DNA of 64,000 nucleotides from Litchfieldia alkalitelluris (GTDB lineage Bacteria > Bacillota > Bacilli > Bacillales > Bacillaceae_L), in the NCBI RefSeq assembly GCF_002019645.1, contig NZ_KV917374.1, forward strand, positions 2,368,696-2,432,695. The letters run 5' to 3'. How positions within the stretch are numbered: the first letter of the stretch is position 1; the number at the start of each line of letters is the position of its first letter. Shown here one piece after another: positions 1 through 64,000 of the stretch. A model generated the notes under the pieces. That model was not told where the DNA came from. It did not search any database and saw nothing but the letters and a program-made list of their open reading frames with translations. A program made the position numbers and the translations under genes.

Positions 1-383
1 TATCAAGAGGAATGATTTATTATACAGAAGGGGATTTACCAAAAACAGCGATGCTTATTTTATGGATGACTGGCATTTTATCTGGATTTGTTGATAATAT
101 TCCATTTGTTGCTGCAATGATACCAGTTATAAATGAATTCAAGGAATATGGAATGACTAATCTAGATCCTTTATGGTGGTCATTGGCCTTAGGAGCGTGT
201 CTTGGTGGAAATGGTACCCTACTTGGATCCTCGTCGAACCTTGTTGTAGCAGGATTAGCTGCTAAGGAAAAGGAACATGTAAACTTTATTGAATTTCTAA
301 AAGTTGGTTTACCTGTCGTCCTTGTATCACTTATCGTGTGTACGGTTTATGTTTATTTTCGATATTTGCTACCATTTATGTAG
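1..383 (+). CDS. C-terminal part of an ArsB/NhaD (ion transporter superfamily) permease, 5' truncated by window edge
   Basis: The reading frame is open from the first base, so the start lies outside the window; about 126 residues remain, ending in a TAG at 381-383. Visible are three hydrophobic segments and the motifs DNIPFVAAMIP and GGNGTLLGSSSNLVVAG. The second, a Gly/Ser/Asn-rich re-entrant loop, is typical of the ArsB/NhaD/SLC13 ion transporter fold. The substrate (arsenite, Na+/H+, dicarboxylate) cannot be read from this fragment. A hairpin terminator follows at 415-443, so it ends its own transcript. Confidence 0.75.
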   Translation, partial: SRGMIYYTEGDLPKTAMLILWMTGILSGFVDNIPFVAAMIPVINEFKEYGMTNLDPLWWSLALGACLGGNGTLLGSSSNLVVAGLAAKEKEHVNFIEFLKVGLPVVLVSLIVCTVYVYFRYLLPFM

Positions 384-414
384 TAGTTAAAAAACGGTAC
401 AAATTTAGATCGGA

Positions 415-443
415 AAAATTGCCTCTCTATAGAGGTTTTTTTT
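415..443 (+). terminator. Rho-independent terminator after the permease
   Basis: Stem CCTCT (422-426) / AGAGG (431-435) with a CTAT loop and eight T residues; A-rich bases before the stem can pair with the T tract. Confidence 0.7.
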
Positions 444-532
444 CTATGAAAAAAAGGAAAGTTCTGGCCATTATTTTTTACATGTACTTGTTTATACTAA
501 AGAGGAAATTTATAGTATGAAGGAGTCCATAA

Positions 533-1171
533 ATGGAGGAATATATCGTTATTGCTCTGCGTACGTTGATTTTGTACATAGCCATTGTCATTATCTTTCG
601 TCTAATGGGAAAACGCGAAATCGGGGAGCTAAGTATCCTAGATCTTGTCGTTTTTATTATGATTGCAGAAATGGCAGTGAAATCCATTGAAAATCCCAAT
701 GAATCGATGTTAAATACGTTGCTGCCGATGGCAATCTTGATGAGCATTCAAATTACACTCGCTTATCTTTCGTTAAAGAGCCAAAAGGTGAGAGATTTTG
801 TTGATGGAAAGCCAACCGTCATTATCAATCAAGGGAAAATTGATGAGGAAGCAATGCGGAAGCAAAGATATAATTTTGAGGATTTACTGATTCAGCTGCG
901 AGACAAAAATGTAAAAAGAGTGGCAGATGTCGAATTTGCCATATTAGAGCCATCTGGTAAGTTATCTGTCCTAGAGAAGAATAATAAAACCACTGAGTTT
1001 CCCTTAATACTTGATGGGGTTGTTCAAGAAGAGCATGTAATTGCTTTAGGAAAAACAAATCTGTGGCTTCGGCAGCAGCTTCGAGAGCTAGGGTATAAGG
1101 ATTTAAAAAAGATATCTTATTGTAGTTATGGTAATGGGACTTTTTTTATAGATTTAAAAGACGAAAAATAA
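533..1171 (+). CDS. yrbG: YrbG-like DUF421 (YetF family) membrane protein
   Basis: A 212-residue protein with three N-terminal membrane helices (about 6-22, 38-55, 60-80) holding the family signature FRLMGKREIGELS, followed by a cytosolic alpha/beta domain (about 85-210) with GKPTVIINQGKID and the RYNFEDLLIQLRDK block. Length and domain order fit the YetF/YrbG family. Molecular function is unsettled; YetF-type proteins have been linked to spore membrane processes. It faces spoVB tail to tail, as in B. subtilis, and shares a bidirectional terminator with it. The ATG at 533 follows a GGAG-type site (AAGGAG at 518-523). Confidence 0.85.
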   Translation: MEEYIVIALRTLILYIAIVIIFRLMGKREIGELSILDLVVFIMIAEMAVKSIENPNESMLNTLLPMAILMSIQITLAYLSLKSQKVRDFVDGKPTVIINQGKIDEEAMRKQRYNFEDLLIQLRDKNVKRVADVEFAILEPSGKLSVLEKNNKTTEFPLILDGVVQEEHVIALGKTNLWLRQQLRELGYKDLKKISYCSYGNGTFFIDLKDEK

Positions 1172-1206
1172 AAACAAGTAACCTTTGATAATGGCTACTT
1201 GTTTTT
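1171..1206. terminator. Bidirectional terminator between convergent yrbG and spoVB
   Basis: Stem AAAACAAGTAACC (1171-1183) / GGCTACTTGTTTT (1193-1205), with A and T runs on both sides. The spoVB stop codon lies within the right arm. Confidence 0.75.
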
Positions 1207-2772
1207 ATTTTGTGGAAGAAAGATTGCTAGAGGTTTCCCGATGACTGGAATTCTTTCCATCTCTTCCTTTTTAATTAAATTGAAGACGATTAGTAAAATA
1301 CCATAAACAATAGACGTGATGATTAAAGCAAGAATGGTTTTATAAGCGAGAGACATTTCACTCATATATTCAAATGAATAATGACCTGCAAAACCAGCAC
1401 ATACCATCGTTAGAAAGCTTTTAATATAATCTTTTACATAGAAGCTATATGAAATCACTTTAACAATGGTAGAGAAATGTAATAGGGTGACAAGGACCAT
1501 TCCTATCATGATAGCTAATGCGGCACCCATAATGCCAAGTGATGGTTGTGAAGCCAAAATGAATATCAATGCTGTTTTAACGGCGGCACCGATAATGCTA
1601 TTAATCATGGCAGCACGGGCAAGGTCAAGTGCTTGCAATGTCGCCTGAAGTGGGCCTTGGAAATAGTGAAAAATGAAAAATGGTGCCATCACTTTCACGA
1701 AAATGGCTGCATTATTAGTTCCGTACATTAATTCCATGACTGGATCTGCAAAAACATATAAAACAACAACTGCTATTCCACCAGATACAAGTGATAACCT
1801 GAGAGCTTGTTTTAATCGATGCTCAATTAAGAGAGATTTCTTTTGAGCGGCGGCTTCACTAATAGCAGGTACAAGAGAGGTTGATAAAGCAGCCGTAATA
1901 AAAGATGGTAAAAACAGCAATGGCATCGCAAACCCGGTAAGTTCTCCATATTGCCTTGTTGCAATATGTGTAACCACTCCTGCAATCGCAAGACTTTGAG
2001 CAACGACAATCGGTTCGAAAAACCATGCTACTGACCCTACTAGGCGACTGCCTGTAGTTGGGATGGCAATACGTAATAAATCATTAAAGGTATCTTTTCC
2101 AGCTTTGACCGCCTTGAAAAAGTCTGTTCTAACTTTAACTCTTTTCTTTGTTTTAAACATCCAAACCATATAAAACAAGGATACTAGTTCTCCGATAACT
2201 GCTGAAATCATAGCACCTGCTGCTGCATATTCAATTCCATACGGAAGAAGTGCATTCGTACAAATTGCTACTAGTGTAATTCTCACAACCTGCTCAATCA
2301 CTTGAGAGATTGCAGCTGGCCGCATGTTTTGACGTCCTTGAAAATAGCCCCTTAAAACAGAGGATATTGCAATGATTGGTACAATCGGTGAAATCGCAAT
2401 TAGTGGGTAATATACTCTTTCATCAGTAAATACCGTTTCTGATAAAATTGGAGCTAAAAAGATCATCCCAGGAGTGAAGATTAAACTGAGTGTTCCAGTG
2501 ATAGATAAGGAAACAACTAGGATTTTCTTTATTTTTGCCCTGTCACCCTTAATTTCTGCCTCGGCCACGAGCTTAGAAATGGCTACAGGTAATCCCATTT
2601 GGGTTAAGGTGATGGTTAGTACAAAAGTAGGTACTGCCATCATGTAAAGTCCAACACCTTCTTCACCAATTAACCTCGCAACGACGATACGATTAATAAA
2701 GCCTAGTACCCGAGTGATAAGTCCGGCTATAATCAGTATCAATGTACCTTTTAAAAACGATTGTTTCGACAT
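1195..2772 (-). CDS. spoVB: Stage V sporulation protein B, MOP-superfamily lipid/polysaccharide flippase
   Basis: 525 residues, about 14 predicted transmembrane helices, beginning MSKQSFLKGTLILIIAGLI, with the MATE/MurJ-like block NRIVVARLIGEEGVGLYMMA near the N terminus. SpoVB is needed in the mother cell for spore cortex peptidoglycan synthesis and is a paralogue of lipid II flippases of the MOP exporter superfamily. Position between yrbG and comN/secDF matches B. subtilis. Start ATG at 2772 is preceded on the minus strand by an AAGGTAGGG site. The gene is intact. Confidence 0.93.
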   Translation of the reverse strand: MSKQSFLKGTLILIIAGLITRVLGFINRIVVARLIGEEGVGLYMMAVPTFVLTITLTQMGLPVAISKLVAEAEIKGDRAKIKKILVVSLSITGTLSLIFTPGMIFLAPILSETVFTDERVYYPLIAISPIVPIIAISSVLRGYFQGRQNMRPAAISQVIEQVVRITLVAICTNALLPYGIEYAAAGAMISAVIGELVSLFYMVWMFKTKKRVKVRTDFFKAVKAGKDTFNDLLRIAIPTTGSRLVGSVAWFFEPIVVAQSLAIAGVVTHIATRQYGELTGFAMPLLFLPSFITAALSTSLVPAISEAAAQKKSLLIEHRLKQALRLSLVSGGIAVVVLYVFADPVMELMYGTNNAAIFVKVMAPFFIFHYFQGPLQATLQALDLARAAMINSIIGAAVKTALIFILASQPSLGIMGAALAIMIGMVLVTLLHFSTIVKVISYSFYVKDYIKSFLTMVCAGFAGHYSFEYMSEMSLAYKTILALIITSIVYGILLIVFNLIKKEEMERIPVIGKPLAIFLPQNKNK

Positions 2773-2910
2773 TCAATTCCCTACCTTCTCAAAAAAGGTG
2801 TTATCATTTACAATTAACTATATGCAAGTTAGGTGGCCAAGCATGACAAGTATTATTTGAAAGGTTATTGAATACCTTTAAAACAATCAAATAATTCTTG
2901 AGGTGATATA

Positions 2911-3405
2911 ATGAAAGAAGCAATTCGAGACTATTTAGTAAGAAATTTGGACTTTTTACCACCTGAGCTTGTGACCATTGTAGTATCAGCCATACCGATT
3001 TTAGAGCTTAGAGGGGGACTACCATTAGCGTACATATACTATGATTTAAGCTTATTAACCTCCGCTTTGCTAAGTATTGTAGGGAATATCCTTCCCATTG
3101 TTCCGTTGTTGTTGTTATTTAAGCCTATTAGCTCAATACTAATGAGATTTAGCTGGTATAAAAAGATGTATGACTGGCTCTATCATCGAACAATGAGTAA
3201 GAGTGGAAAGGTCGAAAAATACGGGGCAATAGGGCTCATTCTATTTACAGCTTTACCATTACCCACAACAGGTGCCTGGTCTGCATGTGTAGCTGCCTCA
3301 ATTTTTGCGATTCCCTTTAGATATGCTTTCATAGCTATATCAACAGGAGTAGTCATTGCAGCTGTTATTGTTAGCTTAGGGATATTATCGATTTCAATTT
3401 TTTAA
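2911..3405 (+). CDS. Small multidrug export protein family (COG2426) membrane protein
   Basis: 164 residues, four or five membrane segments, with the family hallmark ILELRGGLPLAYIY near residue 30 and FTALPLPTTGAWSACVAA near residue 112. This matches the Sm_multidrug_export family (COG2426). Transport of drugs has not been clearly shown for most members, so the function is tentative. A GAGGTGA site precedes the ATG. It is divergent from spoVB and sits where B. subtilis has no extra gene, so it is probably a lineage-specific insertion. Confidence 0.8.
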   Translation: MKEAIRDYLVRNLDFLPPELVTIVVSAIPILELRGGLPLAYIYYDLSLLTSALLSIVGNILPIVPLLLLFKPISSILMRFSWYKKMYDWLYHRTMSKSGKVEKYGAIGLILFTALPLPTTGAWSACVAASIFAIPFRYAFIAISTGVVIAAVIVSLGILSISIF

Positions 3406-3563
3406 AATTTGGCAATGTTAAATGTTTAATGTTTGATTAACTCTGACTTAAATGACCTAAAATCTTATACCGTTATGCTTAGCAAATAGGTGCTACGGAA
3501 AAAATGATTTTAGCAGATCAACAGTGGAGTTTAACGTAGCCTAAAATCAGGGGGCAAAACAAA

Positions 3564-3854
3564 GTGGAAAATAGGTATGAACAATTTCGTGAAACTGTAA
3601 AGCCTGCATTAAAAAGTAAAATAGAAGAGTTTAAATTATATGGGTATGATTCTGTAAAAGAAGATGAATTATGGAATTTTTTATGCAAGAAAAAGTGGAA
3701 GCGAGATCGTGATGAAAAGCGTCTATATCAGGTTGTAGAAGATATCTTATCAGTTAAAGTGGGAGAATATATGAACTATGCTACAGTAGAAGCATTTAAA
3801 TCTCCTGATTTCTTTAAAGATCAAGGATTAAAAGAGTTAAGTAAGCTATTGTAA
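3564..3854 (+). CDS. comN: ComN-like post-transcriptional regulator (YrzD)
   Basis: 96 residues, acidic/basic helical protein starting with GTG at 3564, nine bases after an AGGGGG site. It lies between spoVB and secDF, where B. subtilis has comN (yrzD). ComN there controls comE operon mRNA and binds the minor polar protein MinJ-DivIVA complex. The sequence shows the small helical fold with the YDSVKEDELWNFLCKKKWK block. Assignment depends on length, synteny and that motif. Confidence 0.8.
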   Translation: MENRYEQFRETVKPALKSKIEEFKLYGYDSVKEDELWNFLCKKKWKRDRDEKRLYQVVEDILSVKVGEYMNYATVEAFKSPDFFKDQGLKELSKLL

Positions 3855-3933
3855 ATGTAAAAAACAGAAACCTTATTGTCTACATTTTGTCAAAAAAAGG
3901 TGGACCCTAAAAAAAGTTTGTTTCATTCTCTGT

Positions 3934-3962
3934 TTGACAGGGTATAGGCATTGTTTCATAAT
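3934..3962 (+). promoter_or_regulatory. Sigma-A type promoter for secDF
   Basis: TTGACA at 3934-3939, 17-bp spacer, CATAAT at 3957-3962; predicted start about 60 bases before the secDF ATG. Confidence 0.65.
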
Positions 3963-4028
3963 GAGATTATTGACGAAAGTTGGGAAATGAAACGTTTTCC
4001 TAGGATTTAAAGGAGGCACTACATAGTA

Positions 4029-6281
4029 ATGGTTAAAAGAGGACGCATTGTTGCGTTTTTCCTGATTGTGTTACTACTAGCTGGTACAATAGGATTGACG
4101 ACAAACAACATCTTAAACAACATTAAGCTTGGACTAGATTTACAAGGTGGCTTTGAAATTCTCTATGAGGTAAAGCCTGCTAACAAAGGAGATGTTATTG
4201 ATAGAAAAGCACTAGTTAGTACTGTTAATGCATTAGAAAAACGTGTTAATGTGCTTGGTGTAAGTGAGCCAAATATACAAATTGAAGGTGAAGATCGAAT
4301 CCGCGTTCAATTAGCAGGAGTCTCAGATCAAAATAAGGCGAGAGAAATTCTATCAACTGAAGCGAAATTAACATTCCGTGATGTAAATGATCAGGTCTTA
4401 TTAGACGGAACGGACCTTGTTGAAGGTGGAGCTGCTCAAGGCTTTGACCAGGAAAATCGCCCAGCTGTTGGGATTAAATTAAAAAGCGCTGACGAATTTA
4501 GACAAGTAACTGAGCAAGTGTTGAACATGGGCGCAGGTGAAAATCTTCTAGTAGTATGGTTAGACTTTGAAGAAGGCGTTGATTCTTTTAAAGAAGAAGT
4601 AACGAAGCCTAACCCTAAATTTCTATCAGCACCAGCTGTAAGCAAAATACTTAATGAATCAGATGTTCAAATACAAGGGACATTTACAATTAAAGAAGCT
4701 CAGGAGCTTGCAGCACTTTTAAACGCAGGGTCATTACCAGTTGAGTTAGAGGAAATGTATTCAACTTCTGTGGGAGCTAAATTTGGGGAACAAGCTCTTG
4801 ATAAAACCATTTTTGCAGGAATCATCGGTATTCTTATTGTTTTCCTATTTATGGTTATTTTCTATCGATTCCCTGGAGTAATTGCAATTATTACCTTAAG
4901 TGTATACATCTATTTAATTTTATTAGTCTTTGATTGGATGAATGGTGTACTGACTCTACCAGGTATTGCTGCTTTAATTCTAGGTGTGGGTATGGCCGTC
5001 GATGCCAATATTATAACGTACGAACGAATCAAAGAAGAATTAAAGCTAGGTAAAACACCTTTATCAGCTTTTAGAGCGGGAACACGTCGCTCGCTATCGA
5101 CGATTTTTGATGCAAACATCACAACACTTTTAGCTGCAACTGTTTTGTTCACTTTTGGTACAAGCTCTGTTAAAGGGTTCGCTACGATGCTAATTATAAG
5201 TATTCTAGCGAGCTTTATCACAGCGGTTTTTGGAACTCGCCTTTTATTAGGACTATGGGTCAATAGCCGTTTGTTAGATAAGCGCGTAGGATTCTTCGGA
5301 GTGAAAAAATCAGAGGTTGCGAATATTGCTGATGTGGATGATGACACAGATGTTCCAACGATATTTGATAAAGTAGATTTTGTAAAACACCGTAAGAAAT
5401 TTTTCTTGGCTTCAGCCATCTTTGCCGTTGTCGGAGTTGGTCTTTTATTAACATTGAAGCTAAATCTGGGTATTGATTTTGATAGTGGTACAAGAATTGA
5501 GATTCTTGCCGATCGACCTTTAACTAGTAATGAAATCTCCACTGAGTTAAGTAAGTTAGATCTTGAACCGAGAGATGTCATTTTATCAGGTAACAACAAT
5601 GAGATTGGTGTTGCGCGCTTCCTCGGGGTATTATCTAAAGAAGAAATCGCGCAGGTCAAAGATCACTTTGTTGAAGTGTATGGAGCAGAACCAAGTATAA
5701 GTACAGTTTCACCAACAGTAGGAAAAGAACTGGCTCGTAATGCATTTATTGCAGTGATGATTGCTTCCATAGGTATTATTATTTATGTAACCATTCGATT
5801 TGAAATAAATATGGCATTAGCAGCAATTGTTGCTTTACTACATGATGCATTCTTTATCATTGTTGTGTTTAGTATTCTACGAATTGAAGTAGATATTACC
5901 TTTATCGCCGCCGTTCTAACAATTGTCGGTTATTCCATCAATGATACGATAGTAACGTTTGACAGAATACGTGAGCTTTACAAGAAGAAAAAGAAAGTCA
6001 AAACATTTGATGATCTTGCAGATATTGTGAATCGTGCCCTTCGTCAAACATTTACTCGTTCAATCAATACTGTAGTGACAGTAGTTATCACTGTATTAGC
6101 ATTGTTATTCTTAGGTGCAGAATCCATTACTAATTTCTCGTTTGCGTTATTAATTGGATTAATTTCTGGAACCTATTCTTCATTATTTATCGCTTCCCAA
6201 TTATGGTTAATATGGAAGCATAAGCAGTTAGGTAAACCGAAGAAGAAAGTAGTAGAAGACGATTTAGAGCCGCAAATTTAA
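4029..6281 (+). CDS. secDF: SecDF protein translocase subunit (natural SecD-SecF fusion)
   Basis: 750 residues. The SecD half has a first membrane helix (about 8-27), the LGLDLQGGFEILYEV signature, a large extracytoplasmic domain (about 35-245) and five helices up to about 415. A linker of about 40 acidic/basic residues leads into the SecF half (KVDFVKHRKKFF near 447, GIDFDSGTRIEI near 487, helices after 570). SecDF is an RND-type motor that uses the proton gradient to pull proteins released by SecYEG. The fused form is normal for Bacillus. AAAGGAGG (about 4009-4016) gives the ATG at 4029. It is transcribed alone, from the promoter at 3934 to the terminator at 6296. Confidence 0.96.
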   Translation: MVKRGRIVAFFLIVLLLAGTIGLTTNNILNNIKLGLDLQGGFEILYEVKPANKGDVIDRKALVSTVNALEKRVNVLGVSEPNIQIEGEDRIRVQLAGVSDQNKAREILSTEAKLTFRDVNDQVLLDGTDLVEGGAAQGFDQENRPAVGIKLKSADEFRQVTEQVLNMGAGENLLVVWLDFEEGVDSFKEEVTKPNPKFLSAPAVSKILNESDVQIQGTFTIKEAQELAALLNAGSLPVELEEMYSTSVGAKFGEQALDKTIFAGIIGILIVFLFMVIFYRFPGVIAIITLSVYIYLILLVFDWMNGVLTLPGIAALILGVGMAVDANIITYERIKEELKLGKTPLSAFRAGTRRSLSTIFDANITTLLAATVLFTFGTSSVKGFATMLIISILASFITAVFGTRLLLGLWVNSRLLDKRVGFFGVKKSEVANIADVDDDTDVPTIFDKVDFVKHRKKFFLASAIFAVVGVGLLLTLKLNLGIDFDSGTRIEILADRPLTSNEISTELSKLDLEPRDVILSGNNNEIGVARFLGVLSKEEIAQVKDHFVEVYGAEPSISTVSPTVGKELARNAFIAVMIASIGIIIYVTIRFEINMALAAIVALLHDAFFIIVVFSILRIEVDITFIAAVLTIVGYSINDTIVTFDRIRELYKKKKKVKTFDDLADIVNRALRQTFTRSINTVVTVVITVLALLFLGAESITNFSFALLIGLISGTYSSLFIASQLWLIWKHKQLGKPKKKVVEDDLEPQI

Positions 6282-6295
6282 AAATAAAAAAGCCT

Positions 6296-6321
6296 AAAAG
6301 CTGTCCTTAGGGCAGCTTTTT
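6296..6321 (+). terminator. Terminator after secDF
   Basis: Stem AAAAGCTGTCC / GGGCAGCTTTT with a TTA loop and a T tract. Confidence 0.8.
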
Positions 6322-6479
6322 GACTTGTATTCACCCATGTTCCCAACTCTTAGAAAGGCACTATCAAATTCATTAGTAGAACTTTAAACGTTAAAATGTG
6401 GTGATGAACATTAGTTTTGGTTACAATAACTAAGGTACTCTAATTCTCATGGAAATTTACCGGGAAGGATGGTTATACC

Positions 6480-7376
6480 TTGGAAAAAGATCGTTTCAAG
6501 CAAGCAGAATTTGCAGCCATGGTTGGTGTGGTTGGAAATATAATTTTAGCTATTGTAAAATATGTAGTTGGTGTGATGGCTGGTAGTAGAGCGCTAGTAG
6601 CCGACGCAGTACATTCTGCTTCAGATGTAGCGGGTTCTTTTGCTGTGTATATAGGGGTTCGCGCAGCAAAACAACCACCCGATGCTGACCATCCATATGG
6701 ACACGGAAAGGCAGAGTCCATTGCGGCAATTATTGTTGCAGTTCTTTTATTTTTAGTAGGGATTGAAATCGGGAAATCTTCGATTGAGTCCTTCTTCATT
6801 CCGATTGAAGCTCCAAAATCATTTGCTATTTATGCCGTAGTGCTTTCTATTGTGGTGAAAGAGTGGATGTTTAGATATAAGTTCAAACTGGGTAAAAGAA
6901 TTAACAGTGATGCTGTTATTGTCAATGCGTATGAACATCGTTCAGATGTGTATTCATCAATTGCAGCATTAATTGGGATTGTTGGAGCAGTCTTTGGAGA
7001 CAGTATTGGGGCGCCGTGGCTTGTTTATGGAGACCCTGTAGCCGGACTTTTTGTTTCTGTTCTTATTTTAAAAACGGCCTACAAACTCGGTAAAGAATCC
7101 ATACATACAACATTGGATCATGTTCTACACGAAGAGGACACAGAAGAATTAAGACAAACTGTTTTAACACATCCACAAGTCAAAAAAATTGATGCATTAC
7201 ATGCTAGAGAACATGGACATTACGTTATTGTTGATTTGAAGATTTCGGTTGATCCTTATATGACTGTTGAGGATGGCCATAAGGTTGGAAAGCAAGTGAA
7301 GGAAAAACTAATACAAGTCGATAATGTTCATGACGTATTTATTCACATCAATCCTTACTCCCCAGATGAGGATTGA
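6480..7376 (+). CDS. Cation diffusion facilitator (CDF) family metal exporter
   Basis: 298 residues. Six membrane helices carry the two metal-site signatures DAVHSASDVAGS (about residue 42) and YEHRSDVYSS (about 151), the HxxxD pairs that bind Zn2+/Fe2+/Mn2+ in the YiiP/FieF type. A C-terminal cytoplasmic domain (about 210-298) has the ferredoxin-like fold residues HAREHGHYVIVDLKISVD. Start is TTG at 6480, eight bases after GGGAAGGATGG. B. subtilis has another gene (yrvC) in this position, so this is a lineage difference. It runs toward yrvD with a 19-base gap. Metal specificity is not readable. Confidence 0.9.
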   Translation: MEKDRFKQAEFAAMVGVVGNIILAIVKYVVGVMAGSRALVADAVHSASDVAGSFAVYIGVRAAKQPPDADHPYGHGKAESIAAIIVAVLLFLVGIEIGKSSIESFFIPIEAPKSFAIYAVVLSIVVKEWMFRYKFKLGKRINSDAVIVNAYEHRSDVYSSIAALIGIVGAVFGDSIGAPWLVYGDPVAGLFVSVLILKTAYKLGKESIHTTLDHVLHEEDTEELRQTVLTHPQVKKIDALHAREHGHYVIVDLKISVDPYMTVEDGHKVGKQVKEKLIQVDNVHDVFIHINPYSPDED

Positions 7377-7395
7377 AGGTTTAGGAGTTGGTAAA

Positions 7396-7713
7396 ATGAA
7401 AAGACAATGGAGTCTAATTTTAGCGTTTTTATTCGCGCTAATCGTTGCTATCTTTGCTGTAATTAACGTGGACCCGGTTGAGGTTAATTATTTATTTGGT
7501 ACTGCACAATGGCCACTGATTTTAGTTATTATTTCTTCTGTTTTAATGGGAGGATTCATTGTGGGGGCTGTAGGGGTGTTTCGTTACTATAGCTTAAGTC
7601 GGAAAGTTAGGCTACTAGAAAAGGAGAACAATGCTTTAAAAACTAAGCAGGTTACTCCAGAGGTAATGGATGAAGAGCAAGAAGAGGAACTAAAGGAAGA
7701 AACGAAAGAATAA
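7396..7713 (+). CDS. yrvD: LapA-domain (DUF1049) membrane protein YrvD
   Basis: 105 residues from the ATG at 7396, chosen because TAGGAG (7382-7387) lies eight bases upstream; a longer in-frame ORF would overlap the CDF gene. Two membrane helices (about 6-26, 39-62) with the NVDPVEVNYLFG motif of LapA/YrvD proteins, followed by a short coiled coil and a very acidic tail. Members are thought to act in cell-envelope assembly. It precedes recJ as in B. subtilis. Confidence 0.85.
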   Translation: MKRQWSLILAFLFALIVAIFAVINVDPVEVNYLFGTAQWPLILVIISSVLMGGFIVGAVGVFRYYSLSRKVRLLEKENNALKTKQVTPEVMDEEQEEELKEETKE

Positions 7714-7738
7714 TTATACTGGAAATGAATTGATTCAA

Positions 7739-7767
7739 TTGAAACCCCTCATCACCTTTTGTATAAT
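7739..7767 (+). promoter_or_regulatory. Near-consensus sigma-A promoter for recJ
   Basis: TTGAAA at 7739-7744, 17-bp spacer, TATAAT at 7762-7767. The predicted start near 7774 gives a leader of only about 16 bases that contains just the ribosome binding site. Confidence 0.75.
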
Positions 7768-7783
7768 AGGATGGTTGAGGGGT
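7744..7783 (+). promoter_or_regulatory. Inverted repeat that covers the recJ Shine-Dalgarno site
   Basis: ACCCCTCA (7744-7751) is an exact reverse complement of TGAGGGGT (7776-7783). The right arm is the ribosome binding site of recJ. The left arm lies upstream of the predicted transcription start, so only read-through RNA from yrvD could form the hairpin. Confidence 0.6.
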
Positions 7784-7789
7784 GAATTT

Positions 7790-10150
7790 ATGTTAGAGTC
7801 AAAAACACGTTGGAATGTGAATCGTGCAAAAGAAGAACTAGTTATTGAATTAGCTAGTCAATTAAATATTGCACCTCTAGTAGCATCGTTGCTCGTAAAC
7901 CGAGGGTTCAACACGGTTGAAGATGCGCGAGATTTTTTATTTATAGAAAAGTCAGAGTTTCATGATCCATTTCTATTAGATGGAATGGATATTACGATAA
8001 CTAGAATAAAAGAAGCAATTGAAAGATCAGAAAAAATTCTTATTTTTGGTGATTATGATGCAGATGGAGTTAGTAGTACAACGGTTTTACTAACAGCATT
8101 GAAGGAAAGCGGTGCGGATGTTGATTTCTATATCCCGAATCGTTTTACTGAAGGATATGGTCCTAATGAACCTGCATTTAGATGGGCGAAAGAAAGTGGA
8201 TATAAGTTAATAATTACTGTCGATACAGGGATTTCAGCACTACGTGAAGCAGATGTAGCAAAGGAATTAGAACTAGATTTAATTATTACTGACCACCATG
8301 AACCAGGGCCAGTTTTGCCTGATGCATTTTCAATTATCCATCCAAAAAAGCCTAATTGTTCATATCCATTTAAAGAACTAGCTGGAGTCGGTGTGGCATT
8401 TAAGGTTGCTCATGCATTACTTGGACGGGTTCCTGAATCACTGTTAGAAGTAGCTGCAATTGGAACGATTGCAGATCTTGTTCCCCTTGTTGGGGAGAAT
8501 CGATTACTAGCGAAAAAAGGGATCGGAGCACTAAAGACTACTAATAGAGTAGGAATCAAGGCATTACTTCGTGTATGTGGCGCTGAACAAAGCGAAGTGA
8601 ATGAAGAGACAATTGGTTTTGCAATTGGACCAAGAATTAATGCGGTAGGTCGCTTGGATAACGCAGATCCTGCAGTCCATTTATTAATGACGAATGATGA
8701 AGAAGAAGCGAAAAGTTTAGCCATTGAAATTGATCGTTACAATAAGGAACGTCAACAGCTAGTAAATGAAATGACGAATGAAGCGATTAAAGAAGTAGAG
8801 GACAATTATCCTCCTGAGAAAAACGGTGTCCTTATTATTGCGAAAGAAGGCTGGAATGCAGGAGTGGTCGGAATTGTTGCCTCAAGATTAGTGGACCGGT
8901 TTTACCGCCCAACAATTGTGTTAAGCATCGATCACGAAAAAGGAACCGCAAAGGGCTCTGCCAGAAGTATTGAAGGTTATAATCTTTATGAAAATCTATC
9001 AACTTGTCGTGAAATACTTCCGCACTTTGGTGGTCATCCGATGGCAGCAGGTATGACTCTACTCATAGAACATGTAGACGAGCTGCGTGAGCGCTTAAAT
9101 AAGTTAGCGGAAGAACAGCTTTCGCCTGAAGATTTTATTCCCGTTACAAATGTTGATCTCGATTGTTCGATTGAAGAAATATCAATTGATACAATTAGTC
9201 AAATCGAGCTATTATCACCTTTTGGCATGCATAATCCAAAACCTAAAGTTCGAATCAAACATGCGAATATCCAAAACATTCGTAGAATCGGTACGAATCA
9301 AAACCATATCAAAATGGTATTTGAGGATAACGGGGTGTCATTAGATAGCATTGGTTTCGGTTTTGGCGAAAAATACAATGAAATTTCACCAAGTGCAAAA
9401 GTTTCAGTTATTGGTGAACTCTCAATCAACGAATGGAATAACTTCAGAAAACCACAAATCATGCTACAGGATTTAAAAATTGATCAATGGCAGCTCTTTG
9501 ATATGAGAGGGAATAAACAATTCAAGGACTCAATAGCGAATATTTCAAAGGAAAAGCGAAAGTTAATTTCCTTTAATGAAGAATTAGTGTTGAATTCTGT
9601 GTATCAGGATCATAAAGATGAGATACTACTAATAAATGATATCGAAGATGCAAAACAATATTCGTTTGAAGGCTCATATCTTTGTTTACTAGATCTTCCT
9701 AGCGATGAGAAAATCTTAACATCCCTTTTAGAGCCAACTTTGCCGAGTAGAATTTATACATTCTTTTCTACAAGTCAAAATCACTTTTTTAGTACGATAC
9801 CAACGAGAGAACATTTTAAATGGTATTTTGGCTTTTTAGCTAAAAAGGGTGTTTTTGATTTAAATCGCTATGCTTCAGACCTTGCCAAGCATCGAGGATG
9901 GTCAAAAGAAACGATAGATTTCATGTCACAGGTGTTTTTTGAACTAGAATTTGTTAATATAGACAAGGGAATCATCTCATTATCAAATCAACGCAAGAAA
10001 AGAGACTTGACTGAATCGAAAACTTATCAGTTAAAACAACAACAAATTGAATTAGAAAATAAATTTTTGTATTCATCATATCAACAGTTAAAGCACTGGT
10101 TTGATTCTATAAATAATGGTTCGCTTAAATTTGAGGAGGCAATGAACTAA
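7790..10150 (+). CDS. recJ: Single-stranded-DNA-specific exonuclease RecJ
   Basis: 786 residues from ATG 7790, placed by GAGGGGTG just upstream; the longer ORF begins in the promoter. DHH phosphoesterase motifs are present: GDYDADG near residue 88 and TDHHEPG near 168. DHHA1 follows with [10 protein letters not shown] near 413, then an OB-fold domain and the long C-terminal extension seen in Bacillus RecJ. It degrades ssDNA 5'-3' in RecF-pathway recombination and mismatch or base-excision repair. Its TAA shares a base with the apt start (TAATG), so translation of the two genes is coupled. Confidence 0.95.
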
Positions 10151-10662
10151 TGGATTTAAAGAAGTTTGTAACAATTGTACCTGATTACCCGAAGGAAGGT
10201 ATTCTTTTTAAAGATATCACTCCTTTAATGAATGACGGAGAAGCATATAAATATGCGACAGACCAAATTGTGAAATATGCACAAGAAAGAGAAATCGATC
10301 TTGTAGTAGGACCAGAAGCAAGAGGATTTATCATCGGTTGTCCGGTTGCATATTCGCACGGTGTAGGGTTTGCACCTGTTCGTAAGGAAGGAAAATTACC
10401 TCGTGCGGTAATTAGACAAGAGTATGGTCTAGAGTATGGTAAAGATGTTTTAACCATTCATAAAGATGCAATCAAACCAGGTCAGCGTGTATTAATCACG
10501 GATGATTTACTTGCTACTGGTGGTACAATTGAAGCGACCATTAAATTAGTTGAAGAACTTGGCGGAATCGTTGCTGGTATTGCATTTATCATCGAGCTAA
10601 CATACCTAGATGGCCGTGATAAATTAGATGGATACGAAGTTTTAACATTAATGCAATATTAA
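10150..10662 (+). CDS. apt: Adenine phosphoribosyltransferase
   Basis: 170 residues, the normal length. The PRPP-binding loop [13 protein letters not shown] spans about 114-126 and the purine-site region [12 protein letters not shown] lies about 53-64. It converts adenine and PRPP to AMP (purine salvage). GGAGG lies within the recJ 3' end upstream of the overlapping ATG. Ends at a clear terminator. Confidence 0.96.
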
Positions 10663-10674
10663 ATAAATAGTTAT

Positions 10675-10703
10675 GAGCACTCCAATGAGAGTGCTCTTTT
10701 TTT
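10675..10703 (+). terminator. Terminator of recJ-apt
   Basis: Perfect stem GAGCACTC (10675-10682) / GAGTGCTC (10689-10696), six-base loop, seven T residues. Confidence 0.85.
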
Positions 10704-10934
10704 AATTAGTAAAATGTCTAACCACATTGATACTGCTTTAAGTAAATGGTAAGATACGACATAAATAAATTTTTAGTTAATACTTGCATCATGGAGAATG
10801 AAAATAGTGTACTGACAAAGTGTGGAATAAGTTAAGAACTACTAGACAAATACAAGATTTTCGGTTACACATCACTTTACTTTTGGGGGAAACTAACATG
10901 TTAGTTATATAGTGTTGCTTGTATTCCTATGGAT
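10704..10934. other. Gene-free stretch between apt terminator and the tandem array
   Basis: AT-rich sequence with no ORF with a ribosome binding site and no hairpin that I can support. Confidence 0.5.
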
Positions 10935-11313
10935 GGGAATCAGACAACGCTCTTGATTCCATTTCTCGGTCTCTTGGCATTAGAAAGGGAATCAGACAAC
11001 CACTTTCGTTCCCTTTCTCGCGCTCTTGGCATTAGAAAGGGAATCAGACAACCACTTCCGTTCCCTTTCTCGCGCTCTTGGCACTAGAAAGGGATTCAGA
11101 CAACCACTTCCGTTCCCTTTCTCGCGCTCTTGGTACCAGAAAGGGAATCAGACAACCACTTCCGTTCCCTTTCTCGCGCTCTTGGTACCAGAAAGGGAAT
11201 CAGACAACCACTTCCGTTCCCTTTCTCGCGCTCTTGGTACCAGAAAGGGAATCAGACAACCACTTCCGTTCCCTTTCTCGCGCTCTTGGCACTAGAAAGG
11301 GATTCAGACAACC
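10935..11313. repeat. Tandem array, 52-bp unit, about 7.3 copies (array 1)
   Basis: Unit starts GGGAATCAGACAACCACTT and recurs at 10935, 10987, 11039, 11091, 11143, 11195, 11247 and (partial) 11299, exactly 52 bases apart. The first copy is diverged, the central ones nearly identical. Each junction has a perfect 10-bp inverted repeat, AGAAAGGGAA / TTCCCTTTCT, separated by 17 bases. There are no unique spacers and no cas genes. Reading frames run through in several phases because 52 is not a multiple of three, so it is not coding. Confidence 0.95.
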
Positions 11314-11319
11314 TTGTAT

Positions 11320-11730
11320 CGAGCTAAGAGTGGCGAGGATGTTCATGAAACCGCCCCATGGAAAGCGAGTGAACTGTAGCGAGTGGAATTGTGAGACTTA
11401 TTTTCAGGGCGTCCATGCTATTACGATTCGCACCATGGTTGTTGTGATGAAATAGTGTTTAGTTGTCTATACTTAGCTTAGTGTCTAGCTCCAGGCGCCA
11501 TCGGCTCTCTGGTCTAGCAAATTTAAATATTCGCACCATGGAGGATGAAAAGGTTGTTCACTTAGTGTGGAATGAGCGGAGAGCCACTTGACTCCTGCGG
11601 GCTCCAGTGGTCTCGTGAGACCCCATAGGAGCCCGCCTCTGGCGACGAGGAGGCTCACGGACCACCCCGCGGAAAGCAAGTGGATCGCAGCTCATGGAAC
11701 TCCACAACCAAAGTTATTTTCAGGGTAGAC
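11320..11730. repeat. Dispersed element A (full copy 11531-11730) beside a truncated A copy and the 5' end of element B
   Basis: The copy runs from GCACCATGGAGGATGAAAA to TTTTCAGGGTAGAC and contains a stem built on the block around CTCCTGCGGG and the matching right arm, then GGCGACGAGGAGGCTCACGG and CCCCGCGGAAAGCAAGTGG. 11338-11450 is a decayed version of the same element. 11473-11512 is the start of family B (TGTCTAGCTCCAGGCGC). Related copies appear at 23600, 41191, 42913, 54327, 57650, 63067 and 63284. Confidence 0.9.
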
Positions 11731-11907
11731 TCATACAAAACAAGTTTCACAACATTACTATGAAGAGAGTTCTAATCTCAATAAATTGAAGTTTGCAAAC
11801 GGAGCGAGTGTTACTCTGACACCCCATTTTTTAGCGCTCTGTTTGTCGAATGACGTCCCGAATGTTCTAAATTGTAGAATAAGGAAGATTTTTTCAGCTT
11901 TAACCTC
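11731..11907. other. Gene-free AT-rich stretch before the relA promoter
   Basis: No ORF with a ribosome binding site, no terminator and no repeat recognised. Confidence 0.45.
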
Positions 11908-11936
11908 TTTACATCTTGGCAAATTTTCATGATAAT
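11908..11936 (+). promoter_or_regulatory. Probable sigma-A promoter for relA
   Basis: TTTACA (11908-11913), 17-bp spacer, GATAAT (11931-11936), giving a leader of about 100 bases. Confidence 0.55.
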
Positions 11937-12043
11937 AGAAACAATAATTATTTTTTATAAATATTTATTTTAGAACACAAAAATTCTAATAATAAATAAT
12001 AAAAACTGATTTTAATCCAAGTTCTAAACAAAAAGGTGATTTC

Positions 12044-14239
12044 ATGGCAAATGAACAGGTACTAACAGCTGAGCAGGTCATTGACAAAGCAAAGCGTTAT
12101 ATGCCAGATAATGATATAGCATTTATTGAGAAAGCGTATAAGTTTGTAAGTGAAGCTCACCGTGAACAATATCGTAAATCAGGTGAGCCTTATATTATTC
12201 ATCCCATCCAAGTGGCTGGAATTCTAGTAGATCTAGACATGGATCCGGCTACTATTGCTGCTGGTTTTATGCATGATGTGGTTGAAGATACAGATGTGAC
12301 TCTTTTACAAATGAAGGAAGCCTTTAGTGAAGAGGTTGCCATGCTTGTGGATGGAGTGACTAAGCTAGGAAAAATTAAATATAAATCCCATGAAGAACAA
12401 CAAGCTGAAAACCATCGGAAAATGTTTGTAGCCATGGCGCAAGACATTCGTGTAATCCTCATAAAATTAGCAGATCGTTTGCATAATATGAGAACACTAA
12501 AGCATTTACCCCAAGAAAAACAACGTCGTATCTCAAACGAAACCTTAGAGATTTTTGCACCATTAGCACATAGATTAGGGATATCCGCAATTAAGTGGGA
12601 GCTTGAAGATACTGCTCTTCGCTACCTTAATCCCCAACAATACTACCGTATCGTTAATTTAATGAAAAAGAAAAGAGCAGAGCGCGAACAATATTTAGCT
12701 GATGTGATTAATGAAGTAAAAGAGCGTGTTGGCGAAGTATCGATCAGAGCCGAAATCAATGGTAGACCAAAGCACATTTATAGTATATATCGAAAAATGG
12801 TCTTACAAAATAAACAATTTAATGAAATTTATGATTTGCTTGCAGTTCGGGTTATTGTAGATAGCATTAAAGATTGTTACGCTGTGCTCGGAATTATCCA
12901 TACCTGTTGGAAGCCTATGCCAGGCCGTTTCAAAGACTATATCGCAATGCCTAAACCCAATATGTATCAATCCCTGCATACGACCGTAATTGGTCCAACA
13001 GGTGATCCACTCGAAGTTCAAATACGTACAGACGAAATGCACCAAATTGCTGAAATTGGGATCGCTGCTCACTGGGCTTACAAGGAAGGTAAATCGGTGG
13101 ACGAGTCCTCTACCTTTGAGGAAAAACTCACATGGTTCCGAGAAATTCTAGAATGGCAGAACGATGCAAGTAATGCCGAGGAATTCATGGAATCATTGAA
13201 AATTGATTTGTTTTCTGACATGGTGTTTGTATTTACACCGAAAGGCGATGTAATCGAATTACCTTCAGGGTCTGTGCCAATTGATTTTGCATATCGTATC
13301 CACTCAGAAATAGGCAATAAAACGATTGGTGCGAAAATCAATGGGAAGATGGTTACGCTTGATTATCGCTTGAAAACAGGGGACATTATTGAAATTTTAA
13401 CCTCTAAGCACTCGTATGGGCCAAGTCAGGATTGGTTAAAGCTTGCCCAAACATCTCAAGCAAAAAATAAAATTCGTCAGTTCTTCAAAAAGCAACGACG
13501 AGAAGAAAACCTTGAAAAAGGTAAAGAGCTTGTTGAAAAAGAAATCAAGAATCTTGAATTTGATTTAAAAGAAGTTCTAACACCCGATAATATTAAGCGT
13601 GTTGCTGAAAAATTCAATTTTTCTCATGAAGAAGATATGTATGCAGCAGTCGGTTATAATGGCATTACTGCAGCACAGGTTGCAAACCGTTTAACTGAAA
13701 AATGGCGCAAGAAACGTGACCAAGAACAAGATAAGCATGTCACTGATGCAGTAACGGAAATCAAGCAGTTGAGTATCGGGAAGAAACGAGATTCAGGAGT
13801 ACAGGTTCAAGGAATTGATAACTTATTAATTCGTTTATCTAAGTGCTGTAATCCGGTTCCAGGTGATGATATTGTTGGCTTTATTACAAAAGGTAGAGGT
13901 GTATCTGTCCATCGCGGTGATTGCCCAAATGTGCATACTGACGATGCTAAGCAACGTCTAATTCCGGTTGAGTGGGAAAGTAGTGTAAATGACCGCCGTG
14001 AGTACAATGTGGAGATTGAAATTAGTGGCTATGACCGTCGTGGCTTATTAAATGAAGTCTTGCAAGCTGTGAATGAAGCTAAAACAAATATCTCAGCAGT
14101 TTCCGGGAAATCAGATCGAAATAAAATGGCGACAATTAATATGGCCATTTCTATTCAAAACATAAGTCACCTACAAAAAGTTGTCGAGCGAATCAAGCAA
14201 ATTCCTGATATTTATTCTGTTCGACGTGTGATGAGTTAA
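12044..14239 (+). CDS. relA: Bifunctional (p)ppGpp synthetase/hydrolase Rel
   Basis: 731 residues. The HD hydrolase domain carries HDVVED near residue 77. The RelA/SpoT synthetase domain starts about 240 ([12 protein letters not shown]), TGS lies about 393-455 ([17 protein letters not shown]), a zinc-finger/helical region has [12 protein letters not shown] near 605, and a C-terminal ACT domain begins about 655. Both catalytic domains look intact, as expected for the single long Rel of Firmicutes that controls the stringent response. AAAGGTGAT precedes the ATG. dtd follows after 11 bases, the usual relA-dtd pair. Confidence 0.96.
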
Positions 14240-14250
14240 AAGGAGTAGCT

Positions 14251-14691
14251 ATGAGAGTTGTTGTTCAACGTGCAAGAAATGCTAGTGTAGAAGTGAATAA
14301 AGAAATTGTTGGTCGTATTTCAAATGGATTTATGCTTTTAGTTGGTATAACTCATACGGACACAATGGAAGATGTGAAATATGTAGCTGATAAAATTGCT
14401 CACCTTCGTGTTTTTGAAGATGATCATGGAAAGATGAATTTATCTCTTTTAGATGTTGGTGGACAGGTTCTATCCATTTCTCAATTCACATTGTATGGAG
14501 ATGTTCGAAAAGGTCGTCGTCCTAACTTTATGGAAGCGGCAGCACCTGACTTTGCAAACGGATTATATGAAGCGTTTAATCAGGAGTTGAGAGAAAAGGG
14601 GATTACTGTTGAAACAGGAGTCTTTGGAAGTATGATGGATGTGCAATTTACCAATGTTGGGCCAGTTACGTTGATTGTTGAGAGTAAATAG
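14251..14691 (+). CDS. dtd: D-aminoacyl-tRNA deacylase
   Basis: 146 residues with the two active-site signatures [10 protein letters not shown] (about 77-86) and [13 protein letters not shown]-like C terminus (here [12 protein letters not shown]). It hydrolyses D-Tyr-tRNA and other D-aminoacyl-tRNAs. AAAGGAG lies just before the ATG; the gene is in the relA transcript. Confidence 0.95.
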
Positions 14692-14741
14692 TAGGGTATA
14701 TCAATCGATTGTATTTGAGTTATTATTAGTATAAAAAAAGT

Positions 14742-14775
14742 AAACTCGCCAAAGTATTGGCGAGTTTCTTTAATA
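14742..14775 (+). terminator. Terminator of relA-dtd
   Basis: Perfect 11-bp stem AAACTCGCCAA (14742-14752) / TTGGCGAGTTT (14757-14767), four-base loop, followed by CTTTAAT. The A run before it would let it work on both strands. Confidence 0.8.
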
Positions 14776-14869
14776 ATGATACAAAAATTCACCGCAATCC
14801 ATCAAAGTGAGGTTCTCTTGGATTTTTGAGAATGGTAGATGTTTTTTCCTTGATCAAGTAACCAGCTAA

Positions 14870-15065
14870 ATTAAAATAGACGGAGATTTTTCGGTTAAAT
14901 GCAGAATAGAGTTAGTGTCGGGGAAAATAAGGGGACATTTTCCGGTTATCCAAAGAAAAATAGCTCATTTTCGAACTTTTTAAGCGAATAGGCGGAAATT
15001 CTCCGTCTATTTATGCTTATTTTTAAAGCAACTACCAATTAAGCGGAATTATTCCGTCTATTAGC
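14870..15065. repeat. Cluster of four degenerate short palindromes (family C, cluster 1)
   Basis: Imperfect palindromes of the type TAGACGGAGATTTTTCGGTTA occur at about 14877, 14916, 14988 and 15040 (TTAAGCGGAATTATTCCG is the clearest). The last two are 51 bases apart. The same motif recurs four times at 22270-22450. The rest of this gap between dtd and yrvJ holds no ORF I can support. Confidence 0.7.
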
Positions 15066-15158
15066 CACTCGAACCCGACTGCTTAAGCTGATTCATTCCC
15101 CTATCAATAATTCCGGCCATCTCGATTGCCTTGTTAGACAACAACAAATTGATTAGCA

Positions 15159-15191
15159 TAAAAAAGACTGCCGAGATTTCCTCAGGCAGTC
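15159..15191 (-). terminator. Terminator of yrvJ (minus strand)
   Basis: GACTGCC (15166-15172) / GGCAGTC (15184-15190); read on the minus strand it is followed by six T residues. Confidence 0.75.
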
Positions 15192-15204
15192 CTAATAACT
15201 TAAC

Positions 15205-16971
15205 TTAATTTGATTTAAAATACTGCGCCAAACCATAGTAAATTCCATTTGAAACATTTTCCTGATAATTACTAGAGTTGACCGTCAATTCTTCTGTTAG
15301 ATTACTGATAAAGCCCAATTCAAGCAATGCGCTCGGTTGACGATTAGATCTCAGCACTTGGAAATTTCCGCTGCGGTGTCCACGATCCTTTAACCCCGTA
15401 TACTTAATCATCTCTGTTTGAATCGCAGAAGCGACTGGAACGTCGATATTTTTGTAGTAATATGAAGTGACTCCACGAACACTGCTATCATTGATACTAT
15501 CATAATGAACACTAACAAAAGCATCAGCATTTCGATAATGTGAGATACTAACTCTTGAAGCTAAGCTTACATATGTATCACTATTTCTAGTTAAAATCAC
15601 ATTTGCTCCTGCAGCAGTTAGTTTATCAAAAACAAGCTTTGTTGTTCTTAATGTTAAATCCTTTTCATAGGTTCCTTTTACCCCTATTGCACCACTGTCT
15701 CTTCCGCCGTGACCAGCATCAAGGACAATTGTTTTATCCTTTAAATATTGATTCACTCCCGGTTTTTGAACTGTGGGTGTATCTCCAATGACTTGAACAA
15801 TCCATCCTGCAATATAGCCCGTTTTTCCATTATTAAGATCTATTTTGTACCAATCACCTTCAGTACCTAAGATCTTAAATGTGTCTCCCTCATTTGCTCT
15901 GGCAACTACAGATGTGGTTGTTGAAGCTCCTGAACGAATATTTGTTCCATTGTTGAGAATTTTGACTATATTTTCTTCGGATGTTGAAGGACTTTCTTTA
16001 GGCTTCTCTGCCTGCCTTTCTATAAACCATCCTGCAACCCAACCAGTTTTACCATTGGTTAGTTTCACTTCGAACCATTTATTTGACTCAGACAGAATGG
16101 TCACTGAATCACCTTTTTTTAGACTACCAATGATTGCACCGTTTAATGTGTTGTTTTCCCTCACATTCAAAGAGGAGGCAGTTACAATACCTGTTCCACT
16201 TTGTGTGCTTGGTTCAGGTGTACTAGGCGTATTATTGTTTGGTTTGGTATTTGTCGATTGGATTTTAACATAATCGCGGTAAACCCAGGCTTTGGTTTTG
16301 TTAAATTTAATCTCATACCATGATTCCTTTTCGTTCGTAACTGTTACACTATCACCGTTATTTACCTTTCCTAGTATTTTTCCTGAAAGGTTAGGCTGAC
16401 TACGAACATTAACAGCATTGGCTGTAATTTTCCCTGTTCGCACTGTTCCGCTATTGTTATCACTAGGTGTTGAGCTGGAGGGAGTTGTTGATTTCGCTGA
16501 TAAATATTGCGAAGAAACCCATCCTTTTGTGTTCTTAAATTGGATTTTTGACCAATTTTCATTTTTTTCTATGAATGTTGCTTCTTGACCTTTATCCATG
16601 TACCCGGTTACCTGAAAGCTTGTCCCAGGCCCAGTACGAATTCGTAAGCTATCAACCGTTGAAACGACTGTAGAGCTCGTCGGCTGTGGTTTAACCTGAC
16701 TAGTGCTTACTAACCAAGCAGCCACCCATCCATTTAGATTATTTGATAGTTTTACCTTATACCAATCATTTTTAGTTTCGATGATCGGAAACTTTTCACC
16801 TGATTTTACTTGTTTTATGACCTTATAAGATAGACCTGGCCCTTCACGAACATTCAACACGCTGGTATTTATTGTTGCTGATGATTCTGCAGAAACAATA
16901 TTTGTAACAGTGAGTGGGGAGATGGTCAATAGTATGATACAGAGTGCGATTTTGACAATATGTTGTAGCAA
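15205..16971 (-). CDS. yrvJ: YrvJ-like secreted N-acetylmuramoyl-L-alanine amidase with five SH3b repeats
   Basis: 588 residues from a TTG at 16971. I prefer this to the ATG at 16989 because the AAGGAGG site lies after that ATG and eight bases before the TTG; the TTG also gives a clean signal peptide (MLQHIVKIALCIILL..., cleavage near VSA). Five bacterial SH3 domains follow (about 30-90, 100-160, 175-240, 258-320, 332-395), each with an NVRxGPG-like motif, joined by Ser/Thr/Pro linkers. Amidase_3 (about 410-588) keeps DAGHGG, the EKDL Glu, SVHYDS and LLELGFISN zinc/catalytic residues. It cleaves peptidoglycan stem peptides at the cell wall. Location between dtd and hisS matches B. subtilis yrvJ. 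Confidence 0.9.
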   Translation of the reverse strand: MLQHIVKIALCIILLTISPLTVTNIVSAESSATINTSVLNVREGPGLSYKVIKQVKSGEKFPIIETKNDWYKVKLSNNLNGWVAAWLVSTSQVKPQPTSSTVVSTVDSLRIRTGPGTSFQVTGYMDKGQEATFIEKNENWSKIQFKNTKGWVSSQYLSAKSTTPSSSTPSDNNSGTVRTGKITANAVNVRSQPNLSGKILGKVNNGDSVTVTNEKESWYEIKFNKTKAWVYRDYVKIQSTNTKPNNNTPSTPEPSTQSGTGIVTASSLNVRENNTLNGAIIGSLKKGDSVTILSESNKWFEVKLTNGKTGWVAGWFIERQAEKPKESPSTSEENIVKILNNGTNIRSGASTTTSVVARANEGDTFKILGTEGDWYKIDLNNGKTGYIAGWIVQVIGDTPTVQKPGVNQYLKDKTIVLDAGHGGRDSGAIGVKGTYEKDLTLRTTKLVFDKLTAAGANVILTRNSDTYVSLASRVSISHYRNADAFVSVHYDSINDSSVRGVTSYYYKNIDVPVASAIQTEMIKYTGLKDRGHRSGNFQVLRSNRQPSALLELGFISNLTEELTVNSSNYQENVSNGIYYGLAQYFKSN

Positions 16972-17141
16972 TAGTAGATCCTCCTTCATTCACTATAAAT
17001 TCTATTTTTAGAGAAGCTATAGTCATCTTTTAATTAATTCGTTAAAAGTGAAAAAAATCCTTGTTATTTTGAAAAAAAATTCAGGAAAAAGGGCAAGATA
17101 TAGGAAAGTGATTTATTATGTGAAGGAGCGATTCAATTACC

Positions 17142-17318
17142 ATGAGATTTAGTGAAAAAGGTCAACACGCACAAGATGCAACTAACGGAATATTTGGAGT
17201 GGATTTACATAACTTCGTTAATAAAGAGCAGGACTCCACATATGTTGAATTAGCTTCTGAATTTGGAATATCAGTTGGAGAGGTTAGGAAGCTAAAGAAG
17301 CAATTACATCGTTCATAG
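17142..17318 (+). CDS. Small conserved protein upstream of hisS (YrzK position)
   Basis: 58 residues, ATG at 17142, AAGGAG 13 bases upstream. The C-terminal part (YVELASEFGISVGEVRKLKK) looks like a helix-turn-helix, ending in a basic tail. It lies where B. subtilis carries yrzK, a small gene of unknown function, but I cannot confirm homology without alignment. It may be an RNA- or DNA-binding peptide; function unknown. Confidence 0.65.
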   Translation: MRFSEKGQHAQDATNGIFGVDLHNFVNKEQDSTYVELASEFGISVGEVRKLKKQLHRS

Positions 17319-17383
17319 ACGGAAAGTACCTTTTATGTTTTAAATTCCTTTTTTGATATTTTTAAAATATGGTTTGGTTGCTC

Positions 17384-17412
17384 TTGACAAGTTGAAATTT
17401 CATACGTATGAT
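17384..17412 (+). promoter_or_regulatory. Sigma-A promoter of the hisS-aspS T-box transcript
   Basis: TTGACA (17384-17389), 17-bp spacer, TATGAT (17407-17412). Predicted start about 17419 at the foot of the T-box. Confidence 0.8.
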
Positions 17413-17418
17413 AAAGAA

Positions 17419-17709
17419 AATTATTTATCTAACTATAAAAGAACCAATGATGAGGAATAGTAGTTAAGATGACACATGACTAGAGAGGAAATGTCGTAGG
17501 CTGAAAGCATTTCTACATGATGACTTAATGAAAGAACACCTCGTAGGTTTCACTCTGAAAAAGAATCAATTCTCTAGTAGGAGCTGGACGTATCAGGCGT
17601 TAACTGATTGAGTGGAGATTATTCTATTATTGTAATCTCAACTAGGGTGGCACCACGGGAATTCAACTCTCGTCCCTACATGTAACTATGTAGGGATGGG
17701 AGTTTTTTG
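17419..17709 (+). promoter_or_regulatory. T-box riboswitch controlling hisS-aspS
   Basis: Stem I carries the AGTA / GAA loop-E strands (AGTA at 17459-17462 region, GAA near 17530). The T-box sequence AGGGTGGCACCACGGG spans 17644-17659. An intrinsic terminator (TCCCTACAT / ATGTAGGGA core, then T tract to 17709) can be replaced by the T-box antiterminator. The candidate specifier loop reads AAAGAACACC (17531-17540) with overlapping GAA, AAC and CAC triplets. The T-box UGGC expects a tRNA with discriminator G73. The identity of the sensed tRNA is therefore not obvious; see findings. Confidence 0.92.
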
Positions 17710-17766
17710 TTTTTTACATAGTAAATGATTATAAGAATTTGAGTGAAGTATTAGGAGGAAGTTTGG

Positions 17767-19038
17767 ATGTCAATTAATATACCGAGAGGAACTCAAGATA
17801 TTCTTCCAGGTGAAGTGGAAAAATGGCAGTACATTGAGAATACCGCGAGAGATGTGTGTAGACGCTTTAATTATAAGGAAATACGTACACCTATTTTTGA
17901 ACATACCGATTTATTTTTACGTAGTGTAGGAGATACAACGGATATTGTGCAAAAGGAGATGTATACATTTACTGATCGTGGAGACCGTAGTTTAACATTA
18001 AGGCCAGAAGGAACAGCAGCGGTTGTTCGTTCATTTGTGGAGCAGAAGCTATTTGGTTTACCTGCTCAACCAACAAAACTATATTATATTGGTCCGATGT
18101 TCCGATATGAACGTCCTCAAGCAGGTCGTTTTCGCCAATTTGTTCAATTTGGTGTGGAAGCATTGGGAAGTAAGGATCCAGCAATTGATGCTGAGGTTAT
18201 TGCGCTTGCGATGGAAGTGTATCAAGCTTTGGGATTGAAAAAGTTAAAGCTTGTGATTAATAGCTTGGGTGATAAAGATAGTCGTACGGCACATCGAGAG
18301 GCCCTAATCAAACACTTTTCTCCAAAAATTGAGGAGTTTTGTGGGGATTGTAAATCACGTTTAGATAAAAATCCTATGAGAATTCTAGATTGTAAAAAAG
18401 ACCGTGATCATGAGCTAATGAAAACTGCGCCATCTATCCTGTCTTACTTAAATGATGAATCTAGAACTTATTTTGAGAAAGTTCAAAGTTATTTAAGTGA
18501 CTTTGGAATTGAGTTTGAGGTTGATCCAGGATTAGTAAGAGGGCTTGATTATTACAACCACACCGCATTTGAAATCATGAGTAATGCTGAGGGCTTTGGA
18601 GCGATAACAACCCTTTGTGGTGGTGGAAGATACAATGGACTTGTTGAAGACATTGGTGGCCCTGATACTCCTGGAATCGGTTTTGCGCTTAGTATTGAGC
18701 GTCTACTTGCTGCATTAGCAGCTGAAGGAATTAAGCTACCTCTTGAGGAAAAAATCGATTGTTATCTTGTAGCACTAGGTGAGAATGCTGGTGATAAGTG
18801 TGTGTCACTGCTCCAGCAGTTACGTAAAGCCGGTGTTAGTGGTGAAAAGGATTATCTTGATCGTAAGGTAAAGGCGCAGTTTAAGTCAGCTGATCGTTTA
18901 AGTGCTAGATTTGTAGGCGTGCTAGGTGATGACGAGCTAGAACGAAATGTGATAAATGTGAAAGATATGACTACTGGTGAACAAGAAGAAGTGATTATTA
19001 CTGATTTTATTAGCTATATAAAAGAAAATTTAAGTTAA
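17767..19038 (+). CDS. hisS: Histidyl-tRNA synthetase
   Basis: 423 residues, class II synthetase starting [16 protein letters not shown]. Motif 1 is near residue 45, motif 2 is [14 protein letters not shown] near 112, the histidine A loop [14 protein letters not shown] lies near 258, and motif 3 is [12 protein letters not shown] near 305. The anticodon-binding domain occupies about 330-423. AGGAGG gives the ATG. First gene of a two-synthetase operon under the T-box. Confidence 0.97.
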
Positions 19039-19051
19039 AGGTGGATAAAAA

Positions 19052-20821
19052 ATGTACGGACGAACGTATTTTTGTGGTGAAGTTCCAGAAACAGCCATTG
19101 GAGAAACAGTAACACTAAAAGGTTGGGTGCAAAAGCGCCGTGATTTAGGTGGACTTATTTTTATTGATTTACGTGATAGAACGGGAATTGTACAGGTTGT
19201 TTTTAATCCTGAAGTATCAGGTGAGGCATTAACAATTGCTGAAGGTATTCGAAATGAATATGTATTAGATATTGAAGGTACGGTTGTCGCTCGTGAAGAA
19301 GGAACGATTAATGAGAATATCTCAACAGGTACGCTTGAAATCAAAGCCAATCAGGTTATTATTTTAAATGCTGCAAAAACACCTCCTTTTAGCATAAGTG
19401 ATAAAACAGAGGTATCAGAGGATGTTCGTTTGAAATATCGTTACTTAGATTTACGACGTAATGTGATGTATGAAACATTTAAAATGCGCCATGATGTAAC
19501 AAAAACAATTCGTAATTACCTAGATGGTGAAGGATTCTTAGATATTGAGACTCCAATCTTAACGAAAAGCACACCAGAAGGAGCTAGAGATTATTTAGTG
19601 CCAAGCCGTGTTCACCCAGGGGAATTTTATGCATTACCACAATCTCCACAATTATTTAAACAGCTTCTTATGGTGGGTGGATTTGAGCGTTATTACCAAG
19701 TAGCACGTTGCTTTAGAGATGAAGACTTACGCGCAGACCGTCAGCCTGAGTTCACACAAATCGATATCGAGACTTCATTTATGAGTCAAGAGGATATTAT
19801 TGCAATGATGGAAGAAATGATGGCAAAAGTAATGAAGGATGCAAAAGGCTTGGATGTAGAAACACCTTTTTCAAGAATTAGCTATGACGATGCAATGAGT
19901 CGTTATGGTTCAGACAAACCTGATACTCGTTTTGAGATGGAGTTAGTTGACCTCTCGGAGATGGTAAAGGATAGTGGATTCAAAGTATTTAGTGGTGCCG
20001 TTCAAAGTGGTGGTCAAGTTAAAGCAATCAATGTAAAAGGTGGGGCTGAAAAGTACTCACGCAAAGATATTGATGCCTTAACTGAATTTGTGAAGGTATA
20101 TGGTGCAAAAGGGTTGGCGTGGCTTAAAGTTGAAGGTGACGAATTAAAAGGGCCAATTGCTAAATTCTTCGAACAAACTGAACAACAATCATTGGTGCAG
20201 CTACTAGGTGGGGAAGCTGGGGACTTGTTCCTGTTTGTAGCAGATAAAAAATCAGTTGTGGCTGATTCTTTAGGCGCTCTTCGATTAAAATTAGCTAAAG
20301 AGCTTAAATTAATTGATGAAACGAAGTTTAACTTCTTATGGGTAACGGAATGGCCATTACTTGAGTACGACGAGGACATGGGCCGCTATTTTGCAGCACA
20401 TCATCCATTCACAATGCCAGCGAGAGAAGACCTACCTCTTTTAGAATCTGATCCAGGTAGTGTAAGAGCTCAAGCGTATGACCTCGTGTTAAATGGATAT
20501 GAGCTTGGTGGAGGGTCTCTTCGTATTTTTGAACGTGATGTGCAAGAAAAAATGTTTAAAATTCTTGGATTTAGTGAAGAAGAAGCTAAGGAGCAGTTTG
20601 GATTCCTGCTTGAGGCGTTTGAATATGGAACACCTCCACATGGTGGGATTGCTCTAGGACTGGACCGCCTAGTAATGCTACTTGCAGGTAGAACAAACCT
20701 ACGTGACACAATCGCATTTCCTAAGACTGCAAGTGCTAGCGATTTATTAACTGATGCACCAGGTGAGGTAAGTGGGGCTCAATTAAAAGATCTACATTTG
20801 TCACTAAATGTTGAAAAATAG
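19052..20821 (+). CDS. aspS: Aspartyl-tRNA synthetase
   Basis: 589 residues. The N-terminal OB-fold anticodon domain (about 1-105) is followed by the class II core with motif 2 [19 protein letters not shown] near 215, a GAD insertion domain (about 300-420) and motif 3 [13 protein letters not shown] near 530. This is the long bacterial type, which in some species is non-discriminating and also charges tRNA-Asn. It lies 13 bases after hisS in the same T-box transcript. The GTGGATAAAA leader is a weak ribosome binding site. Confidence 0.97.
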
Positions 20822-20893
20822 AAGAAAAATGTGGTTCGAGGAACCTTGAAAACAGCAGTTTTATATGTTATTATTTTGACATAGAATAAGTTA

Positions 20894-21090
20894 ATAAAGT
20901 CCTGATGTGTTCGTCGTATAATCTATTGTTTTGACCGAACAATAAGTTATACGGGAGCTTGGGTTTTCATACTGCATACATGCCTTATCCACCGTGATCA
21001 GAGGACGTATAAATGTTGAAACAGGGCACCCACCTGCGTTTAGCGGGTTCAAAACGAAGACATGACGGCACGATTGGGACCTTTATATTT
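20894..21090 (+). ncRNA. ssrS: 6S RNA (6S-1, bsrA/ssrS type)
   Basis: It lies between aspS and tcdA, where B. subtilis encodes 6S-1 RNA. Conserved blocks AAAGTCCTGATGTGTT at the 5' end, GGGAGCTTGGGTTTT, GGGCACCCACCT, AGCGGGTTCAAAACG and GGGACCTTTAT at the 3' end are visible. The ends pair (ATAAAG-TCC with GGA-CCTTTAT) to close the long helix that mimics an open promoter. 6S RNA binds and holds the sigma-A RNA polymerase in stationary phase. Boundaries are approximate. Confidence 0.9.
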
Positions 21091-21110
21091 TGTTATCTTA
21101 CAATAGTTTG

Positions 21111-21146
21111 CCCTGTGTAGAAATTTTACACAGGGTTTTGTTTTTT
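21111..21146 (+). terminator. Terminator downstream of 6S RNA
   Basis: Stem CCCTGTGTA (21111-21119) / TACACAGGG (21127-21135), then TTTTGTTTTTT. Confidence 0.8.
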
Positions 21147-21339
21147 GTTGTGTGTTTAGCAACATTTGCTACCTAACAACTCGCGATTAAAAAATGTAGA
21201 GGAACCTTAGGATTTTACCGAAAAGTATGATATAGTCAAAATCGGGAAATATAAGCCAATGGCTACTACCGATAACAATACATATAAACAGTTTAATTAG
21301 GTGTTTAACACCGGAATTTTGGGTAATGGAGTGAATAAA

Positions 21340-22107
21340 ATGTTACACCAGTTTTCAAGAAATGAGCTTGCAATTGGGAAGCAAGGTTTAGAAACATTAA
21401 AAAATAGCACAGTTGCAGTCCTTGGAATAGGAGGCGTCGGATCGTTTGCAGCAGAATCATTAGCTCGATCTGGGGTTGGAAGACTCGTATTAGTGGACAA
21501 GGATGATGTTGATATTACCAACGTAAATCGCCAAGTGATTGCGTTATTATCAACAGTTGGACGACCAAAAGTAGACATTATGAAGGAACGCATTGCTGAT
21601 ATTAATACAGAATGTGAAGTCATCGCCTTAAAGATGTTTTATACAGAAGAAACGTATGAACAATTCTTCGGTTATGGAATTGATTATGTGGTTGATGCAT
21701 CGGATACAATTTCTTATAAAATTCATTTAATGAAGGAATGTTTAAAACGAAAAATCCCCATTATTTCAAGCATGGGTGCTGCAAATAAAATGGATCCAAC
21801 AAAATTCAAGATTGCAGATATTTCTAAAACACATACAGATCCAATTGCGAAAGTCATTCGTACTAGACTGCGTAAAGAGGGAATTCGTAAAGGGATTAAT
21901 GTCGTGTTTTCAGATGAAAGTCCGATTGTCATTCGTGAGGAAATCCGTAAAGAAATTGCCAATGACCAAGCAAAAATTCGAAAAGCTAAAATGCCACCTT
22001 CTTCGAATGCATTTGTTCCGTCTGTAGCAGGGTTGATTATGACAAGTCATGTGATGAAGGATTTGCTTAAGGATGTAAAAATTTCAAGGGTAAGTGATGA
22101 AAGATAA
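21340..22107 (+). CDS. tcdA: tRNA threonylcarbamoyladenosine dehydratase (TcdA/CsdL, YrvM)
   Basis: 255 residues from ATG 21340 (GGAG eight bases upstream; the longer frame lacks a site). E1-like ThiF/MoeB fold with the ATP-binding GIGGVGSFAAESLARSG near residue 29, DKDDVDITNVNRQ near 55 and the DASD motif near 115. TcdA uses ATP to cyclise t6A37 to ct6A in ANN-decoding tRNAs. Synteny after aspS/6S RNA matches yrvM. Confidence 0.93.
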   Translation: MLHQFSRNELAIGKQGLETLKNSTVAVLGIGGVGSFAAESLARSGVGRLVLVDKDDVDITNVNRQVIALLSTVGRPKVDIMKERIADINTECEVIALKMFYTEETYEQFFGYGIDYVVDASDTISYKIHLMKECLKRKIPIISSMGAANKMDPTKFKIADISKTHTDPIAKVIRTRLRKEGIRKGINVVFSDESPIVIREEIRKEIANDQAKIRKAKMPPSSNAFVPSVAGLIMTSHVMKDLLKDVKISRVSDER

Positions 22108-22113
22108 ATGATA

Positions 22114-22146
22114 AAAGTCGTCTCAAATTGCTGAGACGGCTTTTTT
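22114..22146 (+). terminator. Terminator after tcdA
   Basis: Stem GTCGTCTCA (22117-22125) / TGAGACGGC (22132-22140), then six T residues. Confidence 0.8.
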
Positions 22147-22264
22147 GAAGATAAGATCGTGCATGAAGACACTAATATATTAAAAAAATAATTTTTGATG
22201 AAAATCAACATGGGGAAGCATTCAAGACTTTGATATTCATCTTTGTTGATTTTTCGCGTAGATA

Positions 22265-22460
22265 GAGGAACTCATAGGCGGAGAAATTCCGGCTAATGTA
22301 TCTAGTTGGGGCTTAAGATTCAATAAGTGGAGAAATTCCGGTTAACTCCTCTAATATATGACTAAATCTAAAGATTAGGTTCATATAAGCGGAAAAACTC
22401 CTGTTATATTTAGGGAAATGTTGATATTTCCCAATTTAAGCGGAATTTATCCGACTGAAA
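22265..22460. repeat. Cluster of four degenerate short palindromes (family C, cluster 2)
   Basis: Motif AAGCGG...TTCCG occurs with starts near 22275, 22325, 22387 and 22438 (intervals 50, 62, 51), the same motif as at 14870-15065. Apart from these the 22147-22580 gap has no gene I can support. Confidence 0.7.
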
Positions 22461-22584
22461 TTCAACCACAGTGAAATCAACATGCCCGGTTTTTCTTAAG
22501 TGAGATTTATTAAATAATCAAGGTATGAAGAAATTACTATTGATTAGAATATAAGGTTTTCTGATTCATTCGTTGATTTATAAA

Positions 22585-22626
22585 CAAAAAATAAAAGGAC
22601 GATCGATGTTTAACTCGATTGCCCTT
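22585..22626 (-). terminator. Terminator of rsfA (minus strand)
   Basis: Minus-strand stem AAGGGCAATCGA / TCGATCGTCCTT with two mismatches, followed by TTTATTTTTTG. Confidence 0.6.
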
Positions 22627-22637
22627 AATAAATTTCT

Positions 22638-23360
22638 CTATTTAGCAATTTGCTCTAAATTACCGTTTTTGTCCATTTTGAAACTTGGTGTATTACGGTC
22701 TTCACCATCTTCAAACATAACCATTCTGCGTGCTCGATCCATGATTTGGACTAAAGCTTGGTAGTCCTCTTGAATCGTATTTTGTTCTTGCGAGAGTTTT
22801 TCAACTCTTTTTTCAAGTTGTTTGTTTTTGGCTAAAAGTTGTTCATTTTCTCTTTTTAATGAATCATTTTCCATTTTTAATATATATGATTGTCTGTCTT
22901 CATTTTGAAGATTTGATAGAAATGTAATACAATCATTCAGTGTAATAGAGTCTTTGTGTACAGATGTGTTAGAAGAGGGTTGATTCACTGGTACTAGTTC
23001 AGTAGAGAATTCTTCGATCTGTTCAAATTGCATTTCAGCTGGCTCTTCAATTATTGTTTGTTGCTGCTCCATATAAATGGGTGTATTAGTCGGAACGACA
23101 GGTGTAGATTCTCTTCTTGCACGGTCGATTGCTCGTTTTCTCTCTTTTCGTTGTCTTTTTGCAATCGCAATCGCTTGATCATAATTTTTTCGTACCTCTG
23201 CATTCCATCTAAAACCACAGGCAGCTGATGTACGATTTAAACGATCTCCAACCTCTTCAAATGCATTTAGCTGTGTTCCACCCTCGCGAATATAGCGTAA
23301 GACTGTTTCTGCTAATAATAAATCGTCTTCATGTGACCACGCATCTTGTCTAACTTTCAT
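22638..23360 (-). CDS. rsfA: RsfA-family prespore transcriptional regulator
   Basis: 240 residues. N-terminal Myb/SANT-like helix-turn-helix (about 1-58: RQDAWSHEDDLLLAETVLRY ... FRWNAEVRKNYD), a variable Glu/Pro-rich middle and a long C-terminal coiled coil (about 160-215, LKRENEQLLAKNKQLEKRVE). RsfA in B. subtilis is made in the forespore and tunes sigma-F dependent genes; YlbO is a close relative, so which paralogue this is remains open. It is not in this position in B. subtilis. Confidence 0.85.
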   Translation of the reverse strand: MKVRQDAWSHEDDLLLAETVLRYIREGGTQLNAFEEVGDRLNRTSAACGFRWNAEVRKNYDQAIAIAKRQRKERKRAIDRARRESTPVVPTNTPIYMEQQQTIIEEPAEMQFEQIEEFSTELVPVNQPSSNTSVHKDSITLNDCITFLSNLQNEDRQSYILKMENDSLKRENEQLLAKNKQLEKRVEKLSQEQNTIQEDYQALVQIMDRARRMVMFEDGEDRNTPSFKMDKNGNLEQIAK

Positions 23361-23599
23361 TCTTTCAACTCCCTAATTTCTTTTCTCGTTATGTATCTAT
23401 CTCTATCATGACCACGAATAGGAGTTTTTATACATATTAGTAGTTTTATAAGAAATACAAATAGAGTCATCTGTAAGAAAAAAATAAATTTTGGCTAAAA
23501 TTGGAACCCTTTGATTTATTGAAACGTATAAACATACATATTATTGATAGTTCTATTAGAATTTTGTTTCTACCTGAAAAATAAAGTGTGATGAGCTTT

Positions 23600-23730
23600 G
23601 CATTCGCTGCAATCCATACCCTTCCGCGGGCGGTGCGGTGACCTCCTCGTCGCTTTTGGCTCCTGCGGGGTCTAACTTTGCCCCCGTGTTTCCCGAAGGA
23701 GTGGCATGGCTCTCCACTCATACCAAGCCC
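23600..23730. repeat. Diverged copy of dispersed element A, inverted
   Basis: In reverse orientation it keeps CTTCCGCGGG, CCTCCTCGTCGCTTTTGGC, TCCTGCGGGGTCT and GGCTCTCCACTCATACC. The remaining part of the 23361-23863 gap shows nothing else. Confidence 0.75.
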
Positions 23731-23863
23731 AAAGCTACTCGATGTTACGAATGTAATTAACATGGAAGTCTAGCTAGTTTAATCTATCTTTAGGTTGCCT
23801 CTTCATAGTTTTAGCTTGAAAAATTATTTACACTTTTACTTTTTATTAAAGGGAGGTTATGAG

Positions 23864-24784
23864 ATGCAGCCAGTACTGCAGTTACAAAATGTTAAGAAAC
23901 AAATCGGTAAAAAAACAATTATTAAAGGAATTTCATTTGATTTGTATCCGGGAGAAGTTTTTGGTTTTTTAGGACCGAATGGGGCAGGGAAGACAACCAC
24001 TATTAGAATGTTAGTAGGCTTGATGTCTATTACCTCTGGTGAGATTCTTGTAAAAGGGCATAACATTTCAAAGAACTTTGAAGAAGCAATTCAGCATATT
24101 GGAGGGATTGTTGAAAACCCAGAAATGTATAAGTTTTTAACAGGCTATCAAAATCTTATCCATTATTCTCGTATGGTAAAAGGATTATCTAAAGAGCGTG
24201 TTCAGGAGGTTATTGAGCTCGTTGGCCTTGAAAAGGTGATAAAAGATAAAGTAAAGACGTATTCCCTTGGTATGAGACAGCGTTTAGGGATTGCTCAAGC
24301 GCTTTTGCATCGTCCTTCAGTATTGATCCTGGATGAACCTACAAATGGACTTGACCCTGCTGGAATTAGAGAAATTCGCGATTATTTACGAAAGCTTGCT
24401 AGAGAAGAAGGACTTTCTGTTATCGTGTCTAGTCATCTACTTTCAGAAATGGAAATGATGTGTGATCGAATTGGAATCATTCAGCATGGTGAGTTAGTAG
24501 GGGTTGAAACAGTTACAGATTTTGTGAATGACTCACTTACTCTAAATGTTTTGTTTACTGTTAATGAGGTAGAAGTGGCTGTAAATGAACTAACAAATCA
24601 ATTCCCAGATCATGATTTTCGGATCTTGGATGGTAAAATTATTGGTTCGCTAGAGTTAGAGAAAATACCTGAGGTGAATGCATTTTTAGTTAGTAAAGGA
24701 ATACACGTTTACGGTATTGGGCAACTATCAAAAAGCTTAGAAGACCGATTCTTAGAGGTTACGGGAGGGAATCAGATTGGTTAA
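23864..24784 (+). CDS. ABC transporter ATP-binding protein (BcrA/CcmA type exporter)
   Basis: 306 residues from ATG 23864, eight bases after GGGAGG. Walker A GPNGAGKTT near 36, signature LGMRQRL near 136, Walker B VLILDEPT near 155, H-loop SSHLLSEME near 185. The C-terminal extension and pairing with an ABC-2 permease fit the bacitracin/lantibiotic-resistance-type exporters (BcrA family), but the substrate is unknown. The stop overlaps the permease start by eight bases, so the two are co-translated. Confidence 0.88.
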   Translation: MQPVLQLQNVKKQIGKKTIIKGISFDLYPGEVFGFLGPNGAGKTTTIRMLVGLMSITSGEILVKGHNISKNFEEAIQHIGGIVENPEMYKFLTGYQNLIHYSRMVKGLSKERVQEVIELVGLEKVIKDKVKTYSLGMRQRLGIAQALLHRPSVLILDEPTNGLDPAGIREIRDYLRKLAREEGLSVIVSSHLLSEMEMMCDRIGIIQHGELVGVETVTDFVNDSLTLNVLFTVNEVEVAVNELTNQFPDHDFRILDGKIIGSLELEKIPEVNAFLVSKGIHVYGIGQLSKSLEDRFLEVTGGNQIG

Positions 24785-25724
24785 TTTAATTTTAAACGAG
24801 AATATGAAAATCTACCGGAAAGTATCAACGTGGATTATGATTGCCCTTCTTCTTATAGCAGTTAGTCTCTTTGGGCTTATTTTAAAAATGGAAGAAAAAG
24901 ATGCTATGAATGAGCCTGATTGGCGCGTTTCGATCGAAGAACAAAATAAACAAATTCAGCAAGATTTGAGTATGGAAGAAGGCATGCCTGAACAATTCAT
25001 TGAAATGCAAGAACGAGCATTACTGGTAAATGAATATCGCCTTGAAAATAATATCCCGCCTCAAACAGAGTCAGTATGGAGTTTCACAAGCGAAGTAGCT
25101 CCTGTAATTTCATTAATCACCTTATTTACGATTATTGTTGGTGCGAGTACTGTAGCATCAGAGTTTTCATGGGGAACCATTAAGCTTTTGTTAATTCGCC
25201 CTGTAAGTCGCTCGAAAATATTATTATCTAAATATCTTTCAACGAATTTGTTTGCATTGCTTTGTCTGTTTATTTTATTTTCATTTTCTTTTCTCGTAGG
25301 TAGTATTTTGTTTGGCTTTAATGGATTTTTAGATCCTTATTTAACGGTACATGATGGAGTAGTCGTCGAAAAATCAATGATCGGCTATGTAATTGGGCAG
25401 TATGGTCTAAGTTCGATTAACTTGGTGATGATGTCTACCTTTGCATTTATGATTTCCACTATTTTCAGAAGCAGTTCTCTGTCTATCGGATTAGCAATCT
25501 TCCTTATGTTTACTGGGGTAAATGTCACTCAGTTTGTTGCAATGAAATATGATTGGGCTAAATATATTTTGTTTGCTAATACAGATCTATCTCAATACTT
25601 GAATGGGATGCCTTTTATTGAAGGAATGACAATGAGCTTCTCAATAATGATGTTAGTGATATATTTTATTATTTTTAATGCGTTATCTTGGATTATTTTT
25701 AACAAAAGAGATGTCTCAGCTTAA
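24777..25724 (+). CDS. ABC-2 type transporter permease
   Basis: 315 residues from TTG 24777 with GGGAGGG eight bases upstream. First helix about 17-36, an extracytoplasmic segment rich in Glu/Gln/Met (about 40-100), then five helices with the ASTVASEFSWGTIKLLLIRP block near 125 that is typical of ABC-2 permeases (COG1277). Partner of the ATPase immediately upstream. Confidence 0.85.
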   Translation: MVNLILNENMKIYRKVSTWIMIALLLIAVSLFGLILKMEEKDAMNEPDWRVSIEEQNKQIQQDLSMEEGMPEQFIEMQERALLVNEYRLENNIPPQTESVWSFTSEVAPVISLITLFTIIVGASTVASEFSWGTIKLLLIRPVSRSKILLSKYLSTNLFALLCLFILFSFSFLVGSILFGFNGFLDPYLTVHDGVVVEKSMIGYVIGQYGLSSINLVMMSTFAFMISTIFRSSSLSIGLAIFLMFTGVNVTQFVAMKYDWAKYILFANTDLSQYLNGMPFIEGMTMSFSIMMLVIYFIIFNALSWIIFNKRDVSA

Positions 25725-25732
25725 ATAGGAGA

Positions 25733-25762
25733 AGAGGGACTCATAATTTTATGGGTCCCTCT
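25733..25762. terminator. Bidirectional terminator between the ABC permease and rarA
   Basis: Stem AGAGGGAC / GTCCCTCT (25733-25740 with 25755-25762), extended by CAT/ATG in the loop. The genes converge here; T runs are weak. Confidence 0.6.
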
Positions 25763-25765
25763 ACG

Positions 25766-27040
25766 TTATTTGCTCAACTTCGATAATTTCTCATATACTG
25801 AAGCAAGGGTTTGTTCAAATTTACTTGTTAATTTCGGAACATAATATTTTCGGTCTTTGATTCGATCTGGTAAGTATTGTTGCTTAATCCAACTATTTTC
25901 ATAGTTATGAGGATAAAGATATTCAATTCCTCTTCCTAGCTTGGCTGCCCCTGAATAATGTGCATCTTTTAGGTGGTCAGGAATCTCTCCCATTTTCCCA
26001 TTTCTAATATCATCAATGGCCGCATCTAGAGCTTTATATGCAGAGTTGGATTTAGGTGACAAACATAATTCAACAACAATATTTGCAAGAGGAATACGCG
26101 CTTCTGGAAACCCTACACGTTCTGCCACCATAATCGCATCTAGGGCTCTCCCTCCGGCTTGTGGATTAGCTAGACCAACATCTTCGTATGCGATGATCAA
26201 TAATCGTCTACTAATACTAACCAAGTCACCGGCTTCAATTAATCTTCCTAGGTAGTGTAGGGCGGCATTCACATCACTACCACGGATTGATTTTTGAAAA
26301 GCGGAAAGTACGTCATAGTGCCCATCGCCATCTTTGTCATGTGCAAAGCTTTTTTTCTGGATACATTCTTCCACCGCAGCTACATCAATAGAAATACTTC
26401 CTTCTTCGTCTTGATCAGTTGAGAGGACAGCAAGTTCAATCGCACTAAGTGCTGAACGTACATCCCCACCACATGCATGTGCAACAAACGATAAAGCTTC
26501 TTCACTGATGTTGATAGGAGTTTCTCCTAGTCCATTTTCTTTATCAGTAATCGCTCTTCTTAATGCTATGATGATTTCATCTGGTGTGAGTGGTTTAAGC
26601 TCGAATATTTGGCACCGACTTCGAATGGCAGGATTTATTGCATGATATGGATTGCTAGTTGTAGCCCCGATTAATGTAACCAGACCACTTTCTAGATGGG
26701 GTAGTAGAAAATCCTGTTTTGCTTTATCTAAGCGATGTACTTCATCTAAAATAAGAATGATTTTTCCCGACATCTTTCCTTCTTCAACAACAATTTCCAT
26801 ATCTTTTTTATTATTTACAACTGCATTTAATGTACGGAAACTTACTTTTGTACTACCTGCAATTGCAGTTGCGATAGAAGTTTTACCTATCCCTGGAGGT
26901 CCGTACAAAATCATCGATGTAAGATGCTTGGCCTTGACCATCCTCGATAATATTTTACCTTCACCAACTAAATGCTGTTGTCCAATAATATCCGTTATTT
27001 TTTTGGGCCGCATCCGAAATGCCAATGGTTTTTTATTCAT
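25766..27040 (-). CDS. rarA: Replication-associated recombination protein A (RarA/MgsA, YrvN)
   Basis: 424 residues, AAA+ clamp-loader-like ATPase. Begins MNKKPLAFRMRPKKITDIIG; Walker A GPPGIGKT at 47-54, Walker B LILDEVHR near 97, sensor GATTSNP near 127. The C-terminal tetramerisation region contains the conserved DGHYDVLSAFQKSIRGSD stretch. RarA acts at stalled replication forks. B. subtilis yrvN is in this neighbourhood (between yrvM and cymR). Confidence 0.93.
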   Translation of the reverse strand: MNKKPLAFRMRPKKITDIIGQQHLVGEGKILSRMVKAKHLTSMILYGPPGIGKTSIATAIAGSTKVSFRTLNAVVNNKKDMEIVVEEGKMSGKIILILDEVHRLDKAKQDFLLPHLESGLVTLIGATTSNPYHAINPAIRSRCQIFELKPLTPDEIIIALRRAITDKENGLGETPINISEEALSFVAHACGGDVRSALSAIELAVLSTDQDEEGSISIDVAAVEECIQKKSFAHDKDGDGHYDVLSAFQKSIRGSDVNAALHYLGRLIEAGDLVSISRRLLIIAYEDVGLANPQAGGRALDAIMVAERVGFPEARIPLANIVVELCLSPKSNSAYKALDAAIDDIRNGKMGEIPDHLKDAHYSGAAKLGRGIEYLYPHNYENSWIKQQYLPDRIKDRKYYVPKLTSKFEQTLASVYEKLSKLSK

Positions 27041-27454
27041 AAAATAACTCCTAATAAATTGTCATGTTAATTTTTACCTTAAGGCTGTTTTCGTAAACTT
27101 TGTTGCTTTTAAAAGGTCTATTGTATTCACTATGAACTAAGTAGAGTGGCATCTTTTCTTCTTAATCGTTAAACCAATATCCTAAAAGAATAGTGTTATC
27201 TTTAAAATAGGTCAATTTGCAACAATCTTTTCAGAAAAGAGTCTTTCTTAATTTCAATTTATCATATAAATAGGTGTTGTTAAAATGTATTAGTTTTGGA
27301 TTTTATGCTATAATGGCAAATGCTTACTCTATTAAAACGGTAAGAAAAGTCAGATTTTCGTTCGTTTTATATAAATAAACAAGATTTTACTCTTTAAATG
27401 TTGTAGCATAAAAATAAATAGAAAATAGACATTGTATTTCAGGAGAGTGGGAAG
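27041..27454. other. Gene-free divergent spacer rarA / YczE-like gene
   Basis: A-T-rich; the only signal I can support is an extended -10 (TGCTATAAT, 27306-27314) pointing right, with no good -35. It would give a leader of about 135 bases for the next gene. Confidence 0.5.
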
Positions 27455-28132
27455 TTGAAGGGACATCATCAGGTTAGTCAGCAGTTGCTAAGATGGGGAA
27501 TTTATTTTAGTGGGTTACTTGTCATGTCATTAGGGATCGTATTGACCATAAAAGCAGACCTAGGTGCATCTCCATGGGATGTATTCCATATTGGTCTTTA
27601 TAAACAACTAGGGTTAACGATCGGAACATGGTCCATCATAGTAGGGTTTGTAATCTTAGGAATAAGCTCTATTGTATCTAAGAAACTGCCACAAGCAGGT
27701 GCGTTGGTGAATATGCTGACGGTTGGCATTTTTATTGATATGTATATGGCGCTTCCTTTTCTTAATACGCCCGATTTTGTAATCGGGAAAATCTTGATGT
27801 TAATAATTGGAATTGTTATAAATGGTTATGGAATGGGCCTTTATATTTCTGCTCGACTTGGAGCAGGACCTAGAGACAGTTTAATGATTGCCCTTACTGA
27901 GAAAATAAAATGGAAAATACAACATATCCGCTCAAGTATGGAGATAATCGTCTTAATTATCGGTTGGATTCTTGGTGGACCCGTATTTATTGGTACTATC
28001 CTTTACTGTTTAGTGATAGGAAATGTAGTAGGCTTTGCATTACCACAATGCACAAAATTAGCAGACCAAATGATGTTTAAAATTGGTAAGACTAAACAAA
28101 GATCAGTTTCAGAAAAACAATTGAGTCATTAA
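27455..28132 (+). CDS. YczE/YyaS/YitT-family integral membrane protein
   Basis: 225 residues, TTG start at 27455 nine bases after AGGAG. Five membrane helices with the YczE signature KADLGASPWDVFHIGLY near 38 and the repeat-like GAGPRDSLMIALTEK near 143, indicating internal pseudo-duplication. YczE is needed for surfactin-type regulation in B. subtilis; the general function of the family is unknown. It lies 19 bases before cymR and may be co-transcribed, but synteny in B. subtilis lacks it here. Confidence 0.82.
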   Translation: MKGHHQVSQQLLRWGIYFSGLLVMSLGIVLTIKADLGASPWDVFHIGLYKQLGLTIGTWSIIVGFVILGISSIVSKKLPQAGALVNMLTVGIFIDMYMALPFLNTPDFVIGKILMLIIGIVINGYGMGLYISARLGAGPRDSLMIALTEKIKWKIQHIRSSMEIIVLIIGWILGGPVFIGTILYCLVIGNVVGFALPQCTKLADQMMFKIGKTKQRSVSEKQLSH

Positions 28133-28151
28133 ATGAAACAGGGGTGTGAGG

Positions 28152-28568
28152 ATGAAAATCTCAACTAAGGGTAGATACGGTTTGACAATCATGATTGAAT
28201 TAGCAAAAAAGCATGGTGAGGGACCAACCTCATTAAAGACAATTGCACAAACACATGACTTATCAGAACATTACTTAGAGCAATTAATTTCTCCATTACG
28301 TAATGCGAGGCTAGTTAAAAGTATTCGTGGAGCATATGGAGGATATATCCTTGCAGAAGAACCTGCAAATATCACAGCCGGTGATATTATTCGTGTGCTC
28401 GAGGGGCCGATAAGTCCTGTTGAAGTCTTAGAGGATGAAGAACCAGCTAAACGACAGCTTTGGATAAGAATCCGTGATGCCGTAAAAGATGTCCTTGATA
28501 ATACAACATTAGAGGATTTAGCTAGCTATACTGATGGTGAGCAAGAATCTTATATGTTTTATATTTAG
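28152..28568 (+). CDS. cymR: Rrf2-family cysteine metabolism repressor CymR
   Basis: 138 residues from ATG 28152 (the upstream GTG at 28146 is part of the GTGAGG site). Starts MKISTKGRYGLTIMIELAKK, a winged helix-turn-helix Rrf2 protein, and ends DGEQESYMFYI, nearly identical to B. subtilis CymR. CymR with CysK represses sulfur assimilation and cysteine uptake genes. No iron-sulfur cysteines are present, as expected for CymR. It heads a cluster with iscS and mnmA. Confidence 0.95.
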   Translation: MKISTKGRYGLTIMIELAKKHGEGPTSLKTIAQTHDLSEHYLEQLISPLRNARLVKSIRGAYGGYILAEEPANITAGDIIRVLEGPISPVEVLEDEEPAKRQLWIRIRDAVKDVLDNTTLEDLASYTDGEQESYMFYI

Positions 28569-28651
28569 GTTTATAACATGGGCATTTAGGTATGTTTTTA
28601 TAAAAATAAAGTTATACTTGCACTATATATTAAGACGAAGGAGGGTGCGTT

Positions 28652-29797
28652 ATGGAGAGAATATACATGGATCATGCTGCTACATCACCGATGCATCCTG
28701 AAGTTATCGAAAAAATGATTCCCTATATGGCAGATGTTTTTGGTAATCCATCAAGTATCCATTCATTTGGTCGTGAAAGCAGACATATTTTAGATGAAGC
28801 CAGAAAAACAGTTTCAAAAAGCATAGGTGCAAAAGAGAATGAAATTGTATTCACGAGTGGTGGAACTGAAGCAGATAACACAGCTATTATAGGATATGCA
28901 CTTGCAAATAGACATAAAGGCAACCATATTATTACTACAACAATTGAGCATCATGCGGTATTACATACTTGTGAGTATTTGGAGAAGCATGGATTTAAGG
29001 TAACTTACTTACCTGTCAACGAGCATGGGCAAGTCACCGCCCAGCAAGTTGCAAATTCTTTGACAGATGAGACAATTCTTGTCACAATCATGTATGGTAA
29101 CAATGAGGTTGGTACGATTCAGCCAATTGAGGCAATTGGTCATCTTGTTAAACCACATCAAGCTGTTTTCCATACTGATGCCGTTCAAGCGTATGGATTG
29201 GTGCCAATAAATGTTGAAGAATTAGGTATTGATTTGCTTTCTGTTTCTGCCCATAAAATTAATGGACCAAAAGGGACAGGCTTTCTTTATGTTCGTCAGG
29301 GAATTAAATTAACACCACATTTGTATGGTGGTGAGCAGGAACGTAAAAGGCGTGCAGGAACAGAAAACGTCGCTGGAATTGTTGGGTTAAGTCAAGCGGT
29401 TTTAATTTCCCATGGGACAATCGAGGCAAAGCGTAAACAATATCTTGAATTTCGTCAAACCTTTATATCCATTTTAGATGAAAGTGGTGTTTCATATAAC
29501 ATCAATGGTCATACTGAAGAAACATTATCACACATCTTAAATATAAGTTTTCCCGGAACAAATGTAGAATCAATGCTTGTTAATTTAGATTTAAGTGGAA
29601 TCGCTGTTTCTAGTGGATCAGCTTGTACAGCAGGATCGATTGAGCCATCGCATGTCCTTGTTGCCATGTTTGGTAAAGACTCAGAGCGAATTATCTCTTC
29701 AATACGCTATAGCTTTGGATTAGGAAATACATTAGATCAAGTGATCCAGGCCGCACAGAAAACAGTTACTATTGTTAAACGATTAACACAGCAGTAG
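28652..29797 (+). CDS. iscS: Cysteine desulfurase (IscS/NifS type, YrvO)
   Basis: 381 residues. PLP-binding Lys lies in SAHKINGPKG (about residue 200); the catalytic Cys lies in SSGSACTAGS (about 325). It frees sulfur from cysteine as a protein persulfide and passes it to MnmA encoded directly downstream, the dedicated pair for 2-thiouridine in B. subtilis. GAAGGAGG precedes the ATG. Confidence 0.95.
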   Translation: MERIYMDHAATSPMHPEVIEKMIPYMADVFGNPSSIHSFGRESRHILDEARKTVSKSIGAKENEIVFTSGGTEADNTAIIGYALANRHKGNHIITTTIEHHAVLHTCEYLEKHGFKVTYLPVNEHGQVTAQQVANSLTDETILVTIMYGNNEVGTIQPIEAIGHLVKPHQAVFHTDAVQAYGLVPINVEELGIDLLSVSAHKINGPKGTGFLYVRQGIKLTPHLYGGEQERKRRAGTENVAGIVGLSQAVLISHGTIEAKRKQYLEFRQTFISILDESGVSYNINGHTEETLSHILNISFPGTNVESMLVNLDLSGIAVSSGSACTAGSIEPSHVLVAMFGKDSERIISSIRYSFGLGNTLDQVIQAAQKTVTIVKRLTQQ

Positions 29798-30934
<1,137 letters not shown>

Positions 30935-30945
30935 TACTTTTATGA

Positions 30946-30983
30946 GTGAGCAACTCTTTTCCTTAGGAGTTGCTCACTTTTTT
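30946..30983 (+). terminator. Terminator of the iscS-mnmA transcript
   Basis: Perfect 11-bp stem GTGAGCAACTC (30946-30956) / GAGTTGCTCAC (30967-30977), then six T residues. Confidence 0.85.
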
Positions 30984-31029
30984 GGTTTTAGGAAATTATA
31001 ACTATGTAAGGTAATGTAGTGAAACCCTG

Positions 31030-31530
31030 TTGGGGTGAAAAAAACGGGCGGGACTCAGAAGGAAAGCGGCGATTTTCAGAAAGAATCCGGCGGGAAAGCG
31101 AGGAAATCCGGCGAGAGACATTCGAGTGACTGGTTCGGGTGAAAAAATCCGGCGGGACTCAGAAGGAAAGCGGCGATTTTCAGAAAGAATCCGGCGAGAA
31201 GTGACTGGTTCGGGTGAAAGAAACGGGCGGGATTTAGAATGAAAGCGGCGACTTTCAGAAAGAATCCGGCGGGAAAGCGAGGAAATCCGGCGAGAACCAT
31301 TCGAGCGACGGGTTCGGGTGAAAAAAACGGGCGGGATTTAGAATGAAAGCGGCGACTTTCAGAAAGAATCCGGCGGGAAAGCGAGGAAATCCGGCGAGAC
31401 ACATTCGAGTGACTGGTTCGGGTGAAAAAAACGGGCGGGATTTAGAAGGAAAGCGGCGACTTTCAGAAAGAATCTGGCGGGAAAGCAAGGAAATCCGGCG
31501 AGACACATTCGAGTAACTGGTTCGAAGAAA
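31030..31530. repeat. GC-rich tandem array, 104-bp unit, five copies (array 2)
   Basis: Units begin at TTCGGGTGAAAAAAACGGGC or close variants: 31030, 31134, 31209, 31313, 31417, ending at 31521. Four are 104 bases; the second is shortened to 75 by loss of the middle segment. Each unit contains four CGGCG-type blocks (CGGGCGGGA, AGCGGCGA, TCCGGCGGGA, TCCGGCGAGA) and the short inverted repeat GAAAG/CTTTC. Base composition is far more GC-rich than the flanks. Open frames across it on the minus strand change phase with each copy and are not genes. Confidence 0.93.
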
Positions 31531-31660
31531 AAAACTCCCTCATTCTGTAGAATCACCGAGAGTAAATTCCTTGTGATGACCCTTTATAATATCTCTCCTA
31601 TAATTCACTAATTTTCCCAAACAAGTTTCATAACGTAACAAGAATTACAGAAAAAAATTA

Positions 31661-31669
31661 TGCTATAAT
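31661..31669 (+). promoter_or_regulatory. Extended -10 promoter for yrrB
   Basis: TGCTATAAT at 31661-31669; no convincing -35, which fits an extended -10 promoter. Leader about 50 bases. Confidence 0.5.
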
Positions 31670-31725
31670 GTCTAAATAGTAGTGGTTAAACGACCATCAA
31701 CAGATTAAATATTGGAGTGTACAAA

Positions 31726-32391
31726 ATGGATTATAATAAAACTGGAATACAATATATGCAAGAAGGCAAATACGAAGAAGCTGCAAAGGCATTTTCAGCA
31801 GCAATCGAAGAAAATCCGAATGAAGCATTATATTATGTGAACTTCGGAAACTTACTTTCTGCAGTAGACGAGCCCGAGAAGGCAATTAGATTTTACCAAA
31901 AGGCACTTGAAATCACACCAACGATTGCAACGGCTTATTATGGAATGGGAAATGTGTATTATAATCTTGGTGATTTTCAAAAAGCGAAAGAGCATTTTGA
32001 AACAGCAAATAAACATGGCTTAGAAAACAGTGATACGTTTTTTATGTTAGGGATGACACTACAGCAAATGGAACAGGACAAGCTTTCTCTTGTTTATTTG
32101 CAACGGGCAGTGGAATTAAATGAAGAAGATACAGAAGCTCGTTTTCAATTAGGATTGAGTTTAGCTGGTCAATCTTTTATCGATGAAGCGATTGAGCAGT
32201 TTATCGAAGTTACAACAAGAAACCCGTCACATGCAGACGCATTTTATAACTTAGGTGTTGCTTATGCTGGTTATAAAGAGGATGCTGAAAAAGCCCTAGA
32301 GATGTTTAACAAAGCACTAGAAATACAGCCAACCCATGCCTTGGCTCATAACGGTAAACAAATTGTTGAGAGTGCGCTTAGCGAACAATAA
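31726..32391 (+). CDS. yrrB: TPR-repeat protein YrrB
   Basis: 221 residues from ATG 31726 (TGGAG eight bases upstream; GTG 31717 is inside that site). Six tandem 34-residue tetratricopeptide repeats fill the whole protein, with the canonical A-x-Y-x-x-G and F-x-x-A positions visible (for example ATAYYGMGNVYYNLGDFQKA). A binding scaffold; partner unknown. Between mnmA and recD2 as in B. subtilis. Confidence 0.9.
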   Translation: MDYNKTGIQYMQEGKYEEAAKAFSAAIEENPNEALYYVNFGNLLSAVDEPEKAIRFYQKALEITPTIATAYYGMGNVYYNLGDFQKAKEHFETANKHGLENSDTFFMLGMTLQQMEQDKLSLVYLQRAVELNEEDTEARFQLGLSLAGQSFIDEAIEQFIEVTTRNPSHADAFYNLGVAYAGYKEDAEKALEMFNKALEIQPTHALAHNGKQIVESALSEQ

Positions 32392-32422
32392 CATAAGCAT
32401 TACATGAAAGGGGGAGGAATCT

Positions 32423-34810
32423 GTGCAACAAGGCTTAGATTTATTTGATGAACAGCAGAAATATATGAAAGGTTCACATTTAGTGACGATTTTTCATAAT
32501 GAAAGTAATTTATACTCTGTTGTGAGAATTAGACTAGAAGAAACAAATGAAAACTATGAAGAAAAAGAAGCTGTTGTAACAGGCTACTTTCCTCGAATTC
32601 ATGAAAATGAAACATATACCTTTTTCGGATTTCTAAAGGACCATCCAAAGTTTGGTATGCAATTTCAAGTGGAGAAATTCCGAAAAGAAATGCCACAGTC
32701 TAAACAGGGAATTATTCAGTATCTGTCCGGAGATATGTTTAAGGGAATTGGAAAGAAAACGGCTGAAAAAATAGTAGATGTATTGGGTGAAAACGCAATT
32801 TCGAGAATTCTTTCAGATCCTTCATCGTTAAAAAAGATTCCCAAGCTACCAGAAGAAAAAGCAAAAGAAATTTATGATACGTTAATGGAGCATCAAGGCC
32901 TTGAACAGGTAATGATAGGATTATCGCAGCACGGATTTGGTCCTCAAGTTTCAATGAAAATTTATCAAAAGTATAAAGAAGAAACACTTTCAATAATTCA
33001 AGCCAATCCTTATCGACTTGTTGAAGATATAGAAGGAGTTGGTTTTGGACGGGCTGATGAATTAGGGCAGGGGCTTGGACTTTCAGGAAACCATCCAGAT
33101 CGTATTCGAGCAGGTATATTATACATATTAGAACAAGATTCGCTTCAAGAAGGCCATGTATATTTAACGGCTGAGCAATTGATTATCAAAGTAAAATCAT
33201 TATTAGACGGCAATCAGTTAGAAACCATCTCTGAAATCGATATATCACAGCAAATCATCACCTTGACCGAAGAAGGGCGTATTGTTACTGAAGAAAGCAG
33301 GGTGTATGTTCCATCACTTTATTTTTCAGAAAAAGGCTTGGTAACAAATATTAATAAAATTCTTGATCAAACTGAATACACTGATCAATTCCCAGAGTCT
33401 GAATTCTTATTAGCTCTTGGTGAACTTGAGGAGAGATTAAAGGTTCAGTATGCTCCTTCGCAAAAGGATGCCATACAAAAAGCCTTAATGTCTCCGATGC
33501 TCTTATTAACGGGAGGTCCTGGAACAGGGAAAACAACGGTTATTAAGGGGATTGTCGAGCTTTACAGTGAATTACATGGTTGTTCTTTAGATTCAAAAGA
33601 TTATAATGATGAAAATCCTTATCCAATCAGGTTAGTTGCTCCTACAGGTCGCGCAGCAAAGCGTATGAGTGAAGCAACAGGACTACCGGCCGTTACTATC
33701 CATCGATTATTAGGATGGAATGGTGTTGAAGGGTTTCAGCATGATGAAGACAATCCGATTACGGGGAAAATATTAATTGTTGATGAGGTATCAATGGTTG
33801 ATATTTGGCTAGCAAATCAGCTATTTAAGTCTTTACCAGATTCGATTCAAGTTATTATGGTAGGAGATGAAGATCAGCTTCCATCAGTCGGGCCGGGTCA
33901 GGTATTAAAAGATTTACTGTCTTCTAACATCATCCCAACAGTACGATTAACTGATATTTACCGACAATCTGAAGGTTCGTCGATTATTGAATTAGCGCAT
34001 GATATCAAGAAAGGGACCTTACCTCCTGATATCACACAACCAAAAGCTGACCGCTCGTTTATTAATTGTGGTTCAGGGCAAGTCCTTGAAGTGGTAAAAA
34101 AAGTAGCAGCAAATGCCAAAAAGAAAGGTTATTCAGCCCGAGATATTCAAGTGCTTGCTCCAATGTACAGAGGTCCTGCTGGAATTGATAGTCTTAATGT
34201 TATGCTACAAGATTTATTTAATCCTGCTTCAGATCAAAAAAGGGAACTTACTTTCGGTAGTATCGTATATCGAGTGGGCGATAAAATTTTACAACTTGTG
34301 AACCAACCTGAAAGTAATGTCTTTAATGGTGATATGGGAGAAGTTGTTTCGATCTTCTTTGCAAAGGAAAACACAGAAAAGCAAGATCTTCTTGTGGTTT
34401 CATATGAAGGAAATGAAGTGACTTATACAAAACAGGATTTAAATCAAATTACTCACGCCTACTGCTGCTCTATACATAAATCTCAAGGAAGCGAATTTCC
34501 GATTGTCATATTACCAGTTGTAAAAAGTTATTATCGGATGCTTCGAAAGAATCTCATTTATACCGCGATTACAAGGAGTAAAAACTTCCTAATTTTATGC
34601 GGTGAACAAGATGCCTTTGTTCAGGGAATTAATCGAGTAGAGGATGGACTACGCCAAACAACATTGTGTTTAAAGCTAAAAGATGAACTTCAAGAGATAA
34701 AGCAGCTAGAGCATACTGTTGAAGTAGAAGACATCTTTTTGACTGATCCAAATATTGGAATGGAAAACGTTACACCGTATGACTTTATGGATATTACGTA
34801 TGATAAGTAA
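32423..34810 (+). CDS. recD2: SF1B helicase RecD2 (YrrC)
   Basis: 795 residues, GTG start after GGGGGAGG. The N-terminal OB and helix-hairpin-helix region (FKGIGKKTAEKIVD near 111) marks RecD2 rather than RecD of RecBCD. Walker A GGPGTGKTT near 364, Walker B ILIVDEVSMVD near 451, motif IV-VI including THAYCCSIHKSQGSEFP near 680. Works 5'-3' in genome maintenance and replication restart. TAA overlaps the next ATG. Confidence 0.95.
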   Translation: MQQGLDLFDEQQKYMKGSHLVTIFHNESNLYSVVRIRLEETNENYEEKEAVVTGYFPRIHENETYTFFGFLKDHPKFGMQFQVEKFRKEMPQSKQGIIQYLSGDMFKGIGKKTAEKIVDVLGENAISRILSDPSSLKKIPKLPEEKAKEIYDTLMEHQGLEQVMIGLSQHGFGPQVSMKIYQKYKEETLSIIQANPYRLVEDIEGVGFGRADELGQGLGLSGNHPDRIRAGILYILEQDSLQEGHVYLTAEQLIIKVKSLLDGNQLETISEIDISQQIITLTEEGRIVTEESRVYVPSLYFSEKGLVTNINKILDQTEYTDQFPESEFLLALGELEERLKVQYAPSQKDAIQKALMSPMLLLTGGPGTGKTTVIKGIVELYSELHGCSLDSKDYNDENPYPIRLVAPTGRAAKRMSEATGLPAVTIHRLLGWNGVEGFQHDEDNPITGKILIVDEVSMVDIWLANQLFKSLPDSIQVIMVGDEDQLPSVGPGQVLKDLLSSNIIPTVRLTDIYRQSEGSSIIELAHDIKKGTLPPDITQPKADRSFINCGSGQVLEVVKKVAANAKKKGYSARDIQVLAPMYRGPAGIDSLNVMLQDLFNPASDQKRELTFGSIVYRVGDKILQLVNQPESNVFNGDMGEVVSIFFAKENTEKQDLLVVSYEGNEVTYTKQDLNQITHAYCCSIHKSQGSEFPIVILPVVKSYYRMLRKNLIYTAITRSKNFLILCGEQDAFVQGINRVEDGLRQTTLCLKLKDELQEIKQLEHTVEVEDIFLTDPNIGMENVTPYDFMDITYDK

Positions 34811-35310
34811 TGTTCGGAAAGGCGGGATATTCTTTGCGGACATTCTCATTATTAAAAGGTGTACCCGTTTACCAGTCAGAAACAGGAAAAAAACTTGGAT
34901 ATGTTTCTGATATATATTTAAGTGAACATGGAACCATTGAAGGTTTATTAATGGATGGGAAAGGTCTTTTTCAGCGAGATCGTTTAATTCCGATTGAATC
35001 CGTTTCATCATTTGGGCATGATGGGGTAATGGTCGCAAGTGAAATAGAATTACAACCAATTCAAAAAGATAAATCAAAGCACTTTTTATACTCACATCAC
35101 GGGCTATACCGAAAACCTGTTCTTTCTTCAGAAGGAGAAAAACTAGGTTTATTAGAAGATGTATATTTTAGGGAAGAAATGGGCACTATTATAGGGTATG
35201 AATTAACGGATGGATTCTTTGCTGATATTACCGAGGGAAAAAGAGTAGTCAAAACAACTGCACCCCTCACAATCGGAGAAGAAGTCATCGTCGTACAAGT
35301 AAAACCGTGA
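34810..35310 (+). CDS. yrrD: PRC-barrel domain protein YrrD
   Basis: 166 residues, start overlapping the recD2 stop (TAATG). Two PRC-barrel-like beta domains, about 12-80 (VYQSETGKKLGYVSDIYLSE) and 92-160 (VLSSEGEKLGLLEDVYFREE). PRC-barrel proteins bind RNA, membranes or photosynthetic complexes in other systems; here the role is unknown. Position after recD2 matches B. subtilis yrrD. Confidence 0.85.
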   Translation: MFGKAGYSLRTFSLLKGVPVYQSETGKKLGYVSDIYLSEHGTIEGLLMDGKGLFQRDRLIPIESVSSFGHDGVMVASEIELQPIQKDKSKHFLYSHHGLYRKPVLSSEGEKLGLLEDVYFREEMGTIIGYELTDGFFADITEGKRVVKTTAPLTIGEEVIVVQVKP

Positions 35311-35325
35311 TGTGAGGTGTGCCCT

Positions 35326-35517
35326 TTGTTTAATTGCCCAAATTGTAAATCAAAGGATATTGGAAAAATTGGTGTAAACCAATATTATTGTTGGAATTGC
35401 TTTATTGAATTGTCAGTTTCAAAAGGCCAGATTAATACCCATCAAGTTGAAGAGGACGGAACTTTGAGTTCATTAGATGATCTTTTTGCTGAGGAAGACA
35501 GAAGCATAAGCATGTAA
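35326..35517 (+). CDS. Small zinc-ribbon protein
   Basis: 63 residues. The frame is open from a GTG at 35317, but GAGGTG (35314-35319) places the start at TTG 35326, giving MFNCPNCKSKDIGKIGVNQ. Two CxxC knuckles (CPNC, CWNC) about 20 residues apart form a zinc ribbon; the tail is acidic. Follows yrrD by 15 bases and is likely co-transcribed. Function unknown. Confidence 0.75.
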   Translation: MFNCPNCKSKDIGKIGVNQYYCWNCFIELSVSKGQINTHQVEEDGTLSSLDDLFAEEDRSISM

Positions 35518-35540
35518 TTCTACAGCTAGGGGTGAAGGAT

Positions 35541-35675
35541 ATGAATAAGACGTTTACTTCGCTAGTTGCTCTTGGGTTAGGTGCAGCTGCATATAGCATG
35601 GCACAAAGAAATAACCTAATGAATGGCCGTAAAATGAAAAAAATGCGTAAAAGAATCGTAAAAGCTATGTCTTAA
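35541..35675 (+). CDS. yrzQ: DUF3918 small protein (YrzQ-like)
   Basis: 44 residues, GGGTGAAGG upstream of ATG 35541. Short Ala/Gly-rich hydrophobic N terminus (SLVALGLGAAAYSMAQ) then a strongly basic tail (KMKKMRKRIVKAMS). This is the DUF3918 pattern. Probably membrane-associated and nucleic-acid or lipid-head-group facing; no known function. Confidence 0.8.
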   Translation: MNKTFTSLVALGLGAAAYSMAQRNNLMNGRKMKKMRKRIVKAMS

Positions 35676-35680
35676 TATGT

Positions 35681-35708
35681 AAGGGGCTACCATTGGGTAG
35701 TCCCTTTT
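35681..35708 (+). terminator. Terminator after the recD2 operon
   Basis: Stem AAGGGGCTACC / GGTAGTCCCTT with a short ATTG loop and a T run. Confidence 0.75.
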
Positions 35709-35721
35709 ATTGTGAACTTCG

Positions 35722-35765
35722 ATCCAGGCGCTTTCCGCTGGCAGTTTTCGGTGAGCGCCTATCAA
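35722..35765. repeat. Small remnant resembling dispersed element B
   Basis: CCAGGCGCTTTCCGC ... GAGCGCCT keeps the outer arms (AGGCGCT / AGCGCCT) of family B but has lost the centre. Confidence 0.5.
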
Positions 35766-35868
35766 AGACATTTAGACAACTTCTTATTGGTGGTTTTCCC
35801 ACCTCTCTCCCTTAAGTGCATAAAAGCACCACCAAGACTCCACACTAATGATGGAGAGGTGATTTAAA

Positions 35869-36969
35869 TTGAAGGAAATCCAATTAAAGTGGATTTATCG
35901 AATAACCATCTTTTTATTAGTTGCTCTATTAATCCTGATATTAGTCAAACTCTCACCAATTTGGTTACCAATTTTATCAATTTTAAAAGTAATATTTGTC
36001 CCCTTTATAATCGCTATATTTATCACTTATTTATTACATCCGTTTGTTGAAAAAGTACATGCTCGAGGGCTTCCGAGACCGATTGCCATATTAATTATCT
36101 ATCTGTTATTTTTTGGAGGGGTTTCGTATGGCATTTACCGGGCCATTCCGATCCTCATTGTTCAATTAAGAGATTTAGTTGAAAGTGTCCCTGAATTGAT
36201 GGAAACATATCGGACCTGGCTCCAACAAATCGAATATACTACCTCAGACTTACCATCAGGATTACATGCAAAGATTGATGAGGCATTTGCCACTGTAGAA
36301 AGAAGTATGGATGAACTGATTTCAAGAGCGGTTACAATGGCCAAAGGTTTATTTAATTCAATTATCATTATTGCAATCGTCCCGTTTATTGTCTTTTATA
36401 TGCTCAAGGATTATGATCAAATGAAAAAGGCATTATGGTATATCACACCGAGAAAATGGAGACAACCATCTCAACTGTTTTTAAAAGATGTTGATGAGTC
36501 CCTTGGTAATTATATTAGAGGGCAGCTGTTAGTTTGTTTAATTATGGGTCTTATTGCTTCAATTGCACTTTGGTTAGCAGGAATGAAATATCCTTTATTA
36601 CTTGGATTCATCATTGGAATAACAGATATTATTCCATATTTCGGTCCTATCATTGGTGCTATTCCTGCAGTAATCATTGCTGCAACAATCTCTAATAAAA
36701 TGATCATTATAGTTATTTTAATCATTTTTGGGCTGCAGTTCATCGAAGGAAATCTTTTATCTCCACTGATTGTCGGAAAAAGCCTTCATATGCACCCAAT
36801 TCTAATTATGGCTGCCCTGTTATTAGGTGGTGAGATTGGTGGAGTCGTTGGTCTTTTAGTGGCCGTTCCTATTTTAGCAGTTGTGAAAGTAATTTTATTG
36901 CATGCCAAAGCTCATTTGGTTAACTACTGGAAAAGCAAAAAAATACAACATGAGAATGATACGCTATAA
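35869..36969 (+). CDS. yrrI: AI-2E family transporter (YrrI)
   Basis: 366 residues, TTG start after GGAGAGGTGA. Eight hydrophobic segments and the family blocks PFIIAIFITYLLHPFVEKV near 45 and ITDIIPYFGPIIGAIPAVI near 262. Members export AI-2-like molecules or act as Na+/H+ antiporters; the substrate here is unknown. Precedes alaS as in B. subtilis. Confidence 0.88.
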   Translation: MKEIQLKWIYRITIFLLVALLILILVKLSPIWLPILSILKVIFVPFIIAIFITYLLHPFVEKVHARGLPRPIAILIIYLLFFGGVSYGIYRAIPILIVQLRDLVESVPELMETYRTWLQQIEYTTSDLPSGLHAKIDEAFATVERSMDELISRAVTMAKGLFNSIIIIAIVPFIVFYMLKDYDQMKKALWYITPRKWRQPSQLFLKDVDESLGNYIRGQLLVCLIMGLIASIALWLAGMKYPLLLGFIIGITDIIPYFGPIIGAIPAVIIAATISNKMIIIVILIIFGLQFIEGNLLSPLIVGKSLHMHPILIMAALLLGGEIGGVVGLLVAVPILAVVKVILLHAKAHLVNYWKSKKIQHENDTL

Positions 36970-36982
36970 TTGTAAGCAAAGA

Positions 36983-37011
36983 TTGACAAAGTTTTTTTGC
37001 TTGTCTATAAT
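36983..37011 (+). promoter_or_regulatory. Consensus sigma-A promoter of the alaS leader
   Basis: TTGACA (36983-36988), 17-bp spacer, TATAAT (37006-37011). Confidence 0.85.
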
Positions 37012-37017
37012 TGGCAT

Positions 37018-37330
37018 GAAGTTGATTTAACGTACTCATTTAAAATAAATAACATATAAAAACTATGAAGGAACCAGTATGTTACAGACCATTTTACATG
37101 TATATCCGTTAATAACGGACATACTCAGAGAGGGATCTCCTTGGCTGTGAGAGATTCTATTTGAAGGGTAACAGAACGCTAATCCGGAGTGTAGGAAAAA
37201 CCTACCGGGAAATCCCGTTATCATGCTCATGAGGTGATGAACATAAGCAACGTGTGTTCATAATCAGGGTGGTACCGCGAGAATACTCTCGTCCCTGTTT
37301 TTTTAGGGATAAGAGTATTCTTTTTTATTT
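37018..37330 (+). promoter_or_regulatory. T-box riboswitch controlling alaS
   Basis: AGTA (37076-37079) and GAA (about 37174) mark the stem I loop E. The specifier GCT (Ala) is at 37178-37180 in GAACGCTAA. T-box AGGGTGGTACCGCGAG spans 37266-37281; its UGGU fits the A73 discriminator of tRNA-Ala. The terminator stem GAATACTCT...AGAGTATTC (about 37281-37320) ends in a T run. Uncharged tRNA-Ala stabilises the antiterminator. Confidence 0.95.
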
Positions 37331-37372
37331 CCCTAAAAGTGGTCTGATAATAATACATAGGAGGAAAATAAG

Positions 37373-40006
37373 ATGAAAAAGCTAACATCTGCGGAAGTTA
37401 GACAAATGTTTCTTGACTTTTTTAAGGAAAAAGGCCATAGTGTTGAACCTAGTGCTTCACTAGTACCACATGAAGACCCTTCACTATTATGGATCAATAG
37501 TGGTGTAGCTACATTGAAAAAATACTTTGATGGACGAGTCATTCCAGAGAATCCACGTATCTGTAATGCTCAAAAATCAATCCGTACAAATGATATTGAA
37601 AATGTGGGGAAAACGGCTCGTCACCATACATTTTTTGAAATGCTTGGTAACTTTTCAATTGGTGATTATTTTAAAGAAGAGGCAATTGTCTGGGCTTGGG
37701 AATTTCTAACTAGTAAAGATTGGGTTGGGTTTGATCCAGAAAAGCTTTCCGTAACGATTCATCCTGAAGATGATGAAGCATTTAAAATGTGGACAGAACT
37801 AGTTGGTGTTCCGGAAGAGCGTATTATCCGACTAGAGGGGAACTTCTGGGATATTGGTGAAGGACCAAGTGGACCCAATACAGAAATTTTCTATGACCGT
37901 GGTGAAAAGTACGGAAATGATCCAGAAGATCCGGAATTATATCCAGGTGGAGAAAATGAACGCTATTTGGAAGTGTGGAATTTGGTATTTTCAGAGTTCA
38001 ACCATAATCCAGATCATACATACACTCCACTGCCAAAGAAAAACATTGATACTGGTATGGGACTTGAGAGAATGGTATCCGTTATTCAGGATACACCGAC
38101 AAACTTCGAAACTGATCTTTTTATGCCTATTATTCAGGCAACGGAGAAAATCTCGGGGGTAAAATATGGTGAGAAAAAGGAACTAGATGTTTCCTTTAAG
38201 GTTATTGCAGACCATATTCGTACTGTAGCATTTGCAGTTGGGGATGGAGCTCTTCCATCCAATGAAGGTAGAGGCTATGTTTTACGTAGATTATTAAGAA
38301 GAGCTGTTCGTTATGCAAAGCAAATTGATATTAACCGTCCATTTATGTATGACTTAGTTCCAGTTGTGGCTGATATCATGGTTGACTTTTATCCAGAGGT
38401 TACGGCTAAAAAGGACTTTATTCAAAAGGTAATTAAGAACGAAGAAGAGCGTTTTCATGAAACATTACATGAAGGCTTAGTCATTTTATCGAATGTGATT
38501 GCAAAACAAAAGGAACAAGGTAGTGATGTTGTTCCAGGAGCAGATGTTTTCCGATTATATGATACATACGGCTTCCCAGTAGAATTAACGGAAGAATATG
38601 CAGAAGAAGAGCAGATGAAAATTGACCATGAAGGCTTTGAAGTTGAAATGGACAATCAACGTTCAAGAGCACGTGCTGCTCGACAAGATGTTGGATCAAT
38701 GCAAGTTCAAAGTGGTGTGCTTGGAGAAATTAAGGTTGAAAGTGAATTTATTGGCTATGACAAACTGGAGTCAGATTCTACTATTTTAGTGATTGTAAAG
38801 AATGGTGAAATTATTGAATCGGCTGCAGAAGGTGAAGAGGTTCAAGTGATTTTGGATAAAACTCCTTTCTATGCAGAAAGTGGTGGTCAAATTGCCGATG
38901 AAGGAATCCTTTCAAATAACGAGTCCACACTTGCTGTGAAGGATGTTCAAAAAGCACCTAATGGTCAAAACCTTCACAAAGTGGTAGTGAAAAAAGGCTC
39001 ACTTGCTACAGGTCAAGTATTTACAGCTGTCGTAAATAAGGAAAACCGAAGCGAGGTTATTAAAAACCATACGGCAACACATCTTTTGCATCAAGCACTA
39101 AAGGATGTTTTGGGCAATCATGTTAACCAAGCAGGATCTCAAGTTACTGCGGGAAGACTTCGCTTTGACTTCTCTCATTTTGGACAGGTTAAGCAGGATG
39201 AGCTAGAAAAAATTGAGGCGATTGTAAACGACCAAATTTGGAGAAGCTTACAAGTAGACATTGATTACAAATCACTAGATGAAGCGAAAGCAATGGGTGC
39301 AATGGCTTTATTCGGTGAAAAGTACGGTAAAGTCGTTCGTGTTGTTCAAGTAGGCAATTATAGTTTAGAGCTATGTGGTGGATGTCATGTCCCTAATACT
39401 GCGACAATTGGATTATTTAAAATTGTATCTGAAACTGGAATAGGTGCAGGAACAAGAAGAATTGAAGCTGTAACAGGACAAGGTGCTTATAAATTAATGA
39501 ACGATCAAGTTAAATTGCTTCATGAATTAGCAACTACACTAAAAACGAATCAAAAAGATATTCCAACGAGAATTGATTCATTACTAGAAGAGCTGCGAGG
39601 GTTACAACGGGAAAATGAGTCACTATCAGCTAAACTAGGGAATATTGAAGCGGGTAGTCTAGTAGATAAAGCAACCAAGATTGGTGATGTAACAGTGCTT
39701 TACAGTACTGTGAATCCTACTGATATGAATAATCTTCGTACAATGGTAGATGATTTAAAAGAAAAATTAGGATCTGCTGTAATTGTTTTAGGTTCTGTAA
39801 ATGAAGGTAAAGTTAATATTACAGCGGGTGTTACCAAGGATTTAATTGAAAAAGGTTACCACGCAGGTAAACTTATTAAAGAGGTTGCTACACGCTGCGG
39901 CGGAGGCGGTGGAGGCCGTCCTGATATGGCCCAAGCTGGTGGGAAAAATCCAGATCAATTACAAGATGCACTAAACTTTGTTGAAGAATGGGTGAAATCC
40001 ATTTGA
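37373..40006 (+). CDS. alaS: Alanyl-tRNA synthetase
   Basis: 877 residues. Class II catalytic domain (about 1-240, including [14 protein letters not shown]), middle tRNA-binding domain, editing domain with [11 protein letters not shown] near 565 and CGGCHV near 668 for zinc-dependent deacylation, coiled coil near 735 and the C-Ala domain with the glycine run [16 protein letters not shown] near 843. AGGAGG precedes the ATG. Regulated by the T-box just upstream. Confidence 0.97.
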
Positions 40007-40137
40007 TAATGGATAAACTTGGTGTAGAATGAGATTAAGAGTGATTCTTTGAAAAAGGATACTTCCCAAGTAATGATTAAAAGTCTAGAAGTGTCTATAT
40101 TTTAAAGAAGAGTCTAAAGAGCGAGGTGCAAGGGCGA

Positions 40138-40404
40138 ATGAGTTCATTTGATAAAACAATGAAGTTTAACTTTCAAGAAGAACCAATTGAAACCAATGTG
40201 AATGAAGTTTTGTTTAAAGTATATGATGCACTGCAGGAAAAAGGCTATAATCCTATTAATCAAATTGTTGGATACCTGCTCTCGGGTGACCCTGCGTATA
40301 TTCCAAGACACAACGATGCTAGAAATATTATCAGAAAGTTAGAACGCGATGAATTAATCGAGGAGTTAGTAAAATCGTATTTAAAGTCTAACCGTGAGGG
40401 GTAA
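40138..40404 (+). CDS. ireB: IreB-family regulatory phosphoprotein (YrzL, DUF965)
   Basis: 88 residues from ATG 40138; GAGGTG at 40123-40128 is the site. Starts [15 protein letters not shown] with the conserved N-terminal Thr, followed by [19 protein letters not shown]. IreB in Enterococcus is phosphorylated on N-terminal Thr by the PASTA kinase IreK. Same order alaS-ireB-ruvX-yrzB as in most Firmicutes; six bases before ruvX. Confidence 0.93.
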
Positions 40405-40409
40405 ACTAA

Positions 40410-40826
40410 ATGCGAGTTCTTGGATTAGATGTTGGTTCTAAAACCATTGGTGTAGCTGTTAGCGACGAAATGGGTTGGACTGCGCAAGGAATTGAAACAA
40501 TAAAGATTAACGAAGAAAGACAACAATTTGGCTTGCAGCGGCTGGGTGAAATTATTAGACAATATCAGGTTGAATCGGTTGTCATAGGATTACCTAAGAA
40601 CATGAATGGGACAATTGGCCCAAGAGGTGAGGCAAGCCAAAGCTTTGCGAAATTGGTAGAAGAAGAATTTTCAGTCCCTACTATTTTATGGGACGAGCGT
40701 CTGTCAACCATGGCAGCTGAAAGAGTGCTGCTAGAGGCAGATGTTAGTCGAGCAAAAAGAAAGAAAGTAATTGATAAGATGGCGGCAGTCATGATATTGC
40801 AAGGCTATCTAAACAGTAAAAATTGA
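40410..40826 (+). CDS. ruvX: YqgF/RuvX Holliday-junction-resolvase-like nuclease (YrrK)
   Basis: 138 residues, RNase H fold. Acidic residues visible: [14 protein letters not shown] (Asp7), DERLST (about 95) and the C-terminal [14 protein letters not shown] (Asp about 127). Family members process the 5' end of pre-16S rRNA or nick branched DNA. Lies within the ireB-ruvX-yrzB unit. Confidence 0.93.
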
Positions 40827-40839
40827 TGAGGTGACTATA

Positions 40840-41130
40840 ATGGAACATGGTGAAAAGCAAATTACAGTTATAGATGAAGAAGGAAACGAACAGCTTTGTG
40901 AAGTTTTATTTACGTTTGAATCACAAGAATTTAATAAATCATACGTACTTTATTATCCAGTCGGTGCTGATGAAGATGATGCAGAAGACATCGAAATTCA
41001 CGCTTCAAGCTTTACTGGCAATGAAGACGGAGAAGATGGAGAACTTCAACCTGTAGAAACAGATGAAGAGTGGGACATGATTGAAGAAATGCTAAATACA
41101 TTTCTTGATGAAGAAGAAGGCGAACAATAA
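40840..41130 (+). CDS. yrzB: DUF1292 protein YrzB
   Basis: 96 residues from ATG 40840 (GAGGTG 40828-40833 upstream). Beta-rich first half ([20 protein letters not shown]) and a very acidic tail ([11 protein letters not shown] ... DEEEGEQ). Function unknown; conserved neighbour of ruvX. Confidence 0.9.
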
Positions 41131-41140
41131 TCGCTTAATA

Positions 41141-41189
41141 AAAAGCCTGGCTGTAAGTGTTGTTACACTTTCAGCCAGGCTTTTTTTTT
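41141..41189 (+). terminator. Terminator of alaS-yrzB
   Basis: 13-bp stem AAAAGCCTGGCTG / CAGCCAGGCTTTT with a run of nine T residues. Confidence 0.85.
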
Positions 41190-41440
41190 GCACCATGTAG
41201 TATGAAAATAGTGCATTCACCTAGTGTGGAATGAGCGGAGAGCCACTTGACTCCCGCGGTATCCCGCGAGTGGATCGTAGTTGCATGGAACTCCACAACC
41301 AAAGTTATTTTGGGGGTAGACACCTATGCGATTGAGTATTTACACCAAGGAGTAAGCAAGGGGGGCGCAGCACATGGAACTCCACAACCATAGTTATTTT
41401 TGAATGAAATAAAATGTGGCACCATGGAGATGGAGCTCTC
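41190..41440. repeat. Internally deleted copies of element A
   Basis: 41190-41330 keeps both ends (GCACCATG, TGTGGAATGAGCGGAGAGCC ... ATGGAACTCCACAACC, GGGGGTAGAC) but lacks most of the central palindrome. 41369-41440 repeats the 3' part and the GCACCATGGAG junction. No gene in this gap. Confidence 0.8.
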
Positions 41441-41542
41441 CCTCATTAAATTACTCCATGCTATGCATCAAAATGCTACTCTTAAAGAAAAATAATCCTA
41501 GGAATTTTGGAAGGAATTGACGAAATTCATAAAAAAATGTAG

Positions 41543-41548
41543 TATAAT
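41543..41548 (+). promoter_or_regulatory. Possible -10 box of mltG
   Basis: TATAAT at 41543-41548; TTGACG at 41517-41522 would give a long 20-bp spacer, so the promoter is uncertain. Confidence 0.4.
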
Positions 41549-41576
41549 ATTTCGAGTGAGAGGAGGAAATTACAAC

Positions 41577-42710
41577 ATGTCTGAATCACCTAAACATAAA
41601 AAAAATCATAGAGATAAACTTCTAGAACTTCAAGGTGAAGCTAGAGTTGTTAGAAAAATAGTACTTATTCTATTTATTGTTATACTATTAGTTATTTCAG
41701 GAATTGTCGGTGGTGGATATTTATATATCAAATCCGCTCTACAACCTGTAGATCCTGAAAATACAAAAGAAGTAAATGTGACAATTCCAATCGGTTCATC
41801 GCCTACTGCTATTGCAAATATATTAGAGGAAAATGGGATTGTTAAAGATGCAAAAGTATTCCGCTATTATACTAAATTTAAAAATGAATCTGGGTTCCAA
41901 GCGGGAGATTATCAACTAACTCCAGCAATGACTTTTACAGAAATTATTTCAAGCTTGAAAACGGGACGAGTATTGGAAGAAGCTGTTTTCTCAATTACAC
42001 TTCCAGAAGGAAAGCAATTAGTAGAAATTGTAAAGATAATTGCTAGTAAAACCAATCATAGTGAAGATGAAGTATTGGAAAAATTAACAGATGAAAAATT
42101 TATTGCAGAACTAATGCAGATGTATCCAACACTACTTTCAAATGATATTTTACATGAGGATGTTAAGTATGCGTTAGAAGGATATTTATATCCGGCAACA
42201 TATCCTTATTATAAAGAAGCAAAAGATTTATCCATTGAAGAGGTTATAAGGCCAATGTTAGATCAAACAAATAAAATTGTCGAGGAGCTTGCTACTGAAA
42301 TTTCGTTCCGTGAGTTTTCTCCACATACACTACTAACAATGGCATCACTTATTGAGGAAGAAGCAACTGGAAAGACCGATCGTGAGAAAATCTCTGGTGT
42401 ATTTGTTAATCGAATGGACATTGATATGCCACTTCAAACAGACCCAACGGTTATTTACGCTCTTGGTGAGCACAGGGAACGTTTATTTTTCAAGGATTAT
42501 GAGGTTAATGATCCTTATAACACATATCAAATTCAGGGATTACCACCTGGTCCAATCGCAAATGCAGGTTTAGACTCGATCAAGGCAGCATTAAATCCTG
42601 CTGATATTTCATCTTTATATTTCTTGGCTGATAAAGAAGGTAATGTTCATTATTCTGATACGTTGGAAGAGCATAACCGCAAGATAGCCCAATATATTAC
42701 TAATCAATAA
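41577..42710 (+). CDS. mltG: Endolytic murein transglycosylase MltG (YrrL)
   Basis: 377 residues from ATG 41577, ten bases after AGGAGG. Cytoplasmic basic N terminus, one membrane helix (about 26-50), LysM-like region (VNVTIPIGSSPTAIANILEE) and YceG domain with the catalytic Glu in LIEEEATGKTDREKISGVF (about 256), LQTDPTVIYAL and the YNTYQIQGLPPGPIANAG signature. Cuts nascent glycan strands at the membrane and sets chain length. Confidence 0.94.
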   Translation: MSESPKHKKNHRDKLLELQGEARVVRKIVLILFIVILLVISGIVGGGYLYIKSALQPVDPENTKEVNVTIPIGSSPTAIANILEENGIVKDAKVFRYYTKFKNESGFQAGDYQLTPAMTFTEIISSLKTGRVLEEAVFSITLPEGKQLVEIVKIIASKTNHSEDEVLEKLTDEKFIAELMQMYPTLLSNDILHEDVKYALEGYLYPATYPYYKEAKDLSIEEVIRPMLDQTNKIVEELATEISFREFSPHTLLTMASLIEEEATGKTDREKISGVFVNRMDIDMPLQTDPTVIYALGEHRERLFFKDYEVNDPYNTYQIQGLPPGPIANAGLDSIKAALNPADISSLYFLADKEGNVHYSDTLEEHNRKIAQYITNQ

Positions 42711-42720
42711 TACACTCCCA

Positions 42721-42757
42721 GGGGAACGATAATAAATTATATTAGCGTTCCCCTTTT
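42721..42757 (+). terminator. Terminator after mltG
   Basis: Stem GGGGAACG (42721-42728) / CGTTCCCC (42746-42753), then TTTT. Confidence 0.75.
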
Positions 42758-42912
42758 CATTGTGGTAAAATATATCGAGTTGAAAAACAATAGTCATATT
42801 CCTGAAAAATTGGCATAGTAGCCAATTTTCTTTATTGTATTCTCTTTTCTTAATTGCAGCTCTTTATAATGGTTGTGTTTTGTTTTAGGTAGACCTTCCT
42901 GCTAATGAAATA

Positions 42913-43107
42913 TTCGCACTGGAGGATGAAAATGTTGTTAACCTAGTGTTCCAGAGCTGCGAGCCACTTGACTCCTGCGGGATCAGTGGTCTCGTGAGAC
43001 CCCGCAGGAGCCTGCTCCTGGCGACGAGGAGGCTCACGGACCACCCCGCGGAAAGCAAGTGGATCGCAGCTCATGGAACCGCTAACTAAGTAATTATCAG
43101 GGTAGAC
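42913..43107. repeat. Dispersed element A, full copy
   Basis: Runs from GCACTGGAGGATGAAAA to TCAGGGTAGAC. Contains CTCCTGCGGGATC...GACCCCGCAGGAG, GGCGACGAGGAGGCTCACGG and CCGCGGAAAGCAAGTGGATC. Joined by TCTATGCTAATTAAAATTAG to the element B that follows, the same link as at 63482-63501. Confidence 0.92.
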
Positions 43108-43151
43108 ATCTATGCTAATTAAAATTAGCACCATGGAGTATGAAAAATTAT

Positions 43152-43300
43152 ACTTAGCTTAGTGTCTAGCTCCAGGCGCTATCGGCTCGGGGTCATAAGT
43201 CAATCCATCTAGAAGGTTAAAGAGCAACCTTCCAGCCGGCTTGCCTTATGCCTGTCGCCGATGAACGAGCGCCTTCCGCTTTTCTTTTTTCAGGGTAGAC
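43152..43300. repeat. Dispersed element B, full copy
   Basis: From ACTTAGCTTAGTGTCTAGC to CAGGGTAGAC. Outer arms GGCGCTATCGGC / GCCGATGAACGAGCGCC and inner arm AGAAGGTT / AACCTT around AAAGAGC make one long cruciform. The matching copy is at 63524-63671. Confidence 0.92.
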
Positions 43301-43419
43301 AACTATTTTTATATTGCAAAACCGCCTTGCTATTAGAGCATACTAAAACAAATAGATAAATTTTGGATCTGATCAATTGTTCAATCCTTAATATACATGA
43401 AAATGATGGAGGAAATTTA

Positions 43420-44061
43420 ATGGTTTCTGAAGAGCTTATTACCTACCTAGAGTCGTTGATTCAGCCTAGACCTACGTTCATTCAAGAGTTAGAAGCATTT
43501 GCAGAAGAAAATCATGTCCCGATTATGGATAAGATTACAGCTGAGGCGATTCTTCAATTATTGAGAATCTCAAACCCAAAGAGGATTCTTGAAATAGGAA
43601 CGGCTATTGGTTATTCAGCGATTCGAATGGGTCTAACCTTACCAGAAGCAAAAATTGTAACAGTAGAGCGAAACAAGGGTCGCTATGAGCAGGCCATTGA
43701 AAATATTAACACGGCCAATAAAGCCGAACAAATAAACGTCTTGTTCGGGGATGCACTTGAATTAACAGATGAAATAGACAAAAGAGGGCCATATGATGTC
43801 ATTTTCATCGATGCGGCTAAAGGACAATACAAACGTTTCTTTGAAAGCTATGAGGGCTTCCTCGCAGATCAAGGGTTGATTATTACAGACAATGTACTTT
43901 TTAAGGGCTTAGTTGTGAAGGAAATAGAGGATAAGCGAAAAAGACAGTTAGTAGACAAAATAAAGATGTATAATGAATGGCTATCTAGTCATCCGAACTA
44001 TGTAACAACCATTCTCCCAGTGGGTGATGGAATAGCGATTAGTAAAAAAAGAGGTGTTTGA
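43420..44061 (+). CDS. trmR: tRNA 5-hydroxyuridine methyltransferase TrmR (YrrM)
   Basis: 213 residues from ATG 43420 (GGAGGAAA upstream). Class I SAM methyltransferase of the O-methyltransferase type: SAM-binding ILEIGTAIGYS near 56, TVERNKGRYEQA near 80, metal/acidic motif IFIDAAKGQY near 128. In B. subtilis YrrM methylates ho5U34 to mo5U34. The two hydroxylation proteins are encoded directly downstream, one base away. Confidence 0.92.
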   Translation: MVSEELITYLESLIQPRPTFIQELEAFAEENHVPIMDKITAEAILQLLRISNPKRILEIGTAIGYSAIRMGLTLPEAKIVTVERNKGRYEQAIENINTANKAEQINVLFGDALELTDEIDKRGPYDVIFIDAAKGQYKRFFESYEGFLADQGLIITDNVLFKGLVVKEIEDKRKRQLVDKIKMYNEWLSSHPNYVTTILPVGDGIAISKKRGV

Positions 44062-44062
44062 T

Positions 44063-44992
44063 ATGAAAAAGCCTGAGTTATTATTAACTCCAACAGCTGT
44101 CCAAGACATTGAAAAGCTTGCAGAGGCAGGAGCAGATGCATTTGTAATTGGAGAACAGCGTTTTGGTTTGCGTTTAGCTGGAGACTTTTCTAAAGAAGAA
44201 GTAAAGCAAGCGATTGAAGTTGCACATGGTCTAAATAAAAAAGTTTATGTAGCTGTCAATGCTTTATTTCATAATGATAAAATTGATGATTTATATGAAT
44301 ACCTTCCGTACTTACAATCCCTGAATGCTGATGGAGTAATCTTTGGGGACCCTGCAGTATTAATGGTTGCAAAAGAAGTAGCACCACACCTAAAGCTACA
44401 TTGGAACACTGAAATGACAGCAACCAACTGGTTTACCTGTAATTATTGGGGCAAAAAAGGTGCAAAAAGAGCTGTTGTAGCTCGTGAATTAAATATGGAT
44501 GCAATTGTAGAAATTAAAGAAAATGCCGAGGTCGAGATTGAAGTCCAAGTTCATGGCATGACAAATATGTTCCAGTCAAAGCGTTCATTAATTGGGAACT
44601 ACTTTGAGTATCAAGGAACAATAATGGAGATTGAAAACCGTAAGCAAGAAAAAAATATGTTTTTATATGATAAAGAACGTGACAACAAATATCCAATTTT
44701 TGAAGACGAAAATGGAACACATATTATGAGTCCTAATGATATTTGCATTATTGATGAGCTTGAGGAAATGATCGATGCTGGGATTGATAGCTTTAAAATT
44801 GATGGTATTTTAAAATCCTCAGAATATTTAGTTGAGGTTACAAGACGTTATCGAAAAGCCATTGACCTCTGTGTCAACGATCGTGATCAATATGAAGTAA
44901 TTAAGGATGATTTATTAAAGGAGTTAGAAGAACTTCAGCCACCCAATCGTCCATTAGATACAGGATTCTTTTTCAAGGAAACAGTTTATTAA
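44063..44992 (+). CDS. trhP1: tRNA uridine-34 hydroxylation protein TrhP1 (U32 peptidase family, YrrN)
   Basis: 309 residues from ATG 44063 (GAGGTG six bases upstream; GTG 44054 lies in it). U32-family fold with PELLLTPTAVQDIEKLAEAG and HWNTEMTATNWFTCNYWG. It lacks the four-cysteine iron-sulfur cluster seen in TrhP2, as is usual for this shorter partner. Together with TrhP2 it forms ho5U34 from a prephenate-derived source. Confidence 0.9.
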   Translation: MKKPELLLTPTAVQDIEKLAEAGADAFVIGEQRFGLRLAGDFSKEEVKQAIEVAHGLNKKVYVAVNALFHNDKIDDLYEYLPYLQSLNADGVIFGDPAVLMVAKEVAPHLKLHWNTEMTATNWFTCNYWGKKGAKRAVVARELNMDAIVEIKENAEVEIEVQVHGMTNMFQSKRSLIGNYFEYQGTIMEIENRKQEKNMFLYDKERDNKYPIFEDENGTHIMSPNDICIIDELEEMIDAGIDSFKIDGILKSSEYLVEVTRRYRKAIDLCVNDRDQYEVIKDDLLKELEELQPPNRPLDTGFFFKETVY

Positions 44993-45080
44993 TTTGCCAT
45001 CAAACATCTAAACACGATTATATTAGGATATCGCGGAGAGAAAAAAGCAACTTGATTAATTAGTACAAGGAGGAACGTTC

Positions 45081-46355
45081 ATGGCAACAGTGATGCATGA
45101 TAAAATTTCACAAATTATTGATGGGAAACGTGTGATTGTGAAAAAGCCTGAGTTATTAGCTCCAGCTGGAAGTCTAGAAAAGCTGAAGATTGCAGTTCAT
45201 TACGGAGCAGATGCAGTGTTTATTGGTGGCAAAGAGTTTGGGCTTCGCTCAGGTGCTGATAATTTTTCATTAGAAGAAATGGCAGAGGGAGTTCAATTCG
45301 CTAATAAGTATGGAGCGAAAATCTATGTAACAACAAATATATTTGCTCATAACGAAAATATGGATGGCTTAGATGAGTATTTGGAAGGGTTACAATCCGC
45401 TGGTGTAACAGGGATTATCGTAGCCGACCCACTAATAATTGAAACCTGTCGCAAGGTTGCTCCAAAATTAGAAGTTCATTTAAGTACACAGCAATCTCTT
45501 TCAAACTGGAAGGCAGTGCAGTTTTGGAAGGAAGAAGGACTTGAAAGAGTCGTATTGGCACGAGAAACGAGTGCAGAAGAAGTTCGTGAAATGAAAGAGA
45601 AAGTTGACATTGAAATAGAAGCTTTTATTCACGGTGCAATGTGTATTGCCTACTCAGGCCGTTGTACATTAAGTAACCATATGACTGCACGTGATTCAAA
45701 CCGTGGCGGGTGTTGTCAATCATGTCGTTGGGATTATGATTTATATCAAATGGATGCTGCTCAAGCTGAAAATCCGTTATTTAATGAAGGCGATGCTGCG
45801 TTTGCAATGAGCCCGAAAGATTTAAAATTAATTGAATCGATTCCTAGAATGATTGAACTAGGTGTAGATAGTTTGAAAATTGAAGGCCGTATGAAATCAA
45901 TTCACTATGTTGCGACAGTTGTAAGTGTATACCGTAAAGTAATTGATGCATATTGTGCAGATCCAGAGAACTTTAAAATAAAGCAAGAATGGCTTGAAGA
46001 GCTTGATAAATGTGCAAACAGAGAAACTGCTCCGGCATTCTTTGAGGGTGTACCAGGTTTTAAAGAGCAAATGTTTGGAAACCATAGCAAGAAGACCACT
46101 TATGATTTTGTTGGACTCGTGTTAGACTATAACGAAGAAACAGAAATCGTAACATTGCAACAACGAAACTTTTTCAAGCCAGGAAATGAAGTTGAATTCT
46201 TTGGTCCTGAAATCGAAAACTTTAAGATGGTCATTGATAAAATTTGGGATGAAGAAGGACAGGAACTTGATGCAGCGCGTCATCCACTACAAATTGTTAA
46301 GTTTAAAATTGACAAGCCAGTATTCCCGAATAACATGATGCGAAAGGGGAACTGA
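45081..46355 (+). CDS. trhP2: tRNA uridine-34 hydroxylation protein TrhP2 (U32 peptidase family, YrrO)
   Basis: 424 residues, AGGAGG before ATG 45081. PELLAPAGSLEKLKIAVHYG starts the U32 domain. Cluster cysteines are in GAMCIAYSGRCTLSNH and GGCCQSCRWDYD plus a later CANRE, the pattern for a [4Fe-4S] site. C-terminal beta domain from about 345. Prephenate-dependent hydroxylation of wobble U in tRNAs reading NNN four-codon boxes. Confidence 0.93.
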   Translation: MATVMHDKISQIIDGKRVIVKKPELLAPAGSLEKLKIAVHYGADAVFIGGKEFGLRSGADNFSLEEMAEGVQFANKYGAKIYVTTNIFAHNENMDGLDEYLEGLQSAGVTGIIVADPLIIETCRKVAPKLEVHLSTQQSLSNWKAVQFWKEEGLERVVLARETSAEEVREMKEKVDIEIEAFIHGAMCIAYSGRCTLSNHMTARDSNRGGCCQSCRWDYDLYQMDAAQAENPLFNEGDAAFAMSPKDLKLIESIPRMIELGVDSLKIEGRMKSIHYVATVVSVYRKVIDAYCADPENFKIKQEWLEELDKCANRETAPAFFEGVPGFKEQMFGNHSKKTTYDFVGLVLDYNEETEIVTLQQRNFFKPGNEVEFFGPEIENFKMVIDKIWDEEGQELDAARHPLQIVKFKIDKPVFPNNMMRKGN

Positions 46356-46361
46356 GAAAAC

Positions 46362-46997
46362 ATGGTTAAAAAGCCAATTGTTATTGGCATTGCAGGTGGT
46401 TCAGGCTCTGGTAAGACAAGTGTTACTAAAGCAATATATGAACATTTCCAAGGTCAATCAATCTTAATGATTGAGCAAGATTTTTATTATAAAGATCAAA
46501 GTCATATTTCCTTTGAGGATCGTTTAAATACGAACTATGACCATCCGTTAGCGTTTGATAATGACTTGCTTATAGAGCATATCAACCATTTACTGGATTA
46601 TAAAGCAGTGAATAAGCCAGTATATGATTACAAGAATCATACACGTTCTGATCAAGTAATCCACGTTGATCCAAAGGATGTAATTATTTTAGAAGGTATT
46701 TTAGTTCTAGAAGATGAGCGTCTTCGTAATTTAATGGATATTAAGCTCTTTGTTGATACAGATGCCGACTTGCGTATCCTAAGAAGAATGTTAAGAGATA
46801 TTAATGATCGCGGACGTACAATTGAATCAGTGATCGAACAATATGTTACAGTTGTAAGACCAATGCATAATCAATTTATTGAACCAACCAAAAGATATGC
46901 AGATTTAATCATACCTGAAGGTGGACAAAATCACATCGCGATTGATTTAATGGTCACAAAAATTCAAACAATTCTTGAACAAAATTCCATTTTGTAA
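46362..46997 (+). CDS. udk: Uridine kinase
   Basis: 211 residues. P-loop GGSGSGKTS at 11-19, the substrate motif [15 protein letters not shown] near 60 and [15 protein letters not shown] near 107. Phosphorylates uridine and cytidine with GTP/ATP (pyrimidine salvage). Six bases after trhP2, same operon as in B. subtilis. Confidence 0.96.
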
Positions 46998-47225
46998 TAA
47001 CATATCATAGACAAGTTACATTTTTGACAGCTGAAAATGGGGAAAAGTAAGATCAAGTCCCTTGTTTGATGGAAAGGCAACGTATCAATTTCCCTAAATT
47101 ATACGATTTGCTCTTTCCTATTCTCATACATGTCAAAAAAAGTGTAATAATAATAAAATACATAGATAAAACAATCAGTAATTCTAGGGCGAGTGATTGT
47201 AATACACAGAAGGAGTGAAGGGATT

Positions 47226-47702
47226 ATGGCAATCGAGAAAGTATTTCCAATGACAGAAGCTGGAAAACAAAAATTAGAGCAAGAGCTTGAACAATTAAAG
47301 ACCGTTAAACGTAAAGAGGTTGTTGAACGTATAAAAATCGCAAGAAGCTTTGGAGACTTATCAGAGAACTCTGAATATGATTCTGCTAAGGAAGAACAAG
47401 CATTTGTTGAAGGACGTATCACAACTCTTGAGAATATGATTCGTAATGCAAAAATCATCGAAGAAAATGCAGATAACTCAAATGTAGTATCCCTAGGGAA
47501 AACGGTAACATTTGTTGAATTACCTGATGGTGAAGAAGAAACATATACAATCGTGGGTAGTGCTGAAGCAGATCCATTTGAAGGGAAAATCTCAAACGAT
47601 TCACCAATCGCAAAAAGCTTAATTGGTAAGTCAGTTGATGATCAAGTAACAGTCCAAACTCCTGGTGGAGAAATGCTAGTAAGAATCGTCTCAGTTGGCT
47701 AA
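47226..47702 (+). CDS. greA: Transcription elongation factor GreA
   Basis: 158 residues from ATG 47226 (AGGAG ten bases upstream). N-terminal antiparallel coiled coil with the acidic tip [16 protein letters not shown] near 40-55, and a C-terminal FKBP-like domain with [22 protein letters not shown]. Rescues backtracked RNA polymerase by RNA cleavage. Confidence 0.96.
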
Positions 47703-47770
47703 ATCATAGTCAAATTAGGTATTTTCAGGATAGTTATTAAAAAATAAATAAACAATTTGTTTTAAAAAGA

Positions 47771-47808
47771 AAACACCTCGTCGACACTGGTTAACGAGGT
47801 GTTTTTTT
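47771..47808 (+). terminator. Terminator of greA that also contains the pbpI ribosome binding site
   Basis: Perfect 11-bp stem AAACACCTCGT (47771-47781) / ACGAGGTGTTT (47794-47804), T run to 47808, directly followed by ATG at 47809. GAGGTG (47796-47801) in the right arm is the only Shine-Dalgarno sequence for pbpI. Confidence 0.85.
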
Positions 47809-49590
47809 ATGAGAAAAATAAAAAACCGAATGATATTTATACTTATACTAATCACGTTAATCCTAACTGGTTTAGTAGGACGCCTAGTTCAACTTCAACT
47901 GGTGAGCACAGAATCATTTACTTCTGAAGATATAAACCTTATCGAGGCAAGTGTTTCACAGCGCTCACAAGAAATTGTCATAGACCAAGGCAGAGGACGT
48001 TTTATTGATCGACACTCCGAAGCACTAACACATGAATATTACCCAAGTCTTGTTCTCTTTCCATTCTTAAAAAATATTGATTGGCCGGTCGAACAGCTAT
48101 CACAGATAATAGGTGTTCCTTCAAGTAAGATTATGGCCAGTATCATTGAGGCAAAAGAGCCGCTTGTTTACGGAGAAGAAAAGCCACTGGAGTTAACTGA
48201 GGGTCAAATGACTAGAATTAATGACCTTCAAATCCCTGGTGTATTTGCCATCTATCGGCAGTATGCAGTGGATGATAACATAGCAGAGCATTTACTTGGT
48301 ATTGTGAGAGAAAATCATGAGCTACTTCAAAAGAGATACCCAGATAAACCTTATTTATCGTCTAGAACCAAATTGGGCGTAACTGGTCTTCAAGCTGCAT
48401 TTGATGAGTTTCTTATACCTGAAGGAGAAGCAAAATTACTTTATCACGTAGCAGGGGATGGAAATCCACTGTTTGGAATAGATGTGAAATATACTGCTCC
48501 AGCTAATCCTTATTATCCAGTATCAATTAAAACCACTTTAGACAGAGAGATGCAAGAACTTGCAGAGCAGTTAGTACAGCAACATGGCCTTATAAAAGGA
48601 GGATTAGTATTATTAGATATCGAGACTTCTGATATTCTAGCAATGGTTAGTGCACCAACTATTAACCAATCAAATCCATTTGGAGATGGAAGTGCTCAAA
48701 ATCTCATGCTTCAACCACACTTTCCTGGCTCTGTTTTTAAAACAGTGACTGCAGCTGCGGTAATTGAAAAAAACATTGATCTTAAAGGGAGAACTTTTAA
48801 TTGCGACTTAGATTTATACGGTGAAGCTAACCCGATTTACAAGCTAGGTGTTCTCGATTTTAGAGAAAGCTTTGCGAAAAGCTGTAACTATACTTTCTCA
48901 ACTCTTGCAGAGGAATTAATCACAGATGATAGTGATGTAATCGAAGAATATTCGGCAAAGCTTGGTTTAATAGATCCTGTTGGTTGGCATGGAGATGTGT
49001 TTAGGCTTCAGGATTTCAAACAATTTGCTACTGAATATGAGGGTGCTATATGGGGTGATGAAAAGGATAAATCAGTACCCCGGGCAATCGCGCAAATTTC
49101 AGTGGGTCAGAAAGATGTCAGAATCACACCATTAGCAATTGCTAATATGATGGCTACTATTGCTCGTGGTGGTGAAAAGAAACAAGTGAGAGCTGTTACA
49201 GATGTGTTGTACAAAAATGGTACTAACCTTTTTTCGTTCCCTGAACAAAAGATAAAGGATGATCAACAAATTTCACCTTATACAGCTATGCAGCTTCAAG
49301 AGTTACTGCGAGAAGTTGTGAAATCTGGGACAGGTACAAAGTTTCAATCCTTACCCTATGAGGTTGCAGGGAAATCTGGGACCGCTGAAATAGGGAAAAT
49401 GGTGAACAAAGAGCACTTGGTTAACAAATGGTTTGCTGGATACTTTCCAGTTGAAACGCCTAAATATGCCTTAGTGGTTGTGGATTTAGAGCAGGTTTCA
49501 CGACTATCACCTACTAACGATATTTATTATGATATGGTCAATGGCATACATAAGTTAGATCAGTCACAAGAGGGAGTACAAGAGAGTTAA
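47809..49590 (+). CDS. pbpI: Class B penicillin-binding protein (PbpI, PBP4b-like transpeptidase)
   Basis: 593 residues. Membrane anchor (about 7-26), dimerisation/pedestal region, transpeptidase domain with SxxK in GSVFKTV (Ser near 308), SxN in KSCNYTFS (near 358) and KSG in AGKSGTAEIG (near 521). Cross-links peptidoglycan; yrrR in B. subtilis is in the same place and is expressed in the forespore. The only ribosome binding site lies in the terminator stem upstream. Confidence 0.9.
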   Translation: MRKIKNRMIFILILITLILTGLVGRLVQLQLVSTESFTSEDINLIEASVSQRSQEIVIDQGRGRFIDRHSEALTHEYYPSLVLFPFLKNIDWPVEQLSQIIGVPSSKIMASIIEAKEPLVYGEEKPLELTEGQMTRINDLQIPGVFAIYRQYAVDDNIAEHLLGIVRENHELLQKRYPDKPYLSSRTKLGVTGLQAAFDEFLIPEGEAKLLYHVAGDGNPLFGIDVKYTAPANPYYPVSIKTTLDREMQELAEQLVQQHGLIKGGLVLLDIETSDILAMVSAPTINQSNPFGDGSAQNLMLQPHFPGSVFKTVTAAAVIEKNIDLKGRTFNCDLDLYGEANPIYKLGVLDFRESFAKSCNYTFSTLAEELITDDSDVIEEYSAKLGLIDPVGWHGDVFRLQDFKQFATEYEGAIWGDEKDKSVPRAIAQISVGQKDVRITPLAIANMMATIARGGEKKQVRAVTDVLYKNGTNLFSFPEQKIKDDQQISPYTAMQLQELLREVVKSGTGTKFQSLPYEVAGKSGTAEIGKMVNKEHLVNKWFAGYFPVETPKYALVVVDLEQVSRLSPTNDIYYDMVNGIHKLDQSQEGVQES

Positions 49591-49697
49591 TCACCTGTAA
49601 ATATATTAGAACTTTTAAGTAAATAAAAAAAATGGTTCATCAAATGGGCAACTGATGATAAAATAAGGAGGGAAAAAGAGACAGGAGGGAACATTCT

Positions 49698-50384
49698 TTG
49701 GGATATGATTTAGAAAAGTTATATGTAGGACCTCGGTCAGAAAAACTTCATAAAAGAAGAAAAGTTAATCGCATTCTTAATCTATTAATTATATTTGTAT
49801 TTGCATTAATTCTCTTTTTTGGATGGAGACTATTTTTTTCTAATGCGAATCAAGCAGGAACTGCTGAACAACCATCGACGTCTGAACAGACCCAACCAGC
49901 TTCAGACGGGGAAGACAATTCAGCAGTTGTTGATGACTCTGATAATGAGGAAACAGCTGAAACTAGTGAACCAAGCGAAGAAGAATTAGAGGAAACAACT
50001 GCACCTGAAAGTGAATCTTCTGAGCATGAAACTGTGACTGATGGCGACCCAGATTCAAATATCATTCGCTCGATTGTAAATAATGCTTGGACTCCCATTG
50101 GAACAAAGCAAGAGGGGACTCATACTGTGAATTATGAAAAAGGTTCTGCTGACCGTAATGAAATGGAGCAAGCAATCGGCTACGCAACAGGAAAGAACCA
50201 AGAAGACCTGACTGTATGGCAATTATCACGCAATGGTGAACATCAAGTGGCTGCTACTGTTTCAACAAAGGATAATTCTCATATTTACCGTGTCTATATC
50301 GAGTGGGTTGATAAAGAAGGCTGGAAGCCAATAAAAATTGACGAATTAAGAAAGAATGATAGCGAATACTATACTGGTGAGTAA
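49698..50384 (+). CDS. yrrS: DUF1510 membrane-anchored protein YrrS
   Basis: 228 residues, TTG start eight bases after AGGAGGG. Basic N terminus and one helix (about 28-50), then a low-complexity Ser/Glu/Thr-rich linker (about 52-115) and a C-terminal DUF1510 domain (about 118-220) beginning IIRSIVNNAWTPIGTKQEG. Type II topology, likely envelope-associated. Follows pbpI as in B. subtilis; function unknown. Confidence 0.88.
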   Translation: MGYDLEKLYVGPRSEKLHKRRKVNRILNLLIIFVFALILFFGWRLFFSNANQAGTAEQPSTSEQTQPASDGEDNSAVVDDSDNEETAETSEPSEEELEETTAPESESSEHETVTDGDPDSNIIRSIVNNAWTPIGTKQEGTHTVNYEKGSADRNEMEQAIGYATGKNQEDLTVWQLSRNGEHQVAATVSTKDNSHIYRVYIEWVDKEGWKPIKIDELRKNDSEYYTGE

Positions 50385-50403
50385 CCTTAATACATTAGAT
50401 AAC

Positions 50404-50440
50404 AAAAGTGTAGAGCTAGTAGCCTCTACACTTTTTGCAT
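50404..50440. terminator. Bidirectional terminator between yrrS and yrzA
   Basis: Perfect 12-bp stem AAAAGTGTAGAG / CTCTACACTTTT, A and T runs on both sides. Confidence 0.85.
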
Positions 50441-50466
50441 TCTCTATGTGCTCAGAGAAAAGAATT

Positions 50467-50673
50467 TTAAGATTTTGCTTTAAAATGAACGACTGCACTG
50501 AAAAACTTGCGACCGTCCTCATCAATATGCATTTGATGCGTAACACCATGAACGCCAAGCATGATTGCTTTATTATGCTCAATCTGTTCATTCACTTTTT
50601 TTTCTAGTGTTTTTAAATCAAATGCCTCAAAGAATTCTATTTTATCTTGGATAAAATCAAGTTTGAATTCCAT
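50467..50673 (-). CDS. yrzA: DUF2536 small protein YrzA
   Basis: 68 residues. Begins MEFKLDFIQDKIEFFEAFDL, with the LGVHGVTHQMHIDEDGRKFF core. Matches YrzA (DUF2536), a small beta-rich protein of unknown function. Convergent with yrrS; same order as in B. subtilis. Confidence 0.85.
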   Translation of the reverse strand: MEFKLDFIQDKIEFFEAFDLKTLEKKVNEQIEHNKAIMLGVHGVTHQMHIDEDGRKFFSAVVHFKAKS

Positions 50674-50958
50674 ATATCACACTTCCCTACTTAGTAATTT
50701 ATGAGATTTAGTATATGATATCATGTTGATGTTGAAAAGCTTAATGTATTGGAATGTTTAAAGAGTTCATAAGAAGGGTATTAAATAACATATAGAAATA
50801 ATTGAAAATGATTCGACAAATATGGCGGTTTATTGACAATTGATGGTAAAATAGTTTTTGTTGAGGAACTATTCGAACATGAAGAAACAATTATAATCCA
50901 CTTGATGTAGTAAACCGTAAATTGAAATCATAAAATCAAACAATGAAAGGTGATCGGG

Positions 50959-51666
50959 ATGAAACTAGCAATTATTGGAGCAATGGAAGAAGAAGTAGAA
51001 ATATTAAGAGAACAATTAGAAAATAGAGAATCAATCGAGATTGCAGGCTGTGAGTTTTCAACAGGTACTTTAAATGGACAGGAGATTGTTGTATTAAAAT
51101 CAGGCATCGGAAAAGTAAATGCTGCTTTATCAACCAGTATTTTATTACAGCAGTTTAAGCCTGCATACGTTATTAACACAGGATCAGCAGGTGGTTATTT
51201 AGAATCATTAAATGTTGGCGATGTTGTCATCTCATCAGAAGTTTGTCATCATGATGTAGATGTAACAGCATTTGGATATGAATATGGACAAGTTCCAGGT
51301 CTTCCTGCAGCTTTCGAAGCGGATGCTAAACTTGTTGAAGTCGCCCAGAAGGCCGCACAGCGAGTATCAGACGTTCAAGTAGCAACAGGATTAATCGCTA
51401 CTGGGGACTCATTTATGAATGATCCTGGACGTGTTGAATTTGTAAGAAATCAATTTAACGATTTGTATGCAGTTGAAATGGAAGCTGCAGCAATTGCTCA
51501 GGTATGTTATCAATTTAGAATTCCATTTGTGGTTATTCGTTCATTATCAGATATTGCGGGTAAAGAGTCAGATGTATCTTTTGATCAATTCTTAAAAACA
51601 GCTGCTCGTAATTCTTCAGATTTAGTCTTGAAAATGGTTGCAGAGATAAAAAATTCAATCCAGTAA
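50959..51666 (+). CDS. mtnN: 5'-methylthioadenosine/S-adenosylhomocysteine nucleosidase
   Basis: 235 residues from ATG 50959 (AAAGGTGAT upstream). Starts [20 protein letters not shown]; active-site features [11 protein letters not shown] near 76, [15 protein letters not shown] near 173 and RSLSDIAG near 194. Cleaves MTA and SAH in methionine and methyl-cycle recycling. In B. subtilis it sits in yrrT-mtnN-mccA-mccB-yrhC; here only mtnN and yrhC remain. Confidence 0.95.
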
Positions 51667-51673
51667 TGTAATA

Positions 51674-51709
51674 AACAAGTGTCCGTATACAGTGGACACT
51701 TGTTTTTTT
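51674..51709 (+). terminator. Terminator after mtnN
   Basis: Perfect 11-bp stem AACAAGTGTCC / GGACACTTGTT with a long T run. Confidence 0.85.
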
Positions 51710-51818
51710 ATAGCAATCTCTGATTGATTAATGGAGAAATTTACATCCATTCACCTTAAAAAGAGTGTGTTATGATAGAAAAGAAGTTTGGCAATTTTTT
51801 AGAAGGTGGATGAAAAAG

Positions 51819-52058
51819 ATGGAATTAGATAAAGTAAAAGATTTGCAAGCGAAAATTGCTGATTTTAAAAGGTTTGCCTTTATATTAATTGCTGTTAGCG
51901 TGTTTTTATATATTGGAGTACTTATTCCAAATGAAGGAAAAACATCTCTACAGATGTATACATTAATGGGAACTACAGTCATGTTTCTAAGTACTGCATT
52001 TATTCTATTCAAAACAGTCATTTCATATAAACGTGAATTAAATCAGCTTGAAGATTAA
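51819..52058 (+). CDS. yrhC: YrhC-family small membrane protein
   Basis: 79 residues from ATG 51819, nine bases after AGGTGG; ATG 51810 is too close to that site. Two membrane helices (about 16-36 and 48-66), beginning MELDKVKDLQAKIADFKRFA. This is the YrhC pattern. Linked in B. subtilis with the cysteine-from-methionine operon, but the mccA-mccB genes are missing here. Confidence 0.8.
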   Translation: MELDKVKDLQAKIADFKRFAFILIAVSVFLYIGVLIPNEGKTSLQMYTLMGTTVMFLSTAFILFKTVISYKRELNQLED

Positions 52059-52092
52059 AAAACTCTTCCTTGTTTTTAGGAAGAGTTTTTTT
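52059..52092 (+). terminator. Terminator after yrhC
   Basis: 12-bp stem AAACTCTTCCT / AGGAAGAGTTT with a T run. Confidence 0.85.
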
Positions 52093-52140
52093 GTGTCCAC
52101 AAGGGATGGAAAAAAATATCAATTAAATGCATATTTAGGG

Positions 52141-52169
52141 TTTACAAAGGTATTGTAGTTGGATATAAT
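52141..52169 (+). promoter_or_regulatory. Strong sigma-A promoter of the YrzI micro-ORF locus
   Basis: TTTACA (52141-52146), 17-bp spacer, TATAAT (52164-52169). Predicted start near 52176. Confidence 0.8.
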
Positions 52170-52178
52170 TACCTTTGT
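52144..52178. promoter_or_regulatory. Operator-like inverted repeat overlapping this promoter
   Basis: ACAAAGGTA (52144-52152) is exactly repeated in inverse as TACCTTTGT (52170-52178), 26 bases centre to centre. One arm overlaps the -35, the other covers the start site, so a bound dimer would block the polymerase. Confidence 0.6.
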
Positions 52179-52215
52179 AGGAAAGATTATCATCTAAAAA
52201 AGGAGGTCGAAGTAA

Positions 52216-52317
52216 ATGATCAAATCAACTGGAATCAAACCATGTGTAACATCTGTTCAAACAATTATATATTCAGCATCCTATTCGACCGACCCGGTGA
52301 TGAGTCTGTTAAAGTAA
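52216..52317 (+). CDS. 33-residue micro-ORF with strong ribosome binding site (possible leader peptide)
   Basis: ATG 52216 nine bases after a full AGGAGG (52201-52206). The peptide begins MIKSTGIKPCVTSVQ and has a Ser/Thr/Tyr-rich middle (YSASYSTDPVMS). No family recognised. It lies between the promoter and two terminator hairpins, the usual place of a regulatory leader peptide, but it could be a functional small protein. Confidence 0.55.
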   Translation: MIKSTGIKPCVTSVQTIIYSASYSTDPVMSLLK

Positions 52318-52344
52318 GAATCCGTAATTTAAATTCTAACACAC

Positions 52345-52379
52345 CGCCACAGGAAGAATAGTCTCTCTGTGGCGTTTTT
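52345..52379 (+). terminator. First of two linked terminator hairpins
   Basis: CGCCACAG (52345-52352) / CTGTGGCG (52367-52374), then TTTTT. Confidence 0.75.
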
Positions 52380-52391
52380 ATGTCTTTTTAT

Positions 52392-52427
52392 ACCACAGGG
52401 AGTTATATCTATTCCTGTGGTTTTTTG
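52392..52427 (+). terminator. Second of two linked terminator hairpins
   Basis: ACCACAGG (52392-52399) / CCTGTGGT (52414-52421), then a T run. Its arms are also complementary to those of the first hairpin (CCACAGGAA 52348-52356 with TTCCTGTGG 52412-52420). Confidence 0.75.
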
Positions 52428-52454
52428 TGTGCTTTTTTTGGAGGTGAAATAATA

Positions 52455-52595
52455 ATGAACTTAAACCTATTCTTTTTAACCATTACTATTAAGAAAAGAA
52501 ATGTACCGATGGAAGAGTACGTCCATGAGGAAAATGTCCAAAGGATGTATGAGCAAATGAAAGAACGTCAATATACAATGATAAATAATTATTAG
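52455..52595 (+). CDS. yrzI: YrzI-family small protein, copy 1
   Basis: 46 residues from ATG 52455, eight bases after GGAGGTGA. Hydrophobic N terminus MNLNLFFLTITIKKR and an acidic/basic amphipathic tail (EENVQRMYEQMKERQYTM). Matches the YrzI family of Bacillus micro-proteins, function unknown. The most diverged of three tandem copies. Confidence 0.85.
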   Translation: MNLNLFFLTITIKKRNVPMEEYVHEENVQRMYEQMKERQYTMINNY

Positions 52596-52647
52596 TCAAA
52601 ATAATGATAATAATTAGTTAGCAAAAATCACAGAAAGGAAGTTTTAT

Positions 52648-52758
52648 ATGACACTGAATTTATTTTTCTTAACAATTTCAATCACCAAACGTCATGAATC
52701 GATAGAAGAAATAGAGCATTATGAAAATGTCAATAAGATGTATGAAGAAATGAAATGA
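52648..52758 (+). CDS. YrzI-family small protein, copy 2, C-terminally truncated by a frameshift
   Basis: 36 residues, AAAGGAAG upstream of ATG 52648. Starts MTLNLFFLTISITKRHESIE and stops after EEMK. The sequence ATGAAATGAAAG contains ATGAA twice; removing one copy would restore the frame into the next codons (KDRQYKMFNIY, ending at 52793), the expected family C terminus. So a 5-bp duplication has shortened this copy. It may still be translated. Confidence 0.8.
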   Translation: MTLNLFFLTISITKRHESIEEIEHYENVNKMYEEMK

Positions 52759-52832
52759 AAGACCGTCAATATAAGATGTTTAATATTTATTAATACTTGT
52801 GTAAATAAGAAAGTGAAAGGAGAGGAATGGAA

Positions 52833-52970
52833 ATGACTTTAAATTTATTCTTTTTAACGATCTCAATTAAAAAACGTCATGAATCTATAGAAGAAATTGA
52901 ACACTATGAAAACGTCAATAAGATGTACGAAGAAATGAAAAACCGTCAGTTTTATAACTACCATTTGTAA
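52833..52970 (+). CDS. YrzI-family small protein, copy 3
   Basis: 45 residues, ATG 52833 seven bases after AGGAGAGG (an in-frame ATG at 52827 is too near). MTLNLFFLTISIKKRHESIE is almost identical to copy 2, and the full tail ending NRQFYNYHL is present. A recent duplication of copy 2 is likely. Confidence 0.85.
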   Translation: MTLNLFFLTISIKKRHESIEEIEHYENVNKMYEEMKNRQFYNYHL

Positions 52971-53030
52971 TTACTGGAAGTAAGGTAAATAAGTAAGTGT
53001 TTTATAAAAATTAGAAAGGTGGTAATGAAA

Positions 53031-53090
53031 ATGATTAAAAGAAAATTAATTTTTACAAATTGGCTGCTTGTGGAGAAAGATTCCACCTAA
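53031..53090 (+). CDS. 19-residue micro-ORF
   Basis: ATG 53031 eight bases after AAAGGTGG. Peptide MIKRKLIFTNWLLVEKDST: basic start, short hydrophobic centre, charged end. No family known. Lies in the run of micro-ORFs downstream of the YrzI copies, before one common terminator. Confidence 0.5.
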   Translation: MIKRKLIFTNWLLVEKDST

Positions 53091-53119
53091 CTGATTTTGA
53101 CATAAGGAGGAATACTGAG

Positions 53120-53173
53120 ATGCTATCGTTTCGTGTATTGTTGTTAACTATGTTTTTTAAGAAAAAATCTTAA
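53120..53173 (+). CDS. 17-residue hydrophobic micro-ORF with strong ribosome binding site
   Basis: AAGGAGG (53104-53110) nine bases before ATG 53120. Peptide MLSFRVLLLTMFFKKKS resembles only the hydrophobic-then-basic head of YrzI. It could be a degenerate YrzI or a membrane micro-peptide. Confidence 0.5.
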   Translation: MLSFRVLLLTMFFKKKS

Positions 53174-53185
53174 GTATATCAAACC

Positions 53186-53231
53186 AAGTGCCTAGCACAT
53201 CATTGGAGATCATTTGCTAGGCACTTTTTTC
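53186..53231 (+). terminator. Terminator closing the YrzI locus
   Basis: Perfect 12-bp stem AAGTGCCTAGCA / TGCTAGGCACTT with six T residues. Confidence 0.85.
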
Positions 53232-53349
53232 ATTACTTCACAAAATGGTCAAATAAACTTAACAGTTCGTTCAAATCCACCTTCTTTTTACACCATCGAT
53301 AAATGGTAAAGTTAAAGTAATAACACATTGTCATGGAGGTGTTTGAACA

Positions 53350-53430
53350 ATGTTATCAATCGTTTTAGGACTAGTGATTGTGGTTACAATTGGTTTAATT
53401 ATAGGTACCGAAGTAAGTGTTGAAGGTTAA
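53350..53430 (+). CDS. 26-residue single-helix membrane micro-protein
   Basis: ATG 53350 nine bases after TGGAGGT. The peptide is almost entirely one membrane helix (LSIVLGLVIVVTIGLIIG) with a short acidic end (TEVSVEG). No family recognised; it could be a regulatory or toxin-like micro-protein. Its own terminator follows. Confidence 0.55.
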   Translation: MLSIVLGLVIVVTIGLIIGTEVSVEG

Positions 53431-53439
53431 TGATATATA

Positions 53440-53480
53440 AAGAGGGAGATGACGTTGATACAGTCATCTCCCTTTTTATT
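53440..53480. terminator. Bidirectional terminator between the 26-residue ORF and fluC
   Basis: Stem GGGAGATGAC (53444-53453) / GTCATCTCCC (53463-53472), then TTTTT; the fluC stop overlaps its end. Confidence 0.8.
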
Positions 53481-53832
53481 TAAGCAGGTAAAAGCCGAGT
53501 ATAAATAATATTGTACTACCAATGAAAGATAAAGATACATATATAGCAAGGCTACGATAATGCTTTTTTAAAAGTAAGTCAATTGCTTCCATGCTGAAGG
53601 TGGAAAAGGTGGTGAATGCGCCAAAAAAACCGATTGAAACAAACTGTTGGATACTCGGTGAAATGGTGGGAGTTATTAACGATAAAGTAATCCCTAATCC
53701 AAACGAACCAATAATGTTTACAATTAGCATGGCTAGTGGAAAAGGTGGATTTGATATTCGCTTCATGAGTAGTATTCCAAGGTAGTAGCGAAAAATCGCA
53801 CCAAGAGCTCCTCCTAACCCTACGTAAATCAT
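53476..53832 (-). CDS. fluC2: Fluoride channel subunit FluC/CrcB (second of pair)
   Basis: 118 residues, four membrane helices. GGALGAIFRYYLG at the start and the fluoride-pore motif GFFGAFTTFSTFSME near 72. Fluc channels expel F- passively as dual-topology dimers; when two genes sit together, as here, they usually form a heterodimer of opposite topology. The start is one base after the end of the first subunit gene. Confidence 0.92.
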   Translation of the reverse strand: MIYVGLGGALGAIFRYYLGILLMKRISNPPFPLAMLIVNIIGSFGLGITLSLITPTISPSIQQFVSIGFFGAFTTFSTFSMEAIDLLLKKHYRSLAIYVSLSFIGSTILFILGFYLLK

Positions 53833-53833
53833 C

Positions 53834-54235
53834 TTAATTCACTTCTTTCTTAAAAATAAATTGTTCTCCAAGCTTGTTCCCAAAGACGTATCCAGCTAGT
53901 CCTAGACCAATTCCACCTAGTAATGTAAAGAATAAATAAGCCACCATTGGCCATATAGAATTAGATGTAAGATAAAAAATATCTGCTGCTAAGGTGGACA
54001 TTGTTGTAAAACCACCGCAAAAACCGACCCCAAGGCTAAGTTTAAGCCATTCTTTTTCTCGATTGTGAACCAAAAAACCTGTCAACAGTCCGAGAACTAA
54101 GCTCCCTGTTATGTTGACAATGATTGTAGCAAATGGAAATGTGTATGCTTGGGTTAGATTTGTTTGGATTAAAAAACGAAGTATACTACCAATTGCACCA
54201 CCGATTCCAACTAGTATAATTTTATAAAATGCCAT
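53834..54235 (-). CDS. fluC1: Fluoride channel subunit FluC/CrcB (first of pair)
   Basis: 133 residues, four helices, GGAIGSILRFLIQ start and the pore motif GFCGGFTTMSTLAAD near 75. Basic ends of helices differ from the second subunit, consistent with opposite topology. I see no fluoride (crcB) riboswitch in the upstream sequence. Confidence 0.92.
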   Translation of the reverse strand: MAFYKIILVGIGGAIGSILRFLIQTNLTQAYTFPFATIIVNITGSLVLGLLTGFLVHNREKEWLKLSLGVGFCGGFTTMSTLAADIFYLTSNSIWPMVAYLFFTLLGGIGLGLAGYVFGNKLGEQFIFKKEVN

Positions 54236-54326
54236 TAGTATTCACCATCTTAGAGTATTAAGTTATTAATTAGAGTAACATACTTCTATTTTAGTTAAAA
54301 TTATTTTATATACAATACAGGTTGGT

Positions 54327-54489
54327 CCCTGAAAATAACCTAGGTGTGGATTTCCATGAACTGCGGGTCCACTTGCTTTCCGCGGGGCGATCCCGCAGGA
54401 GTCAAGTGGCTCTCCGCTCATTCCACACTATGGTAGACATTTTTCATACTTCATGGTGGGAGTTAAATTAGCGTGGGTGTCTACCCTGT
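54327..54489. repeat. Dispersed element A, inverted, internally shortened
   Basis: Reverse copy with GTCCACTTGCTTTCCGCGGG, CGATCCCGCAGGAGTCAAGTGG, CTCTCCGCTCATTCCACAC and, at the far end, GTCTACCCT. Confidence 0.85.
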
Positions 54490-54526
54490 TAGGGATAAGC
54501 CTACTTGGGGCAACTCCTCAAAGTGA

Positions 54527-54682
54527 GCCTATGATTCAGTTCCTCCTTGTTTTCGCTACGGCAAGTAAATCATAGAGAGTCTATGATTCACTTCCACCTT
54601 GTTTTCGCAACGGCAAGTAAATCATAGAGAGCCTATGATTCACTTCCATCTTGTTTTCGCTTCAGCAACTAAATCATAGAGT
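54527..54682. repeat. Tandem array, 52-bp unit, three copies (array 3)
   Basis: Units start GCCTATGATTCACTTCC at 54527, 54579 and 54631, exactly 52 bases apart. Each has the inverted repeat CTATGATT...AATCATAG. Sequence is unrelated to array 1, but the period is identical. Confidence 0.92.
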
Positions 54683-54696
54683 GCAAAATCAAAATA

Positions 54697-54721
54697 AAAA
54701 GCCCCAATGAGGAGCTTTTTG
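54697..54721 (-). terminator. Terminator of mgtE (minus strand)
   Basis: AAAAGC / GCTTTTT arms around CCCCAATGAGGA; T-rich in the minus strand. Confidence 0.6.
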
Positions 54722-54735
54722 ATCATAAGATTTTA

Positions 54736-56091
54736 TTACATAAGCTTTGAAATAAACATGGTGGCTATTCCGAAGTAGATAAGTAATGATAAGATGTCAT
54801 TTAAAGTGGTAATGAGTGGCCCTGAAGCAACTGCTGGATCTATATTTAATTTATAGAGTAGCAATGGAATGACTGTTCCTGCCATTGTCCCTATGATTAA
54901 AGTAATAAACAGAGAGCTTCCGACTACAATGCCGAGTATTGCATCTTGTCGCCAGACAACTGCAATGATGAAAATAAGAATGGCACAAGTTAAACCGATT
55001 AATAAGCTTACTTTAAATTCTCTAAAAATGAGCTTTAAGACAACTGGTTTGTTAATGTCCCTGCTAATTAATCCACGTACAACAACTGCTAGAGATTGCG
55101 TCCCGGTATTACCTGTCATACCCGCTATCATTGGCATAAAAAAAGCTAAAGCGACAACTTGTGCCAAGGTATCCTCAAACGAACTAATAATTGTTCCAGA
55201 GATAACACCTATGAATAATAATAAGATCAACCAAGGTAGTCTTCGGTAAGCAGCAACCACAGCTTTTGTGTCGAAATCAATGGCTTTACCTGATGCGGAT
55301 AGCTTTTCAATATCTTCATTAGCTTCTCTTATCACAACATCAATGATATCGTCGACTGTCACAATACCAACAAGAACATTATCTTCAACGACAGGTATTG
55401 CAAGAAAGTCATATCTTTCAATAAATCGAGCAACTTCTTCTTGGTCAGTATCAACCGTAACAGAAACAACGCGGTTGTACATGATATCCTTAATTTTTTC
55501 ATTTTCTTCTGCTAAAATGATGTCTCTGTATGAAACAACACCTACTAGTTTCTTTCCATTATCAATAACATATAAGTAGTTAATGGTTTCGGAGAATTCC
55601 GCGAATTCTTTTAGTTTATTCACTGTTTCACGTACTGTGTAATGCTGAGGGATCCAAACAAATCGATTTGTCATTAAACGTCCAGCGGTCTCAGGCTCAT
55701 AATTCATTAAATTAAGGACAATATTAGATTCTTCTTTTTTCATCCCAGATAAAAGCTCTTCAATTTTATCAGGTGACAAGTCTTGAAGTAGTGATGCAAG
55801 ATCATCATTATCCATTAAATCCATAACTTGTCCCGATTTTTCAATGCCAAGCTTTGTTAGAACCTTTAACTGTTGCTCATTCTCTAGCTCCTGAATTAAT
55901 TCAGCAATTTGCTCTGATGAAAGAAATAATAAAAAACGAGTATGATGTTTTTCGGGTAATCCTTCGTAAATACGAGCAATATCATAAGGCTGTAATTCAG
56001 TTAAAAGCTCTTGAAATTCTTTTTTCTTAGAGTCCTTTAAAAGTTTGATAATTTGGAGAGGTATTTGATCCTCAGTTATTGGTTGGACCAA
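54736..56091 (-). CDS. mgtE: Magnesium transporter MgtE
   Basis: 451 residues. N-terminal MgtE superhelical domain (about 20-130, including DLSPDKIEELLSGMKKEE), two CBS domains (about 135-255; IMYNRVVSVTVDTDQEEV), a connecting plug helix and five membrane helices (about 285-451) with GMTGNTGTQSLAVVVRGL near 340. Mg2+ released from the cytosolic domain opens the channel. I see no M-box riboswitch in the 250-base upstream region, unlike B. subtilis mgtE. Confidence 0.93.
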   Translation of the reverse strand: MVQPITEDQIPLQIIKLLKDSKKKEFQELLTELQPYDIARIYEGLPEKHHTRFLLFLSSEQIAELIQELENEQQLKVLTKLGIEKSGQVMDLMDNDDLASLLQDLSPDKIEELLSGMKKEESNIVLNLMNYEPETAGRLMTNRFVWIPQHYTVRETVNKLKEFAEFSETINYLYVIDNGKKLVGVVSYRDIILAEENEKIKDIMYNRVVSVTVDTDQEEVARFIERYDFLAIPVVEDNVLVGIVTVDDIIDVVIREANEDIEKLSASGKAIDFDTKAVVAAYRRLPWLILLLFIGVISGTIISSFEDTLAQVVALAFFMPMIAGMTGNTGTQSLAVVVRGLISRDINKPVVLKLIFREFKVSLLIGLTCAILIFIIAVVWRQDAILGIVVGSSLFITLIIGTMAGTVIPLLLYKLNIDPAVASGPLITTLNDILSLLIYFGIATMFISKLM

Positions 56092-56302
56092 AGGAATAAC
56101 CTCCTTACAATGTTATTTTTTTATCCAATAGAATCTTACTACAAATGAGTATTAAAAAATAGGATAACTTTCTTTACCCTTTTTTAAAAAATTTGAAACA
56201 TTAGTGAACGGTGATTTTCTTTATAAATAGTTGTGTCTCCTTGGCGTGTAATTATTCTGAGGTGTAGAGATGTTGAGGTGACACAGCTAGTTGGTATTAA
56301 GA

Positions 56303-56334
56303 CAAAACCCTCTCAGCGAAATATACTGAGAGGG
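56303..56334 (-). terminator. Terminator of sigK (minus strand)
   Basis: Stem CCCTCTCAG / CTGAGAGGG with an A run on its left, giving T residues in minus-strand RNA. Confidence 0.8.
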
Positions 56335-56345
56335 ATAACCGGTTA

Positions 56346-57062
56346 TTATTTTCTTTTGCGTTTTTCTTTTTCTGCCCGATAAAATTCGTGAAACATTTTC
56401 ATTAACGCTCTTTTTTCGATTCTAGAGACATAACTTCTAGATATCCCGAGTTCTTTGGCAATTTCTCGTTGGGTCTTTTCCTTTTTTAGGTCTAATCCAA
56501 ATCTGCCTACGATGACTTCTCTTTCCCGGCCATCTAAGATATCAATGTATTCTTTGATTTTTTCTAACTCCATGTTTAATTGAATCGTTTCAATTACATC
56601 TTCAGATTCAGACTTTAAGACATCAATTAAGCTAATTTCATTTCCCTCTTTATCTTGACCAATCGGATCATGAAGGGATACATCCTTTTTTGTCTTTTTT
56701 AATGCACGTAAATGCATTAGGATCTCGTTTTCTATACACCTTGCAGCGTAAGTAGCTAACTTTGTGCCTTTTCCTTGCGAGTAACTTTCAATTGCCTTAA
56801 TCAAACCTATAGTGCCTATTGAGATTAGGTCTTCTGAGTCTTCGCCAGTATTATCAAATTTCTTAACAATATGGGCGACTAAACGGAGGTTATGTTCTAT
56901 TAAGAGGTTTCTAGCTTCCTCATCTCCATTAGCCATTCGTTCTAAGTACTTTTTTTCTTCAGAAGACGACAAAGGTTGTGGAAAGGCATTATTTTTGACG
57001 TACGAAACTAAAAAGATTAATTCTTTTACAAAGTATCCTAATGCTGCTAAGATTCCTGTCAT
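56346..57062 (-). CDS. sigK: RNA polymerase sporulation sigma factor SigK (pro-sigma-K), uninterrupted
   Basis: 238 residues from ATG 57062, preceded by GGGGTGAT; the longer frame to 57092 has no site. The hydrophobic pro-sequence [20 protein letters not shown] precedes YVKNN, the SpoIVFB cleavage site. Region 2 ([19 protein letters not shown]) and region 4 helix-turn-helix ([18 protein letters not shown]) are complete. Late mother-cell sigma factor. In B. subtilis the gene is split by the skin element; here the frame is continuous. Confidence 0.97.
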
Positions 57063-57452
57063 TTTATCACCCCACACATTGTTGATCTTCATAAAAGTCT
57101 TATGATTAGGATCTTGTTTGAAAGATTGATGCTCCTAATTTGTTACAAGCAATCAACCCTGGAGAAAGACTATATGAAATTCCTGAGTGTTGTTTGTAAA
57201 GATGAACAAAAGCAATTTTAACAACCCTTCCATTATCCAACCATAAGCGCAAGATAGGCGCGAGCCTATTAATTAAACTATATGTACCAACAAGCATGAT
57301 TGTGTCTGTCCGATAAAATTAGGACAAGTGTATTAAAAAATTATTAGCCAAAATTCCACGAATGCCCTTCCTAAAAGTCTTATTTTGAATAGGCTATTAT
57401 ATAAAGATAAATTAAAAATCATTTATATATAATTTAAAAGGAGGAGTTCAAT
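57063..57452. other. Gene-poor stretch between sigK and the Gly/Tyr-rich gene
   Basis: Contains only a 63-codon minus-strand frame (57106-57297) without a ribosome binding site, not accepted as a gene. Nothing else visible besides the leader of the next gene. Confidence 0.4.
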
Positions 57453-57632
57453 TTGGCTTACGGATATGGTTATGGATATGCTCCATATACAGGTTATGGA
57501 TATCCGGCATATGGACCTGTTGGTTACGGTTATCCTCGTCGAGGTGCTGGTTTTTCTTTAGTAGTCGTTCTTCTCATTTTGTTATTAGTCTTAGGTGGGG
57601 GCTACTATTATTATAATTATTATGGAAAGTAA
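57453..57632 (+). CDS. Gly/Tyr-rich small membrane protein (YjcZ-like)
   Basis: 59 residues, TTG 57453 eight bases after AAGGAGG. First 33 residues are Gly-Tyr-Pro repeats (AYGYGYGYAPYTGYGYPAYG), then one helix (FSLVVVLLILLLVLGGG) and a Tyr-rich tail (YYYYNYYGK). Architecture resembles YjcZ-type sporulation micro-proteins, most of which are spore or coat associated. A spore role is inferred, supported by sigK next door. Confidence 0.7.
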   Translation: MAYGYGYGYAPYTGYGYPAYGPVGYGYPRRGAGFSLVVVLLILLLVLGGGYYYYNYYGK

Positions 57633-57649
57633 CGATTTAAGAGGTTTTA

Positions 57650-57855
57650 ACCTGAAAGAACTTAGGTAGTGGAGTTCCATGCGCTGCGATCCACTCGCTT
57701 GCCACGGGGTGGCCCATGAGCCGCCTCGTCGTCAAGGGGCTCCCTGCGGGGTCTCTCTAGACCACTAGATCCCGCAGGAGTAAAGTGGCTCTCACCCATC
57801 CACACTTGGTTCAATACACTATTTTCATCCTAATGGGTGCGAACTTTTTTAACAG
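57650..57855. repeat. Dispersed element A, inverted
   Basis: Reverse copy carrying GGAGTTCCATGCGCTGCGAT, GCCGCCTCGTCGTCAAGG, CTGCGGGGTCTCT...GATCCCGCAGGAG, GTGGCTCTCACCCATCCAC. The gap 57633-58019 otherwise holds only the pepF leader. Confidence 0.85.
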
Positions 57856-58019
57856 TAGGGTCTACTCCAAAGCAGTAGACCTTTTCTCGTTTATTCTGTA
57901 AGTTGATAGTTATTAATTATAGAAATTTTATAAAAATAGCATTATAATATAGACATTCAGTAAATATTTAGGGTGACTAAATATTTGTGAATCCACAAAC
58001 TTAAGGAAGAGGGGATTAT

Positions 58020-59813
58020 ATGACAACAACTACATATGAACTAACTTGGGATCTTGATGTCTTTTTTGAAGGTGGAAGCAGCTCTAAGGAATTCCATACA
58101 TATCTTGAAAACATTGAAAAAGAGCTTGAAAGCTTTAAAACACTTGTAAGTGAAATGAGTGTACCTCAATCTGCGTCAGAGAAAGAAGGACTATCTGCTG
58201 CTATTGATGCTTTTACAGCTGTGTCTAAGAAAATACGCCAGTCAGGAGCGTTTGTAAGCTGCCTGCAAGCGCAAGATATGTATGATAAAAAAGCAACAGC
58301 ACTTTATGGGAAAATCATGCAATTAAGTGCAGGTCTTCAAACAGTTTTAACTGGATTAGACCAAAAGTTAGTATCAGTTGAAGAAACTGTATGGAAACAA
58401 CTTCTTTCAGAAGCTCCTTTTGATGAGTTAGCATATATTTTAGAAGAAAGAAGAACTCGTGCAAATGAAAAGTTATCACCAGAGCAAGAAACATTAATTA
58501 ATTCATTAGGAATTGATGGTTACCATGCGTGGGGGCAGCTTTACAATACAGTTGTAGGGAATATCAAAATACCATTTGAAGAAAATGGTGAAGTAAAAGA
58601 ACTCTCTGCAGGCCAAGCATCAAATAAATTTGCAAGTTCTGATCGTGATACTCGTAAAAGAATGTTTGAAGCGTGGACAAAAGCTTGGGAAGAGCAAGCT
58701 GATTATATTAGTTCAAGTTTGAATCATCTTGGTGGATACCGTCTAAATGTGTATAAAGCTCGTGGATGGGAAGATATTCATAAAGAACCACTTGATATTA
58801 ACAGAATGTCAAAAGAAACTCTAGAGACCATGTGGGACGTTATAACAGAACATAAGGGTGCGTTTGTAGAGTACTTAGATCGAAAAGCGCAACTTCTAGG
58901 GCTTGAAAAATTAAGCTGGTATGACTTAGGAGCTCCAATTGCCAAAACTGAAAGTAAAGTTTCTTACCAAGAAGGATGCGAATTTATTCTTGATCAGTTT
59001 AGCAAATTTGGTAAAGAACTTACTGACTTTACAAGAGTATCATTTGAAGATCGTTGGATTGAAGCTGAAGACCGTGCTGGTAAAAGACCTGGTGGTTTCT
59101 GCACAAGCTTCCCTGAAAGCAATCAATCAAGAATCTTTATGACATACTCTGGAACACCATCAAATGTTTCTACATTAGCACATGAGCTAGGACATGCGTT
59201 CCATCAACATGCAATGAGTGGGGTTCATACGCTTAATCGCAACTATGCAATGAATGTGGCTGAAACGGCTTCTACTTTTGCTGAAATGATTGTTGCTGAT
59301 GCATCTGTTAAACATGCGAAAACAGAAGATGAGCGTTTAGCTTTACTTGAGGACAAAATCCAACGTAGTGTTGCGTTTTATATGAACATTCATGCAAGAT
59401 TTATCTTTGAAACTGCATTTTACGAGGAGCGTAGAAACGGAATTGTTAGTGCAGAGCGTTTAAATGAATTGATGGAGCAAGCTCAAAAAGAAGCATATTG
59501 TGATGCACTTTCAGAATATGAGCCACAATTCTGGGCTTCAAAAATGCATTTCTATTTAACACAAGTTCCGTTTTATAACTTCCCTTACACATTTGGTTAC
59601 TTATTCTCGCTTGGTATCTATGCACAAGCAATTGAAGAGGGAACTGATTATGAAGAAAAATATATTGCGCTTCTTAAGGATACAGCTAGTATGAAGGTTG
59701 AAGATTTAGCTCAAAAACATCTAGGTATTGATTTAACAAAAAGAGATTTCTGGGAAAAAGCTGTGAAATTATCTGTAAAAGATGTTGAAGAATTCTTAGA
59801 ATTAACCAAATAA
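58020..59813 (+). CDS. pepF: Oligoendopeptidase F (M3 family)
   Basis: 597 residues. Zinc motif AHELGHAFHQHAM (HExxH near 388), with the third ligand Glu in ETASTFAEMI about 25 residues on. Typical M3B length. Hydrolyses peptides of about 7-17 residues in the cytosol. GGAAGAGGGG precedes ATG. Followed by its own terminator. Confidence 0.94.
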   Translation: MTTTTYELTWDLDVFFEGGSSSKEFHTYLENIEKELESFKTLVSEMSVPQSASEKEGLSAAIDAFTAVSKKIRQSGAFVSCLQAQDMYDKKATALYGKIMQLSAGLQTVLTGLDQKLVSVEETVWKQLLSEAPFDELAYILEERRTRANEKLSPEQETLINSLGIDGYHAWGQLYNTVVGNIKIPFEENGEVKELSAGQASNKFASSDRDTRKRMFEAWTKAWEEQADYISSSLNHLGGYRLNVYKARGWEDIHKEPLDINRMSKETLETMWDVITEHKGAFVEYLDRKAQLLGLEKLSWYDLGAPIAKTESKVSYQEGCEFILDQFSKFGKELTDFTRVSFEDRWIEAEDRAGKRPGGFCTSFPESNQSRIFMTYSGTPSNVSTLAHELGHAFHQHAMSGVHTLNRNYAMNVAETASTFAEMIVADASVKHAKTEDERLALLEDKIQRSVAFYMNIHARFIFETAFYEERRNGIVSAERLNELMEQAQKEAYCDALSEYEPQFWASKMHFYLTQVPFYNFPYTFGYLFSLGIYAQAIEEGTDYEEKYIALLKDTASMKVEDLAQKHLGIDLTKRDFWEKAVKLSVKDVEEFLELTK

Positions 59814-59847
59814 TTCTATTACAAATGTTATTTAGTAAAAAACAATT

Positions 59848-59883
59848 AAGCGTCGATTCTAAGTGTAGAATCGCGCTTTTTTT
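59848..59883 (+). terminator. Terminator after pepF
   Basis: AAGCGTCGATTCTA / TAGAATCGCGCTT stem with seven T residues. Confidence 0.8.
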
Positions 59884-60013
59884 GTGTTCGAAAATAAACA
59901 AAACACATCTCACCAAAATAAAAAACCTCAGGAATCCGTATAATAATGGTACGGTTTCATATGCAATGATATAATATCACTCATGGAAGTTGACCAATTT
60001 AGGGGGAAATGCA

Positions 60014-60793
60014 TTGATTAAGTGGTTTTACAGGCTATTCATCGAACTTACGAATCACCGATTATCTTCAATGTTATTGAAGAGTTTTACAACTTCGAAA
60101 ATGAGCAAAGTACTTATTCCGTTCTACATTAAGACGTATAAATTAAATCAAGGTGACGTAAAGCAGGATATGCATAGTTTTCCAACTTTACATGATTTGT
60201 TTATTCGTGAATTAAAAGATGAAGCTCGACCGATTGATGATCAGGAAAACAGTGTAGTTAGTCCAGTTGATGCGGTTATTGAAGAAATAGGTACAGTTTT
60301 ACCCTCAAAGGAGATCGTTGTGAAAGGGAAAAACTATCCGATTGCTGAGATGTTGGGGTCAGAAGAAACTTTAGATAAATATTTAAATGGTATGTTTATG
60401 GTATTATATCTAAGCCCAAGTCATTATCATCGGATACATAGTCCGGTCTCAGGAACCATCACTAAACAATGGACACTAGGAAAAAAATCTTATCCTGTAA
60501 ATCGACTTGGCTTAAGATATGGAAGGGACACACTTTCTAAAAACTACCGGAAAATCAGTGAGATAGAATATAGTGGAAAGAGACTTGCGATGGTTAAGGT
60601 TGGTGCGATGTTTGTAAATAGTATTGAGCTCACACACCAGAAGGAACAAGTAACGAAGGGTGAAGAAGTCGCGTACTTTACCTTTGGGTCAACAGTCATA
60701 TTATTATTTGAAAAAGATTCCTTTGAGCTATCAAATCAGATTAACACCCCTCACCATATAAAAGTCGGCCAAACACTAGGTTATTATAAGTAA
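60014..60793 (+). CDS. psd: Phosphatidylserine decarboxylase
   Basis: 259 residues from TTG 60014, placed by AGGGGGA (60001-60007). Motifs SPVDAVIEEIG near 70, HRIHSPVSG near 133 and the self-cleavage site FGST (near 225) that yields the pyruvoyl cofactor. Makes phosphatidylethanolamine. Membrane-associated; N-terminal hydrophobic patch is short as in Bacillus. Its only downstream hairpin works better on the minus strand. Confidence 0.92.
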   Translation: MIKWFYRLFIELTNHRLSSMLLKSFTTSKMSKVLIPFYIKTYKLNQGDVKQDMHSFPTLHDLFIRELKDEARPIDDQENSVVSPVDAVIEEIGTVLPSKEIVVKGKNYPIAEMLGSEETLDKYLNGMFMVLYLSPSHYHRIHSPVSGTITKQWTLGKKSYPVNRLGLRYGRDTLSKNYRKISEIEYSGKRLAMVKVGAMFVNSIELTHQKEQVTKGEEVAYFTFGSTVILLFEKDSFELSNQINTPHHIKVGQTLGYYK

Positions 60794-60814
60794 GGGCGTA
60801 ATATAAGAAGTGCA

Positions 60815-60844
60815 AAGAAAAAAGCCCAACCATTTTGGTTGAGC
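60815..60844 (-). terminator. Terminator of sda (minus strand)
   Basis: Minus-strand stem GCTCAACC / GGTTGGGC followed by TTTTTTCTTT. Confidence 0.75.
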
Positions 60845-60851
60845 ATAACCT

Positions 60852-60992
60852 TTAGGATGATACTTTTATTTTATGTGATAACGATCTGCGTCTAATTTCT
60901 TTTTCAATCAAGAAAATAAATTCCGGACTGAGCTTTAATTCTGTAGCTTTAAAATACGATTCAATTAGTAAGTCATCAGACAACTTTCTCAT
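60852..60992 (-). CDS. sda: Sporulation histidine kinase inhibitor Sda
   Basis: 46 residues beginning [20 protein letters not shown], the known two-helix hairpin that binds KinA and KinB and blocks phosphorelay when replication is disturbed. The shared start ATG is at 60992, but the strong AGGAGGTG is about 25 bases upstream; an in-frame TTG at 61013 would add seven residues and sit four bases after that site. DnaA boxes crowd the upstream gap, as in B. subtilis where DnaA activates sda. Confidence 0.92.
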
Positions 60993-61138
60993 AATGGACT
61001 GCCAGCTAGGCAATTCACCTCCTAGAAATTTAAGGGGTTTGTTCGTTCTACTATTATATTTAGCGTCATATAATAATAAGTTATCTCATGTTGGTAGTTT
61101 TACTCTAACACGAAAAAAAATGCAGAACAACCGTTCTG

Positions 61139-61237
61139 TTATCCACAGAATTCAGTGGATAACTTGTGGGTATATTGTTTATAAATGGTAAAAACATAAG
61201 GAAATCAGGTTGTATAGTGTGTATAAACTTATCCACA
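61139..61237. promoter_or_regulatory. DnaA-box cluster upstream of sda
   Basis: Exact TTATCCACA at 61139-61147 and 61229-61237. One-mismatch inverted boxes: AGTGGATAA (61154-61162), TGTGTATAA (61218-61226). Two-mismatch candidates: TGTGGGTAT (61165-61173), TGTTTATAA (61176-61184). Fits direct DnaA control of sda. Confidence 0.85.
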
Positions 61238-61325
61238 TGTGTTGAAATCGAAGGAGTTTTGTCGAAAACTTTTTGTCATATGTAGAAAAAAGTCGAATTT
61301 CGCAAGGGCTTTAACAAATTTTTCT

Positions 61326-61353
61326 TTGACAGTTTAGGATTTTTCGATATGAT
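61326..61353 (+). promoter_or_regulatory. Sigma-A promoter for yqeG
   Basis: TTGACA (61326-61331), 16-bp spacer, TATGAT (61348-61353). Confidence 0.7.
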
Positions 61354-61414
61354 GAAAGATGTGTCGTAAAGATGATGTTAATGATTACCAATTAGAACAA
61401 GAGGTGTACATAAA

Positions 61415-61930
61415 GTGTTAAAAACCTTCTTACCAAATGAACATGTAAAAAATGTATTTGATATATCCCCTGAACATTTAGTGGAAAAAGGAATCAAAGG
61501 GATAATTACGGATCTCGACAATACTTTGGTTGAATGGGATCGACCACATGCCACAGACAAGTTAATTGAGTGGTTTAAAGAGATGAAGAAACATGGGATT
61601 ATGATTACAATTGTTTCAAATAATAATGAAGTGAGAGTTAAGGCGTTTTCAGATCCGCTGGATACCCCATTTATATATGAAGCAAGAAAACCATTAGTTA
61701 GGGCTTTCCGCCGTGCTCTTCGTGATATGAAACTAAACAAAAATGAAGTAGTGGTCATTGGTGATCAGCTTTTAACGGATGTTCTTGGAGGAAACCGAAG
61801 TGGTCTTCATACAATATTAGTTGTCCCTGTTGCGCAAACAGACGGATTCTTTACCCGTATAAATCGGAGAATTGAGCGTCAACTACTAACTTGGATGAAG
61901 AAAAAAGGCATGATTTACTGGGAGGAATAA
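61415..61930 (+). CDS. yqeG: YqeG family HAD phosphatase
   Basis: 171 residues, GTG start after AGAGGTG. HAD motif I DLDNTLVEWD near 33, motif II TIVSNN near 66, motif III/IV GDQLLTDVLGGN near 117. Cytosolic; related to mitochondrial PGP phosphatase GEP4, substrate not proven. Its end carries the GGAGG for yqeH. Confidence 0.93.
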   Translation: MLKTFLPNEHVKNVFDISPEHLVEKGIKGIITDLDNTLVEWDRPHATDKLIEWFKEMKKHGIMITIVSNNNEVRVKAFSDPLDTPFIYEARKPLVRAFRRALRDMKLNKNEVVVIGDQLLTDVLGGNRSGLHTILVVPVAQTDGFFTRINRRIERQLLTWMKKKGMIYWEE

Positions 61931-61934
61931 ATTC

Positions 61935-63038
61935 GTGGAAGAACGTATTGCTTGTATTGGTTGTGGTGTAACCATCCAAACCGAGAATAAGGATTCTTTA
62001 GGATATGCACCACCATCTTCTTTAGAAAAAGAAACGGTGATTTGCCAACGTTGTTTTAAACTTAAACATTATAATGAAGTGCAAGACGTGTCGTTGACAG
62101 ATGATGATTTTTTAAAGATATTAAATGGAATTGGAGATACTGAAGGACTAATTGTGAAAATTGTCGATATCTTTGATTTTAACGGTAGCTGGTTACCTGG
62201 ACTTCATCGTTTTGTCGGGAACAAAAAGATTTTACTAGTAGGAAACAAAGTCGACTTATTACCGAAATCAGTTAAACCTAAGAAGCTCATAAACTGGATG
62301 AAGCAATCCTCTAAGGAGTTGGGACTTCACCCCGTTGACATATTTCTTATAAGCGCTAATAAGGGGTATGGTGTAGCCGAGGTAGCTGAAGCGATTGAGC
62401 AACATCGTGATGGTAAGGATGTGTATGTTGTAGGTAGTACGAATGTCGGGAAATCGACGTTTATTAATCGGTTGATTAAAGATTTCGGTGGAGAAGAAGA
62501 TATTATTACAACATCTCACTTCCCAGGTACAACATTGGATATGATTGATATCCCTCTTGGAGAGGATTCGTCATTATTTGATACTCCAGGTATTATCAAT
62601 CACCACCAAATGGCACATTATGTGGATAAAAAAGACTTGAAAATCATCACTCCTAAAAAAGAAATCAAACCAAAAGTGTTCCAACTTAACGAGCGTCAAA
62701 CGTTATTCTTTGGTGGCTTAGGACGATTTGATTTTGTAAGTGGTGGAAGACAGTCTTTTGTTTGTTATCTCTCAAATGAACTAATGATTCATCGAACAAA
62801 GCTAGATAATGCCGATGAATTATATGAAAATCAAAAAGGTGAACTTTTACAACCCCCTCGTCCAAATGACGCAAGTGAATTTCCAGCTCTTGTGCCACAT
62901 GAATTTATGGTAAAAGAAGGAAAAACTGACATCGTTTTTTCGGGTCTAGGATGGGTAACTGTAAATGAGCCGAATGTGAAAGTAGTTGCACATGTCCCAA
63001 AAGGCGTGGGCGTACTTTTGAGATCATCATTAATTTAA
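61935..63038 (+). CDS. yqeH: Ribosome biogenesis GTPase YqeH
   Basis: 367 residues, GTG at 61935. Zinc finger CIGCG...CQRC (7-39), then a circularly permuted GTPase: G4 NKVD near 105, G5 SANKGYG near 138, G1 GSTNVGKST near 168, G3 DTPG near 216. Needed for 30S maturation and DNA-replication control. Precedes aroE as in B. subtilis. Confidence 0.95.
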   Translation: MEERIACIGCGVTIQTENKDSLGYAPPSSLEKETVICQRCFKLKHYNEVQDVSLTDDDFLKILNGIGDTEGLIVKIVDIFDFNGSWLPGLHRFVGNKKILLVGNKVDLLPKSVKPKKLINWMKQSSKELGLHPVDIFLISANKGYGVAEVAEAIEQHRDGKDVYVVGSTNVGKSTFINRLIKDFGGEEDIITTSHFPGTTLDMIDIPLGEDSSLFDTPGIINHHQMAHYVDKKDLKIITPKKEIKPKVFQLNERQTLFFGGLGRFDFVSGGRQSFVCYLSNELMIHRTKLDNADELYENQKGELLQPPRPNDASEFPALVPHEFMVKEGKTDIVFSGLGWVTVNEPNVKVVAHVPKGVGVLLRSSLI

Positions 63039-63066
63039 GGGTAAACCCTAATGCGAATAAGTTATA

Positions 63067-63261
63067 TGCACCATGAAGTTTGAAAATAGTGTGCTAAACT
63101 AGTGTGGAATGAGCGGAGAGCCACCTGACTCCTGCGGGATCTAGCGGTCACGTGAGACCCCGCAGGAGCTCAAAAGCGACGAGGAGGCTCACGGACCGCC
63201 CCGCGGAAAGCGGGTGGATCGCAGCTCATGGAACTCCGCTAACTAAGTTATTAGGGTAGAC
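63067..63261. repeat. Dispersed element A, full copy
   Basis: GCACCATGAAGTTTGAAAA to TTAGGGTAGAC, with CTCCTGCGGGATC...GACCCCGCAGGAG and GGCTCACGGACCGCCCCGCG. Confidence 0.92.
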
Positions 63262-63283
63262 ATCTATGCTAAATTAAGTATTT

Positions 63284-63481
63284 CGCACCATGGTGAATGA
63301 AAAAATGTTTCCTCCTCAGTGTGGAATGAGTGGAGAGCCACTTGACTCCTGCGGGATCCAGTGGTCTCGTGAGACCCCGCAGGAGTCCGCCCCTGGCGAC
63401 GAGGAGGCTCACGGACCACCCCGCGGAAAGCAAGTGGATCGCAGCTCATGGAACTCCGCTAACTAAGTTATTAGGGTAGAC
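63284..63481. repeat. Dispersed element A, full copy (tandem with the previous)
   Basis: GCACCATGGTGAATGAAAA to TTAGGGTAGAC; stems as in the copy 217 bases earlier. The two lie head to tail. Confidence 0.92.
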
Positions 63482-63523
63482 ATCTATGCTAATTAAAATT
63501 AGCACCATGGAGATGAAAAATTA

Positions 63524-63671
63524 TACTTAGCTTAGTGTCTAGCTTCAGGCGCTATCGGCTCTCAGGTATAAGTCAATCCGGCAAGAAGGTTAAAAAGCAA
63601 CCTTCTTGCCGGCTCGTCTTATACCTGTCGCCGATGAACGAGCGCCTTCAGCATTTTTTTTCAGGGTAGAC
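63524..63671. repeat. Dispersed element B, full copy
   Basis: ACTTAGCTTAGTGTCTAGC to TCAGGGTAGAC, arms GGCGCTATCGGC / GCCGATGAACGAGCGCC around AGAAGGTT / AACCTTCT. Preceded by the same TCTATGCTAATTAAAATTAG link as at 43108. Confidence 0.92.
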
Positions 63672-63709
63672 AAGAGATAAAGAAGAACATTTAAGTGTGG
63701 GTGAGGTAG

Positions 63710-64000
63710 ATGGAAAAAGTTTACGGTGTAATTGGTTGCCCAATCGCTCATTCGATGTCTCCAGAGATGCATAATGATTTATTTGACTTCTACCAACTAC
63801 AATCACGGTATCATGCATTTCATATCGAACCAGAGAAGTTATCGGATGCAATCAAAGGTTTTAAGGCAATAGGAGTATCAGGCTTTAATGTAACAGTTCC
63901 ACATAAGATTGCGATCCTAGATTTGTTAGATGAAGTAGAAGCGGTGGCCCTTAATATAGGGGCAGTAAATACAGTGGTGAATGAAGAGGGAAGACTTGTT
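63710..64000 (+). CDS. aroE: Shikimate dehydrogenase, 3' truncated by window end
   Basis: 97 residues visible, GTGAGG before ATG 63710. Shikimate-binding PIAHSMSPEMHN near 11 and NVTVPHKIAILDLL near 60 (catalytic Lys near 66), then GAVNTVV. Reduces 3-dehydroshikimate with NADPH. Its order after yqeH is as in B. subtilis. Confidence 0.93.
   Translation, partial: MEKVYGVIGCPIAHSMSPEMHNDLFDFYQLQSRYHAFHIEPEKLSDAIKGFKAIGVSGFNVTVPHKIAILDLLDEVEAVALNIGAVNTVVNEEGRLV

Follow-up and report, generated by a model that had tools for sequence, protein, structure and literature searches.

A conserved leader with predicted alternative Shine-Dalgarno and terminator pairings precedes the yrzI operon of Litchfieldia alkalitelluris

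Introduction

The yrzI operon of Bacillus subtilis, which consists of S1024, S1025, S1026 and yrzI, is a target of the ribosome-associated RNase Rae1, and S1025 was the first substrate of this enzyme to be characterised (PMC10632193; PMC11780869). In addition, yrzI appears among the reporters for inhibitors of protein synthesis (PMC7604286), an RNA-seq table for B. licheniformis includes a 301-nt untranslated region for yrzI (PMC3871023), and the operon of B. subtilis is called spyTA in the title of a 2025 paper.

S1025 is an ORF of 17 aa, the cleavage of which by Rae1 depends on translation and on the reading frame. In B. subtilis, yrzI lies in the neighbourhood of yrhC.

Two other systems are close to the locus described here. 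The bmrB leader of B. subtilis is a proven ribosome-mediated attenuator that responds to lincomycin, erythromycin and chloramphenicol, and this response requires the translation of bmrB (PMC4191407). Mutation of whiA (PMC10714963) or rae1 (PMC10632193) raises the mRNAs of yrzI and bmrCD together, and so does depletion of the tRNA maturase (PMC10100781). In Escherichia coli, a toxin-antitoxin operon, topAI-yjhQ, is under the control of the uORF toiL, which responds to several ribosome-targeting drugs. However, the available text on toiL describes translation control and Rho termination, and tandem intrinsic terminators are not mentioned in it (PMC12121999).

The operon and its dependence on Rae1 are known already, as are the reporting of translation inhibition by yrzI and, from a title, the name spyTA; our claim to novelty is limited to the design of the leader. 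Neither a leader ORF nor an attenuator of yrzI was found in the literature searched, nor was the present switch between Shine-Dalgarno (SD), anti-SD and terminator; the main papers on Rae1 (Leroy 2017, Condon 2018, Deves 2023, Gilet 2025) lie outside this literature and may describe the leader. Here we analyse the yrzI operon in a window of 64,000 nucleotides from L. alkalitelluris (contig NZ_KV917374.1), together with its leader in related genomes.

Results and Discussion

Layout of the operon

All parts of the operon are encoded by the + strand of the window. A sigma-A type promoter, TTTACA-17-TATAAT (52141-52169; 11/12 matches), was the top site in a promoter scan, the total yield of which (10 promoter-like sites) was not above that of shuffled sequences (12.5 ± 3.9). 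This promoter is followed by the leader SD GGAGGTCGAA (52202-52211) and a leader ORF of 33 codons (52216-52317; SD of -13.0 kcal/mol). The latter includes CTATTCGACC (52281-52290), an anti-SD segment that is predicted to switch between two partners, the leader SD and the 5' half of a first terminator, T1. T1 itself (52345-52374) is followed by a second terminator, T2 (52392-52421), the stem of which resembles that of T1, so that the arms of the two can swap. Downstream of these are three YrzI genes for proteins of 46, 36 and 45 aa (52455-52595, 52648-52758 and 52833-52970; SDs of -13.6, -6.5 and -9.6 kcal/mol, the second being the weakest of the six), an S1025-like ORF of 19 codons, MIKRKLIFTNWLLVEKDST (53031-53090; SD of -8.9 kcal/mol), an ORF of 17 codons, MLSFRVLLLTMFFKKKS (53120-53173; SD of -11.1 kcal/mol), and a final intrinsic terminator (53186-53226). 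A simple terminator scan listed none of these three terminators. Since the promoter scan gave no promoter-like site on the + strand from T1 to the first YrzI gene, transcripts from the promoter at 52141-52169 must pass both T1 and T2.

The promoter, the six ORFs with their SD sites, the hairpins and the final terminator had been noted in a previous sequence-only reading of this DNA, and all of them were found again at 52141-53226. The three middle proteins match the YrzI family PF09501 with 58.8, 51.4 and 57.5 bits for copies 1 to 3 (cut-off 23), in agreement with their previous assignment to this family; copy 3 also matches TIGR02413 above its cut-off. No further YrzI copies were detected in the genome at E≤0.001. 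The proposed single polycistronic unit under leader/attenuator control is also supported. The operon appears to be one transcription unit between yrhC and a separate ORF of 26 codons, and the YrhC protein encoded directly upstream matches PF14143 with 83.4 bits. The region 52141-53226 is the yrzI operon that is known, with S1024-S1026, from B. subtilis. The view that it may represent an undescribed system is therefore not supported, the B. subtilis operon being a known Rae1 target (PMC10632193, PMC11780869). Both operons have one or more YrzI genes, and in both there is, or is predicted to be, a transcribed segment upstream of yrzI (S1026 in B. subtilis) together with further small transcribed parts (S1024 and S1025 there); proximity to yrhC and a Rae1 gene elsewhere in the genome are shared as well. 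The window differs in having three YrzI genes and a fourth, probably head-only, copy.

Copy 2 is ended by a TGA that is absent from copies 1 and 3, and the in-frame similarity continues past this TGA. The heads of the YrzI proteins are hydrophobic, and structure prediction gave a weak two-helix model (pLDDT 71.2, pTM 0.34) that was too weak for a structure search. The ORF of 26 codons downstream of the operon (53350-53430), MLSIVLGLVIVVTIGLIIGTEVSVEG, has a strong SD and is followed by a terminator. A similar peptide (MFxIVMGxVITxxIAxIIGTEVSVE) is encoded after the operon in many of the relatives' loci, and no Pfam or NCBIfam match over cut-off was obtained for the ORF in the window. By eye, short imperfect repeats around ctatgattcacttcc...ttgttttcgc are seen at 54515-54690.

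Distribution of the leader

Among 60 genomes of relatives, 38 encode proteins that match PF09501. Many of the loci retrieved in this way show the same succession of parts: a leader ORF whose SD is very strong, a pair of terminators with CCRCAGG stems, between one and four YrzI ORFs, an ORF of 17-22 codons with an EKDST-like end and, in many cases, a short ORF at the end. Since many loci of the order repeat the succession of leader, T1, T2, YrzI and microORF, the layout is more than chance.

An RNA model of the leader, R1, was built from 23 sequences, all of them yrzI leaders. Within the order, this model has matches in 213 of the 396 genomes examined and in 66 of 135 genera. Matches were also obtained for 43 of 299 genomes from the class, some of which belong to the order itself, and for 20 of 121 genomes of one further family. 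In the window this frequent element is without an Rfam match at curated scores: a search of 51600-53500 gave nine weak matches, every one under its gathering score. A gapped DNA pattern of the leader retrieved at least 118 stretches in named genomes. Among the matches listed (80 loci), the titles were nearly all of Bacillaceae and near relatives, including Mesobacillus, Neobacillus, Priestia, Lysinibacillus and Peribacillus; none of these 80 loci is from B. subtilis. Two of the matches listed, L215 and L243, are in metagenome bins of Planctomycetota and Clostridia and may be due to chance or contamination.

Conservation of the leader ORF and of the SD:anti-SD helix

The leader SD includes GGTCGAA (52205-52211), which pairs with TTCGACC at 52284-52290. 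RNAalifold recovered this SD:anti-SD helix, T1 and T2 unaided from 23 leaders. In the window, the RNA from 52318 to 52435 folds better than each of 200 shuffled versions (z of -6.43). Across 91 aligned model matches, 95.5% of the cells pair in the helix and the two terminators, with 97.0% for the SD:anti-SD helix alone. Changes on both sides were observed for 22 of the 25 pairs, against 10.3 ± 1.8 in shuffles, none of which (0/500) scored as high, and on any of five covariation measures 0/500 shuffles were as good as the alignment. It should be noted that 7 of the 91 rows are antisense or partial matches; these were included in both covariation counts, i.e. the present one and that for the anti-SD:T1 pairing below, and excluded from the later analyses. 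The latter were based on 85 leaders, namely the 84 remaining rows and the leader of the genome's own BmrC-like operon, which had been found by protein similarity. It should be added that the model used to gather the leaders contains their shared sequence, and that the leaders have a common descent. Altogether, covariation strongly backs the predicted SD pairing and both predicted terminators.

An ORF of 19-43 codons is present in all 85 leaders (at least 12 codons had been required). The 18 codons past the start were open in the leader frame of 85/85 leaders, a frame pre-selected for at least 12 codons, as compared to 12 and 22 leaders for the other frames and 20.0 expected by shuffling. The ORF and the RNA are kept, but the sequence of the encoded peptide varies among leaders. 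The TTCGACC motif occurs in 70 of the 85 leaders and falls in all three phases (8, 20 and 42 leaders for phases 0, 1 and 2), which implies that it is the RNA and not the peptide that is conserved. An arrest peptide was rejected as the main idea for the same reason, since the conserved segment shifts its phase. From these comparative data, we conclude that the 33-codon ORF is a regulatory leader.

Two other features of this region were considered. An ORF in frame 2 (52242-52361), which is protein-like and ends in the loop of T1, was not taken as a gene, because the loop sequence GAATAG is accounted for by its complementarity to the anti-SD segment. Around the leader promoter an inverted repeat, ACAAAGGTA...TACCTTTGT (52143-52179), was noticed by eye, of which L009 and L012 have a shorter version. 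As an operator this repeat was rejected, as by eye it is not alike in other leaders.

Predicted alternative pairing of the anti-SD segment with T1

The sequence CTATTC within the anti-SD segment is the complement of the T1 loop, GAATAG (52356-52361). The generality of this relationship was assessed in a ranking test, in which a segment was chosen by its pairing with the SD alone and was then ranked as a partner of the T1 5' half. The test comprised 83 leaders, T1 not being detected in 2 others. In 68 of the 83 leaders, the SD-chosen segment was unmatched by any other block of the leader as a partner of T1. The best partner of the T1 5' half lay at most 6 nt from the SD-chosen segment in 67 leaders (about 14.5 expected) and was not near it in 16, in some of which, as judged by eye, T2 had been mistaken for T1. 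Leaders located before other genes fit the T1 pairing poorly (other blocks as good: 0.28 for L113, 0.44 for both L111 and L112).

For the six core pairs between anti-SD and T1 loop, 84.0% of the cells were paired, compared to 77.3 ± 1.0% after shuffling and at most 49.5% when the segments were slid. Both sides had changed in 26 cells, and this count as well as the covariation score were above those of 500/500 shuffles. Two measures were weak, with 68/500 shuffles reaching as high a number of double-change pairs and 17/500 as high a number of pair types; three of the five measures were reached by 0/500 shuffles. Covariation thus moderately backs an alternative anti-SD:T1 pairing.

When leaders were folded up to the T1 loop without a ribosome, the anti-SD paired with the SD in 69/83 leaders, and when the start site was blocked it paired with T1 in 70/83 leaders, neither pairing being formed in the other 13. 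Blocking of the anti-SD itself precluded both pairings in 83/83 leaders, by construction. The anti-SD favoured T1 even without a ribosome in 12 leaders, including L007, L018 and the genome's own bmr-like leader. Once the 3' arm of T1 was out, the lowest-energy fold of the window leader was T1, whether the start site was blocked or free. With T2 out, this fold was one long nested T1/T2 stem ending at a U-run in both ribosome states, in which the 5' arm of T1 pairs with the 3' arm of T2 and the 3' arm of T1 with the 5' arm of T2. Since these longer folds favour the terminator stems, antitermination must be kinetic, acting while T1 is being made.

Rae1 and the last two ORFs

The 19-codon ORF ends with the codons GTG GAG AAA GAT TCC ACC, which can form a small hairpin (GTGGA/TCCAC). 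Among microORFs of related loci, the ending (V/M)EKDST and the codon GAG are almost invariant. A strict microORF pattern, which is codon-blind and accepts E, D or K at place -5, was found in the operons of 51 of the 85 leaders (47/76 of the yrzI type, 4/5 of the bmr type and 0/4 others). The codon at place -5 was GAG in 49 of 54 microORFs and GAA in one; for comparison, GAG made up 102 of the 540 Glu codons of the neighbouring yrzI-like ORFs. The last eight codons of the microORFs fold with a mean of -4.83 kcal/mol versus -2.02 ± 0.24 kcal/mol for synonymous recodings, the microORFs being related by descent and not independent draws for either the codon or the folding statistic. Taken alone, the hairpin of the 19-codon ORF in the window is unremarkable (z of -0.45). 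As the constraint sits at the codons and the RNA, a cleavage site fits the 19-codon ORF better than a peptide alone. Its position and motif make it look like a Rae1-site (S1025-like) ORF.

Rae1 is encoded in the genome (PF05991, E of 1.5e-58). Since a Rae1/YacP match is present in 395 of the 396 genomes of the order, its presence discriminates nothing, and co-occurrence is without power in this respect. The sole genome without such a match, G015, has both the leader and the EKD microORF pattern.

The 17-codon ORF and the 19-codon ORF are not a matched pair. The former resembles the head of YrzI, and L022 has a full-length ORF near the end of the operon that matches PF09501 with 25.1 bits. A 23-aa short form gave no such match. 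Going by these similarities, the 17-codon ORF probably represents a paralogue of YrzI that consists of the head only.

A model for control by translating ribosomes

Taking these findings together, we consider it probable that the yrzI (spyTA-type) operon is gated twice by translating ribosomes, namely by transcription attenuation and by Rae1-controlled mRNA decay. Without a ribosome, the anti-SD in the leader ORF would pair with the leader SD, and T1 and T2 would terminate transcription. A freely moving ribosome would cover the anti-SD while T1 forms, and transcription would again be terminated. A ribosome parked near the start codon, due to ribosome-targeting drugs or scarce charged tRNA, would cover the SD and leave the anti-SD free to catch the emerging 5' half of T1. 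The 3' arm of T1 could then pair with the 5' arm of T2, and RNA polymerase would read into the YrzI genes. By this ribosome-dependent choice, drugs would be expected to induce the operon in the organism. Once read-through has occurred, Rae1 would cut the mRNA within the 19-codon ORF as it is translated, the GAG AA(A/G) codons being the probable site. The product would be small YrzI peptides under conditions of translation stress, which may be toxin/antitoxin-like if the name spyTA has that meaning here. If true, this would provide a molecular reason why yrzI reports the inhibition of protein synthesis, explain the joint response of yrzI and bmrCD in several mutants, and show how a small-peptide operon stays silent until ribosomes stall.

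The same anatomy could be read in other ways. The leader might sense translation initiation (free 30S subunits, cold or initiation drugs) via the SD:anti-SD helix, the complementarity to T1 being secondary. This helix is indeed better supported than the anti-SD:T1 pairing (97.0% versus 84.0% of cells paired). However, in 67/83 leaders the best partner of T1 lies within 6 nt of this very segment, and the bmrB leader responds to drugs that act on the translating ribosome and needs bmrB translation (PMC4191407). We therefore regard initiation sensing as unlikely. It seems more improbable still that T1 and T2 are merely leaky and do not form a switch, with a low constant expression of the operon and the leader ORF as just a small gene. 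Such a scenario is difficult to reconcile with the compensatory changes that preserve the SD:anti-SD helix and both terminators, with an anti-SD that tracks T1, and with a leader peptide that is not conserved while the conserved segment changes phase, even though T1 or the nested T1/T2 stem is the lowest-energy fold of the window leader with the start site blocked or not.

The sequence-only reading regarded the locus as an undescribed set of six membrane-facing micro-proteins. We give this little credence: the operon is known as a Rae1 substrate and, by title, as spyTA, and for two of the six ORFs a role as leader and as Rae1-site ORF is the better explanation. The hydrophobic YrzI heads and the weak two-helix model would fit a putative location at the membrane. 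The count of six such micro-genes is also off, since the 33-codon ORF is a leader, the 19-codon ORF looks like the S1025 ORF cleaved by Rae1, and the 17-codon ORF looks like a head-only YrzI. The conservation of the small peptides in relatives was borne out in part, since forms like the 19- and 17-codon peptides do occur there but the 33-codon peptide is not conserved, though its ORF and RNA are kept.

Related leaders in front of bmrCD-type exporters

Control by a ribosome parked on the leader may reach beyond yrzI. Weaker R1 matches (E of 5.9e-9 to 1.3e-4) head pairs of ABC exporter genes at L160, L161, L163 and L164, with subunits of 585 and 598-672 aa, which we take to be the sizes of BmrC and BmrD. 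A microORF is located between leader and pump at three of these four loci; none was seen in L164. The genome's own exporter operon, which shows 69% identity to L160, also has the leader, and the best NCBIfam match of this exporter was a multidrug ABC transporter model, under its cut-off. By eye, the 5' arm of the terminator in this operon contains GGTCACGA, the complement of the leader segment TCGTGACC. On this reading, the leader of the genome's own exporter operon follows the logic of the yrzI leader in other letters. The exporter pairs are likened to BmrC and BmrD by their size. The bmrBCD operon of B. subtilis has a short translated leader ORF, a terminator before the main genes and competing pairings (PMC4191407), features that are present in or predicted for the leader in the window. 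In contrast, the available description places the terminator of B. subtilis inside the bmrB reading frame, whereas T1 in the window starts 27 nt after the stop codon of the leader ORF, and the window leader has two terminators and controls YrzI peptides.

More tentatively, and with about as much doubt as conviction, we suggest that these leaders may represent a class of attenuators with a wide distribution. In this class, the terminator would carry a mimic of the Shine-Dalgarno region of its leader, by which a single RNA segment could report whether a ribosome is parked at the leader start. As the leader peptide is free to vary, such a leader would respond to slow translation as such rather than to a particular drug. 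The class would serve small-peptide operons as well as, in other letters, bmrCD-like exporters, and microORFs with a Rae1 site would act as a built-in second brake.

Altogether, 12 regions with weak matches were inspected, which included the four exporter pairs, three operons for transporters of the ABC-2 type, one ORF of 1038 aa and one of 396 aa; there was no clear gene in L171. L168 and L170 were rejected as leaders, since neither shows a leader ORF preceded by a good SD, and both matches are probably due to chance. In L165, L166 and L169, a leader-like element precedes an operon that encodes an ATPase of 341-342 aa and further membrane proteins, presumably the ABC-2 type transporters. For leaders in front of such operons, the fit to T1 was poor in the case included in the ranking test (L113). 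Weak model matches also lie before ORFs of 329 aa (L117) and 189 aa (L118), which by eye are phosphotransferase-like and acetyltransferase-like, respectively. Lastly, the ORF of 1038 aa (L162) is preceded by a leader and two terminators, and its leader SD GTTGGACA is, by eye, complementary to TGTCCAA in the leader ORF.
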